From Candidatus Gastranaerophilales bacterium (GTDB taxonomy: Bacteria > Cyanobacteriota > Vampirovibrionia > Gastranaerophilales > Gastranaerophilaceae), in assembly GCA_944325555.1 (NCBI GenBank), contig CALVAN010000002.1:1-64000 (forward strand): a stretch of 64,000 nucleotides of DNA, read 5' to 3'. Both the position numbers and the translations under genes were made by a program. Positions within the stretch are counted from its first letter, which is position 1. Each line of letters opens with the position of its first letter. Under the pieces are notes generated by a model. That model searched no databases and was not told the DNA's origin. It worked only from the letters and a program-made list of their open reading frames with translations. This document shows, one piece after another, positions 1-64,000 of this stretch.

Positions 1-57
1 GGTCGGATTTGAAAAATCTCAAAAATTTGTCAATTTTTGGATTTTTCCGCATCCTCA

Positions 58-80
58 ATATTTAAACAGCGTTTAAATAT
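58..80. repeat. Short inverted repeat near the left edge
   Basis: Ten-base arms ATATTTAAAC and GTTTAAATAT flank a three-base loop, and a further copy of GTTTAAATA follows at 82-90. It could be an operator or a hairpin belonging to a gene left of the window. No coding sequence is visible in bases 1-150. Confidence 0.4.
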
Positions 81-150
81 CGTTTAAATAGCATTCAAAA
101 ACTTCCGCCTGCAAAAAATCTATTTACACTACCCTTATACATTTACCCCA

Positions 151-183
151 AAAATACAACACAACTTCATTTTGTTGTATTTT
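151..183. terminator. Terminator downstream of hipA
   Basis: An 11-base inverted repeat (151-161 with 173-183) ends in T-runs on both strands. On the minus strand the hairpin lies just after the hipA stop and is followed by five T residues. Confidence 0.6.
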
Positions 184-189
184 GGTAAA

Positions 190-1431
190 CTAAAACTCTT
201 TTAACAATTTAGTGCAATTTTTTTGTACTACCGATAAAATGTTTTTTCCTATTTTATTGTCAAAGCTGTTTATCACATCCTCAACAATAATTGGAAGATT
301 TTCACATTGATTTTTTATAAGTTTTTTTAACTGAGTAAAACTTATATCGTTTTCATTTGCTAATTTTTCAAAATGCCTTAATAAAATCTCATCATGTTTA
401 TAATGCCCGCCGATTTTCATTGCCATTTTATTTGATAATTCAGGATAAACTTGGGAACACAAAATATCGTATGCAGGTGCAAATTTTATTTCTCCACTGT
501 CATAATGCAGTATAGAAAAATTCTTGCCGTGTGCATCATTATTTCCTATCAAGTAATTAAAAATCATTAATTGAATAAACTGGTTAATTGCGACTGCAGG
601 CTGCGATGCGGTTCTTAAAATTTCAAAACATCTTTTAAAATCAACACCGCCTTCGGCTTGATATTTGTATGCGCTTGGAATATTTGAAGCCTGACAAAAA
701 TCTTCCTGATGAATTCTTTTTATTTTGTTATTAATTATTTCTCTATCATATCTTTGAATTAAAAAGTATTTTGTCTTATTTGCATAGCCGATTTTGACAT
801 CGGGAACATTTATGCCCAAAACTTTCGCGGTTTTTATACAAATAAATTCATTTTCAATAGTTTCATTAAATCCGTTTATTGCCGGTTTTAAAATATGGCT
901 TGTCGGCACATTACTTTTTGGAATTCCTATTTGCCCGTCAACAACTATTACAGAGGTTTTATCCTGTGCGCCGGCTAAAGATAAGCGCATATCTTCAACA
1001 CCTGTTGCCAATGGCTTTTGGGGAAGTTCATTGATAAGTTTTTCAAGTGCATTTTCTGACAATGGCGTATAATCAATTTCATAGGTTTCTTGCAAGTATT
1101 TTGAAGGTGTTTGTTCATCAGAACTGTCAAAAAATGAAACAGCACCCGCACAGTCATAACCTATTGCTTGCAAAATTGAAAAATCGTTTTTGGGATTAAT
1201 CCTGTATTTTTTCCCGATAGCAATTCTTGTATGTTCGCTTTCAGGCAGCAACCCGTTAAAGAATCCTCTGCATTGTTTATTATCAAAAGGGGCTTTTTGA
1301 ATGGGCAAACTCAAAGATAAGATTCGATCAGCATTGGTCGAATATTGAAAAATTATGCCGCCATTACCGTCTTTTTCTAATATTCCAATATGTTTATCAT
1401 TCAAAAATACGTTCAAAGAATTACTCAACAT
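190..1431 (-). CDS. hipA: HipA-family serine/threonine kinase toxin
   Basis: The 413-residue product is a HipA-type kinase. In known systems HipA phosphorylates a translation factor or tRNA synthetase and slows growth, and its partner HipB neutralises it. Visible motifs are an N-terminal HipA domain (about 1-100), SLAGAQDKTS (151-160), HILKP (179-183), QRYDR (226-230), the catalytic-loop segment NNDAHGKNF (297-305) and APAYD (318-322), where the metal-binding Asp is expected. All look intact, so the toxin is probably active. It begins 7 bases after the hipB stop, so the two are co-transcribed with antitoxin first. The phosphorylation target cannot be read from sequence. Confidence 0.93.
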   Translation of the reverse strand: MLSNSLNVFLNDKHIGILEKDGNGGIIFQYSTNADRILSLSLPIQKAPFDNKQCRGFFNGLLPESEHTRIAIGKKYRINPKNDFSILQAIGYDCAGAVSFFDSSDEQTPSKYLQETYEIDYTPLSENALEKLINELPQKPLATGVEDMRLSLAGAQDKTSVIVVDGQIGIPKSNVPTSHILKPAINGFNETIENEFICIKTAKVLGINVPDVKIGYANKTKYFLIQRYDREIINNKIKRIHQEDFCQASNIPSAYKYQAEGGVDFKRCFEILRTASQPAVAINQFIQLMIFNYLIGNNDAHGKNFSILHYDSGEIKFAPAYDILCSQVYPELSNKMAMKIGGHYKHDEILLRHFEKLANENDISFTQLKKLIKNQCENLPIIVEDVINSFDNKIGKNILSVVQKNCTKLLKEF

Positions 1432-1438
1432 TTACCTC

Positions 1439-1660
1439 TTAAATTTTTTCATAAGGAGACTTTACATCTATTGTAATCCCCAATGCACGACAAACATTTA
1501 TGACTTTCCCGATTTGCGCAGTCTCTTTCCCGTTTTCCAGATCAACAAGAAACCTTACACCGACATTAGCAGCAATTGCCAAATCCGCTTGTGTAAGATG
1601 TTGTTCCTTACGGGCATTTTTAATATATGCTCCCAGTTTTTTAGTGTCTGTTATATTCAT
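1439..1660 (-). CDS. hipB: HipB-type XRE antitoxin and repressor
   Basis: The 73-residue protein is almost entirely one Cro/C1-type helix-turn-helix (about 10-65, with LTQADLAIAANVGVRFLVDL as the recognition region). It should bind HipA and repress the operon. Three palindromic sites lie immediately upstream and the first overlaps the predicted start region. A short AGG, six bases before the ATG and inside operator 1, is the only visible ribosome-binding site, so repressor binding would cover both transcription and translation start signals in the DNA. Confidence 0.9.
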   Translation of the reverse strand: MNITDTKKLGAYIKNARKEQHLTQADLAIAANVGVRFLVDLENGKETAQIGKVINVCRALGITIDVKSPYEKI

Positions 1661-1661
1661 T

Positions 1662-1784
1662 TTTTACCTATCGGTAAAATTTTACAAAATTTTTATCTAA
1701 AAATCAACATTTTTTACCGAGCGGTAAAAAACACATGCTCGGAAACAATTTTTGATCCAAAATTTACCGTACGGTAAATTTTGG
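1662..1784. promoter_or_regulatory. Three palindromic hipBA operators
   Basis: Three sites share the form TTTACC-N4-GGTAAA: 1662-1679, 1712-1729 and 1757-1784. The last extends to a perfect 28-base palindrome. Their centres (1670.5, 1720.5, 1770.5) are exactly 50 bases apart. The likely ligand is HipB. The half-site differs from the TATCC sites of Escherichia coli HipB, but the arrangement of several palindromes ahead of hipBA is the same. Confidence 0.85.
1679..1707 (-). promoter_or_regulatory. hipBA promoter
   Basis: On the minus strand TTGATT (1702-1707) and TAAAAT (1679-1684) are separated by 17 bases. The -10 touches operator 1 and the -35 lies five bases from operator 2, so a repressor filling both would block RNA polymerase. 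Confidence 0.6.
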
Positions 1785-1823
1785 CTTTTTAAGATCAACA
1801 TTTTCTTATTGTGTTTTGAATCT

Positions 1824-1829
1824 TATAAT
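1824..1829 (+). promoter_or_regulatory. -10 box of the candidate RNA gene
   Basis: A perfect TATAAT predicts a start near 1836. No convincing -35 element is present. No long open frame follows before the terminator-like hairpin at 2006. Confidence 0.4.
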
Positions 1830-1835
1830 GTGAGT

Positions 1836-2046
1836 CTGTTTATATCTTTCTTTTAGGCAAAATCTCTCAGGAACCCTGCATTGCTGGAAAGCTATGCTCG
1901 ATGGAACAGAGGATTACCCAAGTTTTATCCTTAATTACAAATTTTTATAATGTGATAAATCCGTGATTTAGCGCATCAAAAATATTATCGTATTAAGTTG
2001 TAGTGCAGACTAAAGTCTATTACACGGCTTTAGACTGTGTGTTTTT
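1836..2046 (+). ncRNA. Candidate structured small RNA (unclassified)
   Basis: This non-coding stretch lies between a TATAAT box and a terminator-like hairpin. The part from about 1862 to 1914 can fold as a multi-branch element: an outer helix pairing ATCTCT with AGAGGAT, a CAGG/CCTG hairpin, and a hairpin closed by GCAT and ATGC around a TGGAAA loop. It contains AATCTCTCAGG, which recalls the glycine aptamer core, but the matching GCCGAAGG part is missing. A 6S-like RNA or an unknown riboswitch-like element are alternatives. The next gene has its own promoter at 2083-2110, which argues for an independent transcript. Confidence 0.4.
2006..2046 (+). terminator. Terminator-like hairpin of the candidate RNA
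   Basis: Ten-base arms 2006-2015 and 2028-2037 pair with one mismatch. A GTGTG stretch and then five T residues (2042-2046) follow. Confidence 0.45.
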
Positions 2047-2082
2047 ATCTCTTTTTTATGTAGTATGTTAGAACGATTTTAA

Positions 2083-2110
2083 TTGTAATTTGCTGCAATT
2101 TTTATATAAT
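2083..2110 (+). promoter_or_regulatory. Promoter of the secreted repeat protein gene
   Basis: TTGTAA (2083-2088) and TATAAT (2105-2110) are spaced 16 bases apart, giving a start near 2117 and a leader of about 25 bases. Confidence 0.55.
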
Positions 2111-2141
2111 TAAAAAGATTGGCAAATTTAGTCGGGTAGTT

Positions 2142-3212
2142 ATGAAATTTTTTAGATTTTTGGTTTTAGTTTTTGTTTTGTCGGTTTCTATCACACATGT
2201 TTTGGCTAATACTGAAAATTTAACACCAAACACCTCTGTTGATACTTCGTTGGTAGTTCAGCAGCAAATTGCTGTTGAAAATGATAGCAACAAAGATAAT
2301 ATTGAAACGGATTTTACTGAATTGAAAGACAAAAATGTAACTATAGATGACAACTTGTATGATATTGTTGATCCTGCTTATCAAATACCTTCAGCACCAA
2401 GTGATGACACAAATGTTGAAGAAAAGCCTGGCGGCAGTGCTGTCGATGCTGTACTGACACCTGTAGGCTGGGCTATTGGCGGAGTTATTGCCCCTGTTTA
2501 TCTCGGCATTCAATTTAGCGGAGATGCAATTGCTTGGAGCATAGATAATGTTGTTGAACCTGTAGCCGGCGGTATAGCAAAGGGGATTTATTACGGTGCA
2601 ATTATGCCGGTTGGAAAAACTATAGAATGGAGCGTTGAAAATGTTGTTTCTCCGACTTTGGAAGGGATTGCCTGGGGGGCAGGAAAAACTTTTGATTATG
2701 TAATGATTCCGACGGCAAAAGGAATTTATTGGGCTTTGGATAAAACTTTTGATTATTCACTGGTTCCAGTCGCAAAAGGGCTTTATTGGACGGCTGACAA
2801 AACTTTTGATTATACAATAGTACCGACGGCTAAAGGTATATACTGGACTGTAGACAAAACTTATGACTATGTGCTTCTCCCTGCGGCAAAAGGTGTTTAT
2901 TACGGTGCTGATTTCGGGTTTGATTATGTTGTTGTTCCGTTTTCCAAAGGTATTTATCAGGGGGCTAAATTTATAGCGCTGCCTGTCGGTAAGAGTATTA
3001 TGTTCGGTGCAAAATATACGATTGTTCCCGCCGCAAAGGGTATCGGCTACGGTTTTAGTGCAATAGGCAGCGGTATTGAATGGAGTGTCGATAACATAGT
3101 GGAACCGGTCGGAGAAGGAATATGGTATGGTATCGACAGAACGCTTACTCCGATAGGCAATGCAATTGATACTGTTTTTGACGGAATTGTGTCGGTATTT
3201 GGTAATAATTAA
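2142..3212 (+). CDS. Secreted protein with 15/19-residue Pro-Lys-Gly-aromatic repeats
   Basis: The 356-residue protein is not a family I recognise. A signal peptide (about 1-22) is followed by an acidic, probably disordered segment (23-100) and then repeats to the C-terminus. Repeats have the form P-x-x-K-G-I-Y-W. Prolines at 171, 190, 209, 228, 247 and 266 are exactly 19 residues apart, while several flanking ones (266, 281, 296 and 322, 337) are 15 apart. The 19-residue form adds a DKTFDY-like insert. Glycines and aromatics alternate, which suggests an extended surface or membrane-contacting fold. It is monocistronic with its own promoter. Export is likely; function is unknown. Confidence 0.8.
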   Translation: MKFFRFLVLVFVLSVSITHVLANTENLTPNTSVDTSLVVQQQIAVENDSNKDNIETDFTELKDKNVTIDDNLYDIVDPAYQIPSAPSDDTNVEEKPGGSAVDAVLTPVGWAIGGVIAPVYLGIQFSGDAIAWSIDNVVEPVAGGIAKGIYYGAIMPVGKTIEWSVENVVSPTLEGIAWGAGKTFDYVMIPTAKGIYWALDKTFDYSLVPVAKGLYWTADKTFDYTIVPTAKGIYWTVDKTYDYVLLPAAKGVYYGADFGFDYVVVPFSKGIYQGAKFIALPVGKSIMFGAKYTIVPAAKGIGYGFSAIGSGIEWSVDNIVEPVGEGIWYGIDRTLTPIGNAIDTVFDGIVSVFGNN

Positions 3213-3322
3213 AATATTTAATTGCCGTTGCAGTGTATAGACTTATTTTTCTGTTATGTTAGACTGATTGTGGAAAATATTCCCTTTTATTTTATTGAAC
3301 AAACAAAAGGAGAACACAATTA

Positions 3323-4297
3323 ATGGAAAATAATAAACAGAGATGTGAAAATTGTATAAATTTTAGAAAAGTTGTAATGATAGGCTGCGGTTTTGTCGGT
3401 TCGGCAAGCGCTTTCAGTCTTATGGAATCCGGACTGTTTACTGAAATGGTTATGATAGATGCAAACCGTGAAAGAGCTGAAGGTGAAGCCTTGGATATTA
3501 ATCACGGGGTTCCCTTTGCAAGACCAATGAAAATCTATGCCGGTGATTATGATGATATCGAGGGGGCTTCTTTAATAATAATTACCGCCGGTGCAAACCA
3601 GCAGCCGGGTGAAACAAGACTTGACCTTGTTAAAAAGAATATTGAAATTTTTAAAACTATTATTCCCGAGATTTCAAAACGAAATTTTAACGGGATTTTG
3701 CTTATTGTTTCAAACCCAGTTGATATTTTGACATACGTGGCATTAAAATTAAGCGGACTGCCCAAAAACAGGGTAATAGGCTCGGGTACTGTTTTGGATA
3801 CCGCAAGATTAAAATACGAGATAGGCAAACATCTTGATGTGGACAGCAGAAGTGTTCAGGCTTTTATTATCGGAGAGCACGGCGATAGCGAAATTGCAGC
3901 CTGGAGTTGTGCTAATGTAGCCGGCATTGCTTTGAATGATTTTTGCGAGATGAGAGGTCACTATGACCATGATAGTGCAAATGCAAGAATAGCAAATGAT
4001 GTTAAAAACAGTGCTTATGAAATTATTTCAAAGAAAAAAGCTACATATTACGGCATTGCAATGTCTGTTAAACGTATTTGTGAGGCGATTGTGCGTGATG
4101 AAAAATCAGTGTTGCCGATATCATCTTTAATGTGCGGTGAGTACGGGCTGAATGATGTTGTGTTGAGTATGCCATCTGTGGTAGGCAAAAAAGGGCTTGA
4201 GGCACATGTTCCGATTTCTTTAAATCAAGAGGAGATTGAAAAATTACACAATTCCGCTAACACCCTGAAAGAAATATTGAAACAAAACGGACTATAA
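3323..4297 (+). CDS. ldh: L-lactate dehydrogenase
   Basis: The 324-residue protein reduces pyruvate to L-lactate with NADH, regenerating NAD+ in fermentation. The Rossmann motif GCGFVG is at 21-26, the substrate loop GANQQPGETR at 90-99 and the catalytic His in GEHGDSE at 186. A glutamine in the substrate loop (Q93/Q94) marks lactate rather than malate dehydrogenase, which has arginine there. AAAGGAG precedes the ATG. An unusual N-terminal extension contains C8 and C11 in a CxxC pair. The gene is flanked by its own leader and a strong terminator, so it is transcribed alone. Confidence 0.93.
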   Translation: MENNKQRCENCINFRKVVMIGCGFVGSASAFSLMESGLFTEMVMIDANRERAEGEALDINHGVPFARPMKIYAGDYDDIEGASLIIITAGANQQPGETRLDLVKKNIEIFKTIIPEISKRNFNGILLIVSNPVDILTYVALKLSGLPKNRVIGSGTVLDTARLKYEIGKHLDVDSRSVQAFIIGEHGDSEIAAWSCANVAGIALNDFCEMRGHYDHDSANARIANDVKNSAYEIISKKKATYYGIAMSVKRICEAIVRDEKSVLPISSLMCGEYGLNDVVLSMPSVVGKKGLEAHVPISLNQEEIEKLHNSANTLKEILKQNGL

Positions 4298-4313
4298 TTT
4301 TTCAAGAGAATCA

Positions 4314-4350
4314 AAAGCCGGCGTGTATATATTATTCGCCGGCTTTTTTT
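4314..4350. terminator. Bidirectional terminator between ldh and acsC
   Basis: A perfect 10-base GC-rich stem, 4314-4323 with 4337-4346, has T-runs on both strands and separates two converging genes. Confidence 0.85.
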
Positions 4351-4366
4351 ATGCAAACTTTTATAT

Positions 4367-5578
4367 TTATCCCTGTTTTAAAAATTCCGGAATCTGGCAG
4401 GCTTCTATCGTGCCCGTAACAATTTCCCATTCCGGCATTGCTTCTTGCAGCTCATCTCTCATGTGAGCAAGCAGCCCCGGGATAATAATTTTTCTTGTGT
4501 TGACTTTTTCTAAAAGACCGAAGTTTTTAACCGAACGGGCAACAAGCTCTGCCGTAAACTTATCCGCTGACCACGCCGTTAACACGCTCATTCCGTCAGA
4601 TGGTGTAACAACAAGATATGAGCCGAACGGCAGTGACTCCAGTTCTCCTGCAACCGCAAAATATGTCAGTGCAAAGTTTGTGGTCAAAAGTATGGGAGCG
4701 TTTTTGTCGGGTTCGTTGAATTCATATACTTTAGCCTCAACCTGCAGAGGTTTTTGAGGGTTAGTATAAATATTTTGCCGTAATGTAAAAATTGTTGATA
4801 AAAGTGCAGCGTCAAACACTGGCAAAACAAGGATGTTTGCGTATCTGCAAAGCAAAACCGATGCTGCTGCCGTTAGTTGAAAAATATCCCTATCATAAGG
4901 AAGTTTGACCATAACAGGGTATGTAAAAGGTTCGTGGCGTTTTATGATTGCAGCACGTCTGATAAATGTAAGCTCCTGTACAATATCTTTTAAGCTTTTT
5001 TTGTACTCAAGCTCAAGTATAATATCTTTTGCTCCCTGTTCAATGGCTTTAACCGAAGCTTTTTCCATTGATTCAAAGTCCGCTGCGCTCACAATTTTAT
5101 ACGTAGACATTGCGGAAATCACCGTAATTCCGGCAGCTTCAATTTTTTTTGTGGCTTTTTCAAGGTTGCTGCCTGTCAGATAAATTGCATCAACTTTGAA
5201 CTTTTCGCCTATTCTTTCAATTTCATATTTTGCAATTTGCTCAAGCTTTTTGTCAAAGTCTTTGTCGTCGGAATTAAGAGCAACAGCAATTACCGTACGG
5301 TTAACAAAGGTTCTGTCGTGGCGGTACATAACTGTTTCACCGCCTGTTATAAGAGAGTCTGATAATTTTATTTCGTGCTGTTGAATTTTTGAGGATTCCG
5401 CAAATTTTTCCTTAAGCTCCGGCGGAACATGAGGGCACTTTTCTATGTCAGCCTGCTTTTTGGCAAGCTTCAGTGCGTATGCCATGCAGGTGGGACAGCC
5501 GCATTGTTTGCAGTTTGTTCCTTCTGCTTTTTTTGCTCCCGGAAGATATTTAAAAATTTGCATACCTGTCAAATTCAT
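4367..5578 (-). CDS. acsC: Corrinoid iron-sulfur protein, large (gamma) subunit
   Basis: The 403-residue protein matches the AcsC/CdhE family, which carries a [4Fe-4S] cluster and a methyl-cobamide. The cluster ligands are C23, C26, C31 and C48 in the usual CX2CX4CX16C arrangement within GTNCKQCGCPTCMAYAL. A TIM-barrel domain and a C-terminal corrinoid-binding domain follow. In the Wood-Ljungdahl pathway this protein passes a methyl group from methyltetrahydrofolate to acetyl-CoA synthase. Its ATG shares one base with the acsD stop, so the two are coupled. No acsA, acsB or acsE lies nearby, so another methyl acceptor is possible. Confidence 0.85.
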   Translation of the reverse strand: MNLTGMQIFKYLPGAKKAEGTNCKQCGCPTCMAYALKLAKKQADIEKCPHVPPELKEKFAESSKIQQHEIKLSDSLITGGETVMYRHDRTFVNRTVIAVALNSDDKDFDKKLEQIAKYEIERIGEKFKVDAIYLTGSNLEKATKKIEAAGITVISAMSTYKIVSAADFESMEKASVKAIEQGAKDIILELEYKKSLKDIVQELTFIRRAAIIKRHEPFTYPVMVKLPYDRDIFQLTAAASVLLCRYANILVLPVFDAALLSTIFTLRQNIYTNPQKPLQVEAKVYEFNEPDKNAPILLTTNFALTYFAVAGELESLPFGSYLVVTPSDGMSVLTAWSADKFTAELVARSVKNFGLLEKVNTRKIIIPGLLAHMRDELQEAMPEWEIVTGTIEACQIPEFLKQG

Positions 5579-6486
5579 CAGTTTTTATCCCCCTTGAGTA
5601 ATGATTTGAGTGCTTCAACACTTTTGGGATTCCATAAAACAACAATGTCTGCGCCTGCGCTTATCATCGCAGATGCTCCTGCTATTTCCCACATAGCTGC
5701 TCTCTCTTTATAATCACCCCATTGTTCGCTAAAGGTATCGGATTTAGCCTCTTTTGCCCTGTAAGATTCTTCTCCGATGAAGGCAATCACCGGCATGTTG
5801 AGCATAGTGTCGCCGTCAAAAGCGGCCTGTCGAATTTTTTCAATAATGCTGTAGCCGTAATCAAGCCCATATCCAAGTCCGCCCATATCAGGGTCAATAA
5901 GAATCCTGTCAGGGCTGATTCCTTTGTCTATGGATAGAATATTCAACTCTTTTGCAAGGTTTATATCAATCGGGCTGCGCAAAACAAGAATATGATTATT
6001 TTTTGCAATGACTGGAACAATCTGTTCGTAGGTACTTTCCTGGGCAAAGGAAATAATGCATTCCTTTGGCGCAAATTCAGAAAGCAGCGGCAGCAGTTTT
6101 AAATCCACGGGGTCGTTGTTGGCCCCTCTCAGTATAAGAGGCTTTTGTATTTTTGATAAAGTATTTTTCAAGAAGTCTTTTATTTCTTCAAGATGGGAAT
6201 CTATATTATTCTCCGTAAGATTAAATTTTACGGAAATTATGTCAGCTTTTGAGTTTTCCGCATTTTTTAACATTTGCTCAATCGTTGAGCAGTTCCACTG
6301 TTCTTTTAAAACTTCGGGGTATGTGTTGTCCAAAATATAAGGGATTTCTATTGCAACAATGGGGTGAGCGTTATTGCCGTTTTCTTCCATAAAAGAGCGA
6401 GCGCTGTTCCCACCGATAGTTAAATCCCCGAGTTTTGTTTTTCTTATTTTTTCTTTAATGCCGAAAGACAGGTCTGATTTGTTCAT
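5578..6486 (-). CDS. acsD: Corrinoid iron-sulfur protein, small (delta) subunit
   Basis: This is the AcsD/CdhD-type TIM-barrel partner of AcsC. The DPDMGGLGYGLDY and MPVIAFIGEE segments are typical of the family. I place the start at the ATG ending at 6486 (302 residues). An upstream in-frame TTG at 6522 would fall inside the predicted -35 box. The promoter predicts transcription starting at or one base before the ATG, and no Shine-Dalgarno is visible, so translation may be leaderless. The stop overlaps the acsC start by one base. Confidence 0.85.
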   Translation of the reverse strand: MNKSDLSFGIKEKIRKTKLGDLTIGGNSARSFMEENGNNAHPIVAIEIPYILDNTYPEVLKEQWNCSTIEQMLKNAENSKADIISVKFNLTENNIDSHLEEIKDFLKNTLSKIQKPLILRGANNDPVDLKLLPLLSEFAPKECIISFAQESTYEQIVPVIAKNNHILVLRSPIDINLAKELNILSIDKGISPDRILIDPDMGGLGYGLDYGYSIIEKIRQAAFDGDTMLNMPVIAFIGEESYRAKEAKSDTFSEQWGDYKERAAMWEIAGASAMISAGADIVVLWNPKSVEALKSLLKGDKN

Positions 6487-6493
6487 AGATTTT

Positions 6494-6522
6494 ATATTAA
6501 AAAGTAAATGTATTGTTGTCAA
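6494..6522 (-). promoter_or_regulatory. acsDC promoter
   Basis: TTGACA (6517-6522) and TAATAT (6494-6499) are separated by 17 bases on the minus strand. The predicted start is about 6487, directly at the acsD ATG. Confidence 0.6.
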
Positions 6523-6526
6523 TTGT

Positions 6527-6560
6527 AAAAAAAAGGGAGTTGTCGTTAAACAAACCTCCC
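6527..6560 (-). terminator. cobO terminator
   Basis: On the minus strand GGGAG...CTCCC (6556-6560 with 6535-6539, extended by TTGT/ACAA with a small bulge) is followed by eight T residues. It separates cobO from the acsDC promoter. Confidence 0.7.
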
Positions 6561-6606
6561 GTATTTCCCCATTTCTCCGTATATTTACGCCTAATAAATT
6601 AGTGCG

Positions 6607-7140
6607 TTAATATTCGATACCTTGTCTTGCCATAACACCCATATCAAAGTAGTGTTTAATAGGCTTCATTTCAGTAACCAGATGAGCCATTGCAACAAGC
6701 TCGGGGTGAGCGTATCTGCCTGTTAATACAATTTCAAGGCTTTCCGGTTTATTCATCAAAACTTCTTTTACATCTGATACTTTAATCATATTCATTGCTA
6801 CGCAGATGTTAATTTCATCTAAGATAATAAGCTGGTACTCTCCGCTTTGGATAGCCTGTTTTGCCAGTTCCCAGCCTTTTTTGGCTTCTTTATAATCTTC
6901 GATACAGACATTATGTTTGTAAACAACTCTGTCCATACCGAATTGGTGAACCTCTAAATTGGGTAAAAACTGACCGGCAGAAGCTATTTCGCCGTAAGTT
7001 GTACCTGAGTCACCTTTTGTAAATTGAATAACAAGAACTTTCCAGCCATGTCCCAGCGCACGTAAAGCAAGCCCTAATGAAGCCGTAGTTTTACCTTTAC
7101 CGTCCCCTGTGTAAATTTGAATATAGCCATGTTCTAACAA
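6607..7140 (-). CDS. cobO: ATP:corrinoid adenosyltransferase
   Basis: The 177-residue CobA/CobO/BtuR-type enzyme attaches the adenosyl group from ATP to cob(I)alamin or cob(I)yrinic acid. The P-loop GDGKGKTT lies near residues 10-17, followed by the Walker-B-like LDEI, then LTGRYAHPEL and the C-terminal ARQGIEY characteristic of the family. It starts with TTG, supported by GGAGGA eight bases upstream. It lies upstream of the corrinoid protein genes on the same strand but is separated from them by a terminator and a new promoter. Confidence 0.92.
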   Translation of the reverse strand: MLEHGYIQIYTGDGKGKTTASLGLALRALGHGWKVLVIQFTKGDSGTTYGEIASAGQFLPNLEVHQFGMDRVVYKHNVCIEDYKEAKKGWELAKQAIQSGEYQLIILDEINICVAMNMIKVSDVKEVLMNKPESLEIVLTGRYAHPELVAMAHLVTEMKPIKHYFDMGVMARQGIEY

Positions 7141-7743
7141 AGTCTTGTCCTCCGAAATTGACAGATTCTAATCTCATCTATCATTATAAATTCTCTTTGA
7201 CTGTTTTTTATCGATTAAATGATGTATCTCTATATCATTAAATACGTTTGTACGGAATAGGGTAAAAAGTACACTTATTATGCAAAAAAATTTTTGCATA
7301 TCTGGTCATCCCCGAAAAAATTTTTTATTTCTCTTTTATGAAAATAAAATTTAATTATCCGAACTTGTACAATTATATTAAAACAAATTTTGAGCGCATG
7401 GGCAATTTTTATTTGTTCCATGCTTTTTATTTTACAATTTTACCTATGTAGCAGTGCACAAAATCCAATAAAACAGGCGTTTTTCGGCTTTTACAAAAAG
7501 TTTTACATTGTTTTTTTTATAATTCTTAAAAAAGACTTGAAACCATGGTTGTTAGTGTATTAGCTCTTTGTTTATAAAAATAATATGCGTTAATCTTTTG
7601 TAATTATTTTTGCTGTTTTTAAAATGTCAAGTTATAAAAATGCAAAATAAATGTAAAAATGACATTTTATAAATACGTAATAATAAAAAAGCACCATTGA
7701 TTATGGTGCTTTTTTGTTTGTTTTGGGTTAATTAAATAATCAA
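7141..7743. other. 603-base AT-rich intergenic region
   Basis: I see no gene. It contains a 22-base inverted repeat (TATGCAAAAA arms, 7279-7300), a six-base GC hairpin with a T-run on the plus strand (7396-7428) that could end a short transcript, and the glmU terminator at 7685-7715. A TATAAT box on the minus strand at 7182-7187 may serve cobO. Confidence 0.5.
7685..7715. terminator. Terminator of the glmU operon
   Basis: A 13-base perfect stem with the core GCACCAT/ATGGTGC and a five-base loop is flanked by A and T runs. It ends the minus-strand operon. Confidence 0.85.
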
Positions 7744-9033
7744 TTATTTTTTTATTCTGTCAAACCAGCCTTTTAATATTTTTAAGGGCGCTCTGGTGAG
7801 TCCTAAGGCGTTGGCTTCGATATCCTTGCTTATTACGGAGCCTGCGCCGATAGATGCGTTCTCGCCGATGTGAGCGGGGGCTACGATGACGGAATTTGAG
7901 CCGGTAGATGCGTTGTCATCTATAATCGTTTTAAATTTTTCTTTTGTAATGTGGTTGTAATTTGCGGTGATTGTTCCTGCACCTATGTTAACATGGCTGC
8001 CTAAAGTGCTGTCGCCCACGTAGCTGAGGTGGCAGACATTTGTGTGGTCTTTTATTTTTGTCTTTTTTATTTCGACAAAGTTGCCGATTTTTACTCCCTC
8101 GCCGAGTTCCACATCTCCTCTCAGTCTTGCAAAAGGTCCTATTTTGCAATCTCTTCCGATTTTATTTTTGCCTTCTATATATGTGCAGGGGTAAACGATT
8201 GTGTCGGCTTCAATTTCCGTTTCCGGAGAAATATATGTTGTGTCGGGGTCAACAATGGTGACCCCTTCCTCTAACAGTTTGTCAAGAACTCTGTTTTTGA
8301 GTATTTTTGCTGCTTCTGCGAGCTGTTTTTTTGAGTTTATGCCGAAAGACTCCTCGTTGTTTTCAAGAACGTATGAACGAGCTTTAAGCCCTTTGTTAAT
8401 AGTCCATTTAACAATATCCGTGAGGTAATATTCATGTTGAGCATTGTTCGAGTCGAGGCTTAAGAATGCTTCATGAACTTTTGCCCAATCCAGCAGGTAA
8501 ACACCGGTGTTAATTTCTTTAATCTTTTTCTGTTCGTCAGTTGTGTCTTTTTCTTCAACTATAGCTTTTAAGTTTCCGTTTTCATCTCTCACAATACGTC
8601 CGTAATTTGTCGGGTCTTCTAATATTGCGGACATAACAGTCAGGGCATTGTTATTTTTGTGGTGTTCCTCAATAAATTTATTTAAAGTTTCCGAAGTCAG
8701 CAGCGGAGTGTCACCGCATAAAATCAGAACTTCTCCATCAAATCCTTTTAAGTCCTCGTAAGCCTGCATTGCGGCATGGCCCGTCCCCAGCTGTGGAGAT
8801 TGCAGACGGCATTTTGCATTGTCATAATTTTGTTTTACATACTCTTCCACCTGCGCTGCACCGTGTCCGACAATAATATAATTTTCTTTCGCCTTACCGG
8901 TTTTATTTACTGCATCTATGACGTAGCCGAGAAGTTCTTTGTTGAATATTTTGTGCAGAACCTTCGGAGTTTGTGATTTCATTCTTGTTCCTTTGCCTGC
9001 TGCAAGGATAATAGATTTTATTGTTTTTTCCAT
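7744..9033 (-). CDS. glmU: Bifunctional UDP-GlcNAc synthesis enzyme GlmU
   Basis: GlmU acetylates glucosamine-1-phosphate and then transfers UMP to give UDP-GlcNAc, the entry to wall and lipopolysaccharide synthesis. The N-terminal uridyltransferase domain begins with LAAGKGTRMKSQTPKVLHKI. The C-terminal half is a left-handed hexapeptide helix with the acetyltransferase segment CHLSYVGD, including the catalytic His, then INIGAG-like turns and the NYNH loop. The ATG ending at 9033 is chosen because AGGA precedes it by nine bases; an upstream ATG at 9060 lacks this. It is the last gene of the operon, and an inverted repeat covers its ribosome-binding site. Confidence 0.95.
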   Translation of the reverse strand: MEKTIKSIILAAGKGTRMKSQTPKVLHKIFNKELLGYVIDAVNKTGKAKENYIIVGHGAAQVEEYVKQNYDNAKCRLQSPQLGTGHAAMQAYEDLKGFDGEVLILCGDTPLLTSETLNKFIEEHHKNNNALTVMSAILEDPTNYGRIVRDENGNLKAIVEEKDTTDEQKKIKEINTGVYLLDWAKVHEAFLSLDSNNAQHEYYLTDIVKWTINKGLKARSYVLENNEESFGINSKKQLAEAAKILKNRVLDKLLEEGVTIVDPDTTYISPETEIEADTIVYPCTYIEGKNKIGRDCKIGPFARLRGDVELGEGVKIGNFVEIKKTKIKDHTNVCHLSYVGDSTLGSHVNIGAGTITANYNHITKEKFKTIIDDNASTGSNSVIVAPAHIGENASIGAGSVISKDIEANALGLTRAPLKILKGWFDRIKK

Positions 9034-9034
9034 A

Positions 9035-9091
9035 ATAATAATCCTGTTTTGTGTAAACATATCAATATTTTATACCAAACAGGATTATTAT
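9035..9091 (-). promoter_or_regulatory. Long inverted repeat over the glmU ribosome-binding site
   Basis: Perfect 15-base arms (9035-9049 and 9077-9091) flank 27 bases. In the minus-strand RNA the second arm contains the AGGA ribosome-binding site next to the glmU ATG, so pairing would hide it. The loop carries TATAAA, so the arms could instead be DNA operator sites. Their centres are 42 bases apart, close to four helical turns. Confidence 0.55.
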
Positions 9092-9113
9092 ATTTATATT
9101 CTTAAAAATCTGA

Positions 9114-9254
9114 TTAAACGGCACGTTTTTGAGCAGAATCTTCCTTCAGCGCCTTTTCATACACCAAAGATTTTAAAAGGCAATCCTTTAAAATGCTATC
9201 AAGCTTTATATTTTTGCCGTATAAAATCTCTTTTTTATCTGAATATTTTTTCAT
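9114..9254 (-). CDS. Hypothetical 46-residue protein coupled to aroF
   Basis: A short frame begins with MKKYSDKKEI and ends with SAQKRAV. Its ATG overlaps the aroF stop by one base (TAATG), which usually marks translational coupling, and an AAGG lies a little upstream within aroF. The product is charged and probably helical, with no signal peptide or membrane segment. I do not recognise a family. The position between aroF and glmU suggests co-transcription but says nothing firm about function. Confidence 0.55.
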   Translation of the reverse strand: MKKYSDKKEILYGKNIKLDSILKDCLLKSLVYEKALKEDSAQKRAV

Positions 9255-10318
9255 TACTTTAACGATGCCTTTTTTCTTTCTTCTTTAAGCACTTTGTTGT
9301 CGTAGTCAATTCTGCCTATCATTTTGTTCAAATGTCTTTGAACCTCCTTAAATTGAGGAAGGCTGAGGCTTTGTGCTCCGTCAGAAGATGCGTGGTCAGG
9401 GTCGTTGTGGATTTCTATCATCAGGCCGTTAGCCCCTGCAACAAGAGCCGCTTTGCTCATCGGCTCAACGAGATATCTTCTTCCTGTGCCGTGACTCGGA
9501 TCTGCAATCACCGGCAGGTGCGAATATTTTTTAATAATCGGTATAGCGGCAATATCAAGAGTGTTGCGTGTGAAGGTTGAATCAAAACCTTTAACGCCTC
9601 TTTCGCAGAGTATTACTTTATCGTTGTCGTTTGCCATAATGTGTTCTGCTGCAAGCAAAAATTCTCGTATTGTTGCAGCGGGACCTCTTTTTAGCAATAC
9701 CGGTTTGCCTGATTTTCCGACAGCTTTTAAGAGTTTAAAGTTTTGCATGTTTCTTGCGCCGATTTGGATAAGGTCTACATAATCACAGAACATATCAACA
9801 TCAACGGTATCCATAACTTCTGAAACTACAAGCATACCTGTTTTTTCAGCTGCTTCTTTAAGGTATTGAAGCCCCTTTTCTCCGAGACCTTGAAAGTCAT
9901 AGGGCGAGGTTCTGGGTTTGAAAGCACCGCCTCTTAAAAATTCGCAGCCCATTTCTTTAGCAGCTGTTGCGATTTGCATAAGTCCGTCAAATTCTTTTTC
10001 CACGGAACAGGGACCTACCATCATAACAGGCTTTTCGAGTCCGCCTATTTTTACTCCGTTTTTAAATTCAATAACCGTATCTTCTTCTTTGTATTCTCGG
10101 GAAGCCAGTTTGTAAGGTTCTTGAATGAGTTTTACTTCTCTTACCCCTTCAAAAGACGCAACAGACTGTGGTTCAATTAATCTTTTATCGCCTATTGCCG
10201 CAAGTACAGTCATAACATCGCCGTGGTTTAAAATTATTTTAAACCCTTTGTTTTCCATGTAACGTTTTACAGCGTTGATTTGCTCAACAGTGGCTTTGGG
10301 TTCCATTATTATTATCAT
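9254..10318 (-). CDS. aroF: 3-deoxy-7-phosphoheptulonate (DAHP) synthase
   Basis: The 354-residue enzyme condenses phosphoenolpyruvate and erythrose-4-phosphate in the first step of aromatic amino acid synthesis. It is the AroA-beta type with an N-terminal ferredoxin-like regulatory domain (about 5-75, starting KATVEQINAVKRYMENKG). The catalytic barrel shows GPCSVE, RGGAFKPRTSPY, LLKRGP and the metal-binding DPSHGTGRR. The N-terminal domain suggests feedback control by an aromatic amino acid, as in Thermotoga-type enzymes. The ATG ending at 10318 has GAGG nine to ten bases upstream. It sits 25 bases after the upstream nucleotidyltransferase gene, in one operon. Confidence 0.94.
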   Translation of the reverse strand: MIIIMEPKATVEQINAVKRYMENKGFKIILNHGDVMTVLAAIGDKRLIEPQSVASFEGVREVKLIQEPYKLASREYKEEDTVIEFKNGVKIGGLEKPVMMVGPCSVEKEFDGLMQIATAAKEMGCEFLRGGAFKPRTSPYDFQGLGEKGLQYLKEAAEKTGMLVVSEVMDTVDVDMFCDYVDLIQIGARNMQNFKLLKAVGKSGKPVLLKRGPAATIREFLLAAEHIMANDNDKVILCERGVKGFDSTFTRNTLDIAAIPIIKKYSHLPVIADPSHGTGRRYLVEPMSKAALVAGANGLMIEIHNDPDHASSDGAQSLSLPQFKEVQRHLNKMIGRIDYDNKVLKEERKKASLK

Positions 10319-10343
10319 GTTCGGCTCTTTCCTCTTTATTATT

Positions 10344-11369
10344 TTATACGTTGCAATATTCTATTATTTTGTCAGGACCTATGATTTCCCATTTGTTTTT
10401 GCCTTCAACGGGGCTGTTTATTACCGTATTATTGGCGCATACAACATTTTTAAGAACGACATTATCAGCTATTTTAACATTATCCCAGAGGATTACGTTT
10501 TCAAGAGTAACGTTTTTGCCTATGGAACAATTGCTGCCTATAACAACATTGCCCGAGAGCTGTACGCTTGAATCAAGGCGGGTGTTTTCTCCAACGACAT
10601 AAAGGGTGTTAAATTTTCTCATTATGCCCGGTGTTTTAATTAAGACTTTGCGGTTAAGCGCATCTATGTTTGATTGAATATACTGTTCAATAGTTCCTAT
10701 GTCAGACCAGTAGGAGTATATTCTGTAAACATTAATTTTTTCGCCTGCAGCGAGCAGTGACGGGAAAACATTTTTTGCAAAGTCATATTTTTGACCTTCC
10801 GGTATGAAGTCAAAAATACGTTTGTTAAAAACATAGATACCGGTGTTTATATAGTTGCTTTTAGCTTCTTCAATACTCGGTTTTTCCTGGAATTCAGTAA
10901 CAAGATGTTTGGCAGATGGTACCACAACACCGTAGTGGCATACTTCGGCGTGGTCAACTGCAGAGATAGCCATTGTTGCAATGCAGCCGCTTTCTTTGTG
11001 GGAGCGGATTATTTTGTCCAAGTCAGCATCGTGCAACCCGTCGGCACTGACAACGAGAAAATCCTCAACATCATCAAAGAAAAATTCGCATTTTTTTACA
11101 CCGCCGGCAGTTCCGGAGAGGGTATCTTCATGGATATATTCAAATTGAATATCCACGGGGGAGTTTTTTGTGTATCTTTCCTGAATTTGTTGTGCAAGAT
11201 AATGAGTATTTGCAATAACTTTTTCAATACCGTAGTCCTTAAGTTTTTGCAAAAGTATATCCATAACAGGTTTGTTCAAAACAGGCACAAGCGGTTTAGG
11301 AATTTTTTGTGTAAGAGGATCAAGCCTTGAACCGACTCCCGCTGCCATAACCATTGCTTTTTTAATCAA
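10344..11369 (-). CDS. Sugar-1-phosphate nucleotidyltransferase with hexapeptide tail
   Basis: The 341-residue protein has an NTP-transferase domain starting MAAGVGSRLDPLTQKIPKPL, with SADGLH as the metal site. A left-handed beta-helix tail with hexapeptide repeats follows (about 240-330). This layout fits mannose-1-phosphate guanylyltransferase or glucose-1-phosphate thymidylyl/uridylyltransferase; sequence alone does not settle the sugar or nucleotide. It is the first gene of the aroF-glmU operon, consistent with supply of activated sugars for the envelope. Confidence 0.8.
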   Translation of the reverse strand: MIKKAMVMAAGVGSRLDPLTQKIPKPLVPVLNKPVMDILLQKLKDYGIEKVIANTHYLAQQIQERYTKNSPVDIQFEYIHEDTLSGTAGGVKKCEFFFDDVEDFLVVSADGLHDADLDKIIRSHKESGCIATMAISAVDHAEVCHYGVVVPSAKHLVTEFQEKPSIEEAKSNYINTGIYVFNKRIFDFIPEGQKYDFAKNVFPSLLAAGEKINVYRIYSYWSDIGTIEQYIQSNIDALNRKVLIKTPGIMRKFNTLYVVGENTRLDSSVQLSGNVVIGSNCSIGKNVTLENVILWDNVKIADNVVLKNVVCANNTVINSPVEGKNKWEIIGPDKIIEYCNV

Positions 11370-11394
11370 GATTTTTGCTCCCGCATGTCTTCTT

Positions 11395-11452
11395 ATCTAA
11401 TCTAGTGTCGCAGTTGCTGCCGGCTGACCGCAGCCAGCACCTGCTCACCTTT
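11395..11452. repeat. Dispersed intergenic repeat, copy 1
   Basis: Fifty-eight bases match 53055-53112 with a single mismatch. The unit is richer in G+C than its surroundings and includes a GGCTG-ACCG-CAGCC hairpin. Both copies are intergenic and in the same orientation, and both are followed by a CAATGTGT sequence, farther away in copy 2. Confidence 0.75.
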
Positions 11453-11467
11453 TCAATGTGTCACTCA

Positions 11468-11509
11468 AAAAATTCGTTCACGTCGCTTGGCTCCTTATCA
11501 CGAATTTTT
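11468..11509. terminator. Hairpin following repeat copy 1
   Basis: Perfect 10-base arms AAAAATTCGT and ACGAATTTTT (11468-11477, 11500-11509) lie between two divergent genes, where no gene end needs a terminator. The hairpin may belong to the repeat element or to a small RNA. Confidence 0.4.
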
Positions 11510-11647
11510 CTCGAACAATATAAATACTTAAACAAAATTGTAGTATAAAACGCCTGGCATGTACATTTATTTAATATATTATTTAACATTTATACATTTT
11601 TAGTGATAAAATGTTGGAATATGAATAAAATATCTGAAAGGGAAAGT

Positions 11648-12478
11648 ATGTTAGATTTGTCACAAACTTATGAGATTGTTATATTTTCAATCGGGGATAC
11701 AAAAGCCGGAACAAAAATGGGCAAGCTGCAATTGAAAAATCTTTCGGATAATTCCCTTTTAAATTGCATACTCTGGGAAGAAACTCTTAACAGATATGAC
11801 AGCAAAGTTTTCAGAACAGGCAATTACCTTAAAATTCTCGGCGGATCTTATAACGAAAAGTATAATAATTGCCTAATTTCAAGCGTTGAGCTTGTAAAAG
11901 AGGCAAAAATAGGGCTTGATGAAGAGGAAAGAAACAAACTTTTTGCTTCTATTGTTGAATATGCTAATGAAATTGAAGAGGACGATTTAAGAAAATATAT
12001 AACGGAACTTTTGTTTGAATACGAAGACAAATTCAAAGTAGCTCCGGCAGCAAGGCTTATGCACCACAATTATCTAGGCGGGCTTGTTGAACATACTTTT
12101 GAGTGTTTAGAGATTGCAAAATGTGTTATGTCAGGTCTTTATAAAAAAGTTAACAAATCCTACGTGTATGCAGCTTGTATTTTGCACGACTTCGGCAAAA
12201 TTTTTGAATACAAGATAGACAAGGAATCAGGCTTAATAGAGTATGATGAAAACTTTCCGAAAGAATGGCTTACACATTCACAGTGGGGCTTTTCCAACTG
12301 TATGGCTCACGGATTTAAAACTGTTGCAAAAATGATTGCCGCACACCATGGACGCACTGAATGGGGGGCGATTGTTGACCTTAATGAAAAAGATTTGGAT
12401 CCGTTGTTATACTTGATTCACCATATTGATGATTTAAGTGCAAAATTCGGCAAAACTGCTATTGCTGATTTGGGATAA
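11648..12478 (+). CDS. YhaM-like OB-fold and HD-domain 3'-5' exoribonuclease
   Basis: The protein has an N-terminal OB-fold (about 1-85) and an HD phosphohydrolase domain with HHNYLGGLVEHT, LHDFGK and AAHHGR as metal ligands. This is the layout of YhaM/CBF1-type 3'-5' exonucleases that trim RNA or single-stranded DNA. I start at the ATG at 11648 (276 residues) because AAGGG lies five bases upstream. In-frame GTG (11603) and ATG (11621) starts lack a ribosome-binding site. It is monocistronic. A related HD nucleotidase role cannot be excluded. Confidence 0.8.
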   Translation: MLDLSQTYEIVIFSIGDTKAGTKMGKLQLKNLSDNSLLNCILWEETLNRYDSKVFRTGNYLKILGGSYNEKYNNCLISSVELVKEAKIGLDEEERNKLFASIVEYANEIEEDDLRKYITELLFEYEDKFKVAPAARLMHHNYLGGLVEHTFECLEIAKCVMSGLYKKVNKSYVYAACILHDFGKIFEYKIDKESGLIEYDENFPKEWLTHSQWGFSNCMAHGFKTVAKMIAAHHGRTEWGAIVDLNEKDLDPLLYLIHHIDDLSAKFGKTAIADLG

Positions 12479-12565
12479 TTCAATTATGTGTATAATAGAG
12501 GCTCTGGGTAATTTGATTCTCGCTATTATGACGATATTCGGAGCTTAGCGGTTTGGTTTTTATGC

Positions 12566-12592
12566 AAAAAAAAGATGAGTAAAAACTCATCT
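12566..12592 (-). terminator. Terminator of the NPF-motif protein gene
   Basis: An eight-base perfect stem AGATGAGT/ACTCATCT (12573-12580, 12585-12592) with a four-base loop is followed on the minus strand by seven T residues. Confidence 0.8.
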
Positions 12593-12642
12593 AATAATCA
12601 AGCAATAATATTAAGAGGGGATAGAAGTGTTAATAATTTCTA

Positions 12643-13164
12643 TTAAGCAAAGATGTTTACTATTTTTTCTTCCTGTTTTTCTTTGCCTTTGTTTGTGTTC
12701 ATTGAGAAGAAAGAGAACGGGTTAGAACCTCTTTTGTCTTTGTCTAATGTTTTAGCATTAGTCAATTCGACAGTTTGAGGGAGGTTGAAAATATTTTTTA
12801 CTTCTGATTTTTCGCCTTCAGCAACAGGAGCAATCATTTTACCTTCAACATTTTTTTGAACTTTTGTAGCATCTACTGCTGCCATTGTGTTCAGGTATTG
12901 AACGTTAGCGATAAAGTTTTGGTTTAAGTTGATATCAAGGCCTGCGTTTCTTACTGCAACAAATTTAGCAGTATCAATGTTTGTTCTCTGGCTGTATAAA
13001 TCGATACCTACTTCAGGTCTTCTGAATTTTGTTAAATCAACGTTAGTTAAATCGGAAGTTGTTGTTTTTGATTGTGCGTTTGTGAAAATCTGTTTTGCAA
13101 CTTCGTTGATTGCAGCTGTGTCGATGTAACCTTTGTTAGTATTTAATGTAACGCCAAGACTCAT
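12643..13164 (-). CDS. Hypothetical protein with NPF motif
   Basis: The 173-residue protein belongs to no family I recognise. There is no signal peptide or membrane segment. The N-terminus (MSLGVTLNTNKGYIDTAAIN) and middle are rich in Asn, Thr and Val and look partly disordered. Near the C-terminus it carries GSNPFSFF, an Asn-Pro-Phe motif shared with three other unrecognised proteins in this window. The gene has a GGGG-containing ribosome-binding site and its own strong terminator, and it diverges from ftsH. A secreted or surface-assembly role is possible but unproven. Confidence 0.75.
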   Translation of the reverse strand: MSLGVTLNTNKGYIDTAAINEVAKQIFTNAQSKTTTSDLTNVDLTKFRRPEVGIDLYSQRTNIDTAKFVAVRNAGLDINLNQNFIANVQYLNTMAAVDATKVQKNVEGKMIAPVAEGEKSEVKNIFNLPQTVELTNAKTLDKDKRGSNPFSFFSMNTNKGKEKQEEKIVNIFA

Positions 13165-13242
13165 TTGTTTTCATACCCCTTATTGCTTGTAATATATGTA
13201 TCGGCAAATTGAATTTAAACTTTATGATTTTTTGGTTTATAA

Positions 13243-13272
13243 TTTACATAAGTTTACAAAGTGTGTTATAAT
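13243..13272 (+). promoter_or_regulatory. ftsH promoter
   Basis: TTTACA (13243-13248) and TATAAT (13267-13272) are 18 bases apart, giving a leader of about 30 bases with AGAGGA before the ATG. Confidence 0.6.
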
Positions 13273-13311
13273 CTTATAACTGAACGACAAAGATAATTAG
13301 AGGAAATAATA

Positions 13312-15228
13312 ATGAACAAAAGCCAATCAACTGGAATTTGGATTGTAGTTATTCTGCTTGTGCTCTGTCTTGGGTCAATGCTTTTCCCTGCACAAACCAC
13401 GAGTACACAGGATATTTCGTATTCTCAGTTCCTTACAAAAGTTAAAAGCGGACAAATTGCATCTGTGCAAATTGACAGAGATGTGTTGATTGCAAAACCC
13501 GTTAAGCAAAAATCCGATGCACAAAAGGTACCGGAACCAGTGCAGAATACAAATTCTTTTGCCGGTGTTATGAGTGCAAAACGTATCGCTGCAGCTCCGA
13601 GTATTCAATACAGGGTTATGATTCCGCTGAATGATAATACTTTGTACGAAAAATTGGAAGCAAGCAAAGTCGATGTAAATGTTAAAAAACCGAGTGATTC
13701 TTCTCAGTTTATTGCAATTCTATCTACAGTATTGCCGCTGTTGTTGATAATCGGTTTCGTTGTTCTTATGGCAAAAACATTACAATCAGGCGGGTCTCAG
13801 GCAATGTCTTTCGGTAAAAGTAAGGCTAAACTTATGCTTGATAGCAAAGTAAAAGTTACTTTTAATGATGTTGCCGGTATTGACGAAGAAAAGCAGGAAC
13901 TCGAAGAAATTGTTGATTTCCTTAAAAACGGTGAAAAATATATTAAACTCGGGGCAAAAATTCCTAAAGGCGTTTTGCTTGTAGGTGTTCCCGGTACAGG
14001 TAAAACTTTGATGGCAAAAGCCGTTGCGGGTGAAGCGGGCGTGCCGTTCTTTTCCATAAGCGGTTCCGATTTTGTGGAAATGTTTGTCGGTGTAGGTGCT
14101 TCTCGTGTAAGAGATTTGTTTGAACAGGCTAAAAAACATCAGCCGTGTATTATATTTATTGACGAAATCGATGCCGTAGGACGCCAGAGAGGTGCCGGCA
14201 TGGGCGGCGGCCATGATGAAAGAGAACAAACTCTTAACCAGTTGCTTGTTGAAATGGACGGTTTTGACGAAAATACAAATATCATCGTTATAGCCGCAAC
14301 AAACAGACCCGATATTTTAGACAATGCTCTTTTAAGACCCGGTCGTTTTGACAGACAGATTGTTGTTCACAGGCCGGATATCCTCGGTAGAGAACAAATC
14401 CTTCAAGTTCATGCAAAGAACAAACCTCTTGCTGATGATGTTGATTTGAAAGTTCTTGCAAAAAGAACTCCGGGCTTTACGGGTGCTGATTTGCAGAACC
14501 TTCTTAACGAGGCTGCATTGCTTGCTGCGAGAAAAAATCAGGACAAAATTGATATGCCTGATTTGGAAGAAGCAATTGATAAGGTAATAGCAGGTCCCGA
14601 AAAGAAAAGCAGAATCATCTCGGATGAAGAAAAAGAAAACACTGCTTATCATGAGGTTGGTCACGCATTGCTGGCAAAACTTCTTAAAAACACTGATCCT
14701 CTTCACAAAGTGTCCATTATCCCCAGAGGTATGGCTCTCGGGGTTACAATGACACTGCCCGAAAAAGATCATTTGACTTTGAAGAAATCACAACTCTTAG
14801 ACAGAATAACGATGTTGTTAGGCGGTCGTGTTGCGGAAGAAATCATATACGGTCCCGATTCGATTACAACCGGTGCTCAAAATGATTTGGAAAAAGTTAC
14901 CGCAACTGCCAGAAACATGGTCACAACTTACGGTATGTCCTTTAAAATGGGCAACATGGCATACGGCAAGAGCGAAGAACACGTGTTTATGGGCAGAGAT
15001 TTCGGTCATTCAAGAGATTACTCGGAAGAAATTGCTGCAGACATAGACAGAGAAGTTAAAAAGATTGTTGATGAAAGATACAATCTTGCAAAAGAGCTTC
15101 TGTTGGGCAACAGAGATATGCTCGAGGTTATTGCCAAGGAACTTCTTGAAAGAGAAACTCTTGACGAAGAAGAATTTGAAGAAATCATGAAACGTGTTGA
15201 AGAAAAAAGACAGCATCATGATTTATAA
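13312..15228 (+). CDS. ftsH: ATP-dependent membrane metalloprotease FtsH
   Basis: The 638-residue protease pulls damaged membrane proteins and regulators through an AAA+ ring and degrades them. It has two membrane helices (about 8-27 and 133-154) around an extracytoplasmic domain, Walker A GVPGTGKT at 225-232, Walker B IFIDEID at 281-287, the second region of homology with [18 protein letters not shown], and the zinc site HEVGH at 447-451. The length is normal. It is transcribed alone between its own promoter and a strong terminator. Confidence 0.97.
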
Positions 15229-15250
15229 TACGAATATTTAATAACAAAAA

Positions 15251-15278
15251 GCCGATTCTTTTAAGAGTCGGCTTTTTT
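15251..15278 (+). terminator. ftsH terminator
   Basis: An eight-base stem GCCGATTC/GAGTCGGC with one wobble pair is followed by six T residues. It may also serve the converging minus-strand gene. Confidence 0.85.
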
Positions 15279-15307
15279 ATTGTTAATTTCGGGTTGCTTT
15301 TAAAATT

Positions 15308-15706
15308 TTAATGATTTTTTAATCGTTTTATTTCTGATTTTAAATTGTTCATTTGCAGTTTGTAGATTTGCATAACAAATTTTTTAGCAGCTTTTGTGAA
15401 TTTTTTGTCAGCACTTTTTGAGGGGTTTGTTATATAGTTGTCTTTGTATTGTTCCTCTTTTATGTATTGAACATCTTCTTTTATGCCTTTTTTAGTTTTT
15501 TGGTAATTCTCTTTAAACGCAGTAATCCAGGCTTTTATTTTTTTGAAAAAACCTTTTTGCGAAGGTGCCATATCCATTGCATTTTGATAGAAGGTGTCCA
15601 ATTGTTCGCTAAAGTTTTCGGGTTTTAATTTGCCCTTTTCAACATTATTGACTACTTTTCTTCCTAATGTTGCCGCTTTTGCCGCAAGCCTTGTAACTTG
15701 AAACAT
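15308..15706 (-). CDS. Hypothetical basic helical protein
   Basis: The 132-residue product is lysine-rich and predicted to be mostly helical, with no signal peptide and no membrane segment. It begins MFQVTRLAAKAATLGRKVVN and ends with a KLQMNNLKSEIKRLKNH helix that could form a coiled coil. I do not recognise a family. It stands alone between ftsH and miaB. The high charge and amphipathic helices recall the other lineage-type coiled-coil proteins in this window. Confidence 0.65.
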   Translation of the reverse strand: MFQVTRLAAKAATLGRKVVNNVEKGKLKPENFSEQLDTFYQNAMDMAPSQKGFFKKIKAWITAFKENYQKTKKGIKEDVQYIKEEQYKDNYITNPSKSADKKFTKAAKKFVMQIYKLQMNNLKSEIKRLKNH

Positions 15707-15835
15707 GTAAGAAGTCCCCTTTCTTTTTATTATGATTTGTGAAAACGTATAAAGAATTTGTTTTGCTTAAAATTCGGAGAGTGTTAAACAATTTGTTACA
15801 TATTCGGTCTTATTTTATTTCACTCATGTTTTGCC

Positions 15836-15841
15836 TATAAT
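15836..15841 (+). promoter_or_regulatory. -10 box of miaB
   Basis: A perfect TATAAT lies seven bases before the miaB ATG at 15849, so the predicted transcript starts at the start codon. No clear -35 element is present. Confidence 0.45.
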
Positions 15842-15848
15842 TCTTTTT

Positions 15849-17246
15849 ATGGAGAATAAGAATTTTACAAAAAAAGTATATATAGAAACAATGGGCTGTC
15901 AGATGAACAAATCCGACACCGAAAGAATACTGGGGATGCTTTCTCACTTTGGTTATGAAGAAACACCCGACCCTAAAGAAGCTGACCTGCTTATGGTTAA
16001 CACCTGCTCAATCCGTCAGCTTTCGGCAGACAAAGCATACAGCCTTGTCGGGGTTTGGGGCAAATGGAAAAATGATGAAAGACAAAAAGAACTGCAGGGC
16101 AAGCCGTTTAGAAACATAAAAATTGCCTTTTGCGGATGTGTTGCGCAGCAGGATAAAGAAAAACTTTTAAAACGTTTTTCTTACGTTGATCTTGTTTTTG
16201 GTACCAACAATGTTTACGAATTGCCTGATTTGATTAAAAAAATTAATGAGGGCGAAAGAGTCTGCGCAACAAACGAAACTCCCAAAAAGTTTACGGACGG
16301 TGAAGAAGAAGCCAAGTATGAAATTAAACGAGCCAAGAGTCTTAATGCCTGGATTCCGATTATGGAAGGCTGCAACAACTTCTGCACATATTGTATAGTG
16401 CCGTTTACCAGAGGCAGAGAAAGAAGCAGAAAACCCGCAGAAATTTTGGAAGAAGCTAAAAAAGCAATTAATGAGGGCTTTAAAGAAATTACACTGCTTG
16501 GTCAAAATGTCGACAGCTACGGCAAAAATCTTGATTCACAAACGGATTATGACGGCAGAGATGTTACTCTTGCCAACTTGTTAAGGGATTTAAACAAAAT
16601 AGAAGGCAAATTCCGCATACGTTTTGTCACGTCTTATCCGACTGATATCTCGGATGACTTGATTAAGGCTGTAAAAGAATGCGATAAGGTATGCGAGTTT
16701 TTCCATATACCGATGCAATCAGGAAATTCAAAAGTATTAAAAGAAATGAACCGCAGATACAACCGTGAACAGTACGGTGAGATTGTGAAAAAAATCAGAA
16801 ATACTTTTGAGAATGTAGCTATTACGTCTGATTTTATTGCCGGATTCCCCGGCGAAACTGAAGAAGAATTTTTAGACACTTTAAGCGCCATTGATGAATT
16901 TGAACTTGATTACTCAAATACGGCAGCTTACTCTCCGAGGGTGAAAACTAAAGCGGCAAAATGGACCGACAAATTTATTGATGAAGAAACTAAATCCCAA
17001 AGACTGGCAAGGCTGAACGAAAAAAACAGAGAAGCCTGCATAAAATCAAATAAAAAATGCGTGGGCAAAGTTTTTGAAATCCTTGTTGAATCCTTTGAAG
17101 AAAAGGATAATAATATTATTCTTGCGGGGCGTGCGAGAAACAATAAAATTGTACACTTTGCAGGGGATAAAAATCTTGTCGGAGAGTTTGTGAACGTAAA
17201 AATTACGGGTGCGAGCACCTGGCATTTGAGAGGAGAGCTTGTTTAA
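15849..17246 (+). CDS. miaB: tRNA-2-methylthio-N6-isopentenyladenosine synthase
   Basis: MiaB adds a methylthio group to isopentenyl-adenosine at tRNA position 37. The N-terminal UPF0004 domain has its cluster cysteines in GCQMN, NTCSIR and FCGC. The radical SAM motif is GCNNFCTYCIVPFTRGRERS (CX3CX2C), and a C-terminal TRAM domain ends the protein. I use the ATG at 15849 (465 residues); the in-frame TTG at 15831 lies upstream of the -10 box. No Shine-Dalgarno is visible, which fits a leaderless message. The stop overlaps the next gene by one base. Confidence 0.95.
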   Translation: MENKNFTKKVYIETMGCQMNKSDTERILGMLSHFGYEETPDPKEADLLMVNTCSIRQLSADKAYSLVGVWGKWKNDERQKELQGKPFRNIKIAFCGCVAQQDKEKLLKRFSYVDLVFGTNNVYELPDLIKKINEGERVCATNETPKKFTDGEEEAKYEIKRAKSLNAWIPIMEGCNNFCTYCIVPFTRGRERSRKPAEILEEAKKAINEGFKEITLLGQNVDSYGKNLDSQTDYDGRDVTLANLLRDLNKIEGKFRIRFVTSYPTDISDDLIKAVKECDKVCEFFHIPMQSGNSKVLKEMNRRYNREQYGEIVKKIRNTFENVAITSDFIAGFPGETEEEFLDTLSAIDEFELDYSNTAAYSPRVKTKAAKWTDKFIDEETKSQRLARLNEKNREACIKSNKKCVGKVFEILVESFEEKDNNIILAGRARNNKIVHFAGDKNLVGEFVNVKITGASTWHLRGELV

Positions 17247-17749
17247 TGAAAAAAATTCTGCTTATGGTTCCTTTGATTTTTATAACAACACTTCCATCAT
17301 TTGCAATGAAAGAAATTAACCCTTATAAGTGGGGCACACACGAAAAAGTTGAGGTAAAAAGAGTTTTTGATGCATTGCAGGTCCGTATTGATTTTAACAG
17401 AATGAGAGCACCTGTATATGTATCAAACCTTGATTGCCACGAATATTCAAAAACTTATACGCTAAACAGCACTAAAGGTGCCACTTATGTTTTACCAAGC
17501 CGTACGGCGGAAAGGGTCAGTACAAAAGTTAGCGAGTATGTTCAATCGGTTTTTGAAAAATATCCTAATGATATTTATTTTGCTGCAAACGGCTACGGCT
17601 TGTATGCCAATTTGGTCGGGGAATTTTTTATCGGCGATGTAAGTTTAAGCCAACACTTGATTGAAAAGGGCTATTGCACACGTGTTGAAAACGAACCCGA
17701 TTCCGACAAAGATAAAGATAAAAAATATCCGAAACAAACAATACAATAG
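17246..17749 (+). CDS. Secreted staphylococcal-nuclease-like protein, paralog 1
   Basis: The 167-residue protein has a signal peptide (about 1-20, ending PSFA). The mature part has the order of an SNase OB-fold: an ALQVRI strand, VYVSNLDCHEY where nucleases have the Asp-Glu loop, and LVGEFFIGDVSLSQHLIEKG resembling the C-terminal strand-helix. A catalytic-type Glu may remain in CHE, but the arginine expected in the GYGLYANLVGE region is absent, so nuclease activity is doubtful. It has an extra charged C-terminal tail. The ATG overlaps the miaB stop (TAATG), so it is co-translated with miaB. Confidence 0.65.
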   Translation: MKKILLMVPLIFITTLPSFAMKEINPYKWGTHEKVEVKRVFDALQVRIDFNRMRAPVYVSNLDCHEYSKTYTLNSTKGATYVLPSRTAERVSTKVSEYVQSVFEKYPNDIYFAANGYGLYANLVGEFFIGDVSLSQHLIEKGYCTRVENEPDSDKDKDKKYPKQTIQ

Positions 17750-17777
17750 GTGATAGCAAGTGTTATAAGGAGTTTAT

Positions 17778-18278
17778 ATGAAAAAGAGATTCTTTATTTT
17801 GGCTTTTTGTTTTATGGCTGCATTACCGGCTTTTGCAATGAAGGTAATAGATACGGCATTTGTTTTTGACAAGCCTGTAAAGGTCGATATTTTTGATGTT
17901 TCAAATGCATTGCAGGCGAGGGTAAAATTCAATAATAACAAGATGATGTACAGAAAGGTGCTGTTATCTGTTTATGTTTCAAACTTAAATTGCCATGAAT
18001 TTACAAGAACAATTATGCGTAAAAGCACCAGAGAACAAATTGCCAAAAAGAGCGATTACAACGGTGTTACGTATCTGACACCGTCAAATTATTCGGTAAA
18101 ACGTAACAGTGAGCCGACAAAATACGTAAAACAGGTGTTTAAAGAATACCCTAACAGTATTTATCTTGTTGTAAAAGGCTACGGATTGAGAAACAATCTC
18201 GTTGGTGAATTTTATGTTAACGGAGTGAGTCTTAACAAACATTTGATAGAAAAAGGTTATTGCTCTTATGTTAATTAA
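17778..18278 (+). CDS. Secreted staphylococcal-nuclease-like protein, paralog 2
   Basis: The 166-residue protein has a signal peptide ending PAFA near residue 20. It shares VYVSNLNCHEF and LVGEFYVNGVSLNKHLIEKG with its two neighbours. The nuclease-type arginine is again missing from the segment before LVGE (GYGLRNN). A strong AAGGAG precedes the ATG. Paired cysteines, one in the CHE loop and one in EKGYC, could form a disulfide after export. The gene arose by tandem duplication; function is unknown. Confidence 0.65.
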   Translation: MKKRFFILAFCFMAALPAFAMKVIDTAFVFDKPVKVDIFDVSNALQARVKFNNNKMMYRKVLLSVYVSNLNCHEFTRTIMRKSTREQIAKKSDYNGVTYLTPSNYSVKRNSEPTKYVKQVFKEYPNSIYLVVKGYGLRNNLVGEFYVNGVSLNKHLIEKGYCSYVN

Positions 18279-18352
18279 CTATCAGTTGTCATAAGATATT
18301 TGACATTATACAATTATGTGGAATATATGAATAGTTAGTAAAGGATTTTTAT

Positions 18353-18868
18353 ATGAAAAAACTTTGTTTAATTTTTGCTTGTTGTATTATTGCCGCATTA
18401 CCTGTTTGTGCAATGAAATATGCAAATAACAGTATAATGAGCAAGCCGACAAAAGTTAAAGTATTTAAAGTTGATGATGCACTGCAGGTCAAAATTATAT
18501 TCGAAGTTCCTCAAGTACAAAGTATTTTCTTCTCCAGAAGTAATAATTCTCTTGTAACTGTATATGTATCTAATCTGGATTGTCACGAATATTCACAAAC
18601 AGAGTTGCATAAAAGTACCCTAAGCCAAGCGGCAAAAAGCAGTGATTATAACGGTGTATCGTATCTCCTTCCTGCAAAATTTGCTAAGGAAACGAACTCA
18701 AATGCGTCAAATTATGTAAAATCATTATTTAGACAGTATAAAAAGGAAATATACTTTATTGCTAAAGGTTATGGAGAAAGGAACAACCTAGTCGGAGAAT
18801 TTTATGTTAACGGCGTGAGCCTTAACAAACACCTGATAGAAAAGGGCTATTGTTCTTACGTTAATTAA
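18353..18868 (+). CDS. Secreted staphylococcal-nuclease-like protein, paralog 3
   Basis: The 171-residue protein has a signal peptide ending PVCA and the same conserved CHEY and LVGEFYVNGVSLNKHLIEKG blocks. Its last 30 residues are nearly identical to paralog 2, while the middle has diverged with a longer loop around 55-65. The residue before NNLVGE is Arg (GYGERNN), but spacing to the Glu loop differs from active SNases, so activity is uncertain. AAAGGA precedes the ATG. The cysteines in the CHE loop and EKGYC are retained. Confidence 0.65.
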   Translation: MKKLCLIFACCIIAALPVCAMKYANNSIMSKPTKVKVFKVDDALQVKIIFEVPQVQSIFFSRSNNSLVTVYVSNLDCHEYSQTELHKSTLSQAAKSSDYNGVSYLLPAKFAKETNSNASNYVKSLFRQYKKEIYFIAKGYGERNNLVGEFYVNGVSLNKHLIEKGYCSYVN

Positions 18869-18875
18869 CAAACCA

Positions 18876-18904
18876 TTGTCTAAAAAGATTAATTCAACTA
18901 TACT
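18876..18904 (+). promoter_or_regulatory. dapA promoter
   Basis: TTGTCT (18876-18881) and TATACT (18899-18904) are 17 bases apart. The predicted start is near 18911, giving a leader of about 30 bases before the ATG at 18941. Confidence 0.6.
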
Positions 18905-18940
18905 TAGAGTATGGTTTATCCGCACAACAAGGAGAATGTT

Positions 18941-19828
18941 ATGGCTATGCGTTTTGATGCCGGCGAAATTATTACGGCAATGGTTACACCGATGGATGAG
19001 AACAGAAAAGTTGATTTCACTGCTCTGGAGAAATTGGTGGAACACCTTATAAAGACAGGCTCTAATTCTCTTCTTGTTGCAGGGACAACAGGGGAGTCTC
19101 CGACTTTAACTCATGAAGAAGAAGTTGAAATCTTTAACTTTGTAAAAAAGGTTGCAAATAACAGATGCAAACTCATAATGGGTGCTGGATCAAATTGTAC
19201 GGAAACTGCTGTTATGGCAACTGAAAATGCAAAAAGGGCAGGAGCTGATGCTGTTTTATCCGTTGTTCCGTACTATAATAAACCTTCTCAAAAAGGATTG
19301 CTTAAACACTTCGGTACAATTGCGCAATCTACCGATTTGCCTATAATTTTATATAATATCCCCGGCAGAACAGGTATTACAATGAATCCTGAAACTATTG
19401 CGGAACTTGCGAATAAGTATAAAAATATTTTTGCCGTAAAACAAAGCCTTGCCAATATGGATATAATTACAGAAACAAGAAAACTGTGTCCGGATGATTT
19501 TGTAATTTATTCGGGTGATGACAGTCTTACTCTGCCGATGGTTTCCGTAGGTGCTTACGGGGTAATTTCCGTTGCGTCTCATATTATCGGTAATGAAATG
19601 CATGAAATGCTAAATCTTTACAAATCAGGTAAGGTTAAAGAAGCGACCGATATGCACCTTAAGCTTTATCCTTTGTTTAAAAAGATATTTATGGCGCCTA
19701 ACCCTGTTCCTGTAAAAGAATGTTTGTCCAAAATGGGGATAATTAAAAATTATGTAAGATGTCCTCTTGTAGAACTTGATGAGCCAGAAAGGAAAGAACT
19801 CTATTCCGTTTTGGAACAATACATTTAA
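18941..19828 (+). CDS. dapA: 4-hydroxy-tetrahydrodipicolinate synthase
   Basis: DapA condenses pyruvate and aspartate semialdehyde, the first committed step of the diaminopimelate/lysine branch. Visible landmarks are GTTGES, YYNKPSQKG with the catalytic Tyr, YNIPGRTGI, and the Schiff-base Lys in FAVKQS. I use the ATG at 18941 (295 residues), six bases after AGGAG. An in-frame ATG at 18911 coincides with the predicted transcript start and lacks a ribosome-binding site. dapB lies 7.5 kb downstream on the same strand. Confidence 0.95.
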   Translation: MAMRFDAGEIITAMVTPMDENRKVDFTALEKLVEHLIKTGSNSLLVAGTTGESPTLTHEEEVEIFNFVKKVANNRCKLIMGAGSNCTETAVMATENAKRAGADAVLSVVPYYNKPSQKGLLKHFGTIAQSTDLPIILYNIPGRTGITMNPETIAELANKYKNIFAVKQSLANMDIITETRKLCPDDFVIYSGDDSLTLPMVSVGAYGVISVASHIIGNEMHEMLNLYKSGKVKEATDMHLKLYPLFKKIFMAPNPVPVKECLSKMGIIKNYVRCPLVELDEPERKELYSVLEQYI

Positions 19829-19952
19829 AAAAGATTTTATTGTTAAATAGTTTTCAACTTCAATACTTATTGCAAATTTGTGCAATTGTTTTTTAGTCTG
19901 ACAAAATAATTTGTTTATTGTATAATAATAAAATCTTTTTAAAGGAAAGTTT

Positions 19953-20600
19953 ATGAAAAATTATCAGTTCTTTTGTGATTTTGACGGTACAATCACAAAA
20001 GAAGATACACTAAATAAATTTTTGTGTCTTTATGCAGACAAAAAATGGTTAGATATAGAAGATGATTGGATAAAGGGCAAAATAGGCTCAAAAGAGTGTA
20101 TTGAAAAACAAATGCAGCTTTTTGACAATGTTGATGAAAAAAACATTAACGATTTTATAGATTCTATTGAAATTGATGAAACTTTTAACGATTTTTTAAA
20201 TTATCTGAAATCTCAGGACATTGATTTTTGTATTGTGTCCGACGGTTTTGATTATTTTATTAAAAGAATACTTAAAAGGTATAATATTGATGATATAAAA
20301 ATATTTTCAAATAAATTGGAAATAAAGGACGGAAAATTTATAACTTATTTCCCCAATTATAATAAAGAATGCAAGCCCGGGGCTGGGGTATGCAAATGTA
20401 ATGTAATAAAATCCAACAGAATTGTTACAAAACGTGTATTGTATGCGGGGGACGGGGTATCAGACTTTTGTGCAGCAAAAAATGTTGATTTTTTGTTTGC
20501 GAAAGGAAAATTGTTGGAGTATGGTAAAAATACGCCAATTAATAATTTGATTGAATTTAGTTCTTTTAAAGACATAACTGACTATATAAAAATGTTATAA
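19953..20600 (+). CDS. HAD-superfamily phosphatase (MtnX/SerB-like)
   Basis: The 215-residue protein begins with the HAD nucleophile motif CDFDGTIT (D9 and D11). It continues with IVSDGFD as motif II and AGDGVSDFCAA as motif IV. The helical cap lies between about 18 and 85. The closest-looking families are MtnX-type enolic phosphatases and phosphoserine-phosphatase-like HAD-IB enzymes. The substrate is unknown. AAAGGA precedes the ATG, and the aminotransferase gene starts 17 bases after its stop, so both probably act on related metabolites. Confidence 0.8.
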   Translation: MKNYQFFCDFDGTITKEDTLNKFLCLYADKKWLDIEDDWIKGKIGSKECIEKQMQLFDNVDEKNINDFIDSIEIDETFNDFLNYLKSQDIDFCIVSDGFDYFIKRILKRYNIDDIKIFSNKLEIKDGKFITYFPNYNKECKPGAGVCKCNVIKSNRIVTKRVLYAGDGVSDFCAAKNVDFLFAKGKLLEYGKNTPINNLIEFSSFKDITDYIKML

Positions 20601-20617
20601 ATTAAGGAGAGAGAAAA

Positions 20618-22015
20618 ATGCTCGGCACAAAAATGCAGTTATCGGATGAGGAAATTAAAGCAATAGACAAAGAATATTGTTCCTGGGGTGATACTGTTCA
20701 TTATCATGATGATCAGACAATTTTCAGAGATTGCGAAGGCTCATATATGTATGACGGCAAAGATACACCTTATTTGGATTTACAAATGTGGTATTCCAGC
20801 TGCAATCTCGGATATAAAAACAAAAGAGTATTGAATGCTGTTCTTGATCAGTATCAAACAATGCCTCAGATTTCTTCCAGATTTGTATATGATTACAAAG
20901 CATTGCTGGCTAAAAAAATAGCACAGGCAAACATCGACAGATACGGAATCAAAGGGCGTGTTCAGTTTAATGTGGGCGGTGCTCAGGTTAATGAAGATAT
21001 GCTTAAACTCATCAGAAACTACACTAAAAAGCCGAGAATGTTTGCATTTATGGGCGGTTATCACGGAAGAACAATAGGTACAACGGCCGTAACTTCAAGC
21101 TACAGATACAGAGAACACTTTGGTCATATCTCAGACACTGCTCACTTTGTACCGTTCCCGTACTGCTTCCGCTGCCACTACGGCAAAAATTGTGAAACTT
21201 GCAATATGTACTGTGTAAAACAGTTTGCAAGATTATTTGAAAGCGAATACAACGGCGTTTATGATCCGAAAACAAAAGACTGCGAATTCGGCGGATTTAT
21301 TGCAGAACCTCTTCTTGGTACAGGCGGATATATTGTGCCTCCTAAAGGATACTTCAAGGCGCTTAAAGAAGTTCTTGACGAACATAATATTCTGTTTATG
21401 GTTGATGAAGTTCAAATGGGCTGTTTCAGAACTGGTAAACTCTGGGCAATGGAACACTTCGGCGCAAAACCCGATGCTATGACTTTTGCAAAATCCATCA
21501 CAAACGGTATGAATCCTCTTGCCGGCATGTGGGCAAAAGAAGAGCTCATCAATCCTAAAGTATTCCCTGCAGGCAGAACACACTCAACTTATGCGGCTAA
21601 TCCGATTGGTACTCGTGCAGGATATGAGGTTATGTGCATCTTCGAAGAAGAAAGAGAAAACCTTGAAAAAGAAATTGCACGCAAAGGTAAAAAATTCCTT
21701 GACGGTTTGAAAGTTCTTGAAAAGAAATATAAAAATATCGGTACCGTTAACGGGCTTGGTTTTGCCTTGAGTGTTGAAGTAACGGAAAATGACGGATTTG
21801 CTCCGGCAAGAGAACTCTGTGATGAAATTATAGAAGCCGGTCTTAAGGGTGATTTGACCTACAAAGGTAAAAAATGCGGTCTTATCCTTAATAATGGCGG
21901 CTACTTTAAAAACATCATCACAATTGTTCCACAATTGTACATATCCGATGAAGAAATCGATATGGCGCTTGAGCTTATGGATCAGTTGTTTGACAGATAT
22001 ATGGAAAAGGCATAA
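20618..22015 (+). CDS. Class III PLP-dependent aminotransferase
   Basis: The 465-residue protein is a fold-type I, subgroup II aminotransferase (acetylornithine/GABA aminotransferase relatives). GGYHGRT (146-152) lies in the cofactor pocket, DEVQMG (263-268) holds the PLP-binding Asp, and K292 in TFAKSITNG is the Schiff-base lysine. A cysteine-rich insertion at 183-199 (CX2CX5CX2CX3C) is similar to one seen in some 4-aminobutyrate aminotransferases. Substrate is not determined. GGAGA precedes the ATG. It follows a HAD phosphatase in the same operon. Confidence 0.85.
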   Translation: MLGTKMQLSDEEIKAIDKEYCSWGDTVHYHDDQTIFRDCEGSYMYDGKDTPYLDLQMWYSSCNLGYKNKRVLNAVLDQYQTMPQISSRFVYDYKALLAKKIAQANIDRYGIKGRVQFNVGGAQVNEDMLKLIRNYTKKPRMFAFMGGYHGRTIGTTAVTSSYRYREHFGHISDTAHFVPFPYCFRCHYGKNCETCNMYCVKQFARLFESEYNGVYDPKTKDCEFGGFIAEPLLGTGGYIVPPKGYFKALKEVLDEHNILFMVDEVQMGCFRTGKLWAMEHFGAKPDAMTFAKSITNGMNPLAGMWAKEELINPKVFPAGRTHSTYAANPIGTRAGYEVMCIFEEERENLEKEIARKGKKFLDGLKVLEKKYKNIGTVNGLGFALSVEVTENDGFAPARELCDEIIEAGLKGDLTYKGKKCGLILNNGGYFKNIITIVPQLYISDEEIDMALELMDQLFDRYMEKA

Positions 22016-22020
22016 AACAG

Positions 22021-22100
22021 TCCGAAAATATTGGGCGGTTTGTTAAAAACGGGAGTCTTGTCAGTGTTGCGGACTCGGGGCTGACAAGACGAACATCGGA
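22021..22100 (+). promoter_or_regulatory. Intercistronic RNA hairpin element
   Basis: A perfect 10-base stem GTCTTGTCAG/CTGACAAGAC (22055-22064, 22081-22090) with a 16-base loop is enclosed by TCCGA/TCGGA (22021-22025, 22096-22100). There is no T-run, so it does not look like a terminator. It may control processing or translation of the hydrolase gene downstream. Confidence 0.5.
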
Positions 22101-22128
22101 TTAGACAATAGTAAAAAGGTATATATAT

Positions 22129-22989
22129 TTGGGACAGAGTTTAGACTTTGAGTTTATCCACGAAAATCAATGCAAAAGAGCTGTGCTTTTATTCCACGGA
22201 ATGACTGGCAGCCCTTTTGAAATGAAAAAAATGGGCCGAGCATTGTTCGAGGCTGATTTTGACGTATTTTGCTATTGTCTTCCAGGGCACGGTACAAGTC
22301 CGATTAACATAAAAACCGTCCGCTGGGAAGACTGGTACACGGATTCTACAATGCATTACCGTAACTTAACCAAAAGATATGACGAAGTATATCTTGGCGG
22401 TTTGTGTATGGGTGCTGTACTTGCGCTTACAATTGCGGCGGAATACAGAGAAGTAAGGGGGATTATTTCTTTATCAACAACACTGTTTTTAGACGGCTGG
22501 ACAATCCCGTGGTACAACTTTTTTATGCCGCTAGGGCTGCACACTATCTTAAGGTATTATTATTCTTTTCCGGAAAGAGAACCTTACGGATTGAAAAATG
22601 AAGTTTTAAGAAAGAAAATTGCCGCTTTGCAGAAACGAAATACTGAGGCGCTCGACAATTATCCGATGTCTTGTATTTATGAACTTTTAAAACTTTCAAA
22701 ATTTGCACAAAAAAATATGTTCCGAGTACAGGCTCCCGTACTTTTGATGCATGCAAAAGAGGATGATTTAACAAGCGTTAAGGGCTCTCAATTTGTTTAC
22801 AGAAATGTAGGGTCAAGTATAAGGAAGTACATAGAACTTGAGGACAGTTATCATCTTGTTGTTATGGATAATGAAAGAGAGTTTGTTTTCAACACTTCAA
22901 TAGACTTTTTGAACAGCCTTTCAAATTATGCTCCGGCTGATGCTAAAAAACTTGTTGCAATAGGAAGCGAGGCAGCCGATGCATATTGA
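22129..22989 (+). CDS. Alpha/beta hydrolase with cysteine at the nucleophile position
   Basis: The 286-residue protein resembles carboxylesterase Est30 and monoacylglycerol-lipase-type hydrolases. The oxyanion segment LFHGMTG is near 21-27, the nucleophile elbow reads GGLCMGA, with C93 where serine is usual, the acid is D212 or D213 in AKEDD, and the base is H242 in DSYHLVV. The codon is TGT. Cysteine nucleophiles occur in dienelactone hydrolases and PHA synthases, but not normally in this branch. It starts with TTG, with AAAGG about nine bases upstream. It overlaps the next gene by 11 bases. Confidence 0.8.
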   Translation: MGQSLDFEFIHENQCKRAVLLFHGMTGSPFEMKKMGRALFEADFDVFCYCLPGHGTSPINIKTVRWEDWYTDSTMHYRNLTKRYDEVYLGGLCMGAVLALTIAAEYREVRGIISLSTTLFLDGWTIPWYNFFMPLGLHTILRYYYSFPEREPYGLKNEVLRKKIAALQKRNTEALDNYPMSCIYELLKLSKFAQKNMFRVQAPVLLMHAKEDDLTSVKGSQFVYRNVGSSIRKYIELEDSYHLVVMDNEREFVFNTSIDFLNSLSNYAPADAKKLVAIGSEAADAY

Positions 22990-23365
22990 TACAACTCAGA
23001 TTATGAAAATCATAAGTCTTTTGCCGCTTTCATTAAAACTGATTATTATGACAAACATACTGTTAATTGCAGGTTTTATTATAGGCAAGCTGGCACTTTA
23101 TAAATTTGAAAATGCTGTGAAATTTTTTGCTTATTATTCCGTTGCAATTTCTGTTTTGTTTGTTTTGTATTTTATTTCAATAATATGGTTTTCAATCAGC
23201 AATCTGTTTGCCGGCAATGCCGTTTACAGCGCTATTTTTCCTATATTTTTGTTTTTGCCTTTTATTATCGGGCATTTTGCCACATACGAGAAGGTGCACT
23301 TTTACACTAATATACAGATTTTGACATTGATAATAAGTCTTCTTCTTGCATTGTCTTTTATATAA
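22979..23365 (+). CDS. Small integral membrane protein
   Basis: The 128-residue protein is hydrophobic throughout, with about four membrane helices (roughly 15-37, 44-70, 74-97 and 107-128). I do not recognise a family. It starts inside the last codons of the hydrolase gene (11-base overlap), so it is translationally coupled and probably functions alongside it. No catalytic motif is visible. Confidence 0.65.
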   Translation: MHIDTTQIMKIISLLPLSLKLIIMTNILLIAGFIIGKLALYKFENAVKFFAYYSVAISVLFVLYFISIIWFSISNLFAGNAVYSAIFPIFLFLPFIIGHFATYEKVHFYTNIQILTLIISLLLALSFI

Positions 23366-23413
23366 GATTAAATCACATCGGATTAAATAAACAGTTTATT
23401 ACAGGGAATAATT

Positions 23414-24568
23414 ATGTTTGAAAGATACTATAGTGAGCTTAAAGAACTAAAGGAAAATTTTTGTGAAAGAAAACTTATATCCTTAAAAAAAGCCGGAAAA
23501 TATATTTTTGAGGACAATAAAAAATATCTCAATCTTTCATCTAATGATTATCTTGGTATAGCTGAAGACAGAAAAATTTTAAATAACTTTTTAAAAATTG
23601 CCGATTTTTCCATGGGTTCTGCTTCCTCTAGGCTTCTTACCGGAAGCTCCTATGTTTATGCAAAGCTTGAGTGCTTATTATCGGCTTTATACAGAAAAGA
23701 TAAATCTTTGATTTTTAACAGCGGTTATCATGCTAATACGGGCATTATGTCGGCTCTTTTGTCTAAAAGGGATGTAGTATTTTGCGACAAACTTAACCAT
23801 GCAAGCATATTGGACGGAATAAAACTTTCCGATGCAAAGATGTTCAGGTACAAACATCTTGATTATGAAAATCTTGAGGAGCTATTGCAAAAGCACAGAA
23901 ACGATTATGAAACGGCAATAATCGTAACAGAATCACTGTTCAGCATGGACGGTGATATTGCTGATTTAAACAAACTTGTTGAACTTAAAAATAAATATAA
24001 TGCAGTTTTGATAGTGGATGAGGCGCATGCTTTTGGTGTCTACGGAAGCAGAGGTCTGGGGATAGCGGAAGAACAAAATTGCATAAAGGACATAGATATT
24101 ATTGTTGGCACTTTTGGAAAAGCAATCGGTTCAATGGGGGCGTTTTGCTGCGGACATGAGGTATTGATAAACTATTTGATCAACAAATGCAGACCTTTGA
24201 TTTTTTCAACGGCAATCCCTGAAATAAATATAGCCTTTTCTTATTTTGTAATAACAGAGGTTATACCTAATTTGAGAAATCAAAGACGGGAACTTTTAAT
24301 AACGGCGCAAAAACTCAGAGAAAAGCTTGCCTCTTTGCAACTTGCAACAACCGGCAGCAGCCATATTGTACCGGTAATACTGGGAGAAAACAAAACAGCC
24401 GTCAATGCCTCAAAGGTTTTGATTGATAACGGCTTCTATCTGCTGCCCGTAAGACATCCGACCGTGCCGCAAAATACGGCAAGAGTTAGAATTTCTTTAA
24501 GAGCGGATATAAGTTATGAAGAAATAGCAGCTATTCCGGAGTTGATCGTTAAAGCGGAAACTGTATAG
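23414..24568 (+). CDS. bioF: 8-amino-7-oxononanoate synthase-like alpha-oxoamine synthase
   Basis: The 384-residue PLP enzyme belongs to the alpha-oxoamine synthase family (BioF, Kbl, SPT). Landmarks are LSSNDYLG (41-48), GSASSRLLTG (68-77), H129 in LNHAS, DEAHAFG (202-208), and K236 in GTFGKAIG. BioF joins pimeloyl-ACP or -CoA to alanine in biotin synthesis; Kbl acts in threonine breakdown. No other recognised biotin gene is present, so the assignment is at family level with BioF favoured. The upstream hydrolase could in principle make its acyl substrate, which is speculation. Confidence 0.8.
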   Translation: MFERYYSELKELKENFCERKLISLKKAGKYIFEDNKKYLNLSSNDYLGIAEDRKILNNFLKIADFSMGSASSRLLTGSSYVYAKLECLLSALYRKDKSLIFNSGYHANTGIMSALLSKRDVVFCDKLNHASILDGIKLSDAKMFRYKHLDYENLEELLQKHRNDYETAIIVTESLFSMDGDIADLNKLVELKNKYNAVLIVDEAHAFGVYGSRGLGIAEEQNCIKDIDIIVGTFGKAIGSMGAFCCGHEVLINYLINKCRPLIFSTAIPEINIAFSYFVITEVIPNLRNQRRELLITAQKLREKLASLQLATTGSSHIVPVILGENKTAVNASKVLIDNGFYLLPVRHPTVPQNTARVRISLRADISYEEIAAIPELIVKAETV

Positions 24569-24640
24569 TCAGTCTTGCGGTTACAAAAATTAACATGTGA
24601 TTTTCTTTGTTATTTTGCTTTATTAATAGTTTTTTTGACA

Positions 24641-24646
24641 TATAAT
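24641..24646 (+). promoter_or_regulatory. -10 box of nusB
   Basis: A perfect TATAAT about 35 bases before the ATG starts a unit of nusB, ftsY and dapB, with no terminator visible between those genes. Confidence 0.5.
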
Positions 24647-24680
24647 AAAACTTAAGCAACAGACAAGATAAGGAAAGATT

Positions 24681-25346
24681 ATGCAAGCAAGAAGAGCTGC
24701 AAGAGAACTGGCTTTAATATTATTTTCTCAATTTGATAAAAAAATTACGCAATACAATCAGGCTGAATTTGAAGATATTATTCTCAAATCGGTAAGAACG
24801 CTTACAAATAATGCGATAGACGAACTCAAAGTTTCCGTAGGCGCAATTAATGCAATGAAAGAATACATTGATACCTACGAGGCAGAAAATCCTGTAAATC
24901 TTTCTCGTCCTTTGCAGTCCAACAATGTTCCCGTAGCATTGCCTATGACTTCTGATATGAGCGGAAGATTGGATGAGCTTTTAAATATTTGTGAAAAAGT
25001 TGTTCTTGCGCTCGAAATTGCAGAAATGACCGCACTTGAACATACAGGAGATGTTAAAAATTATGTTCTTGAAATTGCAAATACCTTCAAAGAACATGCC
25101 TCAGAAATTGACGGGCTTATCCAGAAGTTTGCCCACGGTTGGGATATTGACAGGCTCGTAAAAATCGATAAAGATATTTTGAGAATCGCAATTGCAGAAC
25201 TTATGTACATAGAAAGCGCACCGGTGAAAGTTGTTGTTGATGAAGCGCTTGAACTGGCAAAAAAATATTCAACAGACGATTCTTCCTCATTTATTAACGG
25301 CATTTTGGGCAAAGTTATTGATGAGAAAAAAAGAAGAGATGACTAA
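24681..25346 (+). CDS. nusB: Transcription antitermination factor NusB, long form
   Basis: NusB with NusE binds boxA RNA and helps read through rRNA operons. The N-terminal QARRAARELALILFSQFD and C-terminal RLVKIDKDILRIAIAELMY-type segments are family hallmarks, and the end contains the usual VDEALELAKKYSTDDSSSFI segment. At 221 residues it is well above the usual 130-150 because of an insertion around 45-125. Cyanobacterial NusB proteins are similarly long, which supports the proposed affiliation. AAGGA precedes the ATG. Confidence 0.9.
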   Translation: MQARRAARELALILFSQFDKKITQYNQAEFEDIILKSVRTLTNNAIDELKVSVGAINAMKEYIDTYEAENPVNLSRPLQSNNVPVALPMTSDMSGRLDELLNICEKVVLALEIAEMTALEHTGDVKNYVLEIANTFKEHASEIDGLIQKFAHGWDIDRLVKIDKDILRIAIAELMYIESAPVKVVVDEALELAKKYSTDDSSSFINGILGKVIDEKKRRDD

Positions 25347-25402
25347 TCTTTTTGTCGTTGAAATAAAGACAATGCTGCCATAACCAGACAGGAAAAACGA
25401 TT

Positions 25403-26440
25403 ATGTTTGACTTTTTTAAGAAAAAAGACCCTAACCCCCAACAGGAGCCTAACACACAGGCTGCCGTGCAGGAACAGCCTAATGTGAATGTGGAAGCTCC
25501 GCAGCAACAGGCACCCAGGCAGGAGAAAAAGAACTTTTTTTCTCTTACTTTTGAATCCTTAAAAAAGACAATCGAAAACACTTCTCAGTCGCTTGTCGGC
25601 AACATTGTTAAACAGGTTGAACAGGAAGAAGAATTTGATGAGTTTATCCTCGATGATATGGAAGAGCTGCTTATAAAAGCAGATTTGGGAGTTAATACTG
25701 CTTCTTCGATTGTGGATAAACTACGCAAACAAAATAATATGAAGCCTTCTCAGGTCAGAGAGTACCTTCAAAATGAGTTTTCTTCAATACTTAATTCTGC
25801 AGGCTCAACGGAATTGAATTATAAGGATAATGAATTGAACCTGTATTTTATAGTAGGTGTAAACGGAGCAGGCAAAACAACGCTTATAGGCAAACTTGCA
25901 CACCGCTTTAAACAGCAGGGGAAAAAAGTGCTTGTTGCTGCAGGAGATACCTTCCGTGCTGCAGCAGAGGAACAATTAGATATCTGGAGCAAACGTGCCG
26001 GTGCCGATATTGTAAGAAATGACGGTGCTGATCCTGCGTCCGTAGTTTTTGATGCAATAAAAAAAGCAAAAGAAGAAAATTATGACATAATTCTTGTTGA
26101 TACTGCTGGCAGGCTTCAAAACAAATTTAACCTTATGCAGGAGCTGTCTAAAATCAAAAATGTTATTGATAAAAATGCTCCCGATTCTCTTAGAGAATCT
26201 ATTCTTGTATTAGATGCCAATACAGGGCAAAACGGACTTTCTCAGGCAAAAGTATTTACGGAATGCGTTAATCTCACCTCTGTAGCGCTTACAAAATTGG
26301 ATGGTTCTGCCAAGGGCGGTATTATAATTTCAATAGCTAAAGAAATGAACTTGCCCGTCAAGTTAATCGGAGTGGGAGAAAAAATGGACGATCTGAAAGA
26401 TTTTAATGCTTCAGATTTTGTAAAAGCGCTTTTTAGTTAA
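25403..26440 (+). CDS. ftsY: Signal recognition particle receptor FtsY
   Basis: The 345-residue GTPase docks ribosome-SRP complexes at the membrane. A Pro/Gln-rich, low-complexity N-terminus (9-42) is followed by the helical N domain (about 45-135) and the G domain with GVNGAGKTT (152-160), DTFRAA, DTAGR and LTKLDGSAKGG. Length and motifs are normal. It sits between nusB and dapB on the same strand with short gaps. Confidence 0.97.
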   Translation: MFDFFKKKDPNPQQEPNTQAAVQEQPNVNVEAPQQQAPRQEKKNFFSLTFESLKKTIENTSQSLVGNIVKQVEQEEEFDEFILDDMEELLIKADLGVNTASSIVDKLRKQNNMKPSQVREYLQNEFSSILNSAGSTELNYKDNELNLYFIVGVNGAGKTTLIGKLAHRFKQQGKKVLVAAGDTFRAAAEEQLDIWSKRAGADIVRNDGADPASVVFDAIKKAKEENYDIILVDTAGRLQNKFNLMQELSKIKNVIDKNAPDSLRESILVLDANTGQNGLSQAKVFTECVNLTSVALTKLDGSAKGGIIISIAKEMNLPVKLIGVGEKMDDLKDFNASDFVKALFS

Positions 26441-26487
26441 GCTTTTTATTTTTCTGCAAAAATCGAATAATAAGAAAGGACAATATC

Positions 26488-27270
26488 ATGATTAAAGTCG
26501 GTGTAGTCGGTGCAATGGGCAAAATGGGCAGAGAAGTTATAGAAGCTGTCTGCAATGATGAAGAATTGCAGCTTGTTTGTGCTGTAGATAAAAATAATAT
26601 TGACGGGGATGTTTGTTCAAACAAAGATATTCATATTATCGGAGATTTAAAATCGGCAATCGAAATGACAAAACCTGATGTTATGGTAGATTTTACCCAG
26701 CCTGCATCGGTTTTTGAAAATGCAAAAATCTGTCTTGAAAACGGTGTAAGACCTGTAATCGGTACAACGGGTCTTTCTGACGAGCAGATGGAAGTGTTAA
26801 ACGCTATGTCGCAGGCAAAGGGGCTTGGATGTTTGATTGCACCCAATTTTTCAACAGGTGCTGTTTTGATGATGATGTTTGCCAAGCAGGCTGCAAAGTA
26901 TTTTGATAATGCGGAAATTATTGAACTCCACCACAACCAGAAAAAAGATGCTCCTTCCGGTACCGCAATAAAAACAGCTCTTATGATGTCGGAATCCGGT
27001 AAAATGACCTTTACGGGCGGAAATTGCGAAGAAACTGAAACCATAAAAGGTGCACGAGGCGGGAGCTCTTATTCGGATATTCATATACATTCTGTTAGAA
27101 TGCCCGGCTATATTGCATCACAAGAGGTTTTGTTCGGTGCTTCTGGCCAAATATTCTCCATACGTCATGATTCGATGGACAGAAAATGTTATATGGACGG
27201 TGTTAAACTTGCCGTAAAATATGTTGCACAGCATAATGATTTTGTATATGGCCTGGAAAAGATAATGTAA
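26488..27270 (+). CDS. dapB: 4-hydroxy-tetrahydrodipicolinate reductase
   Basis: DapB reduces the DapA product with NAD(P)H on the way to diaminopimelate and lysine. The nucleotide-binding motif VGAMGKMGREV lies near 7-17. The substrate site has IELHHNQKKDAPSGTA, containing the catalytic His-His and Lys. The 260-residue length is normal. AAAGGA precedes the ATG. The gene ends at a perfect palindrome shared with the converging gene. Confidence 0.95.
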   Translation: MIKVGVVGAMGKMGREVIEAVCNDEELQLVCAVDKNNIDGDVCSNKDIHIIGDLKSAIEMTKPDVMVDFTQPASVFENAKICLENGVRPVIGTTGLSDEQMEVLNAMSQAKGLGCLIAPNFSTGAVLMMMFAKQAAKYFDNAEIIELHHNQKKDAPSGTAIKTALMMSESGKMTFTGGNCEETETIKGARGGSSYSDIHIHSVRMPGYIASQEVLFGASGQIFSIRHDSMDRKCYMDGVKLAVKYVAQHNDFVYGLEKIM

Positions 27271-27295
27271 TTTTGACAGCAAAGTATATGAATTT

Positions 27296-27325
27296 AACTA
27301 AGGATAATAATTATTATCCTTAGTT
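27296..27325. terminator. Perfect 30-base palindrome between converging genes
   Basis: AACTAAGGATAATAA meets its exact complement with no spacer. It lies between the dapB end and the stop of the minus-strand gene, so it probably ends both transcripts, although no T-run follows. Confidence 0.55.
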
Positions 27326-27326
27326 A

Positions 27327-27644
27327 TCATTTGCGTGTCATCGGCACTGCACCAAAATCTCTTGCAGAACCAAAATATGTCTGTTCCAGTACTCTTTGAA
27401 TGCTGTCGAGTTTACCATCTTTGTAAACTGGTTTGTATAAGTTATATACTTCAACTTTTACAACCGGTTCGGTGTTGTCATCAGATTTAAATGCCTGTAC
27501 AAATACATCTTTCTGGTAAATGGAACCCGGGTCATTTGCCAGTTTTTTAATTTTTTGTTTTGCTTTGCTTGTGCAAAAATTTTGTGCACTCTGTGTAAAA
27601 TAAACCCCTTTAAAACTTACGGGTGAAATTGCTTTAATGTTCAC
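27327..27644 (-). CDS. Hypothetical protein with N-terminal VSFKG motif
   Basis: The 105-residue protein begins MNIKAISPVSFKGVYF. It has no signal peptide or membrane segment; the middle is basic, and the C-terminal half could form a small beta sheet (VVKVEVYNLYKPVYKDGK). I do not recognise a domain. The VSF-x-G element near the N-terminus recurs in two other unrelated proteins of this window, which suggests a lineage-specific targeting or processing signal. The gene converges on dapB. Confidence 0.6.
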   Translation of the reverse strand: MNIKAISPVSFKGVYFTQSAQNFCTSKAKQKIKKLANDPGSIYQKDVFVQAFKSDDNTEPVVKVEVYNLYKPVYKDGKLDSIQRVLEQTYFGSARDFGAVPMTRK

Positions 27645-27818
27645 GGCTAAAACCTTTCTTTATGTGAATGGCACCTTAATTATATCAGATATGTACAGGA
27701 TTAATATTAAAAAATATTAAAAAATATTAAAAAATTGGCATGGGCTATTTCTCTGTTATGATTAATTGTGTTGAGGATATCGTTTTCAAAAATATCTCAT
27801 AAAATTTAAGAAAAATAT

Positions 27819-27824
27819 TATAAT
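27819..27824 (+). promoter_or_regulatory. -10 box of the STAS-rsmI unit
   Basis: A perfect TATAAT predicts a start near 27831, only about nine bases before the ATG at 27840. No Shine-Dalgarno is visible. Confidence 0.45.
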
Positions 27825-27839
27825 CTTGGGTTGTTAATA

Positions 27840-28142
27840 ATGCAAAAACTATATATTAACTCCTGGCTGAATATGAAAAATTCGGCTTTCGGGGTCATTC
27901 AAACTGCGGATAATGAGTTAAAACTTGATTTTTCAAAGGTGGATAATATCGGGCTTAACGATATAGAACGTCTTTTGGATTTGCAAAAAATAGCGGTGTT
28001 TAACGGTATTAAACTTAGTGTGGAAAATATGCAGCCGCAGGTATCCCGTCTTTTTGAACAGACAGGGTTGTACAAATTGTTGTCTTTCGGCAATTCTTCC
28101 ATACATTCAATAAGAAAACGTCAGGGGCTGGCTTTTGACTAA
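27840..28142 (+). CDS. STAS-domain-like protein
   Basis: The protein starts MQKLYINSW and spans 100 residues. The pattern of a strand, LKLDFSKVDNIGLNDIERLL, a helix, and a C-terminal RLFEQTGLYKLLSFG resembles STAS domains of anti-sigma antagonists or lipid-asymmetry proteins. No obvious phosphorylated Ser is placed as in SpoIIAA. An in-frame TTG at 27831 lies at the predicted transcript start. Its stop overlaps rsmI by eight bases, so the two are coupled. Assignment is moderate; function is unknown. Confidence 0.55.
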   Translation: MQKLYINSWLNMKNSAFGVIQTADNELKLDFSKVDNIGLNDIERLLDLQKIAVFNGIKLSVENMQPQVSRLFEQTGLYKLLSFGNSSIHSIRKRQGLAFD

Positions 28143-28956
28143 CTATACTGCACAACTTTATATTGTTGCTACTCCTATAGGTAATAGGGCTGATTTTAGT
28201 ATGCGTGCGATAGAAACGCTTAAAAACGTAGATGTTATTGCCTGCGAGGATTCCAGAACAAGTGCCAACCTGTTGGAACACTATGGAATAACAACAAAAC
28301 TGGTCAGTTATCACAAGTTTAATGAAAAACAAAGAACAAATGAACTTTTAAAACTTTTAAAAGAAGGCAAAAAAATAGCGCTGATTTCTGATGCCGGTAC
28401 TCCTTGTATTTCCGATCCCGGCAGGGTTCTTGTTAACGAGCTTTTTGGAAATGTCGGAATTACTTCCATACCGGGAGCTTGCGCCGTTATAACTTTCTTG
28501 TCAATGATCCCGAGAAACACGGAAGAATTTGCTTTTGCGGGATTTCTTCCAAGAGTCAAAAATCAGCAGTCAAAAGTTTTTGAAAAATTTAGCAATATAG
28601 ATACAGTGTTTTACGAATCACCAAACAGACTTTTGGAAACTCTGGAAAATATTCGGGAATTTAGAGGCGATAGTGCAAAAGTTGCGCTCGCCAGAGAGCT
28701 TACAAAAATGTTTGAAGAAGTAAAAGCCGGCAGTGTAAGTGAAATAATAGATTATTATAAAACTAATCCGCTGAAGGGTGAAATTGTTTGCATGCTTTAT
28801 GCCCGAGAAAACAATAACGAAGATGATATGGAAATTGTTGAAAAAATAAAAAAATTGAAGGCCGTAAATTTTTCAGACAAAGATATTGCAACTGTTTTAT
28901 GCACTCTTTACGGCTTTAATAAAAACAAAGTTTACAAACTTGCTCTGGCTTTATAA
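28135..28956 (+). CDS. rsmI: 16S rRNA (cytidine1402-2'-O)-methyltransferase
   Basis: RsmI methylates the ribose of C1402 in the decoding centre of 16S rRNA using S-adenosylmethionine. Family motifs are VATPIGNRADFSMRAIETL, CEDSRTSANLL and ISDAGTPCISDPG. The 273-residue length is normal, including the C-terminal helical domain. The start is TTG, preceded by AGGGG at about seven bases, and it overlaps the STAS gene. The stop lies two bases from the converging comEC stop. Confidence 0.93.
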   Translation: MTNYTAQLYIVATPIGNRADFSMRAIETLKNVDVIACEDSRTSANLLEHYGITTKLVSYHKFNEKQRTNELLKLLKEGKKIALISDAGTPCISDPGRVLVNELFGNVGITSIPGACAVITFLSMIPRNTEEFAFAGFLPRVKNQQSKVFEKFSNIDTVFYESPNRLLETLENIREFRGDSAKVALARELTKMFEEVKAGSVSEIIDYYKTNPLKGEIVCMLYARENNNEDDMEIVEKIKKLKAVNFSDKDIATVLCTLYGFNKNKVYKLALAL

Positions 28957-28958
28957 AG

Positions 28959-31388
28959 CTATATAACCGGCTGCTTCACACAGGGCTGCTGCATATCTTT
29001 TTCAAATTTTTTCTTTACGGTGTTGTAACGGTAAATTCCGTATGCATTGCCGTCACTTGTGATTTTTATTGCATTATCAATATCGGTTCTGTAAATTCTT
29101 TGATTATTTTGTTCTAGAGTTTTTAAGGTTTGTTTGGTCGGGTGTCCGTATGGATTTAGACCTGTTGAAATTATTGTTGCATCGGAATTCAGAGTTTTTA
29201 ACATAGTTTTTGATACGGTATTGTTTGCGCCGTGGTGACCTGATTTTAGAATTTCTATGTCATTATTGTTTAAACTGTTTTTGATGTTTTCAAAACTTTT
29301 TACTCCGCCGTCCGCCATAAACAGCATATCAAAATCCTTGTAAGAAAGAAGAGTTACTGTAGAGGTTTCGTTGTCGCTTTTTGTGTTTAAGTCGGGTGTG
29401 AAGGTTTTTAGGGTAAGGTTGTTTTCCTCAAAAATGGTTTTGTTATTTTGTGCTGCTATATTGTTGATTTTATTTTTTGCTACGTAATTTAAAATGGCTT
29501 TAGTCGTTTTTGAGTTGTCTTTGTGTTTGTTTAGCACAAGAGTTTTAACCTTTAGCGCTTTCATAATATCTATTGCACCGCCTGAATGGTCAGAATCAAA
29601 GTGCGTAAGCAAAAGTACATCAAGTGTTTTAATTCCCCTATCTTTGAGATATTTGTTCATTATCGCCTCGGCCTGCGAAAAGTTTGAAGAAGAACCTTCA
29701 TAAGTTCCGTGCGCCGTATCAATCATAATATATTTGTTATCCGGTGTTTTTATTAAAAAGCTGTCCGCATTGCCTACATCAAAAACAAGAATCTCAAGTT
29801 CTTTTTTATCGATTTTCTTAAAAGATACAACAAAAAGCATTACCAAAATTAAAAGTATGCTCCAGGTTTTACGGTTGTTGAATTTTGTTCTTAATGCCAA
29901 ACCTAATGCAACAAGAATTGAATAATAAATTATTATTTGAAAAATATCGGGATGAGTAGTTGTCAAAAGAGCATTTGGCAAGTTTGCAAAATAATCCGAT
30001 ATCTTAATCAGTATTGTAACAACAGGATTGATGACAAATGCAAAAGTCATACAGATTTTATCAACAAAGGCTTCAATGGGAATCATTGCAAGAATTGATG
30101 ATATAAAGCCCAAAAAGCTTATAACGGCAATAAACGGTGCAATCATAAAGTTGGCAAGTATTGAATATGTTGCAAAAGAGTTGAAGTAGAACATTTGTAT
30201 CGGTGCTGCCCAAAGCTGTGCAATAACGGGAACAAATATTGCACCCAGAATAAATTCAACTGCTCTGTTAGTAATTTTTTCAAGTACAGGCTGAGCATAA
30301 AATATCAAGGCAAATGTTACGACAAACGAGAGCTGAAAACCGACATCGTTAATCATAGCCGGATTGTATAAAAGCATTAAAAATGCAACAAAAAATATAA
30401 GCGATACGCTGTTTGCGCTGCGGTCAATGAGTTTGCCGAGAATGATAAATTCAATCATAATGGCAGCACGCAAAACAGATGCTCCCATACCTGTCATCAA
30501 AGTGTAAAAGGCAACAAGCAGTGCCCCTAAAATTACGACAAGACGATGGTTTATGCGCAGTCTGCAGCCAATAAAATACCAGATACCGAATATTATGGAT
30601 ACGTTCATACCCGATGCAGCAAGTATGTGCAGCAAACCCGAATTTATGAAAGAATTTTTTATTTCATCGGGCGGATTTATTGCATCATCGCCGAAAACAA
30701 TACCACCGAGTACTTCAATATTGGGACTTTTTATAAATTTTTTCTGATGCTCAAGTATGTTGTTTCTTGTGTCATTGAGCTTTTGAAGAAATTTGCCGCC
30801 CAAATTATCAGGTTTGGAAATAACCTTCCAGTTATTGTTTGTTACATAAAATGTCGAAAATACCTGACGGTTTTTAAGGTAGTTTGCATAATCAAACTGA
30901 GAAGGATTTTTGGCTTTGATTGGGCTTCTTAACTTCCCTTTTAACTCTATTTTGTCCGCAATTTTGATTTTTGATATGTTTTCTTTGGTGTCGTATAAAG
31001 TTACAATGGTTTTTGCTTTTAGATTTTCTGCTTTGATTCCGTTAAAATTTCCGGAATCTGCCTTTAAATAAAATTTTGTTTTAGTTGGATTGTTTGTTGT
31101 GGGTATAGAGGTTACTGTTCCTGTTACGGAAGCTTTTGATGGGATGAATTTTGACAGGTTGTCGTGGTTTTGTATTCTGATATGACAGTTAAAAAGCGCA
31201 AGTGCAAAAGCCAGATAGCAGATGATTGCGCATTTGCAGGATATAAAATTTTTAAGCAGCGCAAATACCGTAAGCAAAAATAATAATATTGCAATATACA
31301 CCTCGCAATGGCTAAAAAATCCGACTACTCCGAGTATATAGAAGGAAGAAAAAATAACAACTTTGTTCAAATATTCATCTTTTTCCAT
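28959..31388 (-). CDS. comEC: ComEC/Rec2 DNA uptake channel
   Basis: The 809-residue protein carries single-stranded DNA across the inner membrane in natural transformation. It has N-terminal membrane helices, a DUF4131/OB-like periplasmic region (about 60-180), the Competence membrane domain (about 215-500), and a C-terminal metallo-beta-lactamase domain with THFDSDHSGG and SGHHGANN. All parts appear intact. The length is normal for fused ComEC/Rec2. It is monocistronic here; no other competence gene lies in the window. Confidence 0.92.
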   Translation of the reverse strand: MEKDEYLNKVVIFSSFYILGVVGFFSHCEVYIAILLFLLTVFALLKNFISCKCAIICYLAFALALFNCHIRIQNHDNLSKFIPSKASVTGTVTSIPTTNNPTKTKFYLKADSGNFNGIKAENLKAKTIVTLYDTKENISKIKIADKIELKGKLRSPIKAKNPSQFDYANYLKNRQVFSTFYVTNNNWKVISKPDNLGGKFLQKLNDTRNNILEHQKKFIKSPNIEVLGGIVFGDDAINPPDEIKNSFINSGLLHILAASGMNVSIIFGIWYFIGCRLRINHRLVVILGALLVAFYTLMTGMGASVLRAAIMIEFIILGKLIDRSANSVSLIFFVAFLMLLYNPAMINDVGFQLSFVVTFALIFYAQPVLEKITNRAVEFILGAIFVPVIAQLWAAPIQMFYFNSFATYSILANFMIAPFIAVISFLGFISSILAMIPIEAFVDKICMTFAFVINPVVTILIKISDYFANLPNALLTTTHPDIFQIIIYYSILVALGLALRTKFNNRKTWSILLILVMLFVVSFKKIDKKELEILVFDVGNADSFLIKTPDNKYIMIDTAHGTYEGSSSNFSQAEAIMNKYLKDRGIKTLDVLLLTHFDSDHSGGAIDIMKALKVKTLVLNKHKDNSKTTKAILNYVAKNKINNIAAQNNKTIFEENNLTLKTFTPDLNTKSDNETSTVTLLSYKDFDMLFMADGGVKSFENIKNSLNNNDIEILKSGHHGANNTVSKTMLKTLNSDATIISTGLNPYGHPTKQTLKTLEQNNQRIYRTDIDNAIKITSDGNAYGIYRYNTVKKKFEKDMQQPCVKQPVI

Positions 31389-31404
31389 TTTTTTATGATA
31401 TATA

Positions 31405-31452
31405 AAAAGCCCCTCAATTAAAATCTTTTAAGAATTTTTTTGAAGGGCTTTT
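31405..31452. terminator. Terminator between comEC and the coiled-coil membrane protein gene
   Basis: AAAAGCCC-TCAA pairs with TTGA-GGGCTTTT across one mismatch (31405-31417, 31440-31452), with a 22-base loop. It ends the minus-strand gene at 31473. Confidence 0.65.
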
Positions 31453-31472
31453 GTATATTATTTTATTTGTTT

Positions 31473-31904
31473 TTAATTTTGTGCAATTTTTGTTTTTTGT
31501 TCTTCAATAACTTTTTTCTGTGATTCAATTATTGCGTCTTTAGTATCAATAATCTCTTTTTGTACACCGATAAAGTCTTTCAGCTCCTGATTATTTTGTT
31601 TTTCCGTTGCAACAAATTTTGCAAGGATTTTATTTACTTTTTTTGTTTCAACGTAATCTTTTACTGCTTTTACGATGCCTGCTCCAACAGCTGCAATACC
31701 TACAGTAAGAGCTGCATATTTCCCGAGTTTTTTTGGATTCTTTTTAACAAATTCAAAGCTGTCTTTTGAAAGTGTCTTTGCATGTTTTAACTGTTCTTTA
31801 ACAAAAGGTTTAACAGTTTTGGCATAAGTCTTATGGACATCTTTTGTATATTTTTTTGCTTTGTCTGAAATGTTGTTTGCAATGACGGATAATTTCATTT
31901 TCAC
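31473..31904 (-). CDS. Membrane-anchored coiled-coil protein
   Basis: The 143-residue protein has a basic N-terminal half (KKYTKDVHKTYAKTV), one membrane-like segment (about 64-82, YAALTVGIAAVGAGIVKAV) and a C-terminal coiled coil rich in Gln, Lys and Glu. I do not recognise a family. No export signal is visible at the very N-terminus. It diverges from the large coiled-coil gene at 32113 and may share its regulatory region. Confidence 0.65.
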   Translation of the reverse strand: MKMKLSVIANNISDKAKKYTKDVHKTYAKTVKPFVKEQLKHAKTLSKDSFEFVKKNPKKLGKYAALTVGIAAVGAGIVKAVKDYVETKKVNKILAKFVATEKQNNQELKDFIGVQKEIIDTKDAIIESQKKVIEEQKTKIAQN

Positions 31905-32112
31905 ACCTCACTAAATTTACAATACTATAAAGTTGAAAAAACATAAATTGTTGCCAAATTTTTTGAGAATTTTTACAAAATTACACAATTGTAAAGTTAT
32001 GTAAATAATATATAAAAAGTATATACTAAAATGTCAATTTCTTGCCGCACAAGGTTTTTATTTATATATAGAGGATAAAAACTTTAAGTAAGTAAGAAAG
32101 AGAGCATTAAAA

Positions 32113-33528
32113 ATGGGTGACGGCGTAAGCTTTAATTCAGGTAACAAAGACAAATTTAAAGTAGATTTTAAGAAATTTTTTGATTTTAAAACATCTTATG
32201 CAGTAGAAACAACAATACCGGCAGTAGACCTCAACGGCAACGGCAACTGGGGACAAGTCGGTGACGGTTTTGAGCATAGCAATAACGGAGAAGTTAAAAC
32301 ATATTCAACACCAAGACAGGCTTACGGTACCGGTGCAACTCCTGCTGTATCAAATTCTACAGAAGGTACAGATAGCGCAATAGAAGAAGGAAATGCAGCA
32401 TTAAACAGCACTGACTCTAATCGTGTAGAAAATGCGTTAAATAATGTTAATCTTCGGGTGGCTTCGCCTGATTCTTCAGAACTGGTAAATGCTGCCAATA
32501 CTGAAGTTTCAAACGCTGAAGGCGTTGTGGCAACAAACGAAGAAGGCGTTGTAACAGCAACAGGTGAAAAAGAAGCTGCCCAAGGCGTTGAAGAAAATGC
32601 AACCGTAACGGAAGAGCAAAGTCAGACTAAAGTTGAAAAACAAAAAGCAGACTTGCAAACAAAGGAAACTAATTTGACAAAAGCAGAAGCCGCTGAAACC
32701 AAAGCACAAGCTAACGTTACAGCAGCAGAAGCCACTGTAACAAGTGCAAAAGCAAGTGTAGAGTCTGCTAAAGCTGCTGTTGAATCTGCTAAAGCCGGGC
32801 TTCCATATAGTGCCGCTGCCGTTGCAGCAGCAGAAGCAGCCCTTGCTGCTGCAGAAGCTGCATTAAAAACAGCAGAAGCAAAACTTGAAGTAGCAAAAGC
32901 AGAACTTGAAAAAGCAACAGCCGAAAAAGAACAGGCAACTGCTGAAAGAGATAAATCCAAAGCTCAACTTGAAAATGATGAAGAAGCTTTGAAAAAAGCT
33001 CAGGAAGCTCTTGATAAAGCAAAAGAAGATGTAGCTGCTGCCGATGAAAAACTTCAAAACGCTCAGCAGCAGTTAGAAACTGCCAAGGCAGATTTGGCAA
33101 CAAAAAAATCAGCTTATGAAGCAGTAAAAGGTAATATACAAAAAGAATCCTCTGATTTGAGCAAACAACTTGATGAACTTCTAAAAGATTTAGAAGAAGG
33201 TGAGGGTACTCAAGCTGCTTCTTCAGGAAAGAAAAATGACTGGTTAACAAAAGGACAAGCTGCAATGAACATCTTTAATCAAGGCGCAGGTGCTCTTGGC
33301 AGTTTGGCTCAAGGCAATGCAGCCGAAGCAGAAGAAGAAGGTTCTTCCAAACGTCCTATGACAGCAGAAGAAAAAGCTAGAATCTATGCTTTTACAGCAA
33401 ATCTTGAACAGTCATTAAACAACGGTTTTGGACAAATTACCTACAACGGACAAATGGTTTCCGATGTAAATAAAAACAATGGGGTAACAAATCCGTTTTT
33501 AAATAAGAAAAATCTTGAAGAAGCATAA
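32113..33528 (+). CDS. Ala/Glu/Lys-rich coiled-coil protein with C-terminal NPF motif
   Basis: The 471-residue protein has three parts: an N-terminal Asn/Gly/Ser-rich region (1-130, beginning MGDGVSFNSGNKDKF), a long alanine-rich heptad coiled coil (about 140-360) and a C-terminal segment with GVTNPFLNKK near the end. There is no Sec signal. The architecture suits a filament or a protein exported by a type III route, but I recognise no family. AAGAGAG precedes the ATG. It is followed by a strong terminator. Confidence 0.75.
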   Translation: MGDGVSFNSGNKDKFKVDFKKFFDFKTSYAVETTIPAVDLNGNGNWGQVGDGFEHSNNGEVKTYSTPRQAYGTGATPAVSNSTEGTDSAIEEGNAALNSTDSNRVENALNNVNLRVASPDSSELVNAANTEVSNAEGVVATNEEGVVTATGEKEAAQGVEENATVTEEQSQTKVEKQKADLQTKETNLTKAEAAETKAQANVTAAEATVTSAKASVESAKAAVESAKAGLPYSAAAVAAAEAALAAAEAALKTAEAKLEVAKAELEKATAEKEQATAERDKSKAQLENDEEALKKAQEALDKAKEDVAAADEKLQNAQQQLETAKADLATKKSAYEAVKGNIQKESSDLSKQLDELLKDLEEGEGTQAASSGKKNDWLTKGQAAMNIFNQGAGALGSLAQGNAAEAEEEGSSKRPMTAEEKARIYAFTANLEQSLNNGFGQITYNGQMVSDVNKNNGVTNPFLNKKNLEEA

Positions 33529-33563
33529 TTTTAAGATAAAATAAACTGTAATAAATTATTTGG

Positions 33564-33600
33564 ACAACACCTTTTGTAAACATCAAAGGGTGTTGTTTTT
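33564..33600 (+). terminator. Terminator of the coiled-coil gene
   Basis: Twelve-base arms (33564-33575, 33585-33596) with one wobble pair are followed by a T-run ending at 33600. Confidence 0.85.
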
Positions 33601-33669
33601 ATGTTTGAGTAGCGAAGAGCTGACAAAGCTTCTTGTTCTTACTCTGGATTTCTTCGGGTGTTTTACTTC

Positions 33670-33771
33670 TTCACAATGGCAGCACGTTTTTTGTCGTCAG
33701 TCAGGTATGCTCAGCCGACTTCTTCGTTAACGTAGTGTCACCCTCAGACAAAAACAGGCTGTCATTGTGAA
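33670..33771. repeat. MITE-like inverted-repeat element
   Basis: TTCACAATGGCAGC (33670-33683) and the complement of GCTGTCATTGTGAA (33758-33771) match at 13 of 14 positions and enclose 74 bases that can fold further (for example GTCG...CGAC). The CATTGTGA core resembles intergenic palindromic repeats known from several phyla. No coding potential is seen. The remainder of 33601-33923 holds no recognisable gene. Confidence 0.4.
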
Positions 33772-33844
33772 ATATCAGAATTTTGAAGTCTTTTTCAATC
33801 GTGGGTGCTCAGAATCTTAGCGGTATTCTTTCTTGTCCTGTATT

Positions 33845-33913
33845 ATGGGTATGGCTGCAAGCAGGTTTTACTCTCAGGATGAATACAGTCGCATTTTAAA
33901 CGAAGATAACTAA
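33845..33913 (+). pseudogene. Possible remnant reading frame
   Basis: A 22-codon frame (MGMAASRFYSQDEYS then stop) lies in otherwise non-coding DNA. The MGMAAS start looks like the beginning of a protein that has lost most of its length. It has no clear ribosome-binding site. This may be chance. Confidence 0.15.
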
Positions 33914-33923
33914 GACAAAAATA

Positions 33924-33950
33924 AAACCGGATTAAAAAACAATCCGGTTT
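33924..33950. terminator. Terminator of the NPF coiled-coil gene at 33981
   Basis: Perfect ten-base arms AAACCGGATT/AATCCGGTTT with a seven-base loop are followed by a T-rich run on the minus strand. Confidence 0.8.
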
Positions 33951-33980
33951 CATTTTATATTTATATAGTCTGCTTGATTA

Positions 33981-35204
33981 TTATGCAATGAGTTCTTGGA
34001 ACATATTTCTGATTTCTTGTTTGTTATTGTTGTCAGTTGTTCTTGCTGCTGTAGTTGACTGTTCATTTGCAGTTGCTGCTGCTTCAAGAGCTTCTAACAT
34101 ATTAGAGTAGCTGCCTGTATCATAAGAAACTGCTACGAACGGGTTAGTAGTTGCGGATACAGTTTCAACATCTTCACCTGTCATGTTATCTGAACCGGAA
34201 ACTTCATTTTCTGGTTGATTGTTATTAGGTCTGTTGTAGTCATAATCTGTATCATTGTTGTCGTAACCGTTGAGTTGGTTTTGAACGGAAGCGATTTCAG
34301 ATTTTTTATTTGAAATTTGCTGATTTAATTGAGCAATTTCATTATTAACAACTGATTGTTCGTCACCGATTTCGTTGATTTGAGTGTTGATTGAAGTTAC
34401 TTGTTTTTTCAAATTTTCATTTCGTTTAACTAAATCTTTGTTTTCATTAACAGCAGCGTTAATATTTTTTTCATAAGTTCTGATATTGTTTTGTCTTTGG
34501 TTGATTTGTTCAACATAGTTGTTAGATTCATCAATCAAACTTTTAACTTGGCTCATCATAGAGCTGATTGCAGAAAATTCAGAAGCGCTGGAAGCAAGAG
34601 AAGGATTTCCTACTTTGTTAGCTACGTATTGAGCAACTTCTTCTTGTGTCAACTCGCCTGCTTCAACTTTTGCGTTAGCTTCTTCAGTTGCTTCTTTGAT
34701 TTTTTTTGTTTCTTCATCAACGTTAGCTGCTGAATCTTCAAGAATTTTAGCGATTTTTTCGCTGATTTGTTGATTTAAGTTATCAACTTCTTTGTTTTTC
34801 TTGTCGTATTGTTCTTGTAATTTTTCTATTTCAGCTTCTTCGAGTTCAATTTTTTCTTGGTTTTCTTTAATTTCTTCTTCGTTTTCTTTGATAGCTTCAT
34901 TATTTGCTTCAATTTGTGCATTGAGTGAATTTTTTTGAGCTAATAAAGCTTTGATTTGAGATTCCAATTCTTTGTTATAAGACATTTTTTCTGCTTTTTT
35001 TGCAATAAGCTCATCGAGTTCAGCTTGCAATTGAGCTAATTGAGCTTCCAATAAAGCTCTTTCTTCGCTTTTTTTAGCTTCTTCAGCTTCAGAAGTTTCT
35101 TCAGTGCCAAACAAACCTGTTGTATCTTCAGCTGGAGCAGTAGAACCGGATGTTCTTGAAGTTCCTTGAGTATTATTTACACCATTGATACCAGTAATTG
35201 TCAT
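33981..35204 (-). CDS. Coiled-coil protein with NPF motif
   Basis: The 407-residue protein begins with a Thr/Ser/Asn-rich, disordered segment (MTITGINGVNNTQGTSRTSG) and has two long coiled coils (about 40-160 and 225-315). A hydrophilic Asn/Asp linker follows and then SATTNPFVAVSYD near residue 355. There is no signal peptide. It resembles the protein at 32113 in plan but not in sequence. Lack of a Sec signal, the flexible N-terminus and the coiled coils are compatible with a type III export substrate; this is inference only. It has its own terminator. Confidence 0.75.
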   Translation of the reverse strand: MTITGINGVNNTQGTSRTSGSTAPAEDTTGLFGTEETSEAEEAKKSEERALLEAQLAQLQAELDELIAKKAEKMSYNKELESQIKALLAQKNSLNAQIEANNEAIKENEEEIKENQEKIELEEAEIEKLQEQYDKKNKEVDNLNQQISEKIAKILEDSAANVDEETKKIKEATEEANAKVEAGELTQEEVAQYVANKVGNPSLASSASEFSAISSMMSQVKSLIDESNNYVEQINQRQNNIRTYEKNINAAVNENKDLVKRNENLKKQVTSINTQINEIGDEQSVVNNEIAQLNQQISNKKSEIASVQNQLNGYDNNDTDYDYNRPNNNQPENEVSGSDNMTGEDVETVSATTNPFVAVSYDTGSYSNMLEALEAAATANEQSTTAARTTDNNNKQEIRNMFQELIA

Positions 35205-35316
35205 TGCTTACACCTTTTTTAGAATACACACATATATATAAAAACAAATTTTTATATACGATTTCAATATTTGTTATATCTGTTACAAATCTTTACAATA
35301 TAGCTGACTAATAAAA

Positions 35317-35343
35317 AAAAGAGAGCTTTTTAAGCTCTCTTTT
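35317..35343. terminator. gatB terminator
   Basis: A perfect 12-base stem AAAAGAGAGCTT/AAGCTCTCTTTT with a three-base loop lies just after the gatB stop on the minus strand. Confidence 0.85.
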
Positions 35344-35359
35344 GGCTTTATTTATTTGT

Positions 35360-36811
35360 TTATTTATTTAAAGCTTCACCCAATAGCTTGTTGATAATTT
35401 GCGGGTTTGCTCTGCCTTTTGTTTCCTTCATAATTTGACCGACAAAGAATCCCATAAGATTTGTTTTACCGTTTTTATATGCTTGTACCTGAGCAGGGTT
35501 AGCAGTAATAACCTTTTCAACGAGATCTTTGATTGCACCTTCATCTGATATAACGCTCAAGCCTTCTTTTTCAATAATTTCTTGAGGTTTTGTTCCGTTT
35601 TCAAGCATTTGCGGCAAGATTTTCTTTGCTATGTTGTTTGAAATTGTTCCTTTGCTTATAAGGTTAACAAGTTCAGCAAGGTGCTCCGGTGTTAGTTTTG
35701 TTTGGTTAATGTTGGTATTATGTTCTTTTAAAAATGCAGTGATATCACCGACAAGCAGGTTGTTTGCTATTCTGTAATCAGCGCCGAGCTCAAGTACTTT
35801 GTCATAGAAAAGAGCTGTTTCCATTTGTTCAACCATGACATTTGCATCGTAAGCACTGAGTCCGAGAGCTTCATATCTTTTACGTTTTGCTTCCGGAAGT
35901 TCAGGCATTTTCTTTCTGATTTCTTCAACCCATTCTCTTGAAATTTCAACAGGCATTAAATCAGGTTCCGGAAAATATCGGTAATCGTTTGCATCTTCTT
36001 TGCTTCTCATTGTTTTTGTAACCTTCTGGTTATCATCCCAGAGTCTTGTTTCCTGATCAACTTCGCCGCCTTCTTCGACAATTTCAATTTGTCTGTCGAT
36101 TTCATATTCAATGGCTCTTTGCAAAGCAGAGAAGCTGTTGATGTTTTTAATTTCAGCACGTGTGCCGAATTTGTCCGAACCTTTAGGCATAACGGAAACG
36201 TTTGCGTCACATCTCATAGAACCTTCTTCAAGGTTTCCGTCGCATACGCCGATGTAACGTACAATATTTCTTAATTCTTCCATATATGCTCTTGCTTCAT
36301 CTGAAGATCTCATATCGGGTTCCGATACGATTTCTAAAAGAGGCGTGCCTGCTCTGTTGAGGTCGACAAGAGAATATAATGAACCAGCCAGTCCGTCTGC
36401 ACCGGCATGGACGAGTTTTCCGGCGTCTTCTTCAAGGTGAGCACGTGTAATACCGATTTTTTTGCCGTTAATATTTATATAACCGTTTACACAAATAGGC
36501 TGGTCGTACTGAGAAATTTGATAACCTTTCGGTAAATCAGGATAGAAGTATTGTTTACGGTCAAATTTGCATCTTGCAGGAATTTCACAGTTAAGTGCAA
36601 GACCTAACAAAATTCCCATATTAACGCATTCTTTATTCAAAACAGGCAGTACACCGGGCATCCCCAGAGTGATTGTGCTGGTGTGTGTGTTAGGTTCTGC
36701 GCCAAACTCCGTTGAATCTGGTGCAAATATTTTAGACTTTGTTTTCAACTGGGCATGAACCTCAAGCCCTATAACTACCTCGTATTTATCTCTAATTGCT
36801 TGTGAAACCAT
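35360..36811 (-). CDS. gatB: Aspartyl/glutamyl-tRNA amidotransferase subunit B
   Basis: GatB activates the misacylated Glu-tRNA(Gln) or Asp-tRNA(Asn) with ATP in the GatCAB complex. Family signatures are EVHAQLKTKSKIF near the N-terminus, DLPKGYQISQYD, and EEGSMRCDANVSV with DYRYFPEPDLMP. The C-terminal YqeY-like domain is complete, giving a normal 483 residues. gatA and gatC are not in the window. The gene is monocistronic and diverges from the Bax-inhibitor gene. Confidence 0.97.
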   Translation of the reverse strand: MVSQAIRDKYEVVIGLEVHAQLKTKSKIFAPDSTEFGAEPNTHTSTITLGMPGVLPVLNKECVNMGILLGLALNCEIPARCKFDRKQYFYPDLPKGYQISQYDQPICVNGYININGKKIGITRAHLEEDAGKLVHAGADGLAGSLYSLVDLNRAGTPLLEIVSEPDMRSSDEARAYMEELRNIVRYIGVCDGNLEEGSMRCDANVSVMPKGSDKFGTRAEIKNINSFSALQRAIEYEIDRQIEIVEEGGEVDQETRLWDDNQKVTKTMRSKEDANDYRYFPEPDLMPVEISREWVEEIRKKMPELPEAKRKRYEALGLSAYDANVMVEQMETALFYDKVLELGADYRIANNLLVGDITAFLKEHNTNINQTKLTPEHLAELVNLISKGTISNNIAKKILPQMLENGTKPQEIIEKEGLSVISDEGAIKDLVEKVITANPAQVQAYKNGKTNLMGFFVGQIMKETKGRANPQIINKLLGEALNK

Positions 36812-37000
36812 GTTTTCAACTTCCTTAATTTCTCTTATTATCCTTGAAATAATTTTAGCACAAATAATGTTATTCTTTATTTATGCACCAATTTTTATAA
36901 ATTTTTTACATTTACCAATAACAGATTGTGGTTTTATATGTGAACAATTGATATTTATGCTGAAATATGCTATTGAATAAGTAAGGAACGGAGGTTTTAT

Positions 37001-37741
37001 ATGTTTAGAAGTAACAATCCTGTGTTATCAAGAATGGATAACAGTAATATACAAATGTTGGAAAGTGCGCCGATGACGGTTAACGGTACAATCGGTAAAA
37101 CATTTGCGCTTATTTTAATTGCTTTTGTTGCGGCTGCCGCAATGGTTTACGAAGCTTTTATGGGTTATACCGATAAAATGATGCAGGTTATGAGCATTGC
37201 TCTTGTTGTAGGTATAGTCAGCGGTTTGGTTGCAAGTTTTGTGCCTAAGCTGACAAAATTCCTTGCTCCCGTATATGCTTTTGCGGAAGGTGCTTTGTTA
37301 GGCGGTATATCACTGATTTTGGAAACACAATTCCCCGGTATTGCAATTCAGGCAATTGGGGGAACGTTTGTTGCATTTATGGTTATGCTTTTCCTATACA
37401 GAGTTAAAGCTATCAGAGCAACGGAAAAATTCAGGGCAACTATTATGTCCGCATTATTGACCATAATGATAATCTATTTGATAGATTGGGTTGGCGGCTT
37501 TTTCGGTTTTTCAATTCCGTTTGTATCGGGCAACGGCGTAATGGCTCTGGTATTTACTGCAATAGCAGCTGTTGTTGCTTCGTTGTGTCTTATTCTTGAT
37601 TTTGATTTTATTGAAAAAGGTGCACAAAACCTTATTCCGAAAGATTATGAATGGTACGGCGCTTTCGGGTTGACGGTCACTCTTGTTTGGCTTTATATGG
37701 AGATTTTAAAACTTATAGCATTATTAAGAGGAAATGATTAA
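37001..37741 (+). CDS. Bax inhibitor-1/YccA family membrane protein
   Basis: The 246-residue protein has about seven membrane helices starting near residue 32. The family signature appears as AFAEGALLGGISLILE and, near the end, YEWYGAFGLTVTLVWLYMEILKL. Bacterial members (YccA, YetJ) include a pH-sensitive calcium leak protein and an FtsH modulator. The specific role here is not known. GGAGG precedes the ATG. It converges on queE with adjacent stops. Confidence 0.85.
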   Translation: MFRSNNPVLSRMDNSNIQMLESAPMTVNGTIGKTFALILIAFVAAAAMVYEAFMGYTDKMMQVMSIALVVGIVSGLVASFVPKLTKFLAPVYAFAEGALLGGISLILETQFPGIAIQAIGGTFVAFMVMLFLYRVKAIRATEKFRATIMSALLTIMIIYLIDWVGGFFGFSIPFVSGNGVMALVFTAIAAVVASLCLILDFDFIEKGAQNLIPKDYEWYGAFGLTVTLVWLYMEILKLIALLRGND

Positions 37742-38425
37742 TCATCTTATATCAAAAAACTTGTGCACCTGACCTATAAGTCTTGTGTTGTGATAGTTTT
37801 TAGAAAAACAGTTAAAGGTTTCCATGATTTTTTCGTGTGAAACCTTTATTGTATTTCCTTCCATTTTTGGTTGAAGTATTATAGGTATATTGTATTTTTT
37901 TGCAAGGCTTAAGCACTCGTTCAATTCAAAATTTTCTATGGAATCGTCAAATACAAGTTTTGCAAAGGTATCTTTGTTGTTTTGTATTGCAATATCAAGA
38001 AACTCATCGTGCTGAGAGTAAACATCACCTATTTTGGCGCTGGAGTCAAGTTTAAAATCCATAGAAACAATGTCAACATAATCAATAATGCTTTTTAAAG
38101 CCCCTGCAAGGGTTCCGTTTGTTTCCAGATAAATTTTGAGCTTTAGTTTTTTTAATTCCGGTAAAAATTCTTTTAAAAACTGGTAATGCAAAAGCGGTTC
38201 ACCGCCGGTCAAACTTACTGAGTGTATTGCATCCAGATCAAAAGTTTTTACACGTTCAAGCAGTGATGGAACGCTGTATTCCTCGCCTTTGTCGAATTCC
38301 GTATCGCAGTAATCACACAAAAGGTTGCATCCGCAAAATCTTATAAAAAGCTGTCTGTAGCCGATATATGGACCTTCTCCCTGTACGGAATCAAAAATTT
38401 CCGCAATTTTAGTTTTATCAGTCAT
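37742..38425 (-). CDS. queE: 7-carboxy-7-deazaguanine synthase
   Basis: QueE is a radical SAM enzyme that contracts the pterin ring to 7-carboxy-7-deazaguanine in queuosine synthesis. The N-terminal SVQGEGPYIGYRQLFIRF is typical, and the cluster cysteines C33, C37 and C40 follow in CNLLCDYC. The 227-residue length fits. Its start overlaps the dnaJ-like gene by eight bases, so the two are co-translated. Other queuosine genes are not nearby. Confidence 0.92.
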   Translation of the reverse strand: MTDKTKIAEIFDSVQGEGPYIGYRQLFIRFCGCNLLCDYCDTEFDKGEEYSVPSLLERVKTFDLDAIHSVSLTGGEPLLHYQFLKEFLPELKKLKLKIYLETNGTLAGALKSIIDYVDIVSMDFKLDSSAKIGDVYSQHDEFLDIAIQNNKDTFAKLVFDDSIENFELNECLSLAKKYNIPIILQPKMEGNTIKVSHEKIMETFNCFSKNYHNTRLIGQVHKFFDIR

Positions 38426-39509
38426 TTAATAAATTCTCCCTGACATTGTGTTTTGAAATTAATTTTAACTGTTCATACAGCTCAAGCTCTTTTGCTGTCA
38501 TTTCTTTGGGTACGACAATTTTTACCGTAACAATCTGGTCGCCTTTTTTGTTGTTTTTTCCGTTAGAAGTTCCCTGCTGTGACAATCTGAATTTTTGCCC
38601 AGTAGAGGTGTATGGCGGTATTTTCATAGAAACATTTCCTGCTAATGTTGGAACTTCTATATTGGCGCCTAAAACAGCTTCAAACGGGGTAATTGGAATT
38701 TCGCACAGTACGTTGTTGCCTTCGTATTTAAAAAAGCTTGATTCTTCAATATTAATAAAAAGGTATAAATCCCCGCTTTTGCCGCCGTTGTATCCTTTAT
38801 TACCCTCGTTAGCAATCCTTATTTTTGCGCCTTTTTTTACTCCTGCGGGGATTTTAACATTAAGTTTTTTGTGTATGGAAACTTCTCCGCTTCCTTTGCA
38901 CAAAGGGCATTTCGCTCCGTTAATAAACCTTCTGCCTTCGCATTTTGGGCATCTTTCGCTGTGCAAAACATTGACTGTTCTGTTTGTACCTGAAATTGCC
39001 TCTGAAATTTTTATTGTAACGTTTAAATTTATGTCTCTGCCGTTTTCTGGTTTAAGTTTTTTCTTTTCTGTTTGGGGTTTGCTGCTTTTTGGGGAGTCGT
39101 TTGTAAACAAGCCGTCAAGAATATTTTCAAAAACTTGAGAAAACGAGCTTTTGTCGTGATGTTTTTCTTCTGTTTTTGTTTTGGGTTTCGATTTAAAATT
39201 TGTTTCGGTTTGAGTAGATTCCTGGTTTGAATAAGCTTTTTTGGCCTGTGTTTGAGAAGCTGAACTGTAGGAGGATTTATAGTTAAAACCTTTTAAAATA
39301 TCATACTGGCTGCGTCTTTGTTCATCAATTAAAACTTCATATGCTTCGGTGATTTCTTTAAAACGAACAATACTTTCTTCTGAGTTGTCGTTGACATCAG
39401 GGTGCCACCTGCGTGCCTGTTTACGGTATGCAGATTTTATCCGTGCTTCGTCAGCTTCGGGATCTATTCCTAAAATTGCGTATAAATCTTTTTGATAATA
39501 CTGGTACAC
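38418..39509 (-). CDS. dnaJ: DnaJ-type co-chaperone with reduced zinc finger
   Basis: The 363-residue protein has a J domain (about 6-70) with HPD at 36-38, a Ser/Lys-rich linker (about 75-150) instead of the Gly/Phe region, and two C-terminal substrate-binding domains. The zinc region keeps only two CxxCxGx(G)-type motifs (CPKCEGRR and CPLCKGSG) instead of four, so it can bind at most one zinc. It should stimulate DnaK ATPase. No dnaK or grpE is adjacent. It could be a DnaJ/CbpA intermediate rather than the main DnaJ. Confidence 0.85.
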   Translation of the reverse strand: MYQYYQKDLYAILGIDPEADEARIKSAYRKQARRWHPDVNDNSEESIVRFKEITEAYEVLIDEQRRSQYDILKGFNYKSSYSSASQTQAKKAYSNQESTQTETNFKSKPKTKTEEKHHDKSSFSQVFENILDGLFTNDSPKSSKPQTEKKKLKPENGRDINLNVTIKISEAISGTNRTVNVLHSERCPKCEGRRFINGAKCPLCKGSGEVSIHKKLNVKIPAGVKKGAKIRIANEGNKGYNGGKSGDLYLFINIEESSFFKYEGNNVLCEIPITPFEAVLGANIEVPTLAGNVSMKIPPYTSTGQKFRLSQQGTSNGKNNKKGDQIVTVKIVVPKEMTAKELELYEQLKLISKHNVRENLLND

Positions 39510-39677
39510 TTTTTTATCCGATTAATATAATACACACAAATATTATTAATAATATTTTATCAAAAGTCAGATATTTCATATAGTCAACTTATACATATTT
39601 GAAAGATAAAAAATTTGTATATAATAAAAAGGTTTGGTGCTAATATTAAGACAAAACACATTATACGGTATAAAAAT

Positions 39678-40730
39678 ATGATAAAAAGAAGAGTTTCAAA
39701 ACAAATAGAAATAGGTAACGTAAAAATAGGCGGTGATGCTCCTATAAGTGTACAGTCCATGTGCAATACGGACACACGTGACATAAATGCTACGGTTAAT
39801 CAAATAAAAGAGCTGCAAGATGCAGGATGTGAGTTGATTCGTCTTGCTGTGCTCAACAAGGACGCAGCTGCAGCAATAAAGGAAATAAAAAAGCAGGTTA
39901 CAATACCTGTAATAGCGGATATTCATTTTGATTACAGATTGGCAATTCAATGCATAGAAAACGGTATAGATGCACTCAGGCTTAACCCCGGCAATATAGG
40001 CAGGGACGAAAACGTTAAAAAAGTAGTTGAGCTTGCCAAAATTAACAATATACCGATAAGAATAGGAATTAATGCAGGCTCTTTAGAAAAAAATATTGCC
40101 GCACTTGATATACCTTTGCATGAAAAAATGGTTAAAAGTGCTATGCAACATATAAAAATTCTAGAGGATAACGATTTTGATAAAATAAAAATTTCGCTTA
40201 AATCAAGCAGCGTTGTAACAACCATAGAGGCCTACAGGCTTATGGCAAAAACAGTTGACTATCCTTTGCACGTTGGATTGACAGAATCTGGCACATTAAA
40301 AGGCGGTCTTGTTAAATCTTCAATCGGAATAGGGACTCTTCTGGCAGAGGGTATAGGAGATACAATAAGAGTGTCTTTGACGGAAAACCCTGTAGAAGAA
40401 GTATATGCCGGATATTCAATACTAAAATCGCTTGAATTAAGACAACGTGGGGTAAATTTTGTTTCCTGTCCCACTTGCGGCAGATGCCAAATTGACCTTA
40501 TAGGGCTTGCAAAAAAAGTTGAGGACGCAGTAAAAAATATAAATAAGCCTTTAACAATAGCCGTTATGGGCTGCCCCGTCAACGGCCCGGGTGAGGCAAA
40601 ACACGCAGATTACGGTGTGGCCGGCGCAATTGGTGAGGGATATATCTTTAAAAAAGGCGAGGTTATAAAGCGTGTAAAGGAAAAAGATATTTTGCCAGAG
40701 CTTTTAAATCTTATAAATAATGAAAATTAA
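39678..40730 (+). CDS. ispG: 4-hydroxy-3-methylbut-2-enyl diphosphate synthase
   Basis: IspG (GcpE) reduces MEcPP to HMBPP in the non-mevalonate isoprenoid pathway, using a [4Fe-4S] cluster. Cysteines appear in SCPTCGRC and GCPVNGPGEAKHAD. The N-terminal GGDAPISVQSMCNTDTRD is typical. I start at the ATG at 39678 (350 residues); the upstream frame from 39615 has no family similarity. A TATAAT at 39619-39624 gives a leader of about 45 bases. The gene diverges from dnaJ. Confidence 0.95.
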   Translation: MIKRRVSKQIEIGNVKIGGDAPISVQSMCNTDTRDINATVNQIKELQDAGCELIRLAVLNKDAAAAIKEIKKQVTIPVIADIHFDYRLAIQCIENGIDALRLNPGNIGRDENVKKVVELAKINNIPIRIGINAGSLEKNIAALDIPLHEKMVKSAMQHIKILEDNDFDKIKISLKSSSVVTTIEAYRLMAKTVDYPLHVGLTESGTLKGGLVKSSIGIGTLLAEGIGDTIRVSLTENPVEEVYAGYSILKSLELRQRGVNFVSCPTCGRCQIDLIGLAKKVEDAVKNINKPLTIAVMGCPVNGPGEAKHADYGVAGAIGEGYIFKKGEVIKRVKEKDILPELLNLINNEN

Positions 40731-40811
40731 ATACCCCAAAAAAAGGATTTGCCTAAATTTCGAAAATAATATAGTATAATAATATTATATAACTTTAAGT
40801 GAGGTTTATAG

Positions 40812-41132
40812 ATGAAAGATTTTACAAAATATGCTCTTTTAACTGCTATTCTCATCCTTGCGCCTGTTTGTGCTCAAGCGGAAGTTTCAGTTAAAGATAC
40901 TACATCACCTGAGTTTATCCACAATCAAGGCTATTCAAGCGAAGTTTCAAGGATTATTGAGGTCAAGACAGTGGATCCGATGACACCAATTGCCGTAAAA
41001 GAGGAAAAACACCCCAGATGGAAGGCTTTTGGTTGGACCTTGTTGGAAACAATCGACCCGACTTGGGAAAGACCGAATGATTTTGTTAATCACGATACAA
41101 AGTATGACAAATTCAGAACCGACGATCTATAA
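40812..41132 (+). CDS. Small secreted hypothetical protein
   Basis: The 106-residue protein has a clear signal peptide (about 1-23, ending CAQA). The mature part is polar, with a HPRWKAFGWTLLETIDPTWERP segment that suggests a conserved core rich in Trp and Pro. I do not recognise a family. It is transcribed with a short leader after ispG and is followed by a strong terminator. Confidence 0.65.
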   Translation: MKDFTKYALLTAILILAPVCAQAEVSVKDTTSPEFIHNQGYSSEVSRIIEVKTVDPMTPIAVKEEKHPRWKAFGWTLLETIDPTWERPNDFVNHDTKYDKFRTDDL

Positions 41133-41146
41133 TAAAGTTTATCAAT

Positions 41147-41181
41147 AAAAAAGCACTCCTGTATAGCAGGGGTGCTTTTTT
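41147..41181 (+). terminator. Terminator of the small secreted protein gene
   Basis: AAAAAAGCACTCCTG pairs with CAGGGGTGCTTTTTT (one wobble pair) across a four-base loop. Confidence 0.85.
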
Positions 41182-41408
41182 GTTATGTCTGTTTTTAATT
41201 TAAAATGTTAAGAAATGTTAAGTTATTTGTCTGCTTGTATGAAATGAGCAAAAACCATGGATAGCATGAGTTTTGGGCATATTGTAAAAACCTTTTGTTG
41301 CGATAAATATTAACAGTTTGTCCAATATCTGAATATGTTTTATACTAAAGTAAGTATTGGTGTATGTATGCATCAGTACCTATTCTTGGGATGAGGGTTA
41401 AAATTCAA

Positions 41409-42065
41409 ATGAACACAGTTGAATATAACTTGTCTGAACTGAGAAAAGAAATCGTACCTTACAAACCTAAAATAATTGCTGTGACAAAATACTTTGGAGC
41501 AGACAAGCTTATTGAAGCATATAATGACGGGCTGAGAGAATTCGCCGAAAACAGAGTGCAGGATGCTTTGGAAAAATTCGGTTCTTTGCCTGATGAAATA
41601 AAACAAAATTCAAAATTTCACCTTATCGGGCATTTACAGTCGAATAAAGTAAAAAAGGCTGTCGGAAATTTCGATTTGATCCAGTCAATTGATTCTTTAA
41701 AGCTTGCTTGCGCAGTTTCTCAAGCTGCTATGCAAAAGGGTATTGTTCAAAAGATTCTTCTTCAGGTTAATAACGCAAACGAAGAAGCAAAATCCGGTTT
41801 TGCCGTTGAAGATTTGAAACGTGTGTTTGCCGAGATTCTTGCATTAAAGGGCGTCAAAGTAGAAGGGCTTATGAATATTGCGCCTATTGCTCCGGAAAAT
41901 GAACTCAGGCGTTTGTTTAAAGGAATGCAAGACTTGAAAAAAGAGCTTGAAAAAGAGTTTTTATGCGAACTTAAGGAGCTTTCCATGGGAATGAGCAGTG
42001 ATTACAAAATAGCGTTGGAGTACGGTTCAACGATGATTAGAATTGGTAGAAAGCTATTTACATAA
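41409..42065 (+). CDS. yggS: YggS/PLPBP-family PLP homeostasis protein
   Basis: YggS (PROSC) is a single-domain PLP-binding barrel that buffers vitamin B6 and affects amino acid pools. The PLP lysine lies in KIIAVTKYF, followed by FAENRVQDALEKF and FHLIGHLQSNKVKKA, and the C-terminal LSMGMSSDYKIALEYGSTMIRIG motif region is complete. I use the ATG at 41409 (218 residues), the usual family start. ATGs at 41364 and 41391 are possible. It is followed 21 bases later by sepF, the pairing seen in ylm clusters. Confidence 0.92.
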   Translation: MNTVEYNLSELRKEIVPYKPKIIAVTKYFGADKLIEAYNDGLREFAENRVQDALEKFGSLPDEIKQNSKFHLIGHLQSNKVKKAVGNFDLIQSIDSLKLACAVSQAAMQKGIVQKILLQVNNANEEAKSGFAVEDLKRVFAEILALKGVKVEGLMNIAPIAPENELRRLFKGMQDLKKELEKEFLCELKELSMGMSSDYKIALEYGSTMIRIGRKLFT

Positions 42066-42086
42066 AAATATCGGGAGGAGAAAAAA

Positions 42087-42575
42087 TTGGCAGGCGTTGC
42101 AGACAAATTTAAATCTATAGTAGGTTTTTTAACATCGGGATTTGAAAACAGAGATGAGGATCTGTGGGATCAAATGGCAAGTGAAATGGATGAGTATCCT
42201 GTTTCTGATAATCTTGCTTTGGAACCTATGTATTCTTCAAAACAACATCAAACACCGGCTTCTAATGTAGTAAGCCATCCAGGCTTCAAAGGATATGAAG
42301 TAGTTGTATCTGAACCTCGTTCTTACGAAGAATCTGTTTCTATTGTAAAACAATTGAAGGACAGAAAAACTGTTATTCTTAACCTTCATTTGTTAGATAA
42401 AGAACAGGCTATGAGAATTGTTGATTTCTTATGCGGAGCAACTCACGCACTCAATGGTAATCAACAGAAAATCGGTGATTCGGTATTTATTTTTACACCT
42501 AATAATGTATCTTTAAGTTCTGAATCACAAAAAAGCAAATTTATCAGAGATGCTTTGTGGAACCAACCGCAATAG
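42087..42575 (+). CDS. sepF: Cell division protein SepF
   Basis: SepF anchors FtsZ to the membrane and helps septum formation. The N-terminal amphipathic helix AGVADKFKSIVGFLTSGF binds membrane, a linker follows, and the C-terminal SepF domain has DRKTVILNLHLLDKEQAMRI and QQKIGDSVFIFTP. The length (162) is usual. It starts with TTG, supported by GGAGGAG six bases upstream. SepF is typical of Firmicutes, Actinobacteria and Cyanobacteria, which bears on the affiliation. Confidence 0.93.
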   Translation: MAGVADKFKSIVGFLTSGFENRDEDLWDQMASEMDEYPVSDNLALEPMYSSKQHQTPASNVVSHPGFKGYEVVVSEPRSYEESVSIVKQLKDRKTVILNLHLLDKEQAMRIVDFLCGATHALNGNQQKIGDSVFIFTPNNVSLSSESQKSKFIRDALWNQPQ

Positions 42576-42626
42576 CTTTCTAAACCAATTTCATAATCAC
42601 AAAGAATAGTTGGGGATATAATTAAG

Positions 42627-42656
42627 AGCCGCGTATCGATTTACAGCGGCTTTTTT
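42627..42656 (+). terminator. sepF terminator
   Basis: AGCCGC/GCGGCT (42627-42632, 42646-42651) is followed by a T-run. Confidence 0.8.
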
Positions 42657-42671
42657 CTTTTTTGGGGTGCA

Positions 42672-42704
42672 AAAAGAGATACACTGACACAGTGTATCTC
42701 TTTT
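42672..42704. terminator. Terminator of the phosphohexomutase gene
   Basis: A perfect 15-base stem (42672-42686, 42690-42704) with a three-base loop lies beyond the minus-strand stop at 42727. Confidence 0.85.
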
Positions 42705-42726
42705 GACAATGTTTTGTATTTATCTG

Positions 42727-45003
42727 TTAAAATACCAGAGTTTTTGAATAATCGGGAATGACAAATTCCTCGTTATTGGCGTCTTTGTTGGTAAATTCCG
42801 CATAATCTTTGAGCGAAAGCTCCTTTGCATTTTCATACAGATTCATATCAACGTATTTTTGGTACAAGTCCGTTAAATCGCCAGAGTAGTTGCCCATAAT
42901 TTGTGCAAACTTTTTAATTTCTTCTTTGCTTGCGCCTGCACCGTAGGCTTTTGTCTTTGCATCGGTACCTGACGGGCGGATTTCTATGAATTTGTCATCA
43001 AATTCAAGGTAGGTGCCGTCACCGACAAATTTAACGTCAATAAGGTTGTCAAAATTCAGGTCTTTAAATGTATCTTTGAGAATTTCTCTGATTTGTTCAA
43101 GAGTCATCTTGCCGTCTTTTTTTGCAACAGCCATCGTCAGATAGAACACATCATTTTTGGTTCTTTGTGCTTCTCCCAGAGTTTTTGCCTGTTTGAGCTT
43201 TTCAATATCAGGCTCGGACTCGTTGTAGTAGGCGATATCTTCTCTTATGTCGAATTTTGAAATTATCTGATTTTTGTTGAAAACGTTGTCCAGATATTCT
43301 GACATTGTTTTGCCTTCTTTTTGAAGGAATGAAGTCAATGCTGAAGCAACTATAATGGCTTCCGTTGCACTTTTTTCTCTCATTGCAATGGCTTTTCTTC
43401 CGGCTTGAGATGTGATAATTGATTCTGAACCGATAATCATACCGCCTGATTCTTCACCGCCGAAGATGAGTTTGGGGTTAACACCAAGGTTGATGTCGTT
43501 ACCCAGAACATCAGTTACGATAACATCTTTATTCGGGTTGTCGTTGAGCTGCTTTTCAACTTTTTTCATGATGTTTGCAATCTCTTTAAAACCGACCGGA
43601 ACGTTAACAACTTTTACGTTGTTTTTCTTTGCCCATTCATCCCAGGAGCGGGCGGATGCTGTTGTTTTAATGATGAATCTCGGATGTTTGTCAAACAAAC
43701 CGTCACGTTTAAGGCTGTCTGCCCAAAAGTCCATAATCATCAGGAAGGATTGGTTTGCTGTGAACACCGTTAAAATTCTTCCGTTACCGAGTTCTACATA
43801 GTCCACGCCAAGAGATTTTAGAAAGTCCTTTTTATTTTCTTCTTCAATCTGGCATACTGTAAGCCTGTCGTGATCGGGGTCTGTAATTAATACAACCGTG
43901 CCTGTCGGACAGTCTTTGAGCTTTTCGCCGTAGTTTAGAGTTTCTATTACGGGGAAACAAGGTTTTCCGTCTTTGCCTTTTGCAATTACCGTTGCGTCAA
44001 CGGAATAATCATAGAAAGTTTTGTTGCCTTTGGGATCAACATCATATTTGCCTATGCCGTGGAAGAACGGGTCTTCTTCTTTGTTTTCCCAAATAAAGTG
44101 CGAGTCTATATCAAGAGCTTTTAAAATCCTGCTTAAAGTCCTGTATGCAGAACCGCCAACATTTTCTATAACTATTTTGTCGTTTAAATCCTTGATAAGG
44201 TTGAGGTTTGCATCTTTTGCAACACCGTCTAAAAGGTATTGTTTGTATAGTTTTACACCGTCATCAAGCTGTGTCATAAGCTCTTCGCTGATGAGCGGGT
44301 TGTCGTTTGCCGCAATTTTGATATCGTAGCTGCCGTTTTTTTCAACTTCATCAAAAATGTATCTGATTTTGTTTACAAAAAGCATTGATTCTTCAGGCAA
44401 ATACTGGCTTCCCTGTGAGTTAAGGTCTTTTGTAGCGTTTTTAACAGAGATACCGTGGCTTGAGGTAATATATTCGCCGCCTAAAAGGTCTAATTTAAAC
44501 GCAAGAAAAGATGCCATCCATATAGGAATCGTTTTTCTTCCTTGCGGAACAAGAGTTTTTATTCCATGAGCAGCCTGAACACGGGCAATGAGTTCCAAAA
44601 AATCCTGTGAGTTGTAGCGGACTTCACACCCTGCGAGTTTAACAAGCTCATCATTAGGGTGAAGTTCTTTTGCAACAAGTGCTTTAGCTTCGGTTGCAAG
44701 CATAATCCCTATCATGTTGATCGGGAAACGTGTATCATGCGGGTAGAGGATGTTTTGTGGTCCTCTGATGCCGGCGGTGGATACTGCAGCCTCTTTTGCA
44801 TAGTTTTTAAACCATTCGTTAAGGTTTAATCCTTCCGGATTTTGTTGTGAATAGGGCTGAAGATGTTCTTTTTTTAATTTAAAAACAAGTTCGCCTTTGT
44901 TGTTTAAATCAATGAGTTTGTCTTGTTTTATATAGTCAGGGGTTTTAGATTCCACTGAATCAAAAAGTGACTGTTCTAAAGTACTGTTTGCTTTTTTATT
45001 CAT
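42727..45003 (-). CDS. Large alpha-D-phosphohexomutase
   Basis: The 758-residue protein has the four domains of phosphoglucomutase/phosphomannomutase. Metal loop DPDHDRLTV, sugar loop GGEESGG and phosphate loop RPSGTDAK are intact. The active-site serine loop reads TSSHGI instead of the usual TASHNP, with the serine kept. It is much longer than the common 450-550 residues, with extra segments before and between domains. The ATG ending at 45003 follows GGAGA by nine bases; the upstream frame to 45078 is not used. It interconverts hexose 1- and 6-phosphates, with preferred sugar unknown. Confidence 0.85.
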   Translation of the reverse strand: MNKKANSTLEQSLFDSVESKTPDYIKQDKLIDLNNKGELVFKLKKEHLQPYSQQNPEGLNLNEWFKNYAKEAAVSTAGIRGPQNILYPHDTRFPINMIGIMLATEAKALVAKELHPNDELVKLAGCEVRYNSQDFLELIARVQAAHGIKTLVPQGRKTIPIWMASFLAFKLDLLGGEYITSSHGISVKNATKDLNSQGSQYLPEESMLFVNKIRYIFDEVEKNGSYDIKIAANDNPLISEELMTQLDDGVKLYKQYLLDGVAKDANLNLIKDLNDKIVIENVGGSAYRTLSRILKALDIDSHFIWENKEEDPFFHGIGKYDVDPKGNKTFYDYSVDATVIAKGKDGKPCFPVIETLNYGEKLKDCPTGTVVLITDPDHDRLTVCQIEEENKKDFLKSLGVDYVELGNGRILTVFTANQSFLMIMDFWADSLKRDGLFDKHPRFIIKTTASARSWDEWAKKNNVKVVNVPVGFKEIANIMKKVEKQLNDNPNKDVIVTDVLGNDINLGVNPKLIFGGEESGGMIIGSESIITSQAGRKAIAMREKSATEAIIVASALTSFLQKEGKTMSEYLDNVFNKNQIISKFDIREDIAYYNESEPDIEKLKQAKTLGEAQRTKNDVFYLTMAVAKKDGKMTLEQIREILKDTFKDLNFDNLIDVKFVGDGTYLEFDDKFIEIRPSGTDAKTKAYGAGASKEEIKKFAQIMGNYSGDLTDLYQKYVDMNLYENAKELSLKDYAEFTNKDANNEEFVIPDYSKTLVF

Positions 45004-45123
45004 TATTAATGTTCTCCGCGTGTTTATTACATATAGGCGAATTATAGCATAAAGCAGCTGCGCTGTATAGCAACGCACTGAAAACGAATGTTGTATATCA
45101 AAACAAAAAGCATAGATGCAAAG

Positions 45124-45780
45124 TTATGTCAGATGATTTTTTTCCAGTTCTTTTCTGATTTTATTCAAGCCAGATTGAATAATTCTGGAAATACGTGAAG
45201 GAGAGATGTTAAAATCATCTGATAATTCTCTTAGTTTTTTATCCTGAAAAAATTTGGCTTCAATAAGATCCCGTTCTCTTTGCGGTAATTTTTTCATAGC
45301 CTCTTTAATAGCGGCGCTCATTTCATGAAAGTCAGCTAATTCAGCAGGTGTTTTTGCCGTATCTTTAATTTGAGTCGGGTTTTCAGCCTCTGCCATTTCA
45401 TCAATGGAGAGAATTGTTTTGTAAACTGCTTCTCTTATGTCTTCATGCATTGCCGTATCGTCATCTGACAGCGCAGTAGATTCTCTTTTGGTTTTTTGCG
45501 AGTACCATTTGTATCTTCTTCTGACTTCGTTTCTTATTGCCCATTTTATTGCTGTGGAGATATAGGAATTATTGTAATGGGTAATGTCTGAAGTAGAACA
45601 AAGATGATGTACAACCTGAGTACCGATGTTAACAAGTTCCGAAAAATCTATAAGATAAGATGAAGAGAGCTTTTTAAACTCAATTTTTGCGATGGTTTCT
45701 ATAAGTTCGTTATATTCCAACAAACTTTTTCTTATAGCAGCCCTGGTACTAATGTCCATTTCATCTCGCTTTTTGGTCAT
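45124..45780 (-). CDS. Sigma-70 family factor (FliA-like), paralog 1
   Basis: The 218-residue alternative sigma factor has region 2 with YISTAIKWAIRNEVRRRYKWY-like promoter melting residues and region 4 with a helix-turn-helix in LRELSDDFNISPSRISRIIQ. Region 3 is short. It is clearly paralogous to the factor at 59144-59812, sharing the YISTA..WAIRNE, RYKWY and ETILSID-type blocks. A flagellar or stress class is plausible. It diverges from the large amidase gene, which may be a target. Confidence 0.88.
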   Translation of the reverse strand: MTKKRDEMDISTRAAIRKSLLEYNELIETIAKIEFKKLSSSYLIDFSELVNIGTQVVHHLCSTSDITHYNNSYISTAIKWAIRNEVRRRYKWYSQKTKRESTALSDDDTAMHEDIREAVYKTILSIDEMAEAENPTQIKDTAKTPAELADFHEMSAAIKEAMKKLPQRERDLIEAKFFQDKKLRELSDDFNISPSRISRIIQSGLNKIRKELEKNHLT

Positions 45781-45969
45781 AGATTCTAATTAATCATTCG
45801 GTATCAATATTCTAAATTAAAAATACAAAACTGTAAAATAATTATAAACTTTTGTAATTGTTTAATAAAAATCAGGCAATATTTTGGCAAGACTGTTGTT
45901 TTTTAATTTAAACGGACAGGTATGAATATTTAGTGTTAAATATTTTAAGGTTAAAGGAAAGGTCTAAGA

Positions 45970-47982
45970 ATGAAAGTATCTTTTTACGGTACATCATTTA
46001 ATCCGCTAAATCAGGATAAAAACAATAAAAAAACTACAGATAAAAAAGCTCAGCAAACTCCCGTTCAAAAAGCGGTGACAAAGGCTAAAACAGGTGCGGT
46101 TATAGGATTATTTTTATTACCGACACTCGGTATTGTAAAACACTGTTCAACTGATAATGACCCCAACAAAATTGTAATTGTTGATGAACCTGCCGATACA
46201 ACACAGCGTGCAAAATATGTTGATACAACGGATGCAACATTTTATGTTGTTCAATCAGGTGATACTCCTGCAGGTATTGCAAAAAAACACGGAATTTCTA
46301 CAAGAAGATTGCTCGCAAATAATGCAATGAACGCTGAGGATGTTATTTACCCGAAAGATACCCTTTTGATTCCGCAATCTTATAAAGCAAAAAATATCGA
46401 AACCCTAAAAGATGTGGCTAAGATGTCCGGTATTAGCACTGATTATCTTGAAACATTAATAGGTTTTGAACAATTACATAACACCATATATAAAGACAGA
46501 AATAATAATGAAACAATAGGTATAGGACACCTTGTAAAACCTGACGAAAGACAGCTTTACAGAGGCAAAACTTTGAACGAAGCCGAGGTCTATACATTGC
46601 TTGCTCAAGATATACTTGATATTGAAGCTGATTTGCAAACATTGATTAAAGAAGATGCTTATAAAAATATGCCGGCTCATTTAAAGGAATCCGTTTTTGA
46701 CCTTGCTTTTAACAAGGGAATAGGTGCAGTCAGCGATAACGAAAAACTTTTAAAAGCGTTGAATGATGAGGATTATCCTGTTGCTGTCGCAAATTTAACT
46801 CAGGATTATTCAGTTGTAACAAATGCCAAAGGCGAAAAAGTTAAAAAGCCGGCTGCCGGTTTAAGCAAACGTCGTTTGTATAACATCGGTAATGCTTCCG
46901 AAATCTTTAAAAACGGAATGCCTGATGTTGTTGCGGATTCTGCTAATGCCGTATATAACAGAGGGTTGAAATACCTTGAAGCCGAAAAAAACAGAGGCGA
47001 AATTTCAGCAGAAGCTTATGAAAATGTTGTTAAGGAATACAAAAATCTTGCACACGAGTGGACGGACGGACAGCTCGGCATAAAAGGGAAAAGAACTGCA
47101 AAGACAGACAACACAACAGCTACGGCTGTAAAATCTTCGGATAATTCAAAAACTATTTATGTAAACGGTGAAAAAACAAATTGGACAGTTAACTCTTTAT
47201 ATGAAGACTGGGAAAAAACCGCTAAAAGACAATTGCGTTATGTCAAACGTCCGATGCCTCAGGTAGATAAAAACGGCAATATTACTGCTTATGTAAAAAC
47301 ATTTGCGCCTACGGGAAAAGGCAAACTCTCCGGACATACAATTATCATTAACCCCGGACACGGCGGAGCAATGAATGTTAAACAAAATGACGGAACACTT
47401 AATGTAAACTTTGACCCCGGTACAAGCAATGCCGTTATGAGCAAGAAAAATCCGAACGTTGAAACTAACAAATTTATAGGTAACGGCGGAAAATCGTTGG
47501 AAGAATGGGTTGTAAACCAGAGAATTGCGGATGAACTCGTCAAAAAAATAAACAAAGAAGGCGGTAAAGTTATCTATGTACAGGGCTCTGTTTACAGCGC
47601 AATGAAGGCAATTAGAAATATTGAAGCAAAAAATAAAATAGATCTTTTTATAAGCCTTCACAGCAATTCTAGCGGCGGCAAAAGAGGCATTCACGTTTAT
47701 GCAAACAACAGAGGCGGGCTGGATAAAAAAGATGCGGAACTGGCAAAAAACATTGTTGACCAACTCAATGAACACAGCTGGTTTAGAGGTATCACTGAAC
47801 AAAAAGCAAAATCCCTCGGCGTTTTGTCGTCAAGTGCATCTAAAACATCGCCTGTACCGGGAGTGCTTATTGAAACCGGCGACTTGAAAAACGAATCCGA
47901 TGTTGCAAACCTGAACTCAAGAGATTTCAAAAATCTTATGATAGACGGAATACTTGAAAGTATAAAAGATTACTTAAATTAA
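45970..47982 (+). CDS. LysM, GH24 lysozyme and amidase fusion protein
   Basis: The 670-residue protein combines two peptidoglycan hydrolases. A cytoplasmic-looking N-terminus (MKVSFYGTSFN, 1-40) and one membrane segment (about 41-58) are followed by LysM (91-136) and a phage-lysozyme-type GH24 domain with E167, D176 and T182 at the exact E-x8-D-x5-T spacing of T4 lysozyme. A linker leads to an Amidase_3 domain with INPGHGG, the ISLHSNS zinc histidine, and a catalytic Glu in VLIETGD. It should cut both glycan strands and stem peptides, for example in division or envelope remodelling. AAAGG precedes the ATG. Confidence 0.88.
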   Translation: MKVSFYGTSFNPLNQDKNNKKTTDKKAQQTPVQKAVTKAKTGAVIGLFLLPTLGIVKHCSTDNDPNKIVIVDEPADTTQRAKYVDTTDATFYVVQSGDTPAGIAKKHGISTRRLLANNAMNAEDVIYPKDTLLIPQSYKAKNIETLKDVAKMSGISTDYLETLIGFEQLHNTIYKDRNNNETIGIGHLVKPDERQLYRGKTLNEAEVYTLLAQDILDIEADLQTLIKEDAYKNMPAHLKESVFDLAFNKGIGAVSDNEKLLKALNDEDYPVAVANLTQDYSVVTNAKGEKVKKPAAGLSKRRLYNIGNASEIFKNGMPDVVADSANAVYNRGLKYLEAEKNRGEISAEAYENVVKEYKNLAHEWTDGQLGIKGKRTAKTDNTTATAVKSSDNSKTIYVNGEKTNWTVNSLYEDWEKTAKRQLRYVKRPMPQVDKNGNITAYVKTFAPTGKGKLSGHTIIINPGHGGAMNVKQNDGTLNVNFDPGTSNAVMSKKNPNVETNKFIGNGGKSLEEWVVNQRIADELVKKINKEGGKVIYVQGSVYSAMKAIRNIEAKNKIDLFISLHSNSSGGKRGIHVYANNRGGLDKKDAELAKNIVDQLNEHSWFRGITEQKAKSLGVLSSSASKTSPVPGVLIETGDLKNESDVANLNSRDFKNLMIDGILESIKDYLN

Positions 47983-48042
47983 TGACCATATGGATCGGAA
48001 AATATTTTGGTCTGTATTAATATAGCAAATTCTATAATAACT

Positions 48043-48900
48043 TTATACGGTTTTAAAGGTTTCAAAAGCCCTGTAAGAGCTTCTTACAAGTCCTGACGCA
48101 ACAACATTTTTTATTCCGGCATTGTGTGCTAGCTCTTCAACAATGGCAAAATCTGCCTGAGTATAGTATCTTTCAACCTCGAGGTGTTTTTTTGAAGGCT
48201 GCATATACTGCCCGACAGTTACAATATCACATGCAACGGAGTGTAAATCTTTAAAAGTTTGCTCCAGTTCTTCAAAGGTTTCGCCCAGACCTACCATCAG
48301 ACCTGATTTTGTAATCATTTTTTCATCACGTTCTTTTATGTGTTTTAAAAAGTTTAAGGAGCGTTCATATTGCGCAAGCGGTCTTGCTTTGGGGTAAAGC
48401 CTTTGCACTGTTTCTATATTGTGGTTAAAAACATTGGGTTTTGCATCAACAACAATGTCGATTAAATCTTCTATTCCTTCAAAATCAGGTGTTAATACCT
48501 CAATTTTTATATCGGGTACCAGCTTTTTGGTTTCGGCAATTACCTGCCCAAACATATCAGCACCCTGCAACGGCAGGTCATCACGGGTGACAGAGGTTAT
48601 AACCGCATATTTCAACCCCAGTTCTTTTATCGCATTTGCTACTTTAGTCGGCTCTGTTCTGTCTATTGGCTCAGGTGTGCCGCCGGATATATTGCAAAAA
48701 CGGCAGTTCCTTGTACAGATGTTGCCCAAAATCAAAAACGTTGCTGTATTTTTGGCATAGCATTCCGCTTTGTTAGGGCATCTTGCCGCCTCGCAGACCG
48801 TATTAAGCCCTTCACGTTTTAAAATTGAGCGTACAAGTTTTGTCTTTTCCGTATCGACAATTCCTCGCTTTAAATAATCAGGTAAACGTTTTCTTTGCAT
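48043..48900 (-). CDS. lipA: Lipoyl synthase
   Basis: LipA is a radical SAM enzyme that inserts two sulfurs into protein-bound octanoyl groups. The auxiliary cluster uses C36, C41 and C47 (CEAARCPNKAEC), the SAM cluster C62, C66 and C69 (CTRNCRFC), and the C-terminal Ser ligand sits in VRSSYRA. The 285-residue length is normal. It lies next to lpd on the same strand, consistent with lipoate-dependent complexes, but no 2-oxoacid dehydrogenase or glycine cleavage gene is in the window. Confidence 0.96.
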   Translation of the reverse strand: MQRKRLPDYLKRGIVDTEKTKLVRSILKREGLNTVCEAARCPNKAECYAKNTATFLILGNICTRNCRFCNISGGTPEPIDRTEPTKVANAIKELGLKYAVITSVTRDDLPLQGADMFGQVIAETKKLVPDIKIEVLTPDFEGIEDLIDIVVDAKPNVFNHNIETVQRLYPKARPLAQYERSLNFLKHIKERDEKMITKSGLMVGLGETFEELEQTFKDLHSVACDIVTVGQYMQPSKKHLEVERYYTQADFAIVEELAHNAGIKNVVASGLVRSSYRAFETFKTV

Positions 48901-48943
48901 GGTTTAAGTTTAACGCATAAAAAATTTTTTTTAAAGTTGTTGA

Positions 48944-50293
48944 TTAAATGCAAGATTTCGGCAGACTCAGGTTCAAATTATCAAGTCCGAGTATTGATTC
49001 AAAAACAGCTTCCGAGTACGTAGGGTGAGCGAAAACCGTTTTCAAAATATCATCAATAGTTAAGTTGTTGTCAATCATTAAAGCAACCTGATGAATCAAG
49101 GATGATGCTTCTGGACAGACAATATGTGCCCCTGCTATTTTGTCATCAACCGAAAGCACTTTTACGAATCCGTCGATTTCGTCATCAGCAAATGCTTTCC
49201 CCAACGCAGATACAGGAAAATTAGACACCTTGTAATCTGTACCCGCAAGCATTTCTTCTGTTTTTCCAACCCATGCAATCTCAGGTGCACCGTATATAAC
49301 GGAAGGAACGCTTTCTTTATTAAAGTGTACATTTTTGCCGGATGTTATGTAATCAACAACTCCGGTAGCCTGATGCTGTGCACTGTGAGCAAGCTGCAAT
49401 TTGCCGTTTATATCACCGACTGCATAGATATTATCAAAATTTGTCTTGAAATTTTCATCAACCTTAACAAACCGTCCGTCTTTTTCAAAGTCGAGTCCCT
49501 GCGGAATAACAGGCTCTCGGCCGGCGGCACAAAGTATAATATCGGGAGTTATAACCTGAGAGTTTGACAGCTTAACGCTTTTGTTTTCTATATTTTCAAT
49601 TTTTGTACCTGTAAAGAATTTTATTTTGCTTTTTTTAAAAAGTCTTTCAAGTCTTTTTGACACCTCTGCATCTGCAACAGGTAAAAGTCTGTCTGTAAGT
49701 TCAACAACGCAAACTTCTTTATCAAGTGCGCTTAATATCCTTGCCCACTCAACCCCGATAGCGCCCGAGCCTGTTATCAAAATGTTTTTTGGCAGGTTTG
49801 AAAGATTTAATACATCGTCAGAGGTTAAGATAAATTTGCCGTCAGTTTCAAGTCCTTTGATTTCAGCAGGCTTTGAACCGGTTGCAATAATGATGTTTGT
49901 GCATATGTAGATATCATTTCCAGCTTTAATTCCCCTCTGAGAAGCAAATTCAGCCCGTTCGTTAATAATTTGTACACCAAAACTTTGGACAAGTTTTGTC
50001 AAAGATTTTTGGAGTTTTTGGACAATTTCGTTTTTGCGATTAAAAATTTTTTCGTAATCGTAAGAAATATCGGAAGTGTTTATGCCGAATTTTTCTGCCT
50101 TTTTTAAGCTTTTATACAAATCCGAACAATGTAAAATAGCTTTTGTGGGTATGCAGCCTTTATTAAGGCAAACACCGCCCATACAGTTTTTTTCAAACAG
50201 TACAACTGAAAGCCCTTTTTGTGCCGCACGTATTGCTGCACTATATCCCGCAGGTCCGCCTCCTATAATGCCTAAATCAAATAAATTTTCCAT
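48944..50293 (-). CDS. lpd: Dihydrolipoamide dehydrogenase
   Basis: Lpd re-oxidises dihydrolipoamide with NAD+ in 2-oxoacid dehydrogenase or glycine cleavage complexes. The FAD site IIGGGPAGYSAA begins near residue 9, the redox disulfide is GGVCLNKGCIPTK, the NAD site is ITGSGAIGVEWA, and the dimer-interface HPTYSE supplies the catalytic His-Glu. The length is normal at 449. It lies just upstream of lipA on the same strand. Confidence 0.95.
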   Translation of the reverse strand: MENLFDLGIIGGGPAGYSAAIRAAQKGLSVVLFEKNCMGGVCLNKGCIPTKAILHCSDLYKSLKKAEKFGINTSDISYDYEKIFNRKNEIVQKLQKSLTKLVQSFGVQIINERAEFASQRGIKAGNDIYICTNIIIATGSKPAEIKGLETDGKFILTSDDVLNLSNLPKNILITGSGAIGVEWARILSALDKEVCVVELTDRLLPVADAEVSKRLERLFKKSKIKFFTGTKIENIENKSVKLSNSQVITPDIILCAAGREPVIPQGLDFEKDGRFVKVDENFKTNFDNIYAVGDINGKLQLAHSAQHQATGVVDYITSGKNVHFNKESVPSVIYGAPEIAWVGKTEEMLAGTDYKVSNFPVSALGKAFADDEIDGFVKVLSVDDKIAGAHIVCPEASSLIHQVALMIDNNLTIDDILKTVFAHPTYSEAVFESILGLDNLNLSLPKSCI

Positions 50294-50311
50294 AATCCCC
50301 TCACTGTATCT

Positions 50312-51517
50312 TTATCCTGTTTCTTTTATGTAATCCTCAAGCTCCATACAGCGTTCCAAAACATCGTTATACAGGTTATTCAAATAAAATTCAACCTCTC
50401 TGGCATCTTTAAGCTCTGTTTTTTTCCAAAAGAAGCTTTCTGTTATATGTGAAAAGAAGTAATCTTTAAAATTTAAAATAGAATCATATATGGCAGAGTC
50501 AATATATCTTTTTGCATCACAAAGGTACATAAATAAATCACAAATTTGAGATTTTGCGGTTAGTATCCTGTTTGTGGAAAGTGCATTTTTTACTTTTATC
50601 AAGTGATCCAAAATGACAGTGTATCTCGGCAGCAGCTCCCTTTTCTTTTGAGGAAGTGTCTTTTTAAAATATTCCATTGTGGTGTGATATCCGATTTCCA
50701 CCAGTTTATCTCTTTCCTTTTGCGGCAAAGTAAATTGCACCGGTAAAATATGATTGGTGTCTATTTTTACATAATCAAATTTGTCCTTAGGCTGATATGT
50801 TTGCATAATATATTCCGTAGCAAAATTGGACATAGTAGCAAAAACGGCATTTAAATACTCTACGGAGTTTTTAACGTCAGGCCAGCACTTTGCCCCTTCG
50901 AGTCTGAACTCTATAACCCTGCAGTCCTTCGGACACAAGATATCGCAAATTCGCCACATAGGCCAGCTTTTCATAATATCGCCGTCTATCAAAACGTTAT
51001 TTTCAAATTCAAACGGTTCCAACAATCCAGGAAGTGAGGTGGAAATTCTTACAGCCTGCGCAACTTCAAAATCCGGTGTAGTGTATTTTGAAAAAACATA
51101 CGGAGTGCAACCGTTTATGTTGGTGGTAATTACAAAAAAATCTTTGTCTATATCTTTGAAGGTTACGGGTTTGTTTTTGCCTTTTTCGTATTTGTCGCCG
51201 TAAAATTTTTTTTCAATACCTGTACGAATCCACTCTAAAAAATGTTCGCCTTTGCTTATTGCAAATTTTTTGGTTAAGTCCAGCCTGACATCTCTGAAAA
51301 GATCAAAGTTTACCTCTTTAAAAATTTCTTCAAACTCATCAAAGGTATAATCCAAAGATGCATAAGCGGCAAAAACCGCACCAACAGAGGAGCCGGCAAA
51401 AGATTTAATGTTTATGCCACATTCTTGCATTGCTCGTAAAGCACCCAAGTAAGCGAGACCTCTTATCGCCCCGCCGCCAAAAATGCAAAGATATTGTTTA
51501 GACCCTATTTCGCTCAA
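50312..51517 (-). CDS. Patatin-like phospholipase
   Basis: The protein has the patatin catalytic dyad: the oxyanion glycine run FGGGAIRGLAYLG, the nucleophile serine in GSSVGA and the Asp in LIDGD. It likely cleaves acyl lipids in the cytoplasm or at the membrane; no signal peptide is present. I choose the TTG ending at 51517 (401 residues) because AAAGGAG lies five bases upstream. The longer frame to 51610 would run into the terminator of the preceding gene. The C-terminal part (about 270-400) is helical with no assigned domain. Confidence 0.85.
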   Translation of the reverse strand: MSEIGSKQYLCIFGGGAIRGLAYLGALRAMQECGINIKSFAGSSVGAVFAAYASLDYTFDEFEEIFKEVNFDLFRDVRLDLTKKFAISKGEHFLEWIRTGIEKKFYGDKYEKGKNKPVTFKDIDKDFFVITTNINGCTPYVFSKYTTPDFEVAQAVRISTSLPGLLEPFEFENNVLIDGDIMKSWPMWRICDILCPKDCRVIEFRLEGAKCWPDVKNSVEYLNAVFATMSNFATEYIMQTYQPKDKFDYVKIDTNHILPVQFTLPQKERDKLVEIGYHTTMEYFKKTLPQKKRELLPRYTVILDHLIKVKNALSTNRILTAKSQICDLFMYLCDAKRYIDSAIYDSILNFKDYFFSHITESFFWKKTELKDAREVEFYLNNLYNDVLERCMELEDYIKETG

Positions 51518-51608
51518 GCAAACTCCTTTATATTCTTTTTTTATTAAAGCATAAATCGAACTACAAAAATATAATCTCTGACAAATATCCCTCTGTTGGG
51601 GGATAAGC

Positions 51609-51632
51609 AAAAAAAAAGAGGCTAAAAGCCTC
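51609..51632 (-). terminator. Terminator of the AMIN-type protein gene
   Basis: GAGGCT/AGCCTC (51618-51623, 51627-51632) is followed on the minus strand by nine T residues. Confidence 0.85.
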
Positions 51633-51685
51633 GTGTATATTGTTGAGTATCGTCTATTTAAAGTTTCTCTCTCTCATGGTTGTCG

Positions 51686-52909
51686 TTAAAAAGCTCTTCT
51701 TGTTGTATTTGCCTGAGCTTTTCTTAAATTTTCTTTTAATCCTTTAGCCAAATCAGCTCTTCCGTTTTTTTCATAGATTTTTGTTATTGATTCCAAAAAC
51801 TTTACGCTATCCAAATCTGAAGGTGTTGATTTAACAGAAGGAGCTTTAGGCGTATGAATTGTTTGCGGTTTAGTAGCAACTGGTGAATCTGTCAACGGCC
51901 TGTTAATAACCGGTTGTGTTTTTATTGGTGCAACCGATTGTCTTACTATATTTCTGTGCTGTGAGGCAGCAGGGGCAGTCTGGGTATGCACTGGTTTGCG
52001 TCTTGGAATACCAGAAATTCCCGTAGGTTCAGCGTTTGTTGTATATGGGTTTTTTTGGCTTTTTTGATAAGCTTTTATACCATAACCTGTATTTATAGGA
52101 TTAACTGCTCCGAGTCCGTCAGGTCTTGTTAAGGACATATTGTCAGCCATTCTGCGGTTTAGTGCAATTTCTCTGTCTATATAATCAGATGATTTTGGCT
52201 TAGCAAGTAATTCACTCAAACTTTGTTGTTTAGGAGCCGCAGATCTTTTCTTAGGTCTAAACATCATTGAAGCAATAATAAAAATTACACCAAGTATTGT
52301 AATCAAATTGATATCGCCTGATGTTGCCTTATTTAAAGCTTTTTTTACAAAACTTTTTGTATTTACAAGCATTTCTCTTGAAACATGCATCTGGGTTAAA
52401 ACTTCATTTACCTGAGGATTTGCTGTTTGATCATCTTGAACTTCGTCATTCAAATTATCCTGATTGTAAACAGGAGTGTAACTTGAAACAGGAGCACTCA
52501 GTTGAATTGATTCATTTGCGGAAGATATCGGAGCAACTGAAGATGTTTGCATTTTTGCAAAAGATATATTGCTGTCAGCTATGCCCTCACCAGTAAATAT
52601 GATTTTTATATCGCCTTTGCCGGCGGGAGCAACCGTAACATTTTCGAGGTTTGTTACGTTGTTATAAACGGTGTTTAAATCAGGAGAAACCTCTACGTCC
52701 TTTAATTGGACAGTCAGCTTGTTATTGTCTGCAGAAACCGTTTTTTTCATTTGCGTGCTTTGATCTGTTTTTAAAACTATTCCGTAGCCGTTATCTTGTG
52801 CATCAATCTGAATTTCAGAAAGAGTATTTGCAAAGCCTGCTGACATGCCAAGCAAAACTGCAAGTCCTGCAATTGACAACTTTGTAGTGAATTTTACGAT
52901 ACCTCTCAT
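51686..52909 (-). CDS. AMIN-domain-like membrane protein
   Basis: The 407-residue protein has a signal peptide or anchor (about 1-28, ending SAGFA). A beta-rich AMIN-like domain (about 30-125, with IVLKTDQSTQMKKTV and LTVQLKDVEV) resembles those in amidase and secretin partners of cyanobacteria. A linker, one membrane helix (about 200-218) and a long Pro/Gln/Thr-rich tail follow. The tail ends in a short helical repeat-like segment (FLESITKIYEKNGRADLAKG). I start at the ATG ending at 52909, with GGGA upstream. A role in envelope or pilus assembly is possible. Confidence 0.65.
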   Translation of the reverse strand: MRGIVKFTTKLSIAGLAVLLGMSAGFANTLSEIQIDAQDNGYGIVLKTDQSTQMKKTVSADNNKLTVQLKDVEVSPDLNTVYNNVTNLENVTVAPAGKGDIKIIFTGEGIADSNISFAKMQTSSVAPISSANESIQLSAPVSSYTPVYNQDNLNDEVQDDQTANPQVNEVLTQMHVSREMLVNTKSFVKKALNKATSGDINLITILGVIFIIASMMFRPKKRSAAPKQQSLSELLAKPKSSDYIDREIALNRRMADNMSLTRPDGLGAVNPINTGYGIKAYQKSQKNPYTTNAEPTGISGIPRRKPVHTQTAPAASQHRNIVRQSVAPIKTQPVINRPLTDSPVATKPQTIHTPKAPSVKSTPSDLDSVKFLESITKIYEKNGRADLAKGLKENLRKAQANTTRRAF

Positions 52910-53008
52910 TATTTCCCAATACTCCCAAGAGTTACTCAACATTGTTTACATATAAATCATACGTATTTGGCATGTTAAAAACATCAATCACAGGGTTTAA
53001 GATTTAAA

Positions 53009-53042
53009 AAAAAGATATTAACCATATGGTTAATATCTTTTT
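53009..53042. terminator. Perfect 34-base palindrome upstream of the AMIN-type gene
   Basis: AAAAAGATATTAACCAT meets its exact complement. It lies between the tmk-like operon end and the AMIN-type gene start, and T-runs on both strands suit an intrinsic terminator. The 349-base gap 52943-53291 holds only this, repeat copy 2 and short hairpins. Confidence 0.7.
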
Positions 53043-53054
53043 CTTTAAACTAAA

Positions 53055-53112
53055 ATCTAATTTAGTGTCGCAGTTGCTGCCGGCTGACCGCAGCCAGCAC
53101 CTGCTCACCTTT
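53055..53112. repeat. Dispersed intergenic repeat, copy 2
   Basis: This copy matches 11395-11452 at 57 of 58 bases. After about 55 further bases a sequence like that following copy 1 (CAATGTGTTACTC) appears, as if copy 2 carries an insertion. Short hairpins follow, such as CTTAAC-TTC-GTTAAG. Confidence 0.75.
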
Positions 53113-53291
53113 GCCTTCTTTTTCCAAAATCTTTGATTTTGTGAAAAATGGCTTCACTATGTGAACAATGTGTTACTCGCCTACACTTAACTTCGTTAAG
53201 TTTCGGTGACAGGCTCACAAGTATCGCTTACGCTCTACTGTTCGCTTTGTCAAAAAATTATGAGTTGGAATATATATTTGTGATGGTTTGT

Positions 53292-53963
53292 TTATTCAAG
53301 TTTACCGGACTCGAGCAGCTTTTCAACGTGCTCAATCATAATATTGTGAATATTTTCGACAGGCAATGTACCATCAATGCTTACAAAGTTATATATTGGT
53401 TTCATTTTATTATACTGTTCCAAGCATTTTGCCTGATAGATTTTAAAGCTTTCGTAAAAATCAGTGCTCAATCCGATATCACGCCCTGACTCCCAATAAT
53501 CAAGCCCTGTTGTGCCAATGACACGTTTAAGCAGGATATCAATAGGCATATCAAGGTAAAATACCAAATCAGGTTCGGGAGCGTAGTCATAAAGCTTTTT
53601 GACCCATTCAAAATCAAGGCCTCTTACTACGTCACGGGCAAATGCCGTATAAGTATATCTGTCCAGTAAAACGACGAACCCTGCGTCCAATGCGGGAATA
53701 ATGGTATTTTCGAGTCTGTCGGCAAAATCCGCTGCATACAAAAGGCTGAAGGTTGTGGCGTTTAAGAGGTTTCTGTCTTTTGCGTCGTCTATAACGTTGG
53801 CTATAAGCCGGCTTGTTTTCCATTCCGACACCATACATCCGTAGCTTTTGTCTTCTATCCATCTGCGCAAAAGCTCTATCTGAGTCGATTTGCCCGACCC
53901 GTCCGTACCTTCTATAACTATCAAAAGACCTTTATGGTTATGAGGATTGCGATTGTTTTCCAT
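53292..53963 (-). CDS. Thymidylate-kinase-like protein, paralog B
   Basis: The 223-residue P-loop kinase has EGTDGSGKSTQIELL (near 18-32), LLDRYTYTAFARD with the family DRY motif, and a lid region. The usual substrate loop TREPGG is replaced by SEWKTS, so dTMP may not be the substrate. It shares about the same plan as its neighbour, with an overlap of one base between the two genes. It is the last gene of the operon and is followed by the intergenic repeat. Confidence 0.75.
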   Translation of the reverse strand: MENNRNPHNHKGLLIVIEGTDGSGKSTQIELLRRWIEDKSYGCMVSEWKTSRLIANVIDDAKDRNLLNATTFSLLYAADFADRLENTIIPALDAGFVVLLDRYTYTAFARDVVRGLDFEWVKKLYDYAPEPDLVFYLDMPIDILLKRVIGTTGLDYWESGRDIGLSTDFYESFKIYQAKCLEQYNKMKPIYNFVSIDGTLPVENIHNIMIEHVEKLLESGKLE

Positions 53964-54634
53964 TAGATTTCAATTCCTTTTTGTTTTAACAGTTCCGTCA
54001 CATATTGTCTTAACAGCACCTGTTTTGAGTGGATTGTGTTATTTGCATCGATTCTGACAAGCCCGAATTCGTCAACCATTGCAGAGTACTCTTCATTAAC
54101 CCTGTTTTGGAAAATTACGTAGCTTTTATACGGGTTGTTGCTGAGTTTTAAGTCCATACCCGCTTCATAAAAAGACGGGGCACGGTTTGAGCAAATTCTC
54201 TCAAGCGAAATCTCCGCAGATATATTGTAATAAAGCGCCAAATCAGGCTGCACTGCAAAGCCGTACAAATTGCGCACCCAATCCCTGTCAACGCCCCTTG
54301 CCACATCACGTGCAAAGGCAGTGTACACATATCTGTCTGCGAGGACTATAAATCCGGCTTTCATTGCAGGAATAATAATCTGTTCAAGTCTGTCCGCAAA
54401 ATCAACAGCGTGCAAAAGGCTGAAGGTACGGGGGCTTAACAGATTTTTTTTCTTTGCCTTTTTGGTTGTTTGAGAGATCAAATCGGACGAATTCCATTCC
54501 GTAAAAATAACATCCAGATTTTTTGCTTTCAACCAGTCCCTCAATATTGCCAGCTGGGTGGATTTGCCCGAGCCGTCTATGCCTTCAACACATATCAAAG
54601 TACCGGGAAGCCCGTGCGGTTTTGATAACCTCAT
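53963..54634 (-). CDS. Thymidylate-kinase-like protein, paralog A
   Basis: The 223-residue P-loop kinase has EGIDGSGKSTQLAIL, VLADRYVYTAFARDVARG and a TEWNSS loop in the place of TREPGG. Thymidylate kinases phosphorylate dTMP; the altered loop leaves substrate open. One copy may supply the essential dTMP kinase function and the other a special role. It overlaps the paralog by one base and follows the GT-C-like genes by 54 bases, so all four may be co-transcribed. Confidence 0.75.
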   Translation of the reverse strand: MRLSKPHGLPGTLICVEGIDGSGKSTQLAILRDWLKAKNLDVIFTEWNSSDLISQTTKKAKKKNLLSPRTFSLLHAVDFADRLEQIIIPAMKAGFIVLADRYVYTAFARDVARGVDRDWVRNLYGFAVQPDLALYYNISAEISLERICSNRAPSFYEAGMDLKLSNNPYKSYVIFQNRVNEEYSAMVDEFGLVRIDANNTIHSKQVLLRQYVTELLKQKGIEI

Positions 54635-54688
54635 TTATATTGCCTTTCTTTGTATAAAACCTTTTAGAACGCTTTATAAACTACTATA

Positions 54689-56359
54689 TCATATTTTTTT
54701 AAATATTAAAATCAGATTGTCCGCTTTTATTGTTTGTACAAGTTTGTAGTTTTTGCTCACAAATCCGCATATCTTATACCCCCAGCCGTTGCATATAAAG
54801 GCTTTATCATTCGGAGAAGTCAGTATAACAAACATTTCCGGCTTAACTTTTTCAAAATGTCTGACTACATTGTCTTCACCATACAGGTTAAGCAAAGACG
54901 GGATAAGGTAGTTGTATTTATCGGCTTTTCTGCCTGAAAGAAAGTTCAGCAGCAATCCCTCCTGCAAAACAACAACGGTATCTTGCGGTTCAGTCATTTT
55001 ATCAACAGTTTCAAGCATCGTATTAAACACTTTTGCGGAAATTTCATCCTTATACACGGTGCCGTAGGGTGTAGAGATTTTGGTGTTTAAATAAGTCAAT
55101 ATCCTTATATTTGAAACAAAAGCCACACTGCTCATTAGGACAAGAAAAAACACAACAGTTTTAACAAATGTTTCTTTTGCCTTTTGAAAATAAACTTCGT
55201 TCAAAACCAATATCAACGCCAAAAGCAGCAAGGGTAAAAAGTAACGTCCGTACTGATTTATCTGCACGAAAAAGAAAGATTTTATCCCTACGGCAAGAGA
55301 AAACAAGCACAGAAAAAATACCGGCAAATTTTTACAAAGCTCTTTTATTTTCAGTGCAGCCAAAACAAAAAGCACCATTGCCACTGAATAAAAAACAAAA
55401 TTTATCAACACCTGAGAATATAAAATACCAAGCGCTAAGCAGACAATAAGCAAAACAGCATATAACGCAGCCGTTTTGTTTTTATTGTTTTTACAAACAG
55501 TTTCAATGCCTTTATTCAACCAATAAAGCAGAGAAAGAAGGACAAATGAAAATGCAAACGACTTTAGTGCAATCAAAAAATAATCGAACGAAAAATAAAA
55601 GGTTCCGTTGTAATACGCCTTCATATCCGCAGAATTTGCAAATTTGAACCAAATATCAAGGTATCCGATAAGTTCCGAAAAGCTCAAGCCCTGCAACAAC
55701 AATACCGAAATACACAAAATAGGCATAACCATAAAGCACGCTGCCGATTTTAAAACCTTTAAAAAATTTGTACGTTTTATAATTAAAAAGACAAAAACAA
55801 CAAAAAACGGGAGCACAAATTCGTATTTGTTTGAGGCGGCGAGTCCGCACAAAAACGAGGACAGATACAATAATATATTTTTATCCGATTTTAAGTATTT
55901 TACAAAAAACACCGCAGCAAAAATTATTGCACAAAGTCCATACACCATTCCGTAAGAATACGGTGTTACAAAGTTCATCACGTCAGGGTTAAAACAGCAA
56001 AAATACAAGACAAAGCACGTTATTGCAACAGCGGGCAGTTTTTGTAAAAATTCCCTGCACAATGCATACAATCCGCATAATAACAAATATGCGTTAACAG
56101 CGCCAACTGCGGTAAAAACTTTTATCGACGCTCCGAACAACTTTACGATTGCCGCATTAAACAGATACGCAAAAGGTCCGAACAATGCTAGCACATCTTT
56201 GTACAAAACTCCGCCCCGTGCAATCGCTTTCGGAATATACATTTCTTTGCCGAAATCAATATACAGGTCAACCATTTTGTATTTAAAAAGCAAAATATTT
56301 ATCAAAAACAGAATCAACAAAATTAAAAGCTGTTTAAATTCTTTTTTAACAAATTCCAT
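54689..56359 (-). CDS. GT-C-like multi-pass membrane protein, paralog B
   Basis: The 556-residue protein has about 11-13 membrane helices and a C-terminal soluble part. Early loop motif IDFGKE, then VTPYSYGMVYGL, KYEF and YGRYFLPLL match its upstream neighbour. The layout recalls GT-C glycosyltransferases that use lipid-linked sugars, with the acidic residue in the first extracytoplasmic loop. The specific acceptor is unknown. It starts one base after the paralog's stop, so the pair is coupled. Confidence 0.65.
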   Translation of the reverse strand: MEFVKKEFKQLLILLILFLINILLFKYKMVDLYIDFGKEMYIPKAIARGGVLYKDVLALFGPFAYLFNAAIVKLFGASIKVFTAVGAVNAYLLLCGLYALCREFLQKLPAVAITCFVLYFCCFNPDVMNFVTPYSYGMVYGLCAIIFAAVFFVKYLKSDKNILLYLSSFLCGLAASNKYEFVLPFFVVFVFLIIKRTNFLKVLKSAACFMVMPILCISVLLLQGLSFSELIGYLDIWFKFANSADMKAYYNGTFYFSFDYFLIALKSFAFSFVLLSLLYWLNKGIETVCKNNKNKTAALYAVLLIVCLALGILYSQVLINFVFYSVAMVLFVLAALKIKELCKNLPVFFLCLFSLAVGIKSFFFVQINQYGRYFLPLLLLALILVLNEVYFQKAKETFVKTVVFFLVLMSSVAFVSNIRILTYLNTKISTPYGTVYKDEISAKVFNTMLETVDKMTEPQDTVVVLQEGLLLNFLSGRKADKYNYLIPSLLNLYGEDNVVRHFEKVKPEMFVILTSPNDKAFICNGWGYKICGFVSKNYKLVQTIKADNLILIFKKI

Positions 56360-56360
56360 T

Positions 56361-58025
56361 TTATTTCTTCCTCATTATATAAACATTTCCGCTTCCGATG
56401 ATTTGTTTTTCCTTTACATATTCGGAAAACACCCACTTGCAAACCGTCTTGCCATAAGATTCGCAATACGAATTTTCATCAGCTCCGTCATAAATCACTA
56501 TAAAATCGGGTTTGTATTTTTCATAAGCTTTTATAATTCGTTCACTACCGTAAGCCCCTGCAATTGCTTCATCGTAATGGCTGTATAGCGGTATTGAATC
56601 TCTGTTTGTTAAAAAATTCATTAGCGGAGCCTGCCCCAGAACAACAAGTTTCTGATGCTCGTCCGTATTATTGTTAATATACTCAACAATCGGTTTAAGC
56701 TCGTTTTCTTCAGCCCTTGTCAAAGCAATACTTCCGTATTGAGTTGTCAGTTTTTTCTCCTTTAAAACAACTCCGACCAGATTCAGCCTGAATGCCGAAA
56801 AGCTTAAAAATATCAGTATTGCGCAAAAAGCTTTTTCAAAAACCTGAGCAGTTTCTTGTTGTGTAAAATAGAATCTTTTTAAAACAACAAACAAAGCAAC
56901 AACCAGCAGCGGCAAAAAATAGCGTCCGTAAAAATTTGCAGACAAAAACCAGAAGGATTTTAAGCTTACAACAAGCGCAGCCCCCGTCAGGAAAAAAACA
57001 TCTTTATTGTTTTTTAATTCATTTATTTTAAATAATGCCAAAATCAATACCGCATAAGTTAAAAAGCCGAAAAAGCCATAGGCAAAATATTCCGTAAGCG
57101 GAAAATAAAAAATCACGGCAAGAATCAATACAAGCCACAACGCACGTCTTGAAAATTTAACTATGGAATTATTGTTTTCATAAAGTTTATACATTAGTGC
57201 AAACAAAATGCCTGCTGCCAAAAATGTTTTCAAAGATGATATTAAAGAAGCTTTATTAAGATAGCACGTTATTGCATAAACCTGTTTTAAATAAGGTTGA
57301 TGCAAAAAGTCTTTTAACAGCAACAAATACGCTGATATATCAGCAAAATTGAGCCCCTGAAAAAGCAAAACAACACCGCATAGCAAAGGAACAAATATAA
57401 AAGCTGCTGTGGAAAGTAAAAATGCTTTAAAATCACATTTTTTCACAAAGAAAAAGGCAAATAGAAACAAACCGTATAAGCAAAACTCATATTTACACGA
57501 AGCGCTCAATCCGCCAAATAAAAATGCAGCATACAAAAAGATTTTTTTATCGGTTTGCAAAAATTTAAGATACAGCAATACGGAAACCAAACACGCCCCG
57601 AGTCCGTAAACAACTGCGTAAGAATAGGGGGTTAAAAAATTCATAAGCCCTGCATAAAAGCAGCAGTAATACATTACAAAAATCGTCAACACGGTCGAAG
57701 GTATAGTGCTTAAAAATTTGCGGCTTATAAAATAAATACAGCTTAAAATAACCGTACAATTTATTGCGCCGAGAAAATAGAAGGTACTTATGTTAACGGG
57801 AGCAAACTTCAGGACAAAGGCGTTAAATAAATACGAAAACGGGCACACAAAGGTATTAAAAATATCTTTGTACAAAACCGCACCTTGCGACACCATTTTG
57901 GAGAACAGCAATTCCCTGCCGAAATCCGTATGGATGTTAATCATTTTGCCGTTGAAAATAAATATATTTATTAAAAACAAAACGGCAATTACAAAAAAAG
58001 GTTTGTATGTTTTTAGTTTTTCCAT
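56361..58025 (-). CDS. GT-C-like multi-pass membrane protein, paralog A
   Basis: The 554-residue protein has the same plan as the following gene: DFGREL in the first loop, LTPYSYAVVYGL, CKYEF, YGRYFLPLLV, and a soluble C-terminal segment with MNFLTNRDSIPLYSH. Tandem duplication is clear. A glycosyltransferase of the PMT/ArnT class is the best guess, acting on the outer face of the cytoplasmic membrane. I cannot identify the sugar or acceptor. Confidence 0.65.
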   Translation of the reverse strand: MEKLKTYKPFFVIAVLFLINIFIFNGKMINIHTDFGRELLFSKMVSQGAVLYKDIFNTFVCPFSYLFNAFVLKFAPVNISTFYFLGAINCTVILSCIYFISRKFLSTIPSTVLTIFVMYYCCFYAGLMNFLTPYSYAVVYGLGACLVSVLLYLKFLQTDKKIFLYAAFLFGGLSASCKYEFCLYGLFLFAFFFVKKCDFKAFLLSTAAFIFVPLLCGVVLLFQGLNFADISAYLLLLKDFLHQPYLKQVYAITCYLNKASLISSLKTFLAAGILFALMYKLYENNNSIVKFSRRALWLVLILAVIFYFPLTEYFAYGFFGFLTYAVLILALFKINELKNNKDVFFLTGAALVVSLKSFWFLSANFYGRYFLPLLVVALFVVLKRFYFTQQETAQVFEKAFCAILIFLSFSAFRLNLVGVVLKEKKLTTQYGSIALTRAEENELKPIVEYINNNTDEHQKLVVLGQAPLMNFLTNRDSIPLYSHYDEAIAGAYGSERIIKAYEKYKPDFIVIYDGADENSYCESYGKTVCKWVFSEYVKEKQIIGSGNVYIMRKK

Positions 58026-58092
58026 AGGTTTAATTTTAACAGCAGCTTATAAATGTTGCAAAGAGGAATAACAACTTTGGGGTAATGTAATG

Positions 58093-58112
58093 ATATTGCT
58101 TGTAAGCAATAT
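58093..58112. terminator. Palindrome downstream of the histidine kinase gene
   Basis: ATATTGCTT-GT-AAGCAATAT is a nine-base inverted repeat just beyond the kinase stop at 58128. It may end that transcript; no long T-run is seen. Confidence 0.4.
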
Positions 58113-58127
58113 ATCTTGTCCCGAAAA

Positions 58128-59129
58128 TTATTCTATAGGCAGTTTAATCATAAATGTTGTATAAGGTATATTTTGTGAATCAGTTTCTACAATAATTTCC
58201 CCGTTATGAGCTTTTACAATACGGTTAGACAGGTATAAGCCCAGGCCGGTGCCGACTTTGCGGAATTTTTTTGCGGTTGTGTAATATTTGTCAAAAACAT
58301 GGTCTATTTCTTCACGTTTTATACTTTTTCCGTAATTCGTTATTTTGATATAAATATTTTTGTCATCATTACACAATGCAACATCCACTTTGGAATGAGG
58401 TTCGCTAAAAGAGAGTGCATTTAGAATAAGGTTTTTTAAAACCCTTTTGATGTAAAACTCATCAAGATTAACTCTGTTAAAAAATTCGCTCCAATAGTTT
58501 ATTGCAATGGAATCCGTATCGCCAATGGGGCGCATTTGCTCGATAGTCTCTTCTATAAGTCGGTTTACATCCTGTTCTTCTTTATGCAGTTCAATTTTTG
58601 TTTCATTAAGTTTATATGTTTCCAAAATAATTTCCACAAGCTCAACAAGCTCATTATTGGAACTTGTTAAATAGCCGATGGCTTCTTTCTGACGTTCGTT
58701 AAGTTCTCCAAAACGATTGTTAAGTAAAAAACCAAGCATATTTTTTTCTGCAAGAATAGGAACTTTTAAGTCATGTGTTAAAGTAGCAACAAAATCTTCT
58801 TTAAGTTCTTCAACCTCTGTTAAAACGTCAATTTTTTTGTTTAACTCAGATTGATATTCCTTAATCATATTTTCTCTATCAACAATTGCTTCAATCATTG
58901 AATCAACACTTTGAGAAAGATTTGGAAGTATTGAGAAGGTTTCTTTGGGGATTCTTTCGTACAAATTTCCGTATCGCACGGAGTTTATGGTTTTTGTTAC
59001 ACTTCTTATTGTCTTTTTATGATTTCTAAATGTTTGTTTTAATTTTTTGTATTGCAAATACAAAGAAACAAGCCAAACAGTAAGACCTGCACAAACAATA
59101 GTTAATAAAATGATAACAAGATTTTGCAC
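58128..59129 (-). CDS. Membrane sensor histidine kinase
   Basis: The 333-residue kinase has one N-terminal membrane helix (about 3-25), a linker with coiled coil (30-110), the H-box ATLTHDLKVPI with H119, and a HATPase domain with the N-box NLILNALSF and GTGLGLYLSNRIV. There is no periplasmic sensor domain, so it may sense the membrane or interact with another protein. The cognate response regulator is not in the window. It starts 14 bases after the sigma factor gene stop. Confidence 0.9.
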   Translation of the reverse strand: MQNLVIILLTIVCAGLTVWLVSLYLQYKKLKQTFRNHKKTIRSVTKTINSVRYGNLYERIPKETFSILPNLSQSVDSMIEAIVDRENMIKEYQSELNKKIDVLTEVEELKEDFVATLTHDLKVPILAEKNMLGFLLNNRFGELNERQKEAIGYLTSSNNELVELVEIILETYKLNETKIELHKEEQDVNRLIEETIEQMRPIGDTDSIAINYWSEFFNRVNLDEFYIKRVLKNLILNALSFSEPHSKVDVALCNDDKNIYIKITNYGKSIKREEIDHVFDKYYTTAKKFRKVGTGLGLYLSNRIVKAHNGEIIVETDSQNIPYTTFMIKLPIE

Positions 59130-59143
59130 CGTATAAGACCTGA

Positions 59144-59812
59144 TTAATAACCGTAATGTTCGTGCGCAACAAGATATTCTCTTACGTGATTAAGAGCTGC
59201 CTGAACAATTCTTGTAATACGTGAGGAAGATAACCCTACCTGCTCTGCAATTTCTTTAACCTGCATGTTTCTGTAAAATCTGTATTCTACAACAAGCCTG
59301 TCTTTTTGCGGCAGAGTAGCAATAGCTTCTCTTATAGCTTTACCAAGCTCGCTGATTTCAGCTTTTTCATCAGGAAGAGCATGTGGATCTTTGATAAAGT
59401 CAAACGGGGAATCGTTATCTGATGATGCGGCAGCTATTGAGTCAATAGAAAGAATTGTTTCATAAATAGCTTCTCGTACTTTTCCCGGTGAAACATCCAG
59501 TGCGTCATCAGTTCCTGCTGCTTCAGCTGTTTCTGCATCAGTCTTGTGTTTTAATGTGTACCATTTATATCTGTTTCTGAGCTCATTTCTTATTGCCCAT
59601 CTAACAGCCGTAGAAATATAAGAGGTATTGTATTTCTCAAGCTGTTCGGGTGTTTTATTTTTAATCATTGCCTGAACAGCAATAATACCAATGGAAACAA
59701 GTTCTTCGTAATCCACCATGTGCGAAGGTATGCGCCTGTGCTCAACCTTGGCTACTTTTTCCACTATTGAAATGTACTCTTTAATTTTATTTTGAGAAGC
59801 GTTATTAATCAT
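59144..59812 (-). CDS. Sigma-70 family factor (FliA-like), paralog 2
   Basis: The 222-residue factor shows region 2 (YISTAVRWAIRNELRNRYKWY-type block, near 70-92) and region 4 with VKEIAEQVGLSSSRITRIVQ. The gene starts two bases after flhB, so it is probably co-expressed with a flagellar-type export gene, supporting a FliA-like role. No FliA-type promoter was noticed in this window. A paralog lies at 45124-45780. Confidence 0.88.
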   Translation of the reverse strand: MINNASQNKIKEYISIVEKVAKVEHRRIPSHMVDYEELVSIGIIAVQAMIKNKTPEQLEKYNTSYISTAVRWAIRNELRNRYKWYTLKHKTDAETAEAAGTDDALDVSPGKVREAIYETILSIDSIAAASSDNDSPFDFIKDPHALPDEKAEISELGKAIREAIATLPQKDRLVVEYRFYRNMQVKEIAEQVGLSSSRITRIVQAALNHVREYLVAHEHYGY

Positions 59813-59814
59813 GA

Positions 59815-60921
59815 TTATCTTCTGTCACTTCTATCACTCATCTTAGTATTTATATTACTAGGTTTTTTAGAATTTCGCAAATTATATACAAATAATAAGA
59901 TTTCTGCCACGGCTTTATACAAATCAGGCGGGATTTCTCTGTTAACATCAACCAGTCTGAAAAGTGCACGTGCCACCGGCGGGTTTTCAACAACCGGCAC
60001 GCCGTGTTCTCTTGCTATTTCTATAATCTTTTTGGCGAAAAGCTCGGTACCTTTTGCCACAAGTTTGGGGGATTCCATTGTTTCCTGATCATATTTTAAT
60101 GCGCAGGCAACATGGGTTGGGTTTGTAACAACAAAATCCGCATCCGGAACTGCATCCATCATCCCCTGCTGCATCATCTGCTGGCGGCGCTGGCGCAGTG
60201 CAGCTTTAACGTTCGGGTCACCTTCGGTGTTTTTATATTCGTCTTTTACTTCTTTAAAAGACATCTTTTGATCTTGTAAAAACTTCCATCTCGTCATACC
60301 GTAATCGGCTGCTGATATAATAAGGAATGCAATGCTGGCTTTTATAACAAAGTCCATAATCAAAGCACCGAATTCTTGCATAACTGCAAAATGGTTGTCC
60401 ATTGCAGCCAGACCCAATATTACCTCAAAATGCGAGCTGTAAACAGACCATCCGACATAGCCTAAAATAACAACCTTAATAATGTTTTTTACAAGCTCAA
60501 ACAGCGTTTTTACGGACATTAAGTTTTTGAAATATTTTGTGGGGTTTAGCTTGTCGAGCTTTGGTGCAAGAGGTGTAGTAGTAAATAACGGACCCACCTG
60601 AATAAAATCACCGATAATTGCAATAAACATTGCCAGAGCAAGTATCGGACCGATAATTAAAATTGTCGGGACAAGTGTTATAAACAAAAGATATGGCATA
60701 CCTATTGCTTCTAAATGCTGGTTAGGTATTTGCTCGTAACACAATACAAAAAGTCGGGAAATTTGGTCAAATATAAACGGAGCCAGTTTTGCTATGGCAA
60801 AAAACATAACTATCATCGCAATAGCAGTTGAAAAATCTTTGGACTTTACAACCTGGCCTTCTTTTCTTGCTTTTTCCAGTTTTTGGTGAGATGCCTCAAA
60901 CTGCTTATCTTCATCACCCAT
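59815..60921 (-). CDS. flhB: Flagellar/type III export switch protein FlhB
   Basis: The 368-residue protein has four membrane helices (between about 30 and 205) and a cytoplasmic domain with the self-cleaving NPTH at 267-270. The N-terminus QFEASHQKLEKARKEGQV is typical of FlhB. The cleaved domain controls which substrates enter the export apparatus. It could belong to a flagellum or a non-flagellar type III system; no hook, rod or other flagellar gene is in the window. It is the first gene of a flhB-sigma-kinase group. Confidence 0.92.
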   Translation of the reverse strand: MGDEDKQFEASHQKLEKARKEGQVVKSKDFSTAIAMIVMFFAIAKLAPFIFDQISRLFVLCYEQIPNQHLEAIGMPYLLFITLVPTILIIGPILALAMFIAIIGDFIQVGPLFTTTPLAPKLDKLNPTKYFKNLMSVKTLFELVKNIIKVVILGYVGWSVYSSHFEVILGLAAMDNHFAVMQEFGALIMDFVIKASIAFLIISAADYGMTRWKFLQDQKMSFKEVKDEYKNTEGDPNVKAALRQRRQQMMQQGMMDAVPDADFVVTNPTHVACALKYDQETMESPKLVAKGTELFAKKIIEIAREHGVPVVENPPVARALFRLVDVNREIPPDLYKAVAEILLFVYNLRNSKKPSNINTKMSDRSDRR

Positions 60922-61067
60922 GGGGAAGGGATCCTAACTTTTTGCTCTATCCTTACTCAACTTTATAAACATATTATCATAAAATATAATAATTAATTCA
61001 GTAATCGTCAATTTTTTTTAATGCTTTTTCTTATGCGCTGAATACGCAGAAGTTACGCAAAATACGG

Positions 61068-62057
61068 CTATAATTCTTCTTTTCTTTTTTCCTGCAGAGT
61101 ACCAATTGAATCTATATCGGCAACAAGTTTTATAATAGCGTGAATAATAATAAGTAATTGCGGAGTTACTTTTAGACTTTTTGAAAAAGTAATGTTTGTT
61201 TCATTCTTTTGTTGCTCTTCGTCGGATTTTTCTCTGGTTGTGTATGTAGGCGGATTTTTGAGTACAAATTTGGTATCGGCCTTAACTGCCTCATTAAATT
61301 TTTCTTTTGGAAAATCTGCACGACAGTTTACATCCATATCATAGCCGTCAGTTTCTTTATATAAAAATATTTTTATTATGCCGTAGTTTTTTGTTGTTAT
61401 GTAAATAGTTATGGTATCTTCTGCCGATGATTTTTCTCCTGTTTCATCAGCTTGGCCACCAATGTTAAATCCGCTGCTTTCATTAAGTGGCAGCCAGGGC
61501 AGATACATAATCATAAAACTTTTTAAAATTTGAGCCTGAGAGGCATCGTTTGCCGGTATGCAGGCATTAATCAAAACAGACATTTCTTTAAGCTGCTGGG
61601 TATTATAAATGCCTGATTGATTCATTGTTGCAATCATTTTAGCAATTTTTTCAAGAGCTGTTTTTCCGTTGTTTTGCAGCAAAACAAGAAGTTTTGATAA
61701 ATCAAGCTCCTTGTTCATTAGTGCAAGAAGCTCCTGTGCAGAAACCTTTTTTCCGTCTGTAACTATTGTTTCCAAAAGCTGTGCAATATTTTCAGGAAAA
61801 TCAAACATGTGTCTCATCAACCAGGATTGCTGCGTTGATGACAGCTCTTTAAGCATCATTTGTGTTTGTAAAATATTTTGTTGCTGGGCAAGATTTTGAG
61901 TAATATTTTGAGCTGTTTGCTGTATCATTTTCATTGCTTCGTTTTGAGCACGCTGAAAATTCTCGTTAGCAACCTTGCCGGGCTGTTGCTGAACGGGTTT
62001 GCCTGTGCTGTAGTCAAACACATTTTTTAAAAATTGACCGAGGCTCAAATCGCTCAT
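61068..62057 (-). CDS. Hypothetical protein, possibly FliK-like
   Basis: The 329-residue protein has a Gln/Asn-rich N-terminus (about 20-65) followed by a helical middle (75-185) and a beta-containing C-terminal region (TITIYITTKNYGIIKIFLY, about 220-240). The order of Q-rich part and C-terminal strand pattern faintly recalls FliK/SctP ruler proteins, and flhB is the next gene downstream. Similarity is weak, so this is a suggestion only. No signal peptide or membrane helix is present. Confidence 0.45.
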   Translation of the reverse strand: MSDLSLGQFLKNVFDYSTGKPVQQQPGKVANENFQRAQNEAMKMIQQTAQNITQNLAQQQNILQTQMMLKELSSTQQSWLMRHMFDFPENIAQLLETIVTDGKKVSAQELLALMNKELDLSKLLVLLQNNGKTALEKIAKMIATMNQSGIYNTQQLKEMSVLINACIPANDASQAQILKSFMIMYLPWLPLNESSGFNIGGQADETGEKSSAEDTITIYITTKNYGIIKIFLYKETDGYDMDVNCRADFPKEKFNEAVKADTKFVLKNPPTYTTREKSDEEQQKNETNITFSKSLKVTPQLLIIIHAIIKLVADIDSIGTLQEKRKEEL

Positions 62058-62119
62058 GTTATGCTTCCATTAGTGCTTTTTATATCAGTATAATAAATTT
62101 TGATAATAAATCCATCTGT

Positions 62120-62326
62120 TTAGAATTTATTTTGCTGGCTTTTTTCAAAAACTTCCCTGCTTTTTGCAAGTGCCTTGTGCTTGAAAGAACACATGCCTTT
62201 TTCTCTGTCAAAAACCCCGATGCTTGCCAGACGGTTTGATACAAACTCGTTTATATCTTCAGGTGCAATAAATAAAGCACATTCAGGGGTACATATATCA
62301 AAATTAAACGGGCATTTTTTCATCAT
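62120..62326 (-). CDS. Small cysteine-containing protein
   Basis: The 68-residue protein has C5, C12, C16 and C46 (MMKKCPFNFDICTPECALF...MCSFKH). Four cysteines in this layout could bind zinc or a small cluster. I do not recognise the family. It lies between the FliK-like gene and a divergent small gene. It has no signal peptide. Confidence 0.6.
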   Translation of the reverse strand: MMKKCPFNFDICTPECALFIAPEDINEFVSNRLASIGVFDREKGMCSFKHKALAKSREVFEKSQQNKF

Positions 62327-62508
62327 AGTATTTCTCCTGTCCCGTAAATATTTTTACACTTTTATTAAAATTTCGCATACGCAGTTCAGGTGATTTTTGC
62401 AAATTGCATCTTAACAAAAATTAATAATGTATTATAATAATCATGACAGAATGTAAAAAATCCGTATATTTTTAATTGTTAATAAATTAGGTGTGTGAAA
62501 GGACTGTT

Positions 62509-62754
62509 ATGATACAAAATCTATTAGGTTTAATCTCAAAAACATTGACCCCGCAGCAAACTACGGCTATTACATCTGTTCGTCCCGCTTTGGCTAATCC
62601 GTTTGCGGCTCCTTCAACCAATCCTTTCATGCAAAATACAACGCTTTCTTCAAATTTTTACGGTAAAAATCAGCCTGTAAGAGGCGGCTATTTTGCAGGA
62701 TATTATAACGGAAAACCCAATATCGTCGGCAGAAAATTATTTGTAGAAGTTTAA
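62509..62754 (+). CDS. Small protein with two NPF motifs
   Basis: The 81-residue protein starts MIQNLLGLISKTL and carries RPALANPFAAPSTNPFMQN in the middle, giving two Asn-Pro-Phe motifs. The C-terminus is glycine- and aromatic-rich (GGYFAGYYNGKPN) and ends VGRKLFVEV. I recognise no domain. The ATG at 62509 follows AAAGG by six bases; the upstream frame from 62491 is not needed. The repeated NPF motif links it to three other unrecognised proteins of this window. It has no signal peptide. Confidence 0.65.
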   Translation: MIQNLLGLISKTLTPQQTTAITSVRPALANPFAAPSTNPFMQNTTLSSNFYGKNQPVRGGYFAGYYNGKPNIVGRKLFVEV

Positions 62755-62769
62755 TGCTTCGGGTTTTTG

Positions 62770-63966
62770 TTAGTTTTCTGACTTTTCTGCCCCTTCTGAA
62801 TTTTTGAGAGCTTCAAGCTCTTTTAAAATTCCCTGATTAATTTCCAGAACATCAACCCCGAGATTTGCCAGAACCTGCATAGCAACGGAATCCGGTGTTT
62901 GTGTAATAGCCCATAGAAGGTTTTCTGATTCGATTTTGGAATTTTTATGCTTTTTGGCTTTTTCCCAGGCAATTTCCAGAATCTTTTTGGCTCTGTCGGA
63001 AAATACAATCTCGCCGAAAGTATAGGAGTTTCCGTAGCCGAGTACTCTTTCAACCTCTATACGTGCATCTTTTGTTGTAACCCCCAGTTGAGAAAGTACT
63101 CTTGCACCGATACCGGCACCTTCTCCCAGTATGCCGAGCAGTATAAACTCGCTGCCAACGATATTACGGTTCATCGACTGAGCCTCTCTTTTGGCAAGAC
63201 GTAGTATAGTAAGGGTTTCCGGCATTTGTTTTTCTATCGGTTTTATGATTTTGTGTGCAAGGTCATCATCAACAATATTCAACTCTTTAAATATATTGTA
63301 GGCAATACCGCTTTTTGCCTTTAAAACGCCGAGGATAATATGTTCGGGTTTTACGCTGGCAGACCCGAGTTCTTTTGCTGTTTCAAATGCAAGGAGCATT
63401 GTTTTAAAAGCATTCGGGGTAAAGATGATTTGTTTTTCTTCAAATTCCGCTTGGCGGGAAGAAATTTCCTGCAGCTTTGAACAGTAATTATCAAGATTGA
63501 TGCCTGACTCATTCAAAAGCTTTGTTATGTCGGAATTAGAATCTTCAAGTATGGATTGAACAATTTGTTCAGTGCCCAAAATCTCGTAATGTGACGCAGT
63601 AAGCTTTGCAACGGCTCGCTCAAGTATAGATTGCGCTTCTTCCTCTTTAAAAATGGATTGAATAGTGGAATACTCACTTTTCGGCTCTTTCCTTTCCAGT
63701 TCCGGATGTAGCATATTGCGTTTGTCATTTTTTGCAATAAGTGTTAAGAGTGTTTGTTTTAATTTTTTAATATCTGCTATGTATTCTTTAAAATCTTCCG
63801 CAATTGAAGGAACTGCTTTTTCGCCAATCATAATTAAAGCAAGCAGTATATGTTCCGGTCTTATATAAGATTTTGTACGTTTGGTTGCAAGCTCTGAGGC
63901 TAATTTGATGATTTTTTGAGATTCTATGCTGAAGGCAATATTTGTGTGTTTAAACTCATGCGACAC
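62770..63966 (-). CDS. Stand-alone Clp N-domain repeat protein
   Basis: The 398-residue protein consists of about four Clp N-terminal (Clp_N) repeats (roughly 10-85, 105-175, 190-265 and 265-390) and no AAA+ module. The third and fourth are close to ClpC N-domains (SVKPEHIILGVL; NRNIVGSEFILLGILGEGAGIG and ARIEVERVLGYG). Such proteins could act as adaptors or competitors for Clp substrates, as plant and cyanobacterial ClpT-like proteins do. The gene is complete, starting 34 bases from the right edge. Confidence 0.8.
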   Translation of the reverse strand: MSHEFKHTNIAFSIESQKIIKLASELATKRTKSYIRPEHILLALIMIGEKAVPSIAEDFKEYIADIKKLKQTLLTLIAKNDKRNMLHPELERKEPKSEYSTIQSIFKEEEAQSILERAVAKLTASHYEILGTEQIVQSILEDSNSDITKLLNESGINLDNYCSKLQEISSRQAEFEEKQIIFTPNAFKTMLLAFETAKELGSASVKPEHIILGVLKAKSGIAYNIFKELNIVDDDLAHKIIKPIEKQMPETLTILRLAKREAQSMNRNIVGSEFILLGILGEGAGIGARVLSQLGVTTKDARIEVERVLGYGNSYTFGEIVFSDRAKKILEIAWEKAKKHKNSKIESENLLWAITQTPDSVAMQVLANLGVDVLEINQGILKELEALKNSEGAEKSEN

Positions 63967-64000
63967 ATTTTTGTATTTTGAATATACATATTCTCTGAAA

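Follow-up and report, generated by a model that had tools for sequence, protein, structure and literature searches.

Evenly spaced Hip operators as such have already been described. In the tripartite HipBST system of Legionella pneumophila, three operators lie upstream of hipB with even 53-bp gaps in nearly all species that carry the system, and each of them, placed alone on a 50-bp fragment, bound HipB, with intermediate occupancy being suggested, unlike for Escherichia coli HipB (PMC10653801). For E. coli, it is reported that HipB binds cooperatively (PMC3376134), that the N-terminal subdomain of HipA takes part in dimerisation during DNA binding (PMC6581861), and that the hipA7 substitution (G22S) is thought to disturb HipA dimerisation in HipA/HipB/operator complexes (PMC7029023). 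The hipBA1 and hipBA2 promoters of Caulobacter crescentus are also counted among the closest known systems (PMC7029023).

Here we compare with these systems a hipBA locus of Candidatus Gastranaerophilales, located in a window (the whole stretch of DNA that was analysed) of 64,000 nucleotides. The locus resembles Legionella HipBST in having three evenly spaced candidate operators upstream of hipB, and it resembles O1-O4 of E. coli K-12 in having several putative HipB operators round the promoter at a fixed, family-specific spacing. It differs from both in detail. The Legionella motif is an 18-nt site with asymmetrical copies (PMC10653801), its pitch is longer (about 71 bp centre to centre if the 53-bp gaps are edge to edge, against 50 in the window), and its toxin is split into HipS and HipT, whereas the HipA of the window is a single 413-aa protein with both domains and thus not of the tripartite type. 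In E. coli K-12 the motif is TATCCN8GGATA, the spacings are 28, 39 and 28, and HipB belongs to the PRK09726 family. We found no description of a 50-bp hipBA pitch, or of its conservation in the Y4mF-type family, in the open-licence literature searched, where the matches listed for a Y4mF operator paper held no mention of Y4mF.

Gene order and domain content identify a hipBA type II toxin-antitoxin operon: hipB lies directly upstream of hipA on the same strand, and HipA matches PF13657 and PF07804 above cut-off, TIGR03071, and HipA structures at 1e-49. HipB scored 76.8 bits against TIGR03070 (cut-off 71.65), which places it in the Y4mF/couple_hipB family, and 20.3 bits against PRK09726, the E. 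coli HipB family (cut-off 79), which leaves it outside the E. coli type with its TATCCN8GGATA operators. Comparable TIGR03070 scores (71.4 to 77.2) were obtained for five relatives with a pitch of 49, 50 or 60 bp (L086, L097, L111, L107 and L084), L107 falling just below the cut-off, and a relative with a 39-bp spacing (L278) scored lower, at 62.9. Among solved HipB structures, HipB(Lp), 8ezt, is nearest in sequence (E 8.4e-6), and the closest named relatives, among the best 80 of 537 by HipA similarity, are Candidatus Gastranaerophilales genomes. With PADLOC, the hipB/hipA pair received no convincing assignment. The position of E. coli Gly22 corresponds to Gly24 in the HipA of the window and is invariant in 16 of 16 aligned HipA sequences, a conservation that may serve folding only.

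Upstream of the two genes, the palindrome TTTACC-N4-GGTAAA (TTTACCNNNNGGTAAA) occurs in three exact copies (Table 1). Both centre-to-centre spacings are 50 bp, or 4.76 turns at 10.5 bp per turn, in agreement with the original prediction of three such palindromes phased at about 4.8 helical turns. The outermost site had been described as a perfect 28-base palindrome, and it is identical to its own reverse complement across all 28 bases. A whole-genome scan of 2.32 Mb returned three exact motif matches, every one at the hipBA promoter, where about 0.26 would be expected by base composition; a reversed-pattern control motif gave zero matches in the same genome. Together with the hipA and hipB domains and the fact that the motif travels with the HipB family, this uniqueness makes the assignment of O1-O3 as candidate HipB operators of the hipBA operon well supported, with HipB as the presumed binder.

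Table 1. Positions of genes, candidate operators and predicted expression signals of the hipBA locus in the window.
Feature	Position	Strand	Description
hipA	190-1431	minus	413 aa; Couple_hipA and HipA_C domains
hipB	1439-1660	minus	73-aa HTH antitoxin, Y4mF/couple_hipB family; HTH_3
Candidate operator O1 (proximal; centre 1670.5)	1663-1678		TTTACCTATCGGTAAA; minus strand reads TTTACCGATAGGTAAA; exact motif match; overlaps the predicted start of transcription and the likely hipB Shine-Dalgarno
AGG of likely hipB Shine-Dalgarno	1667-1669	minus	inside O1; read from sequence
Predicted sigma-70 hipBA promoter	1679-1707	minus	-35 TTGATT (1707-1702), 17-nt spacer, -10 TAAAAT (1684-1679); position conserved in relatives
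Candidate operator O2 (centre 1720.5)	1713-1728		TTTACCGAGCGGTAAA; exact motif match; 5 bases upstream of the -35 hexamer
Candidate operator O3 (distal; centre 1770.5)	1757-1784		28-bp palindrome round TTTACCGTACGGTAAA (1763-1778); exact motif core

A transcription terminator, rather than an operator, could also take the form of the palindrome at 1757-1784, and a terminator scan does flag it on the plus strand, with a stem of 12 followed by CTTTTTAAGA. However, no plus-strand gene reads into it, since hipB runs left and the next ORF (2142) runs right, its core is an exact match to both O1 and O2, and relatives keep it at a distance of 49-50 bp, so that we consider this alternative very improbable. 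No Rfam match at gathering score was obtained within the window, and none of the ten Rfam matches listed for 1600-2200 (up to E=5) reaches its own gathering score.

The promoter had been placed between the two inner sites, and a promoter-like stretch is indeed found there, occupying the 34-bp gap between O2 and O1. By itself the promoter scan is weak, with 4 promoter-like sites in 1400-2300 against 4.3 expected in shuffles; relatives carry stronger promoter hexamers at the same place. The predicted transcription start falls close to 1672, inside O1 and some 7 nt beyond the -10 hexamer, which would give a leader of about 12 nt. Among relatives, the spacer is GATA in 30 of the 32 sites that lie no more than 14 nt from the hipB ATG (GAGA and GAAA in one each), whereas operator sites elsewhere have a G..C spacer in 59 of 63. 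The restriction of GATA to O1 is explained by this site holding both the start point and the AGG that precedes the hipB ATG. A messenger hairpin formed from O1 was also considered and rejected, since a start point within the site would leave only its second half in the leader.

Conservation of the spacing was assessed in loci gathered by HipB similarity (146 relatives) and by HipA similarity (537 relatives found, of which the best 80 were kept, giving 79 loci), with further loci from the HipA_C family and from a profile of 16 HipA sequences (A1) in five phyla. The collection comprised 354 loci, 347 of them with HipA; insufficient length removed 10 regions, and the others beyond the 269 distinct hipBA upstream regions that form the analysed set were duplicates or contained Ns. 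With at least 10 of 12 motif positions required and spacing left unconstrained, the scan of these 269 regions found 329 sites (14.2 in shuffles), and at least two sites were present in 113 regions (0.8 in shuffles). Adjacent sites were 48-51 bp apart in 195 of 208 cases, and exactly 49 or 50 in 186, in the unfiltered histogram of this motif scan. The same held for 121 of 130 spacings when one region was kept per 70%-identity HipA cluster and for 53 of 57 at 50% identity. A palindrome-pair detector blind to both motif and spacing likewise arrived at 48-51 bp in almost every relative of the HipA of the window. By record titles, the lineages that keep the pitch belong to at least six phyla, namely Cyanobacteriota-related lineages (Gastranaerophilales, Vampirovibrio and Obscuribacterales), Elusimicrobia, Proteobacteria, Bacteroidetes, Acidobacteria and Verrucomicrobia; a locus titled Brachyspira (L063), whose HipA is 64% identical to that of the window, was left out as a seventh. 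The original prediction had made itself dependent on conservation of the spacing in related loci, and on this point it has been borne out.

Two simpler accounts of the pitch do without contact between proteins. According to the first, operators would be bound independently, and their 50-bp distance would reflect nothing more than the room that a core promoter of about 29 bp needs between two of them. The proximal interval is consistent with such bracketing: in the window the 34-bp gap is taken up by the stretch from -35 to -10, and promoter hexamers in relatives score 8.72 of 12 against 7.60 in shuffles (n=46 clusters). However, the distal O3-O2 interval is equally long and carries no promoter signal above shuffles (7.39 against 7.37 of 12 in 33 chains; for this hexamer comparison, and for part of the interval-identity comparison, intervals came from chains defined as 48-51 bp). 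Moreover, one relative (L065) has five sites spaced 50, 50, 50 and 49, and we therefore regard bracketing as an unlikely explanation. The array of L065 consists of identical 50-bp units head to tail upstream of hipB, and it grew by duplication with the pitch retained.

Such units also speak for the second account, in which independent sites would merely have inherited their distance as a functionless relic of tandem duplication or recent horizontal transfer, as does a HipB 97-99% identical to that of the window in five other species, one of them from another family of the order. Yet in 46 of 47 loci the identity between the proximal and distal intervals does not exceed 60% (mean 0.375, shuffled 0.321), L065 being the exception, and between distant relatives the distal intervals share 30.1% identity (28.6% when shuffled), with operators that are 73% identical. 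Between distant loci the spacer stays 33-34 bp long while its sequence is near random. On a HipA tree of 81 rows (labels covering proximal intervals of 36-64 and distal intervals of 30-70 bp, with L335 and rows with a HipA under 300 aa dropped), a minimum of 23 changes is required for the proximal spacing and of 22 for the distal one, and these repeated changes remain in 48-51 bp in all but four rows (60 in L083 and L084, 54 in L060, and 36 for the distal interval of L093). We accordingly hold inheritance of length to be improbable. How far O1 lies from the start codon varies widely (dyad-to-ATG -18 to 204, with rough, automatic ORF starts).

Distal intervals that lack a promoter signal, are near random in sequence and still have the same length are explained neither by promoter bracketing nor by descent of the spacer. 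The pitch is thus real and under selection, in a hipBA autoregulatory region that is otherwise ordinary, and the claim that fixed phasing matters is supported in that 48-51 bp is kept in divergent relatives, promoter-free intervals included. What is conserved is the spacing from operator to operator, to within about 1 bp, which suggests rigid contact between neighbouring complexes.

Our preferred reading, which we consider probable on comparative grounds, is that the array autoregulates hipBA and that its pitch has been selected since neighbouring HipB or HipBA complexes touch, giving cooperative binding. From the sequences we infer HipB as the binder, repression, protein contact and cooperativity alike, contact between neighbouring complexes being the reading that best fits the pitch. 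HipB dimers, with or without HipA, would occupy O1, O2 and O3. A bound O1, lying over the predicted transcription start and Shine-Dalgarno, would block initiation, and a bound O2 would occupy the DNA next to the -35 hexamer on its upstream side, so that occupation of both would exclude RNA polymerase; O3 would contribute a third bound complex upstream. Selection would hold the 49-50 bp centre-to-centre pitch in that adjacent complexes touch in a fixed geometry and hence bind cooperatively. The contact would most likely be made via HipA, because the N-terminal subdomain of E. coli HipA takes part in dimerisation during DNA binding, and the assembly would then be of the same kind as in E. coli, on a longer pitch. 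The invariance of Gly24, at the position altered in hipA7, speaks for this reading. The structure paper behind E. coli HipA dimerisation is reportedly Schumacher 2015.

The looped binding that the original prediction had offered beside cooperativity finds no support. DNA has a persistence length of about 150 bp; since 50 bp is far below this and does not correspond to an integral number of turns, bent DNA with complexes in contact side by side would fit better. A loop joining HipB at distant sites (O1 and O3, 100 bp apart) would agree with three equally pitched sites and with the DNA bend of about 70 degrees reported for E. coli HipB (PMC3920265). But 28 of the 110 regions that hold a 48-51 chain have two sites only, at a distance of 48-51 bp that is too short for easy looping, and 50 bp (4.76 turns) is a fractional number of turns, which leaves the loop with little probability. 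Contact between neighbouring complexes has evidence against it as well. Such two-site chains count against it too, as do breaks of the pitch by non-whole turns (54, 36, 20 and 83 bp), and the even array of Legionella HipBST is one in which HipB bound to each operator by itself, with a suggestion of intermediate occupancy (PMC10653801). Cooperative rather than independent binding would remain the best inference from the conserved pitch, and the Legionella sites temper this part of the prediction.

Departures from the pitch within the family are of two kinds. Spacings of 60 in L083 and L084, of 60 and 59 in L094 (absent from the 269-region set owing to a partial HipA match) and of 39 in L278 deviate by about whole turns. 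Breaks that do not are a spacing of 54 in L060 and, in L273 and L274, an additional site lying 20 bp downstream. Unexplained are two 50-bp pairs lying 36 bp apart in L093, and the single pair 83 bp apart in L019 and L020 (G132 and G127), two members that carry relatives of the motif. The whole-turn pattern consists of small counts and was spotted after the fact, and as deviations of about one turn occur alongside those of 54, 36, 20 and 83 bp, we do not claim quantisation. A universal phase modulo 10.5 across Hip families, considered from spacings of 28, 39, 50, 60 and 71 bp, was likewise rejected: the families with pitches of 31 and 40/41 misfit, and a shared helical phase is also broken inside the family of the window by the 54, 36, 20 and 83 bp deviations.

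Other Hip families have pitches of their own. The motif-blind detector gave 27/28 bp for E. coli-type loci, with 37-39 bp between pairs, and the control locus L225, which passes PRK09726 at 144.1, showed spacings of 28, 39 and 28. Among more distant HipA-family loci with other palindromes, the pitch is 71-72 bp in L311, L314, L316, L319 and L338 and 40-41 bp in L321, L308, L323 and L261. Several of these loci are HipT-sized, and in L321, L145 and L319 (pitch 40/41 or 71/72) the toxin gene is preceded by an ORF that is HipS-like by our own reading. A further group of Hip loci has a pitch of 31. Deviations of about one turn are seen in other families too, with 61 in L313 and 31 in L286 and L287. 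From the family-specific pitches and the whole-turn deviations (50 becoming 60 in two lineages and 49 becoming 39 in one, along with 71 to 61, 41 to 31 and 28 to 39) it could be hypothesized, albeit tentatively, that the pitch is a protein-encoded ruler across the HipA superfamily, one per HipB family (27/28, 31, 40/41, 49/50 and 71), with deviations tending to whole turns. Higher-order assembly of HipBA or HipBST along DNA would then be ancestral and not a peculiarity of E. coli.

The finding is modest in kind and yields a clean, testable comparative rule. In E. coli, lost HipA dimerisation between promoter-bound complexes has been linked to high persistence (hipA7). A pitch held within about 1 bp over at least six phyla, across promoter-free and unrelated DNA, makes the generality of such an assembly testable by spacer variants. 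The pitch also provides a simple signature for sorting hipBA operons into families.

Some further observations concern the cassette and its surroundings. A HipB 99% identical to that of the window, with the same operator array, occurs in another family of the order (L007, in G098) and likewise in another genus (L005, in G037), and the hipBA cassette has likely been transferred recently. The genome of L013 contains, at G031:C30:1662-1879, a second, broken hipB-like copy with one internal TGA about 3 kb from the intact hipB. In the window, the plus strand at 2142-3212 encodes a protein of 356 aa whose start is signal-like and which contains several imperfect KGIYW..DKTFDY-type repeats; it had no Pfam or NCBIfam match. 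On the minus strand at 4367-6522 lie two adjoining genes that resemble the gamma and delta corrinoid subunits of acetyl-CoA decarbonylase/synthase, at 362 bits for gamma (cut-off 306) and 222 bits for delta (below the cut-off of 280), with a lactate/malate dehydrogenase-like gene beside them.

Follow-up and report, generated by a model that had tools for sequence, protein, structure and literature searches.

A conserved Asn-Pro-Phe motif in three protein families of Gastranaerophilales as a candidate docking motif

Three unrelated protein families of Gastranaerophilales keep an Asn-Pro-Phe (NPF) tripeptide beside sequence that changes too quickly to be aligned, and the residue that follows NPF tends to be the same kind in all three. 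We consider it an even proposition that NPF plus an aliphatic residue serves as a short linear docking motif displayed on flexible segments, with an 81-aa family (P0002) acting as a membrane adaptor and two coiled-coil families (P0001 and P0004) perhaps entering the same pocket. Few examples are known of a docking motif common to unrelated bacterial proteins, and cell-biological knowledge of the uncultured Gastranaerophilales is scarce. The window analysed here is a stretch of 64,000 nucleotides from a 2.32-Mb genome of this order (formerly Melainabacteria), and the nearest named relatives of this genome are metagenome assemblies of the same order.

Results

NPF occurs five times in the window, in frame each time, and in exactly 4 of the 60 tiled open reading frames (ORFs); the other 56 have none (Table 1). 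The original prediction that [S/T/A]NPF links four unrecognised proteins was therefore borne out, and searches of Pfam and NCBIfam with the four gave no meaningful match except a generic coiled coil. Its further remark that recognised enzymes do not carry the motif is correct for the window and wrong for the genome, in which ordinary proteins elsewhere, such as pyruvate phosphate dikinase, an S1-domain protein and FliG, have NPF. As had been proposed, none of the four shows a hydrophobic Sec-like N-terminus by hydropathy: the highest value over 12 residues was 0 to 1.5, compared with 2.3 to 3.1 for the Sec-type proteins of the window. Separately, a protein combining LysM, lysozyme and amidase domains (45970-47982, start MKVSFYGTSFNPLNQ) has no evident Sec signal.

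Table 1 Coordinates of the NPF proteins and their features in the window.
Feature	Position	Strand	Remark
P0003, 173 aa	12643..13164	-	Order-level family; ORF named in the original prediction
P0003 conserved patch DKDKRGSNPF	12715..12744	-	K-D-K-x-G-S-x-P invariant in the order-level alignment
P0003 NPF	12715-12723	-	In frame
P0001, 471-aa coiled-coil protein	32113..33528	+	Genus-wide; convergent neighbour of P0004
P0001 C-terminal NPF, VTNPFLNKKN	33490..33498	+	In frame
P0004, 407-aa coiled-coil protein	33981..35204	-	Genus-wide
P0004 conserved C-terminal 54 residues, start NPF[VL][AS][IV][SA][YF]	33984..34145	-	After unalignable linker
P0004 NPF	34137-34145	-	In frame
P0002, 81 aa	62509..62754	+	N-terminal amphipathic helix, tandem-NPF linker, conserved C-terminal block; order-wide single-copy family
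P0002 predicted amphipathic helix, residues 1-13	62509..62547	+	Hydrophobic moment
P0002 first NPF, ANPFA	62596..62604	+	In frame
P0002 second NPF, STNPFM	62620..62628	+	In frame
P0002 conserved C-terminal block YGKNxPVxGGYFAGYYNGKPNIVGxRLFIEV	62659..62751	+	

The motif is not unusually frequent. Across 837 ORFs, which comprise 257,743 residues or roughly one third of the genome, we counted 28 NPFs against 25.3 expected from composition, and the five permutations of the same letters occurred 14 to 38 times each. The raw motif is thus ordinary by the measure put forward with the original prediction, a count against composition; the excess it implied was not confirmed, and we rejected bulk enrichment as an argument. 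A genome-wide pattern count of 62 for NPF versus 32 for the reversed pattern was also set aside, because the control was not codon-matched and many matches fell outside reading frames. Lack of bulk enrichment does not rule out selection on a motif, and conservation alone can reveal it.

The 81-aa family P0002 provides the clearest case. Its start is the ATG at 62509 according to its homologues, not the upstream GTG at 62491. In a phylum-wide sample, the family was present in 172 of 173 genomes of the order, with weaker matches in five genomes from other families of the same class and none detected in the remaining sampled genomes of the phylum. No described family or solved structure matched it in Pfam, NCBIfam or PDB sequences, and on the strength of these searches P0002 is an undescribed family that is practically universal in the order. 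Its C-terminal block is nearly invariant across the order, whereas the linker changes. NPF was nevertheless kept in the linkers of 32 of 33 divergent representatives (members below 75% identity), with 58 copies in total; shuffling the linkers gave 1.06 NPF-bearing sequences on average and a maximum of 6 in 2000 shuffles. Linkers have one to three copies at variable spacing, the sole exception carries NSF and NIF at the two NPF places, and NPF persists in four members belonging to other families of the class, within linkers that cannot be aligned. Residues 1-13 had a hydrophobic moment of 0.54-0.68 in six members from the order, a value reached by at most 0.5% of shuffles, and the structure model places a helix at residues 3-12 with low confidence (mean confidence 51). 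This N-terminal amphipathicity was not seen in two members from outside the order. Shared gene neighbourhood was rejected as a clue to function, as the neighbours of P0002 vary among genera. In the window, the gene is convergent with that of a 398-aa protein with four Clp_N repeats (PF02861) and no ATPase part (62770-63966); the two were not adjacent in the other genera checked.

The distribution of the coiled-coil proteins P0004 and P0001 is essentially limited to the genus, and their few weak matches elsewhere are at the level of the coiled coil. In P0004, the N, P and F columns are 100% identical, compared with mostly 15-45% for the preceding 30 columns, and NPF was found in 17 of 17 divergent orthologues when shuffles predict 0.15. 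In P0001, the motif starts 8 to 13 residues before the end, in a low-complexity tail, and was present in 13 of 17 divergent orthologues (0.14 expected from shuffles); some of those lacking it carry NNLF or INFF. NPF is spelled with 8 to 10 different codon combinations per conserved family, demonstrating that the protein sequence is what selection keeps.

P0003, the protein for which the motif was originally pointed out, behaves differently from these three. Within the genus-level set NPF does not vary, but several relatives in other genera have GSSPS, GSNPS or GSHPF, among others, and only K-D-K-x-G-S-x-P is invariant around the site in the order-level alignment. As judged from these alignments, the NPF of P0003 is the least conserved of the four, decaying to GS-x-P outside the genus, and on present evidence P0003 should not be grouped with P0001, P0002 and P0004. 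In its structure model (mean confidence 55), the site falls in a low-confidence C-terminal region, and this model and that of P0002 are too low in confidence for a meaningful comparison of folds. A C-terminal [IM]F ending common to P0003 and P0004 was considered and rejected, as 11 of the 837 ORFs fit, most of them unrelated.

We next compared the residue that follows NPF. Val, Leu, Ile or Met occupied this position in 26 of 32 P0002 sequences (last NPF; Fisher p = 0.005), 16 of 17 P0004 sequences (p = 0.001) and 10 of 13 P0001 sequences (p = 0.055), each compared with 9 of the 21 NPFs found elsewhere in the genome; these p values are indicative only, as the representatives are related by descent and independence is overstated. 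When P0002 has a pair of NPFs, the first is followed by Ala, Ser, Gly, Asn or Glu and never by one of the four aliphatic residues (0 of 22), so the two copies may act differently. The pattern suggests one type of site common to P0001, P0002 and P0004 and a second type special to P0002.

Further candidates were found elsewhere in the genome: the C-terminus of L126, L142, L111 (NPFNPF) and L151 (two SNPF). The L111 protein (2951-6502; G000:C1, about 171 kb) has 1183 residues; NPFNPF stands close to its N-terminus, and by eye its C-terminal part resembles a calpain-type protease, with no Pfam match. Two paralogous 62-aa proteins (L122, 3337-3525; L146, 3055-3243) begin with TNPFANYTL and end with FLGATRFGTN[YF]IA. 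We set this pair aside because their NPF is genus-wide and absent from order-level relatives; other families of the order keep the C-terminal motif and not NPF. A C-terminal likeness between P0002 and the 62-aa proteins was also abandoned, as a pattern scan gave no further members. Separately, SFK[G/A] or [N/P]FK[G/A] recurs in low-complexity N-termini (27327-27644 in the window, and other ORFs), at residues 5-35 in 17 of 708 ORFs versus 2 at residues 105-135; a few of the 17 are ordinary enzymes, and this may be another lineage-specific tag.

Discussion

For P0001, P0002 and P0004, NPF is conserved beside unalignable sequence, its copy number varies, the following residue is shared and no Sec-like N-terminus is present. 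The conservation and the shared following residue support the suggestion in the original prediction that the motif could be a binding tag for these three families, with the exclusion of P0003. We infer a protein pocket that reads NPF, one reader shared by the three families, and contact of P0002 with the membrane. The amphipathic helix of P0002 would rest on the membrane, the linker would offer NPF in one to three copies and the C-terminal block, which is conserved, would provide a second contact, so that the protein would serve as a small adaptor; P0001 and P0004 would each present a single NPF near the C-terminus and may enter the same pocket. The membrane-resting adaptor is plausible, the helix being predicted within the order and not in the two members outside it. 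Several observations weigh against docking: NPF is not over-represented genome-wide, no EH domain was detected in 26 relatives, the first NPF of a P0002 pair is never followed by Val, Leu, Ile or Met, a quarter of the divergent P0001 orthologues are missing the motif, and the NPF of P0004 opens a conserved C-terminal domain and could belong to the fold of that domain.

This last point leads to the alternative that we take most seriously, although we would adopt it only tentatively: each family uses NPF independently as a piece of local structure, for instance a beta-turn or a helix cap at the edge of a conserved domain, and there is no common reader. The conserved 54-residue domain of P0004 is what such a reading would lead one to expect, as are the 62-aa proteins of the genus, in which NPF directly precedes a conserved, helical-looking segment and is missing from order-level relatives, and P0003, which retains only GS-x-P outside the genus. 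However, the NPFs of P0002 and P0001 sit in low-complexity linkers with changing spacing, and P0002 has one to three of them, which a fixed element of a fold would not readily tolerate. Independent use also does not account for the following residue being common to different families.

Docking could extend to a wider bacterial NPF network. In it, a pocket protein of Gastranaerophilales that is not related to the EH domain would bring together several unrelated proteins, and the 81-aa family would be the core adaptor, bound to the membrane; we regard this as speculative and rather unlikely. As a route to binding partners, the NPF motif of the 81-aa family can be synthesized as a peptide and used as bait.

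Chance is a poor explanation overall. Four NPF proteins per window is about what composition gives, and these four might have drawn attention for being unannotated; the genome-wide count and the ordinary enzymes with NPF both fit this. The conservation of NPF in P0002, P0004 and P0001 relative to shuffles already contradicts it for three families; the NPF of P0003 may nonetheless be a chance occurrence.

We also find it very improbable that NPF directs proteins to FlhB, the flagellar-type export gate, as an export or sorting signal, a possibility at which the original prediction hinted. All four NPF proteins are without Sec-like N-termini, FlhB is encoded 1.6 kb from P0002 in the window, and in six further genomes of the genus an flhB gene is found 3-15 kb away from the P0001 and P0004 genes; we treat this proximity as a lead rather than as evidence for export. 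Known type III signals are N-terminal, whereas the NPF motifs are internal or C-terminal, and the neighbours of P0002 differ among genera. The proposed co-occurrence of NPF proteins with FlhB gave no contrast in either direction: FlhB was found in 58 of 59 relatives and P0002 in 56, and with FlhB nearly universal the comparison is uninformative. P0002 occurs equally in ten genera of the family in which FlhB but no flagellin was detected, and is thus independent of the filament.

The genus itself has two FlhB genes and several flagellins. The FlhB of the window (within 59144-60921) is the copy that was kept, at 70-77% identity, in all six genera checked in which flagellin was not detected (loci L285-L290); five of these six still have the same FliA-like sigma factor after it, and L287 also carries a rod/hook-like protein. 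A filament-less export machine may be retained at this locus in flagellin-less genera. MEL.A1 was previously reported to lack filament genes (PMC3787301).

Mimicry of host ligands, with exported proteins binding to the EH domains of Eps15, intersectin or EHD, whose ligands are NPF, seems far-fetched: STNPFM and TNPFL resemble known EH ligands and the order is largely gut-associated, but an export signal is absent, members of other families of the class likewise have P0002 with NPF, and P0002 behaves as a single-copy core gene rather than a host-adaptation gene.

Searches of open-access papers gave no description of NPF as a docking motif in bacteria, and a search for the EH domain (PF12763) gave no match in 26 relatives; prokaryotic control genomes gave none either, so the sensitivity of this search is unproven. 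Among known systems, sortase-type sorting signals (LPXTG, NPQTN) resemble P0001 in having a short Asn-Pro motif near the C-terminus; unlike in sortase-sorted proteins, the N-terminus of P0001 is not Sec-like and no hydrophobic stretch follows NPF. The C-terminal tail of SSB and the C-terminal peptide of FtsZ are bacterial linear-motif hubs in which a short conserved peptide follows a fast-evolving linker, as NPF does here. The differences are that the NPF sequence is another one, that it has several unrelated carriers, that it is internal in P0002 and that the hub is still a candidate. The nearest functional analogue of the docking reading is the eukaryotic EH-NPF system. Ligands of EH domains carry NPF in disordered segments, often in several copies, frequently with Ser or Thr before it and an aliphatic residue after it. 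They have been described as NPF motifs (PMC2238750). As in the network of Eps15, epsin and EHD, NPF lies here in flexible segments, in linkers and tails that do not align; unlike in that network, it is carried by bacterial proteins unrelated to one another, and no solved structure is related to P0002 in sequence. If the wider NPF network exists in Gastranaerophilales, it would form a bacterial counterpart to the EH-NPF system of eukaryotes.
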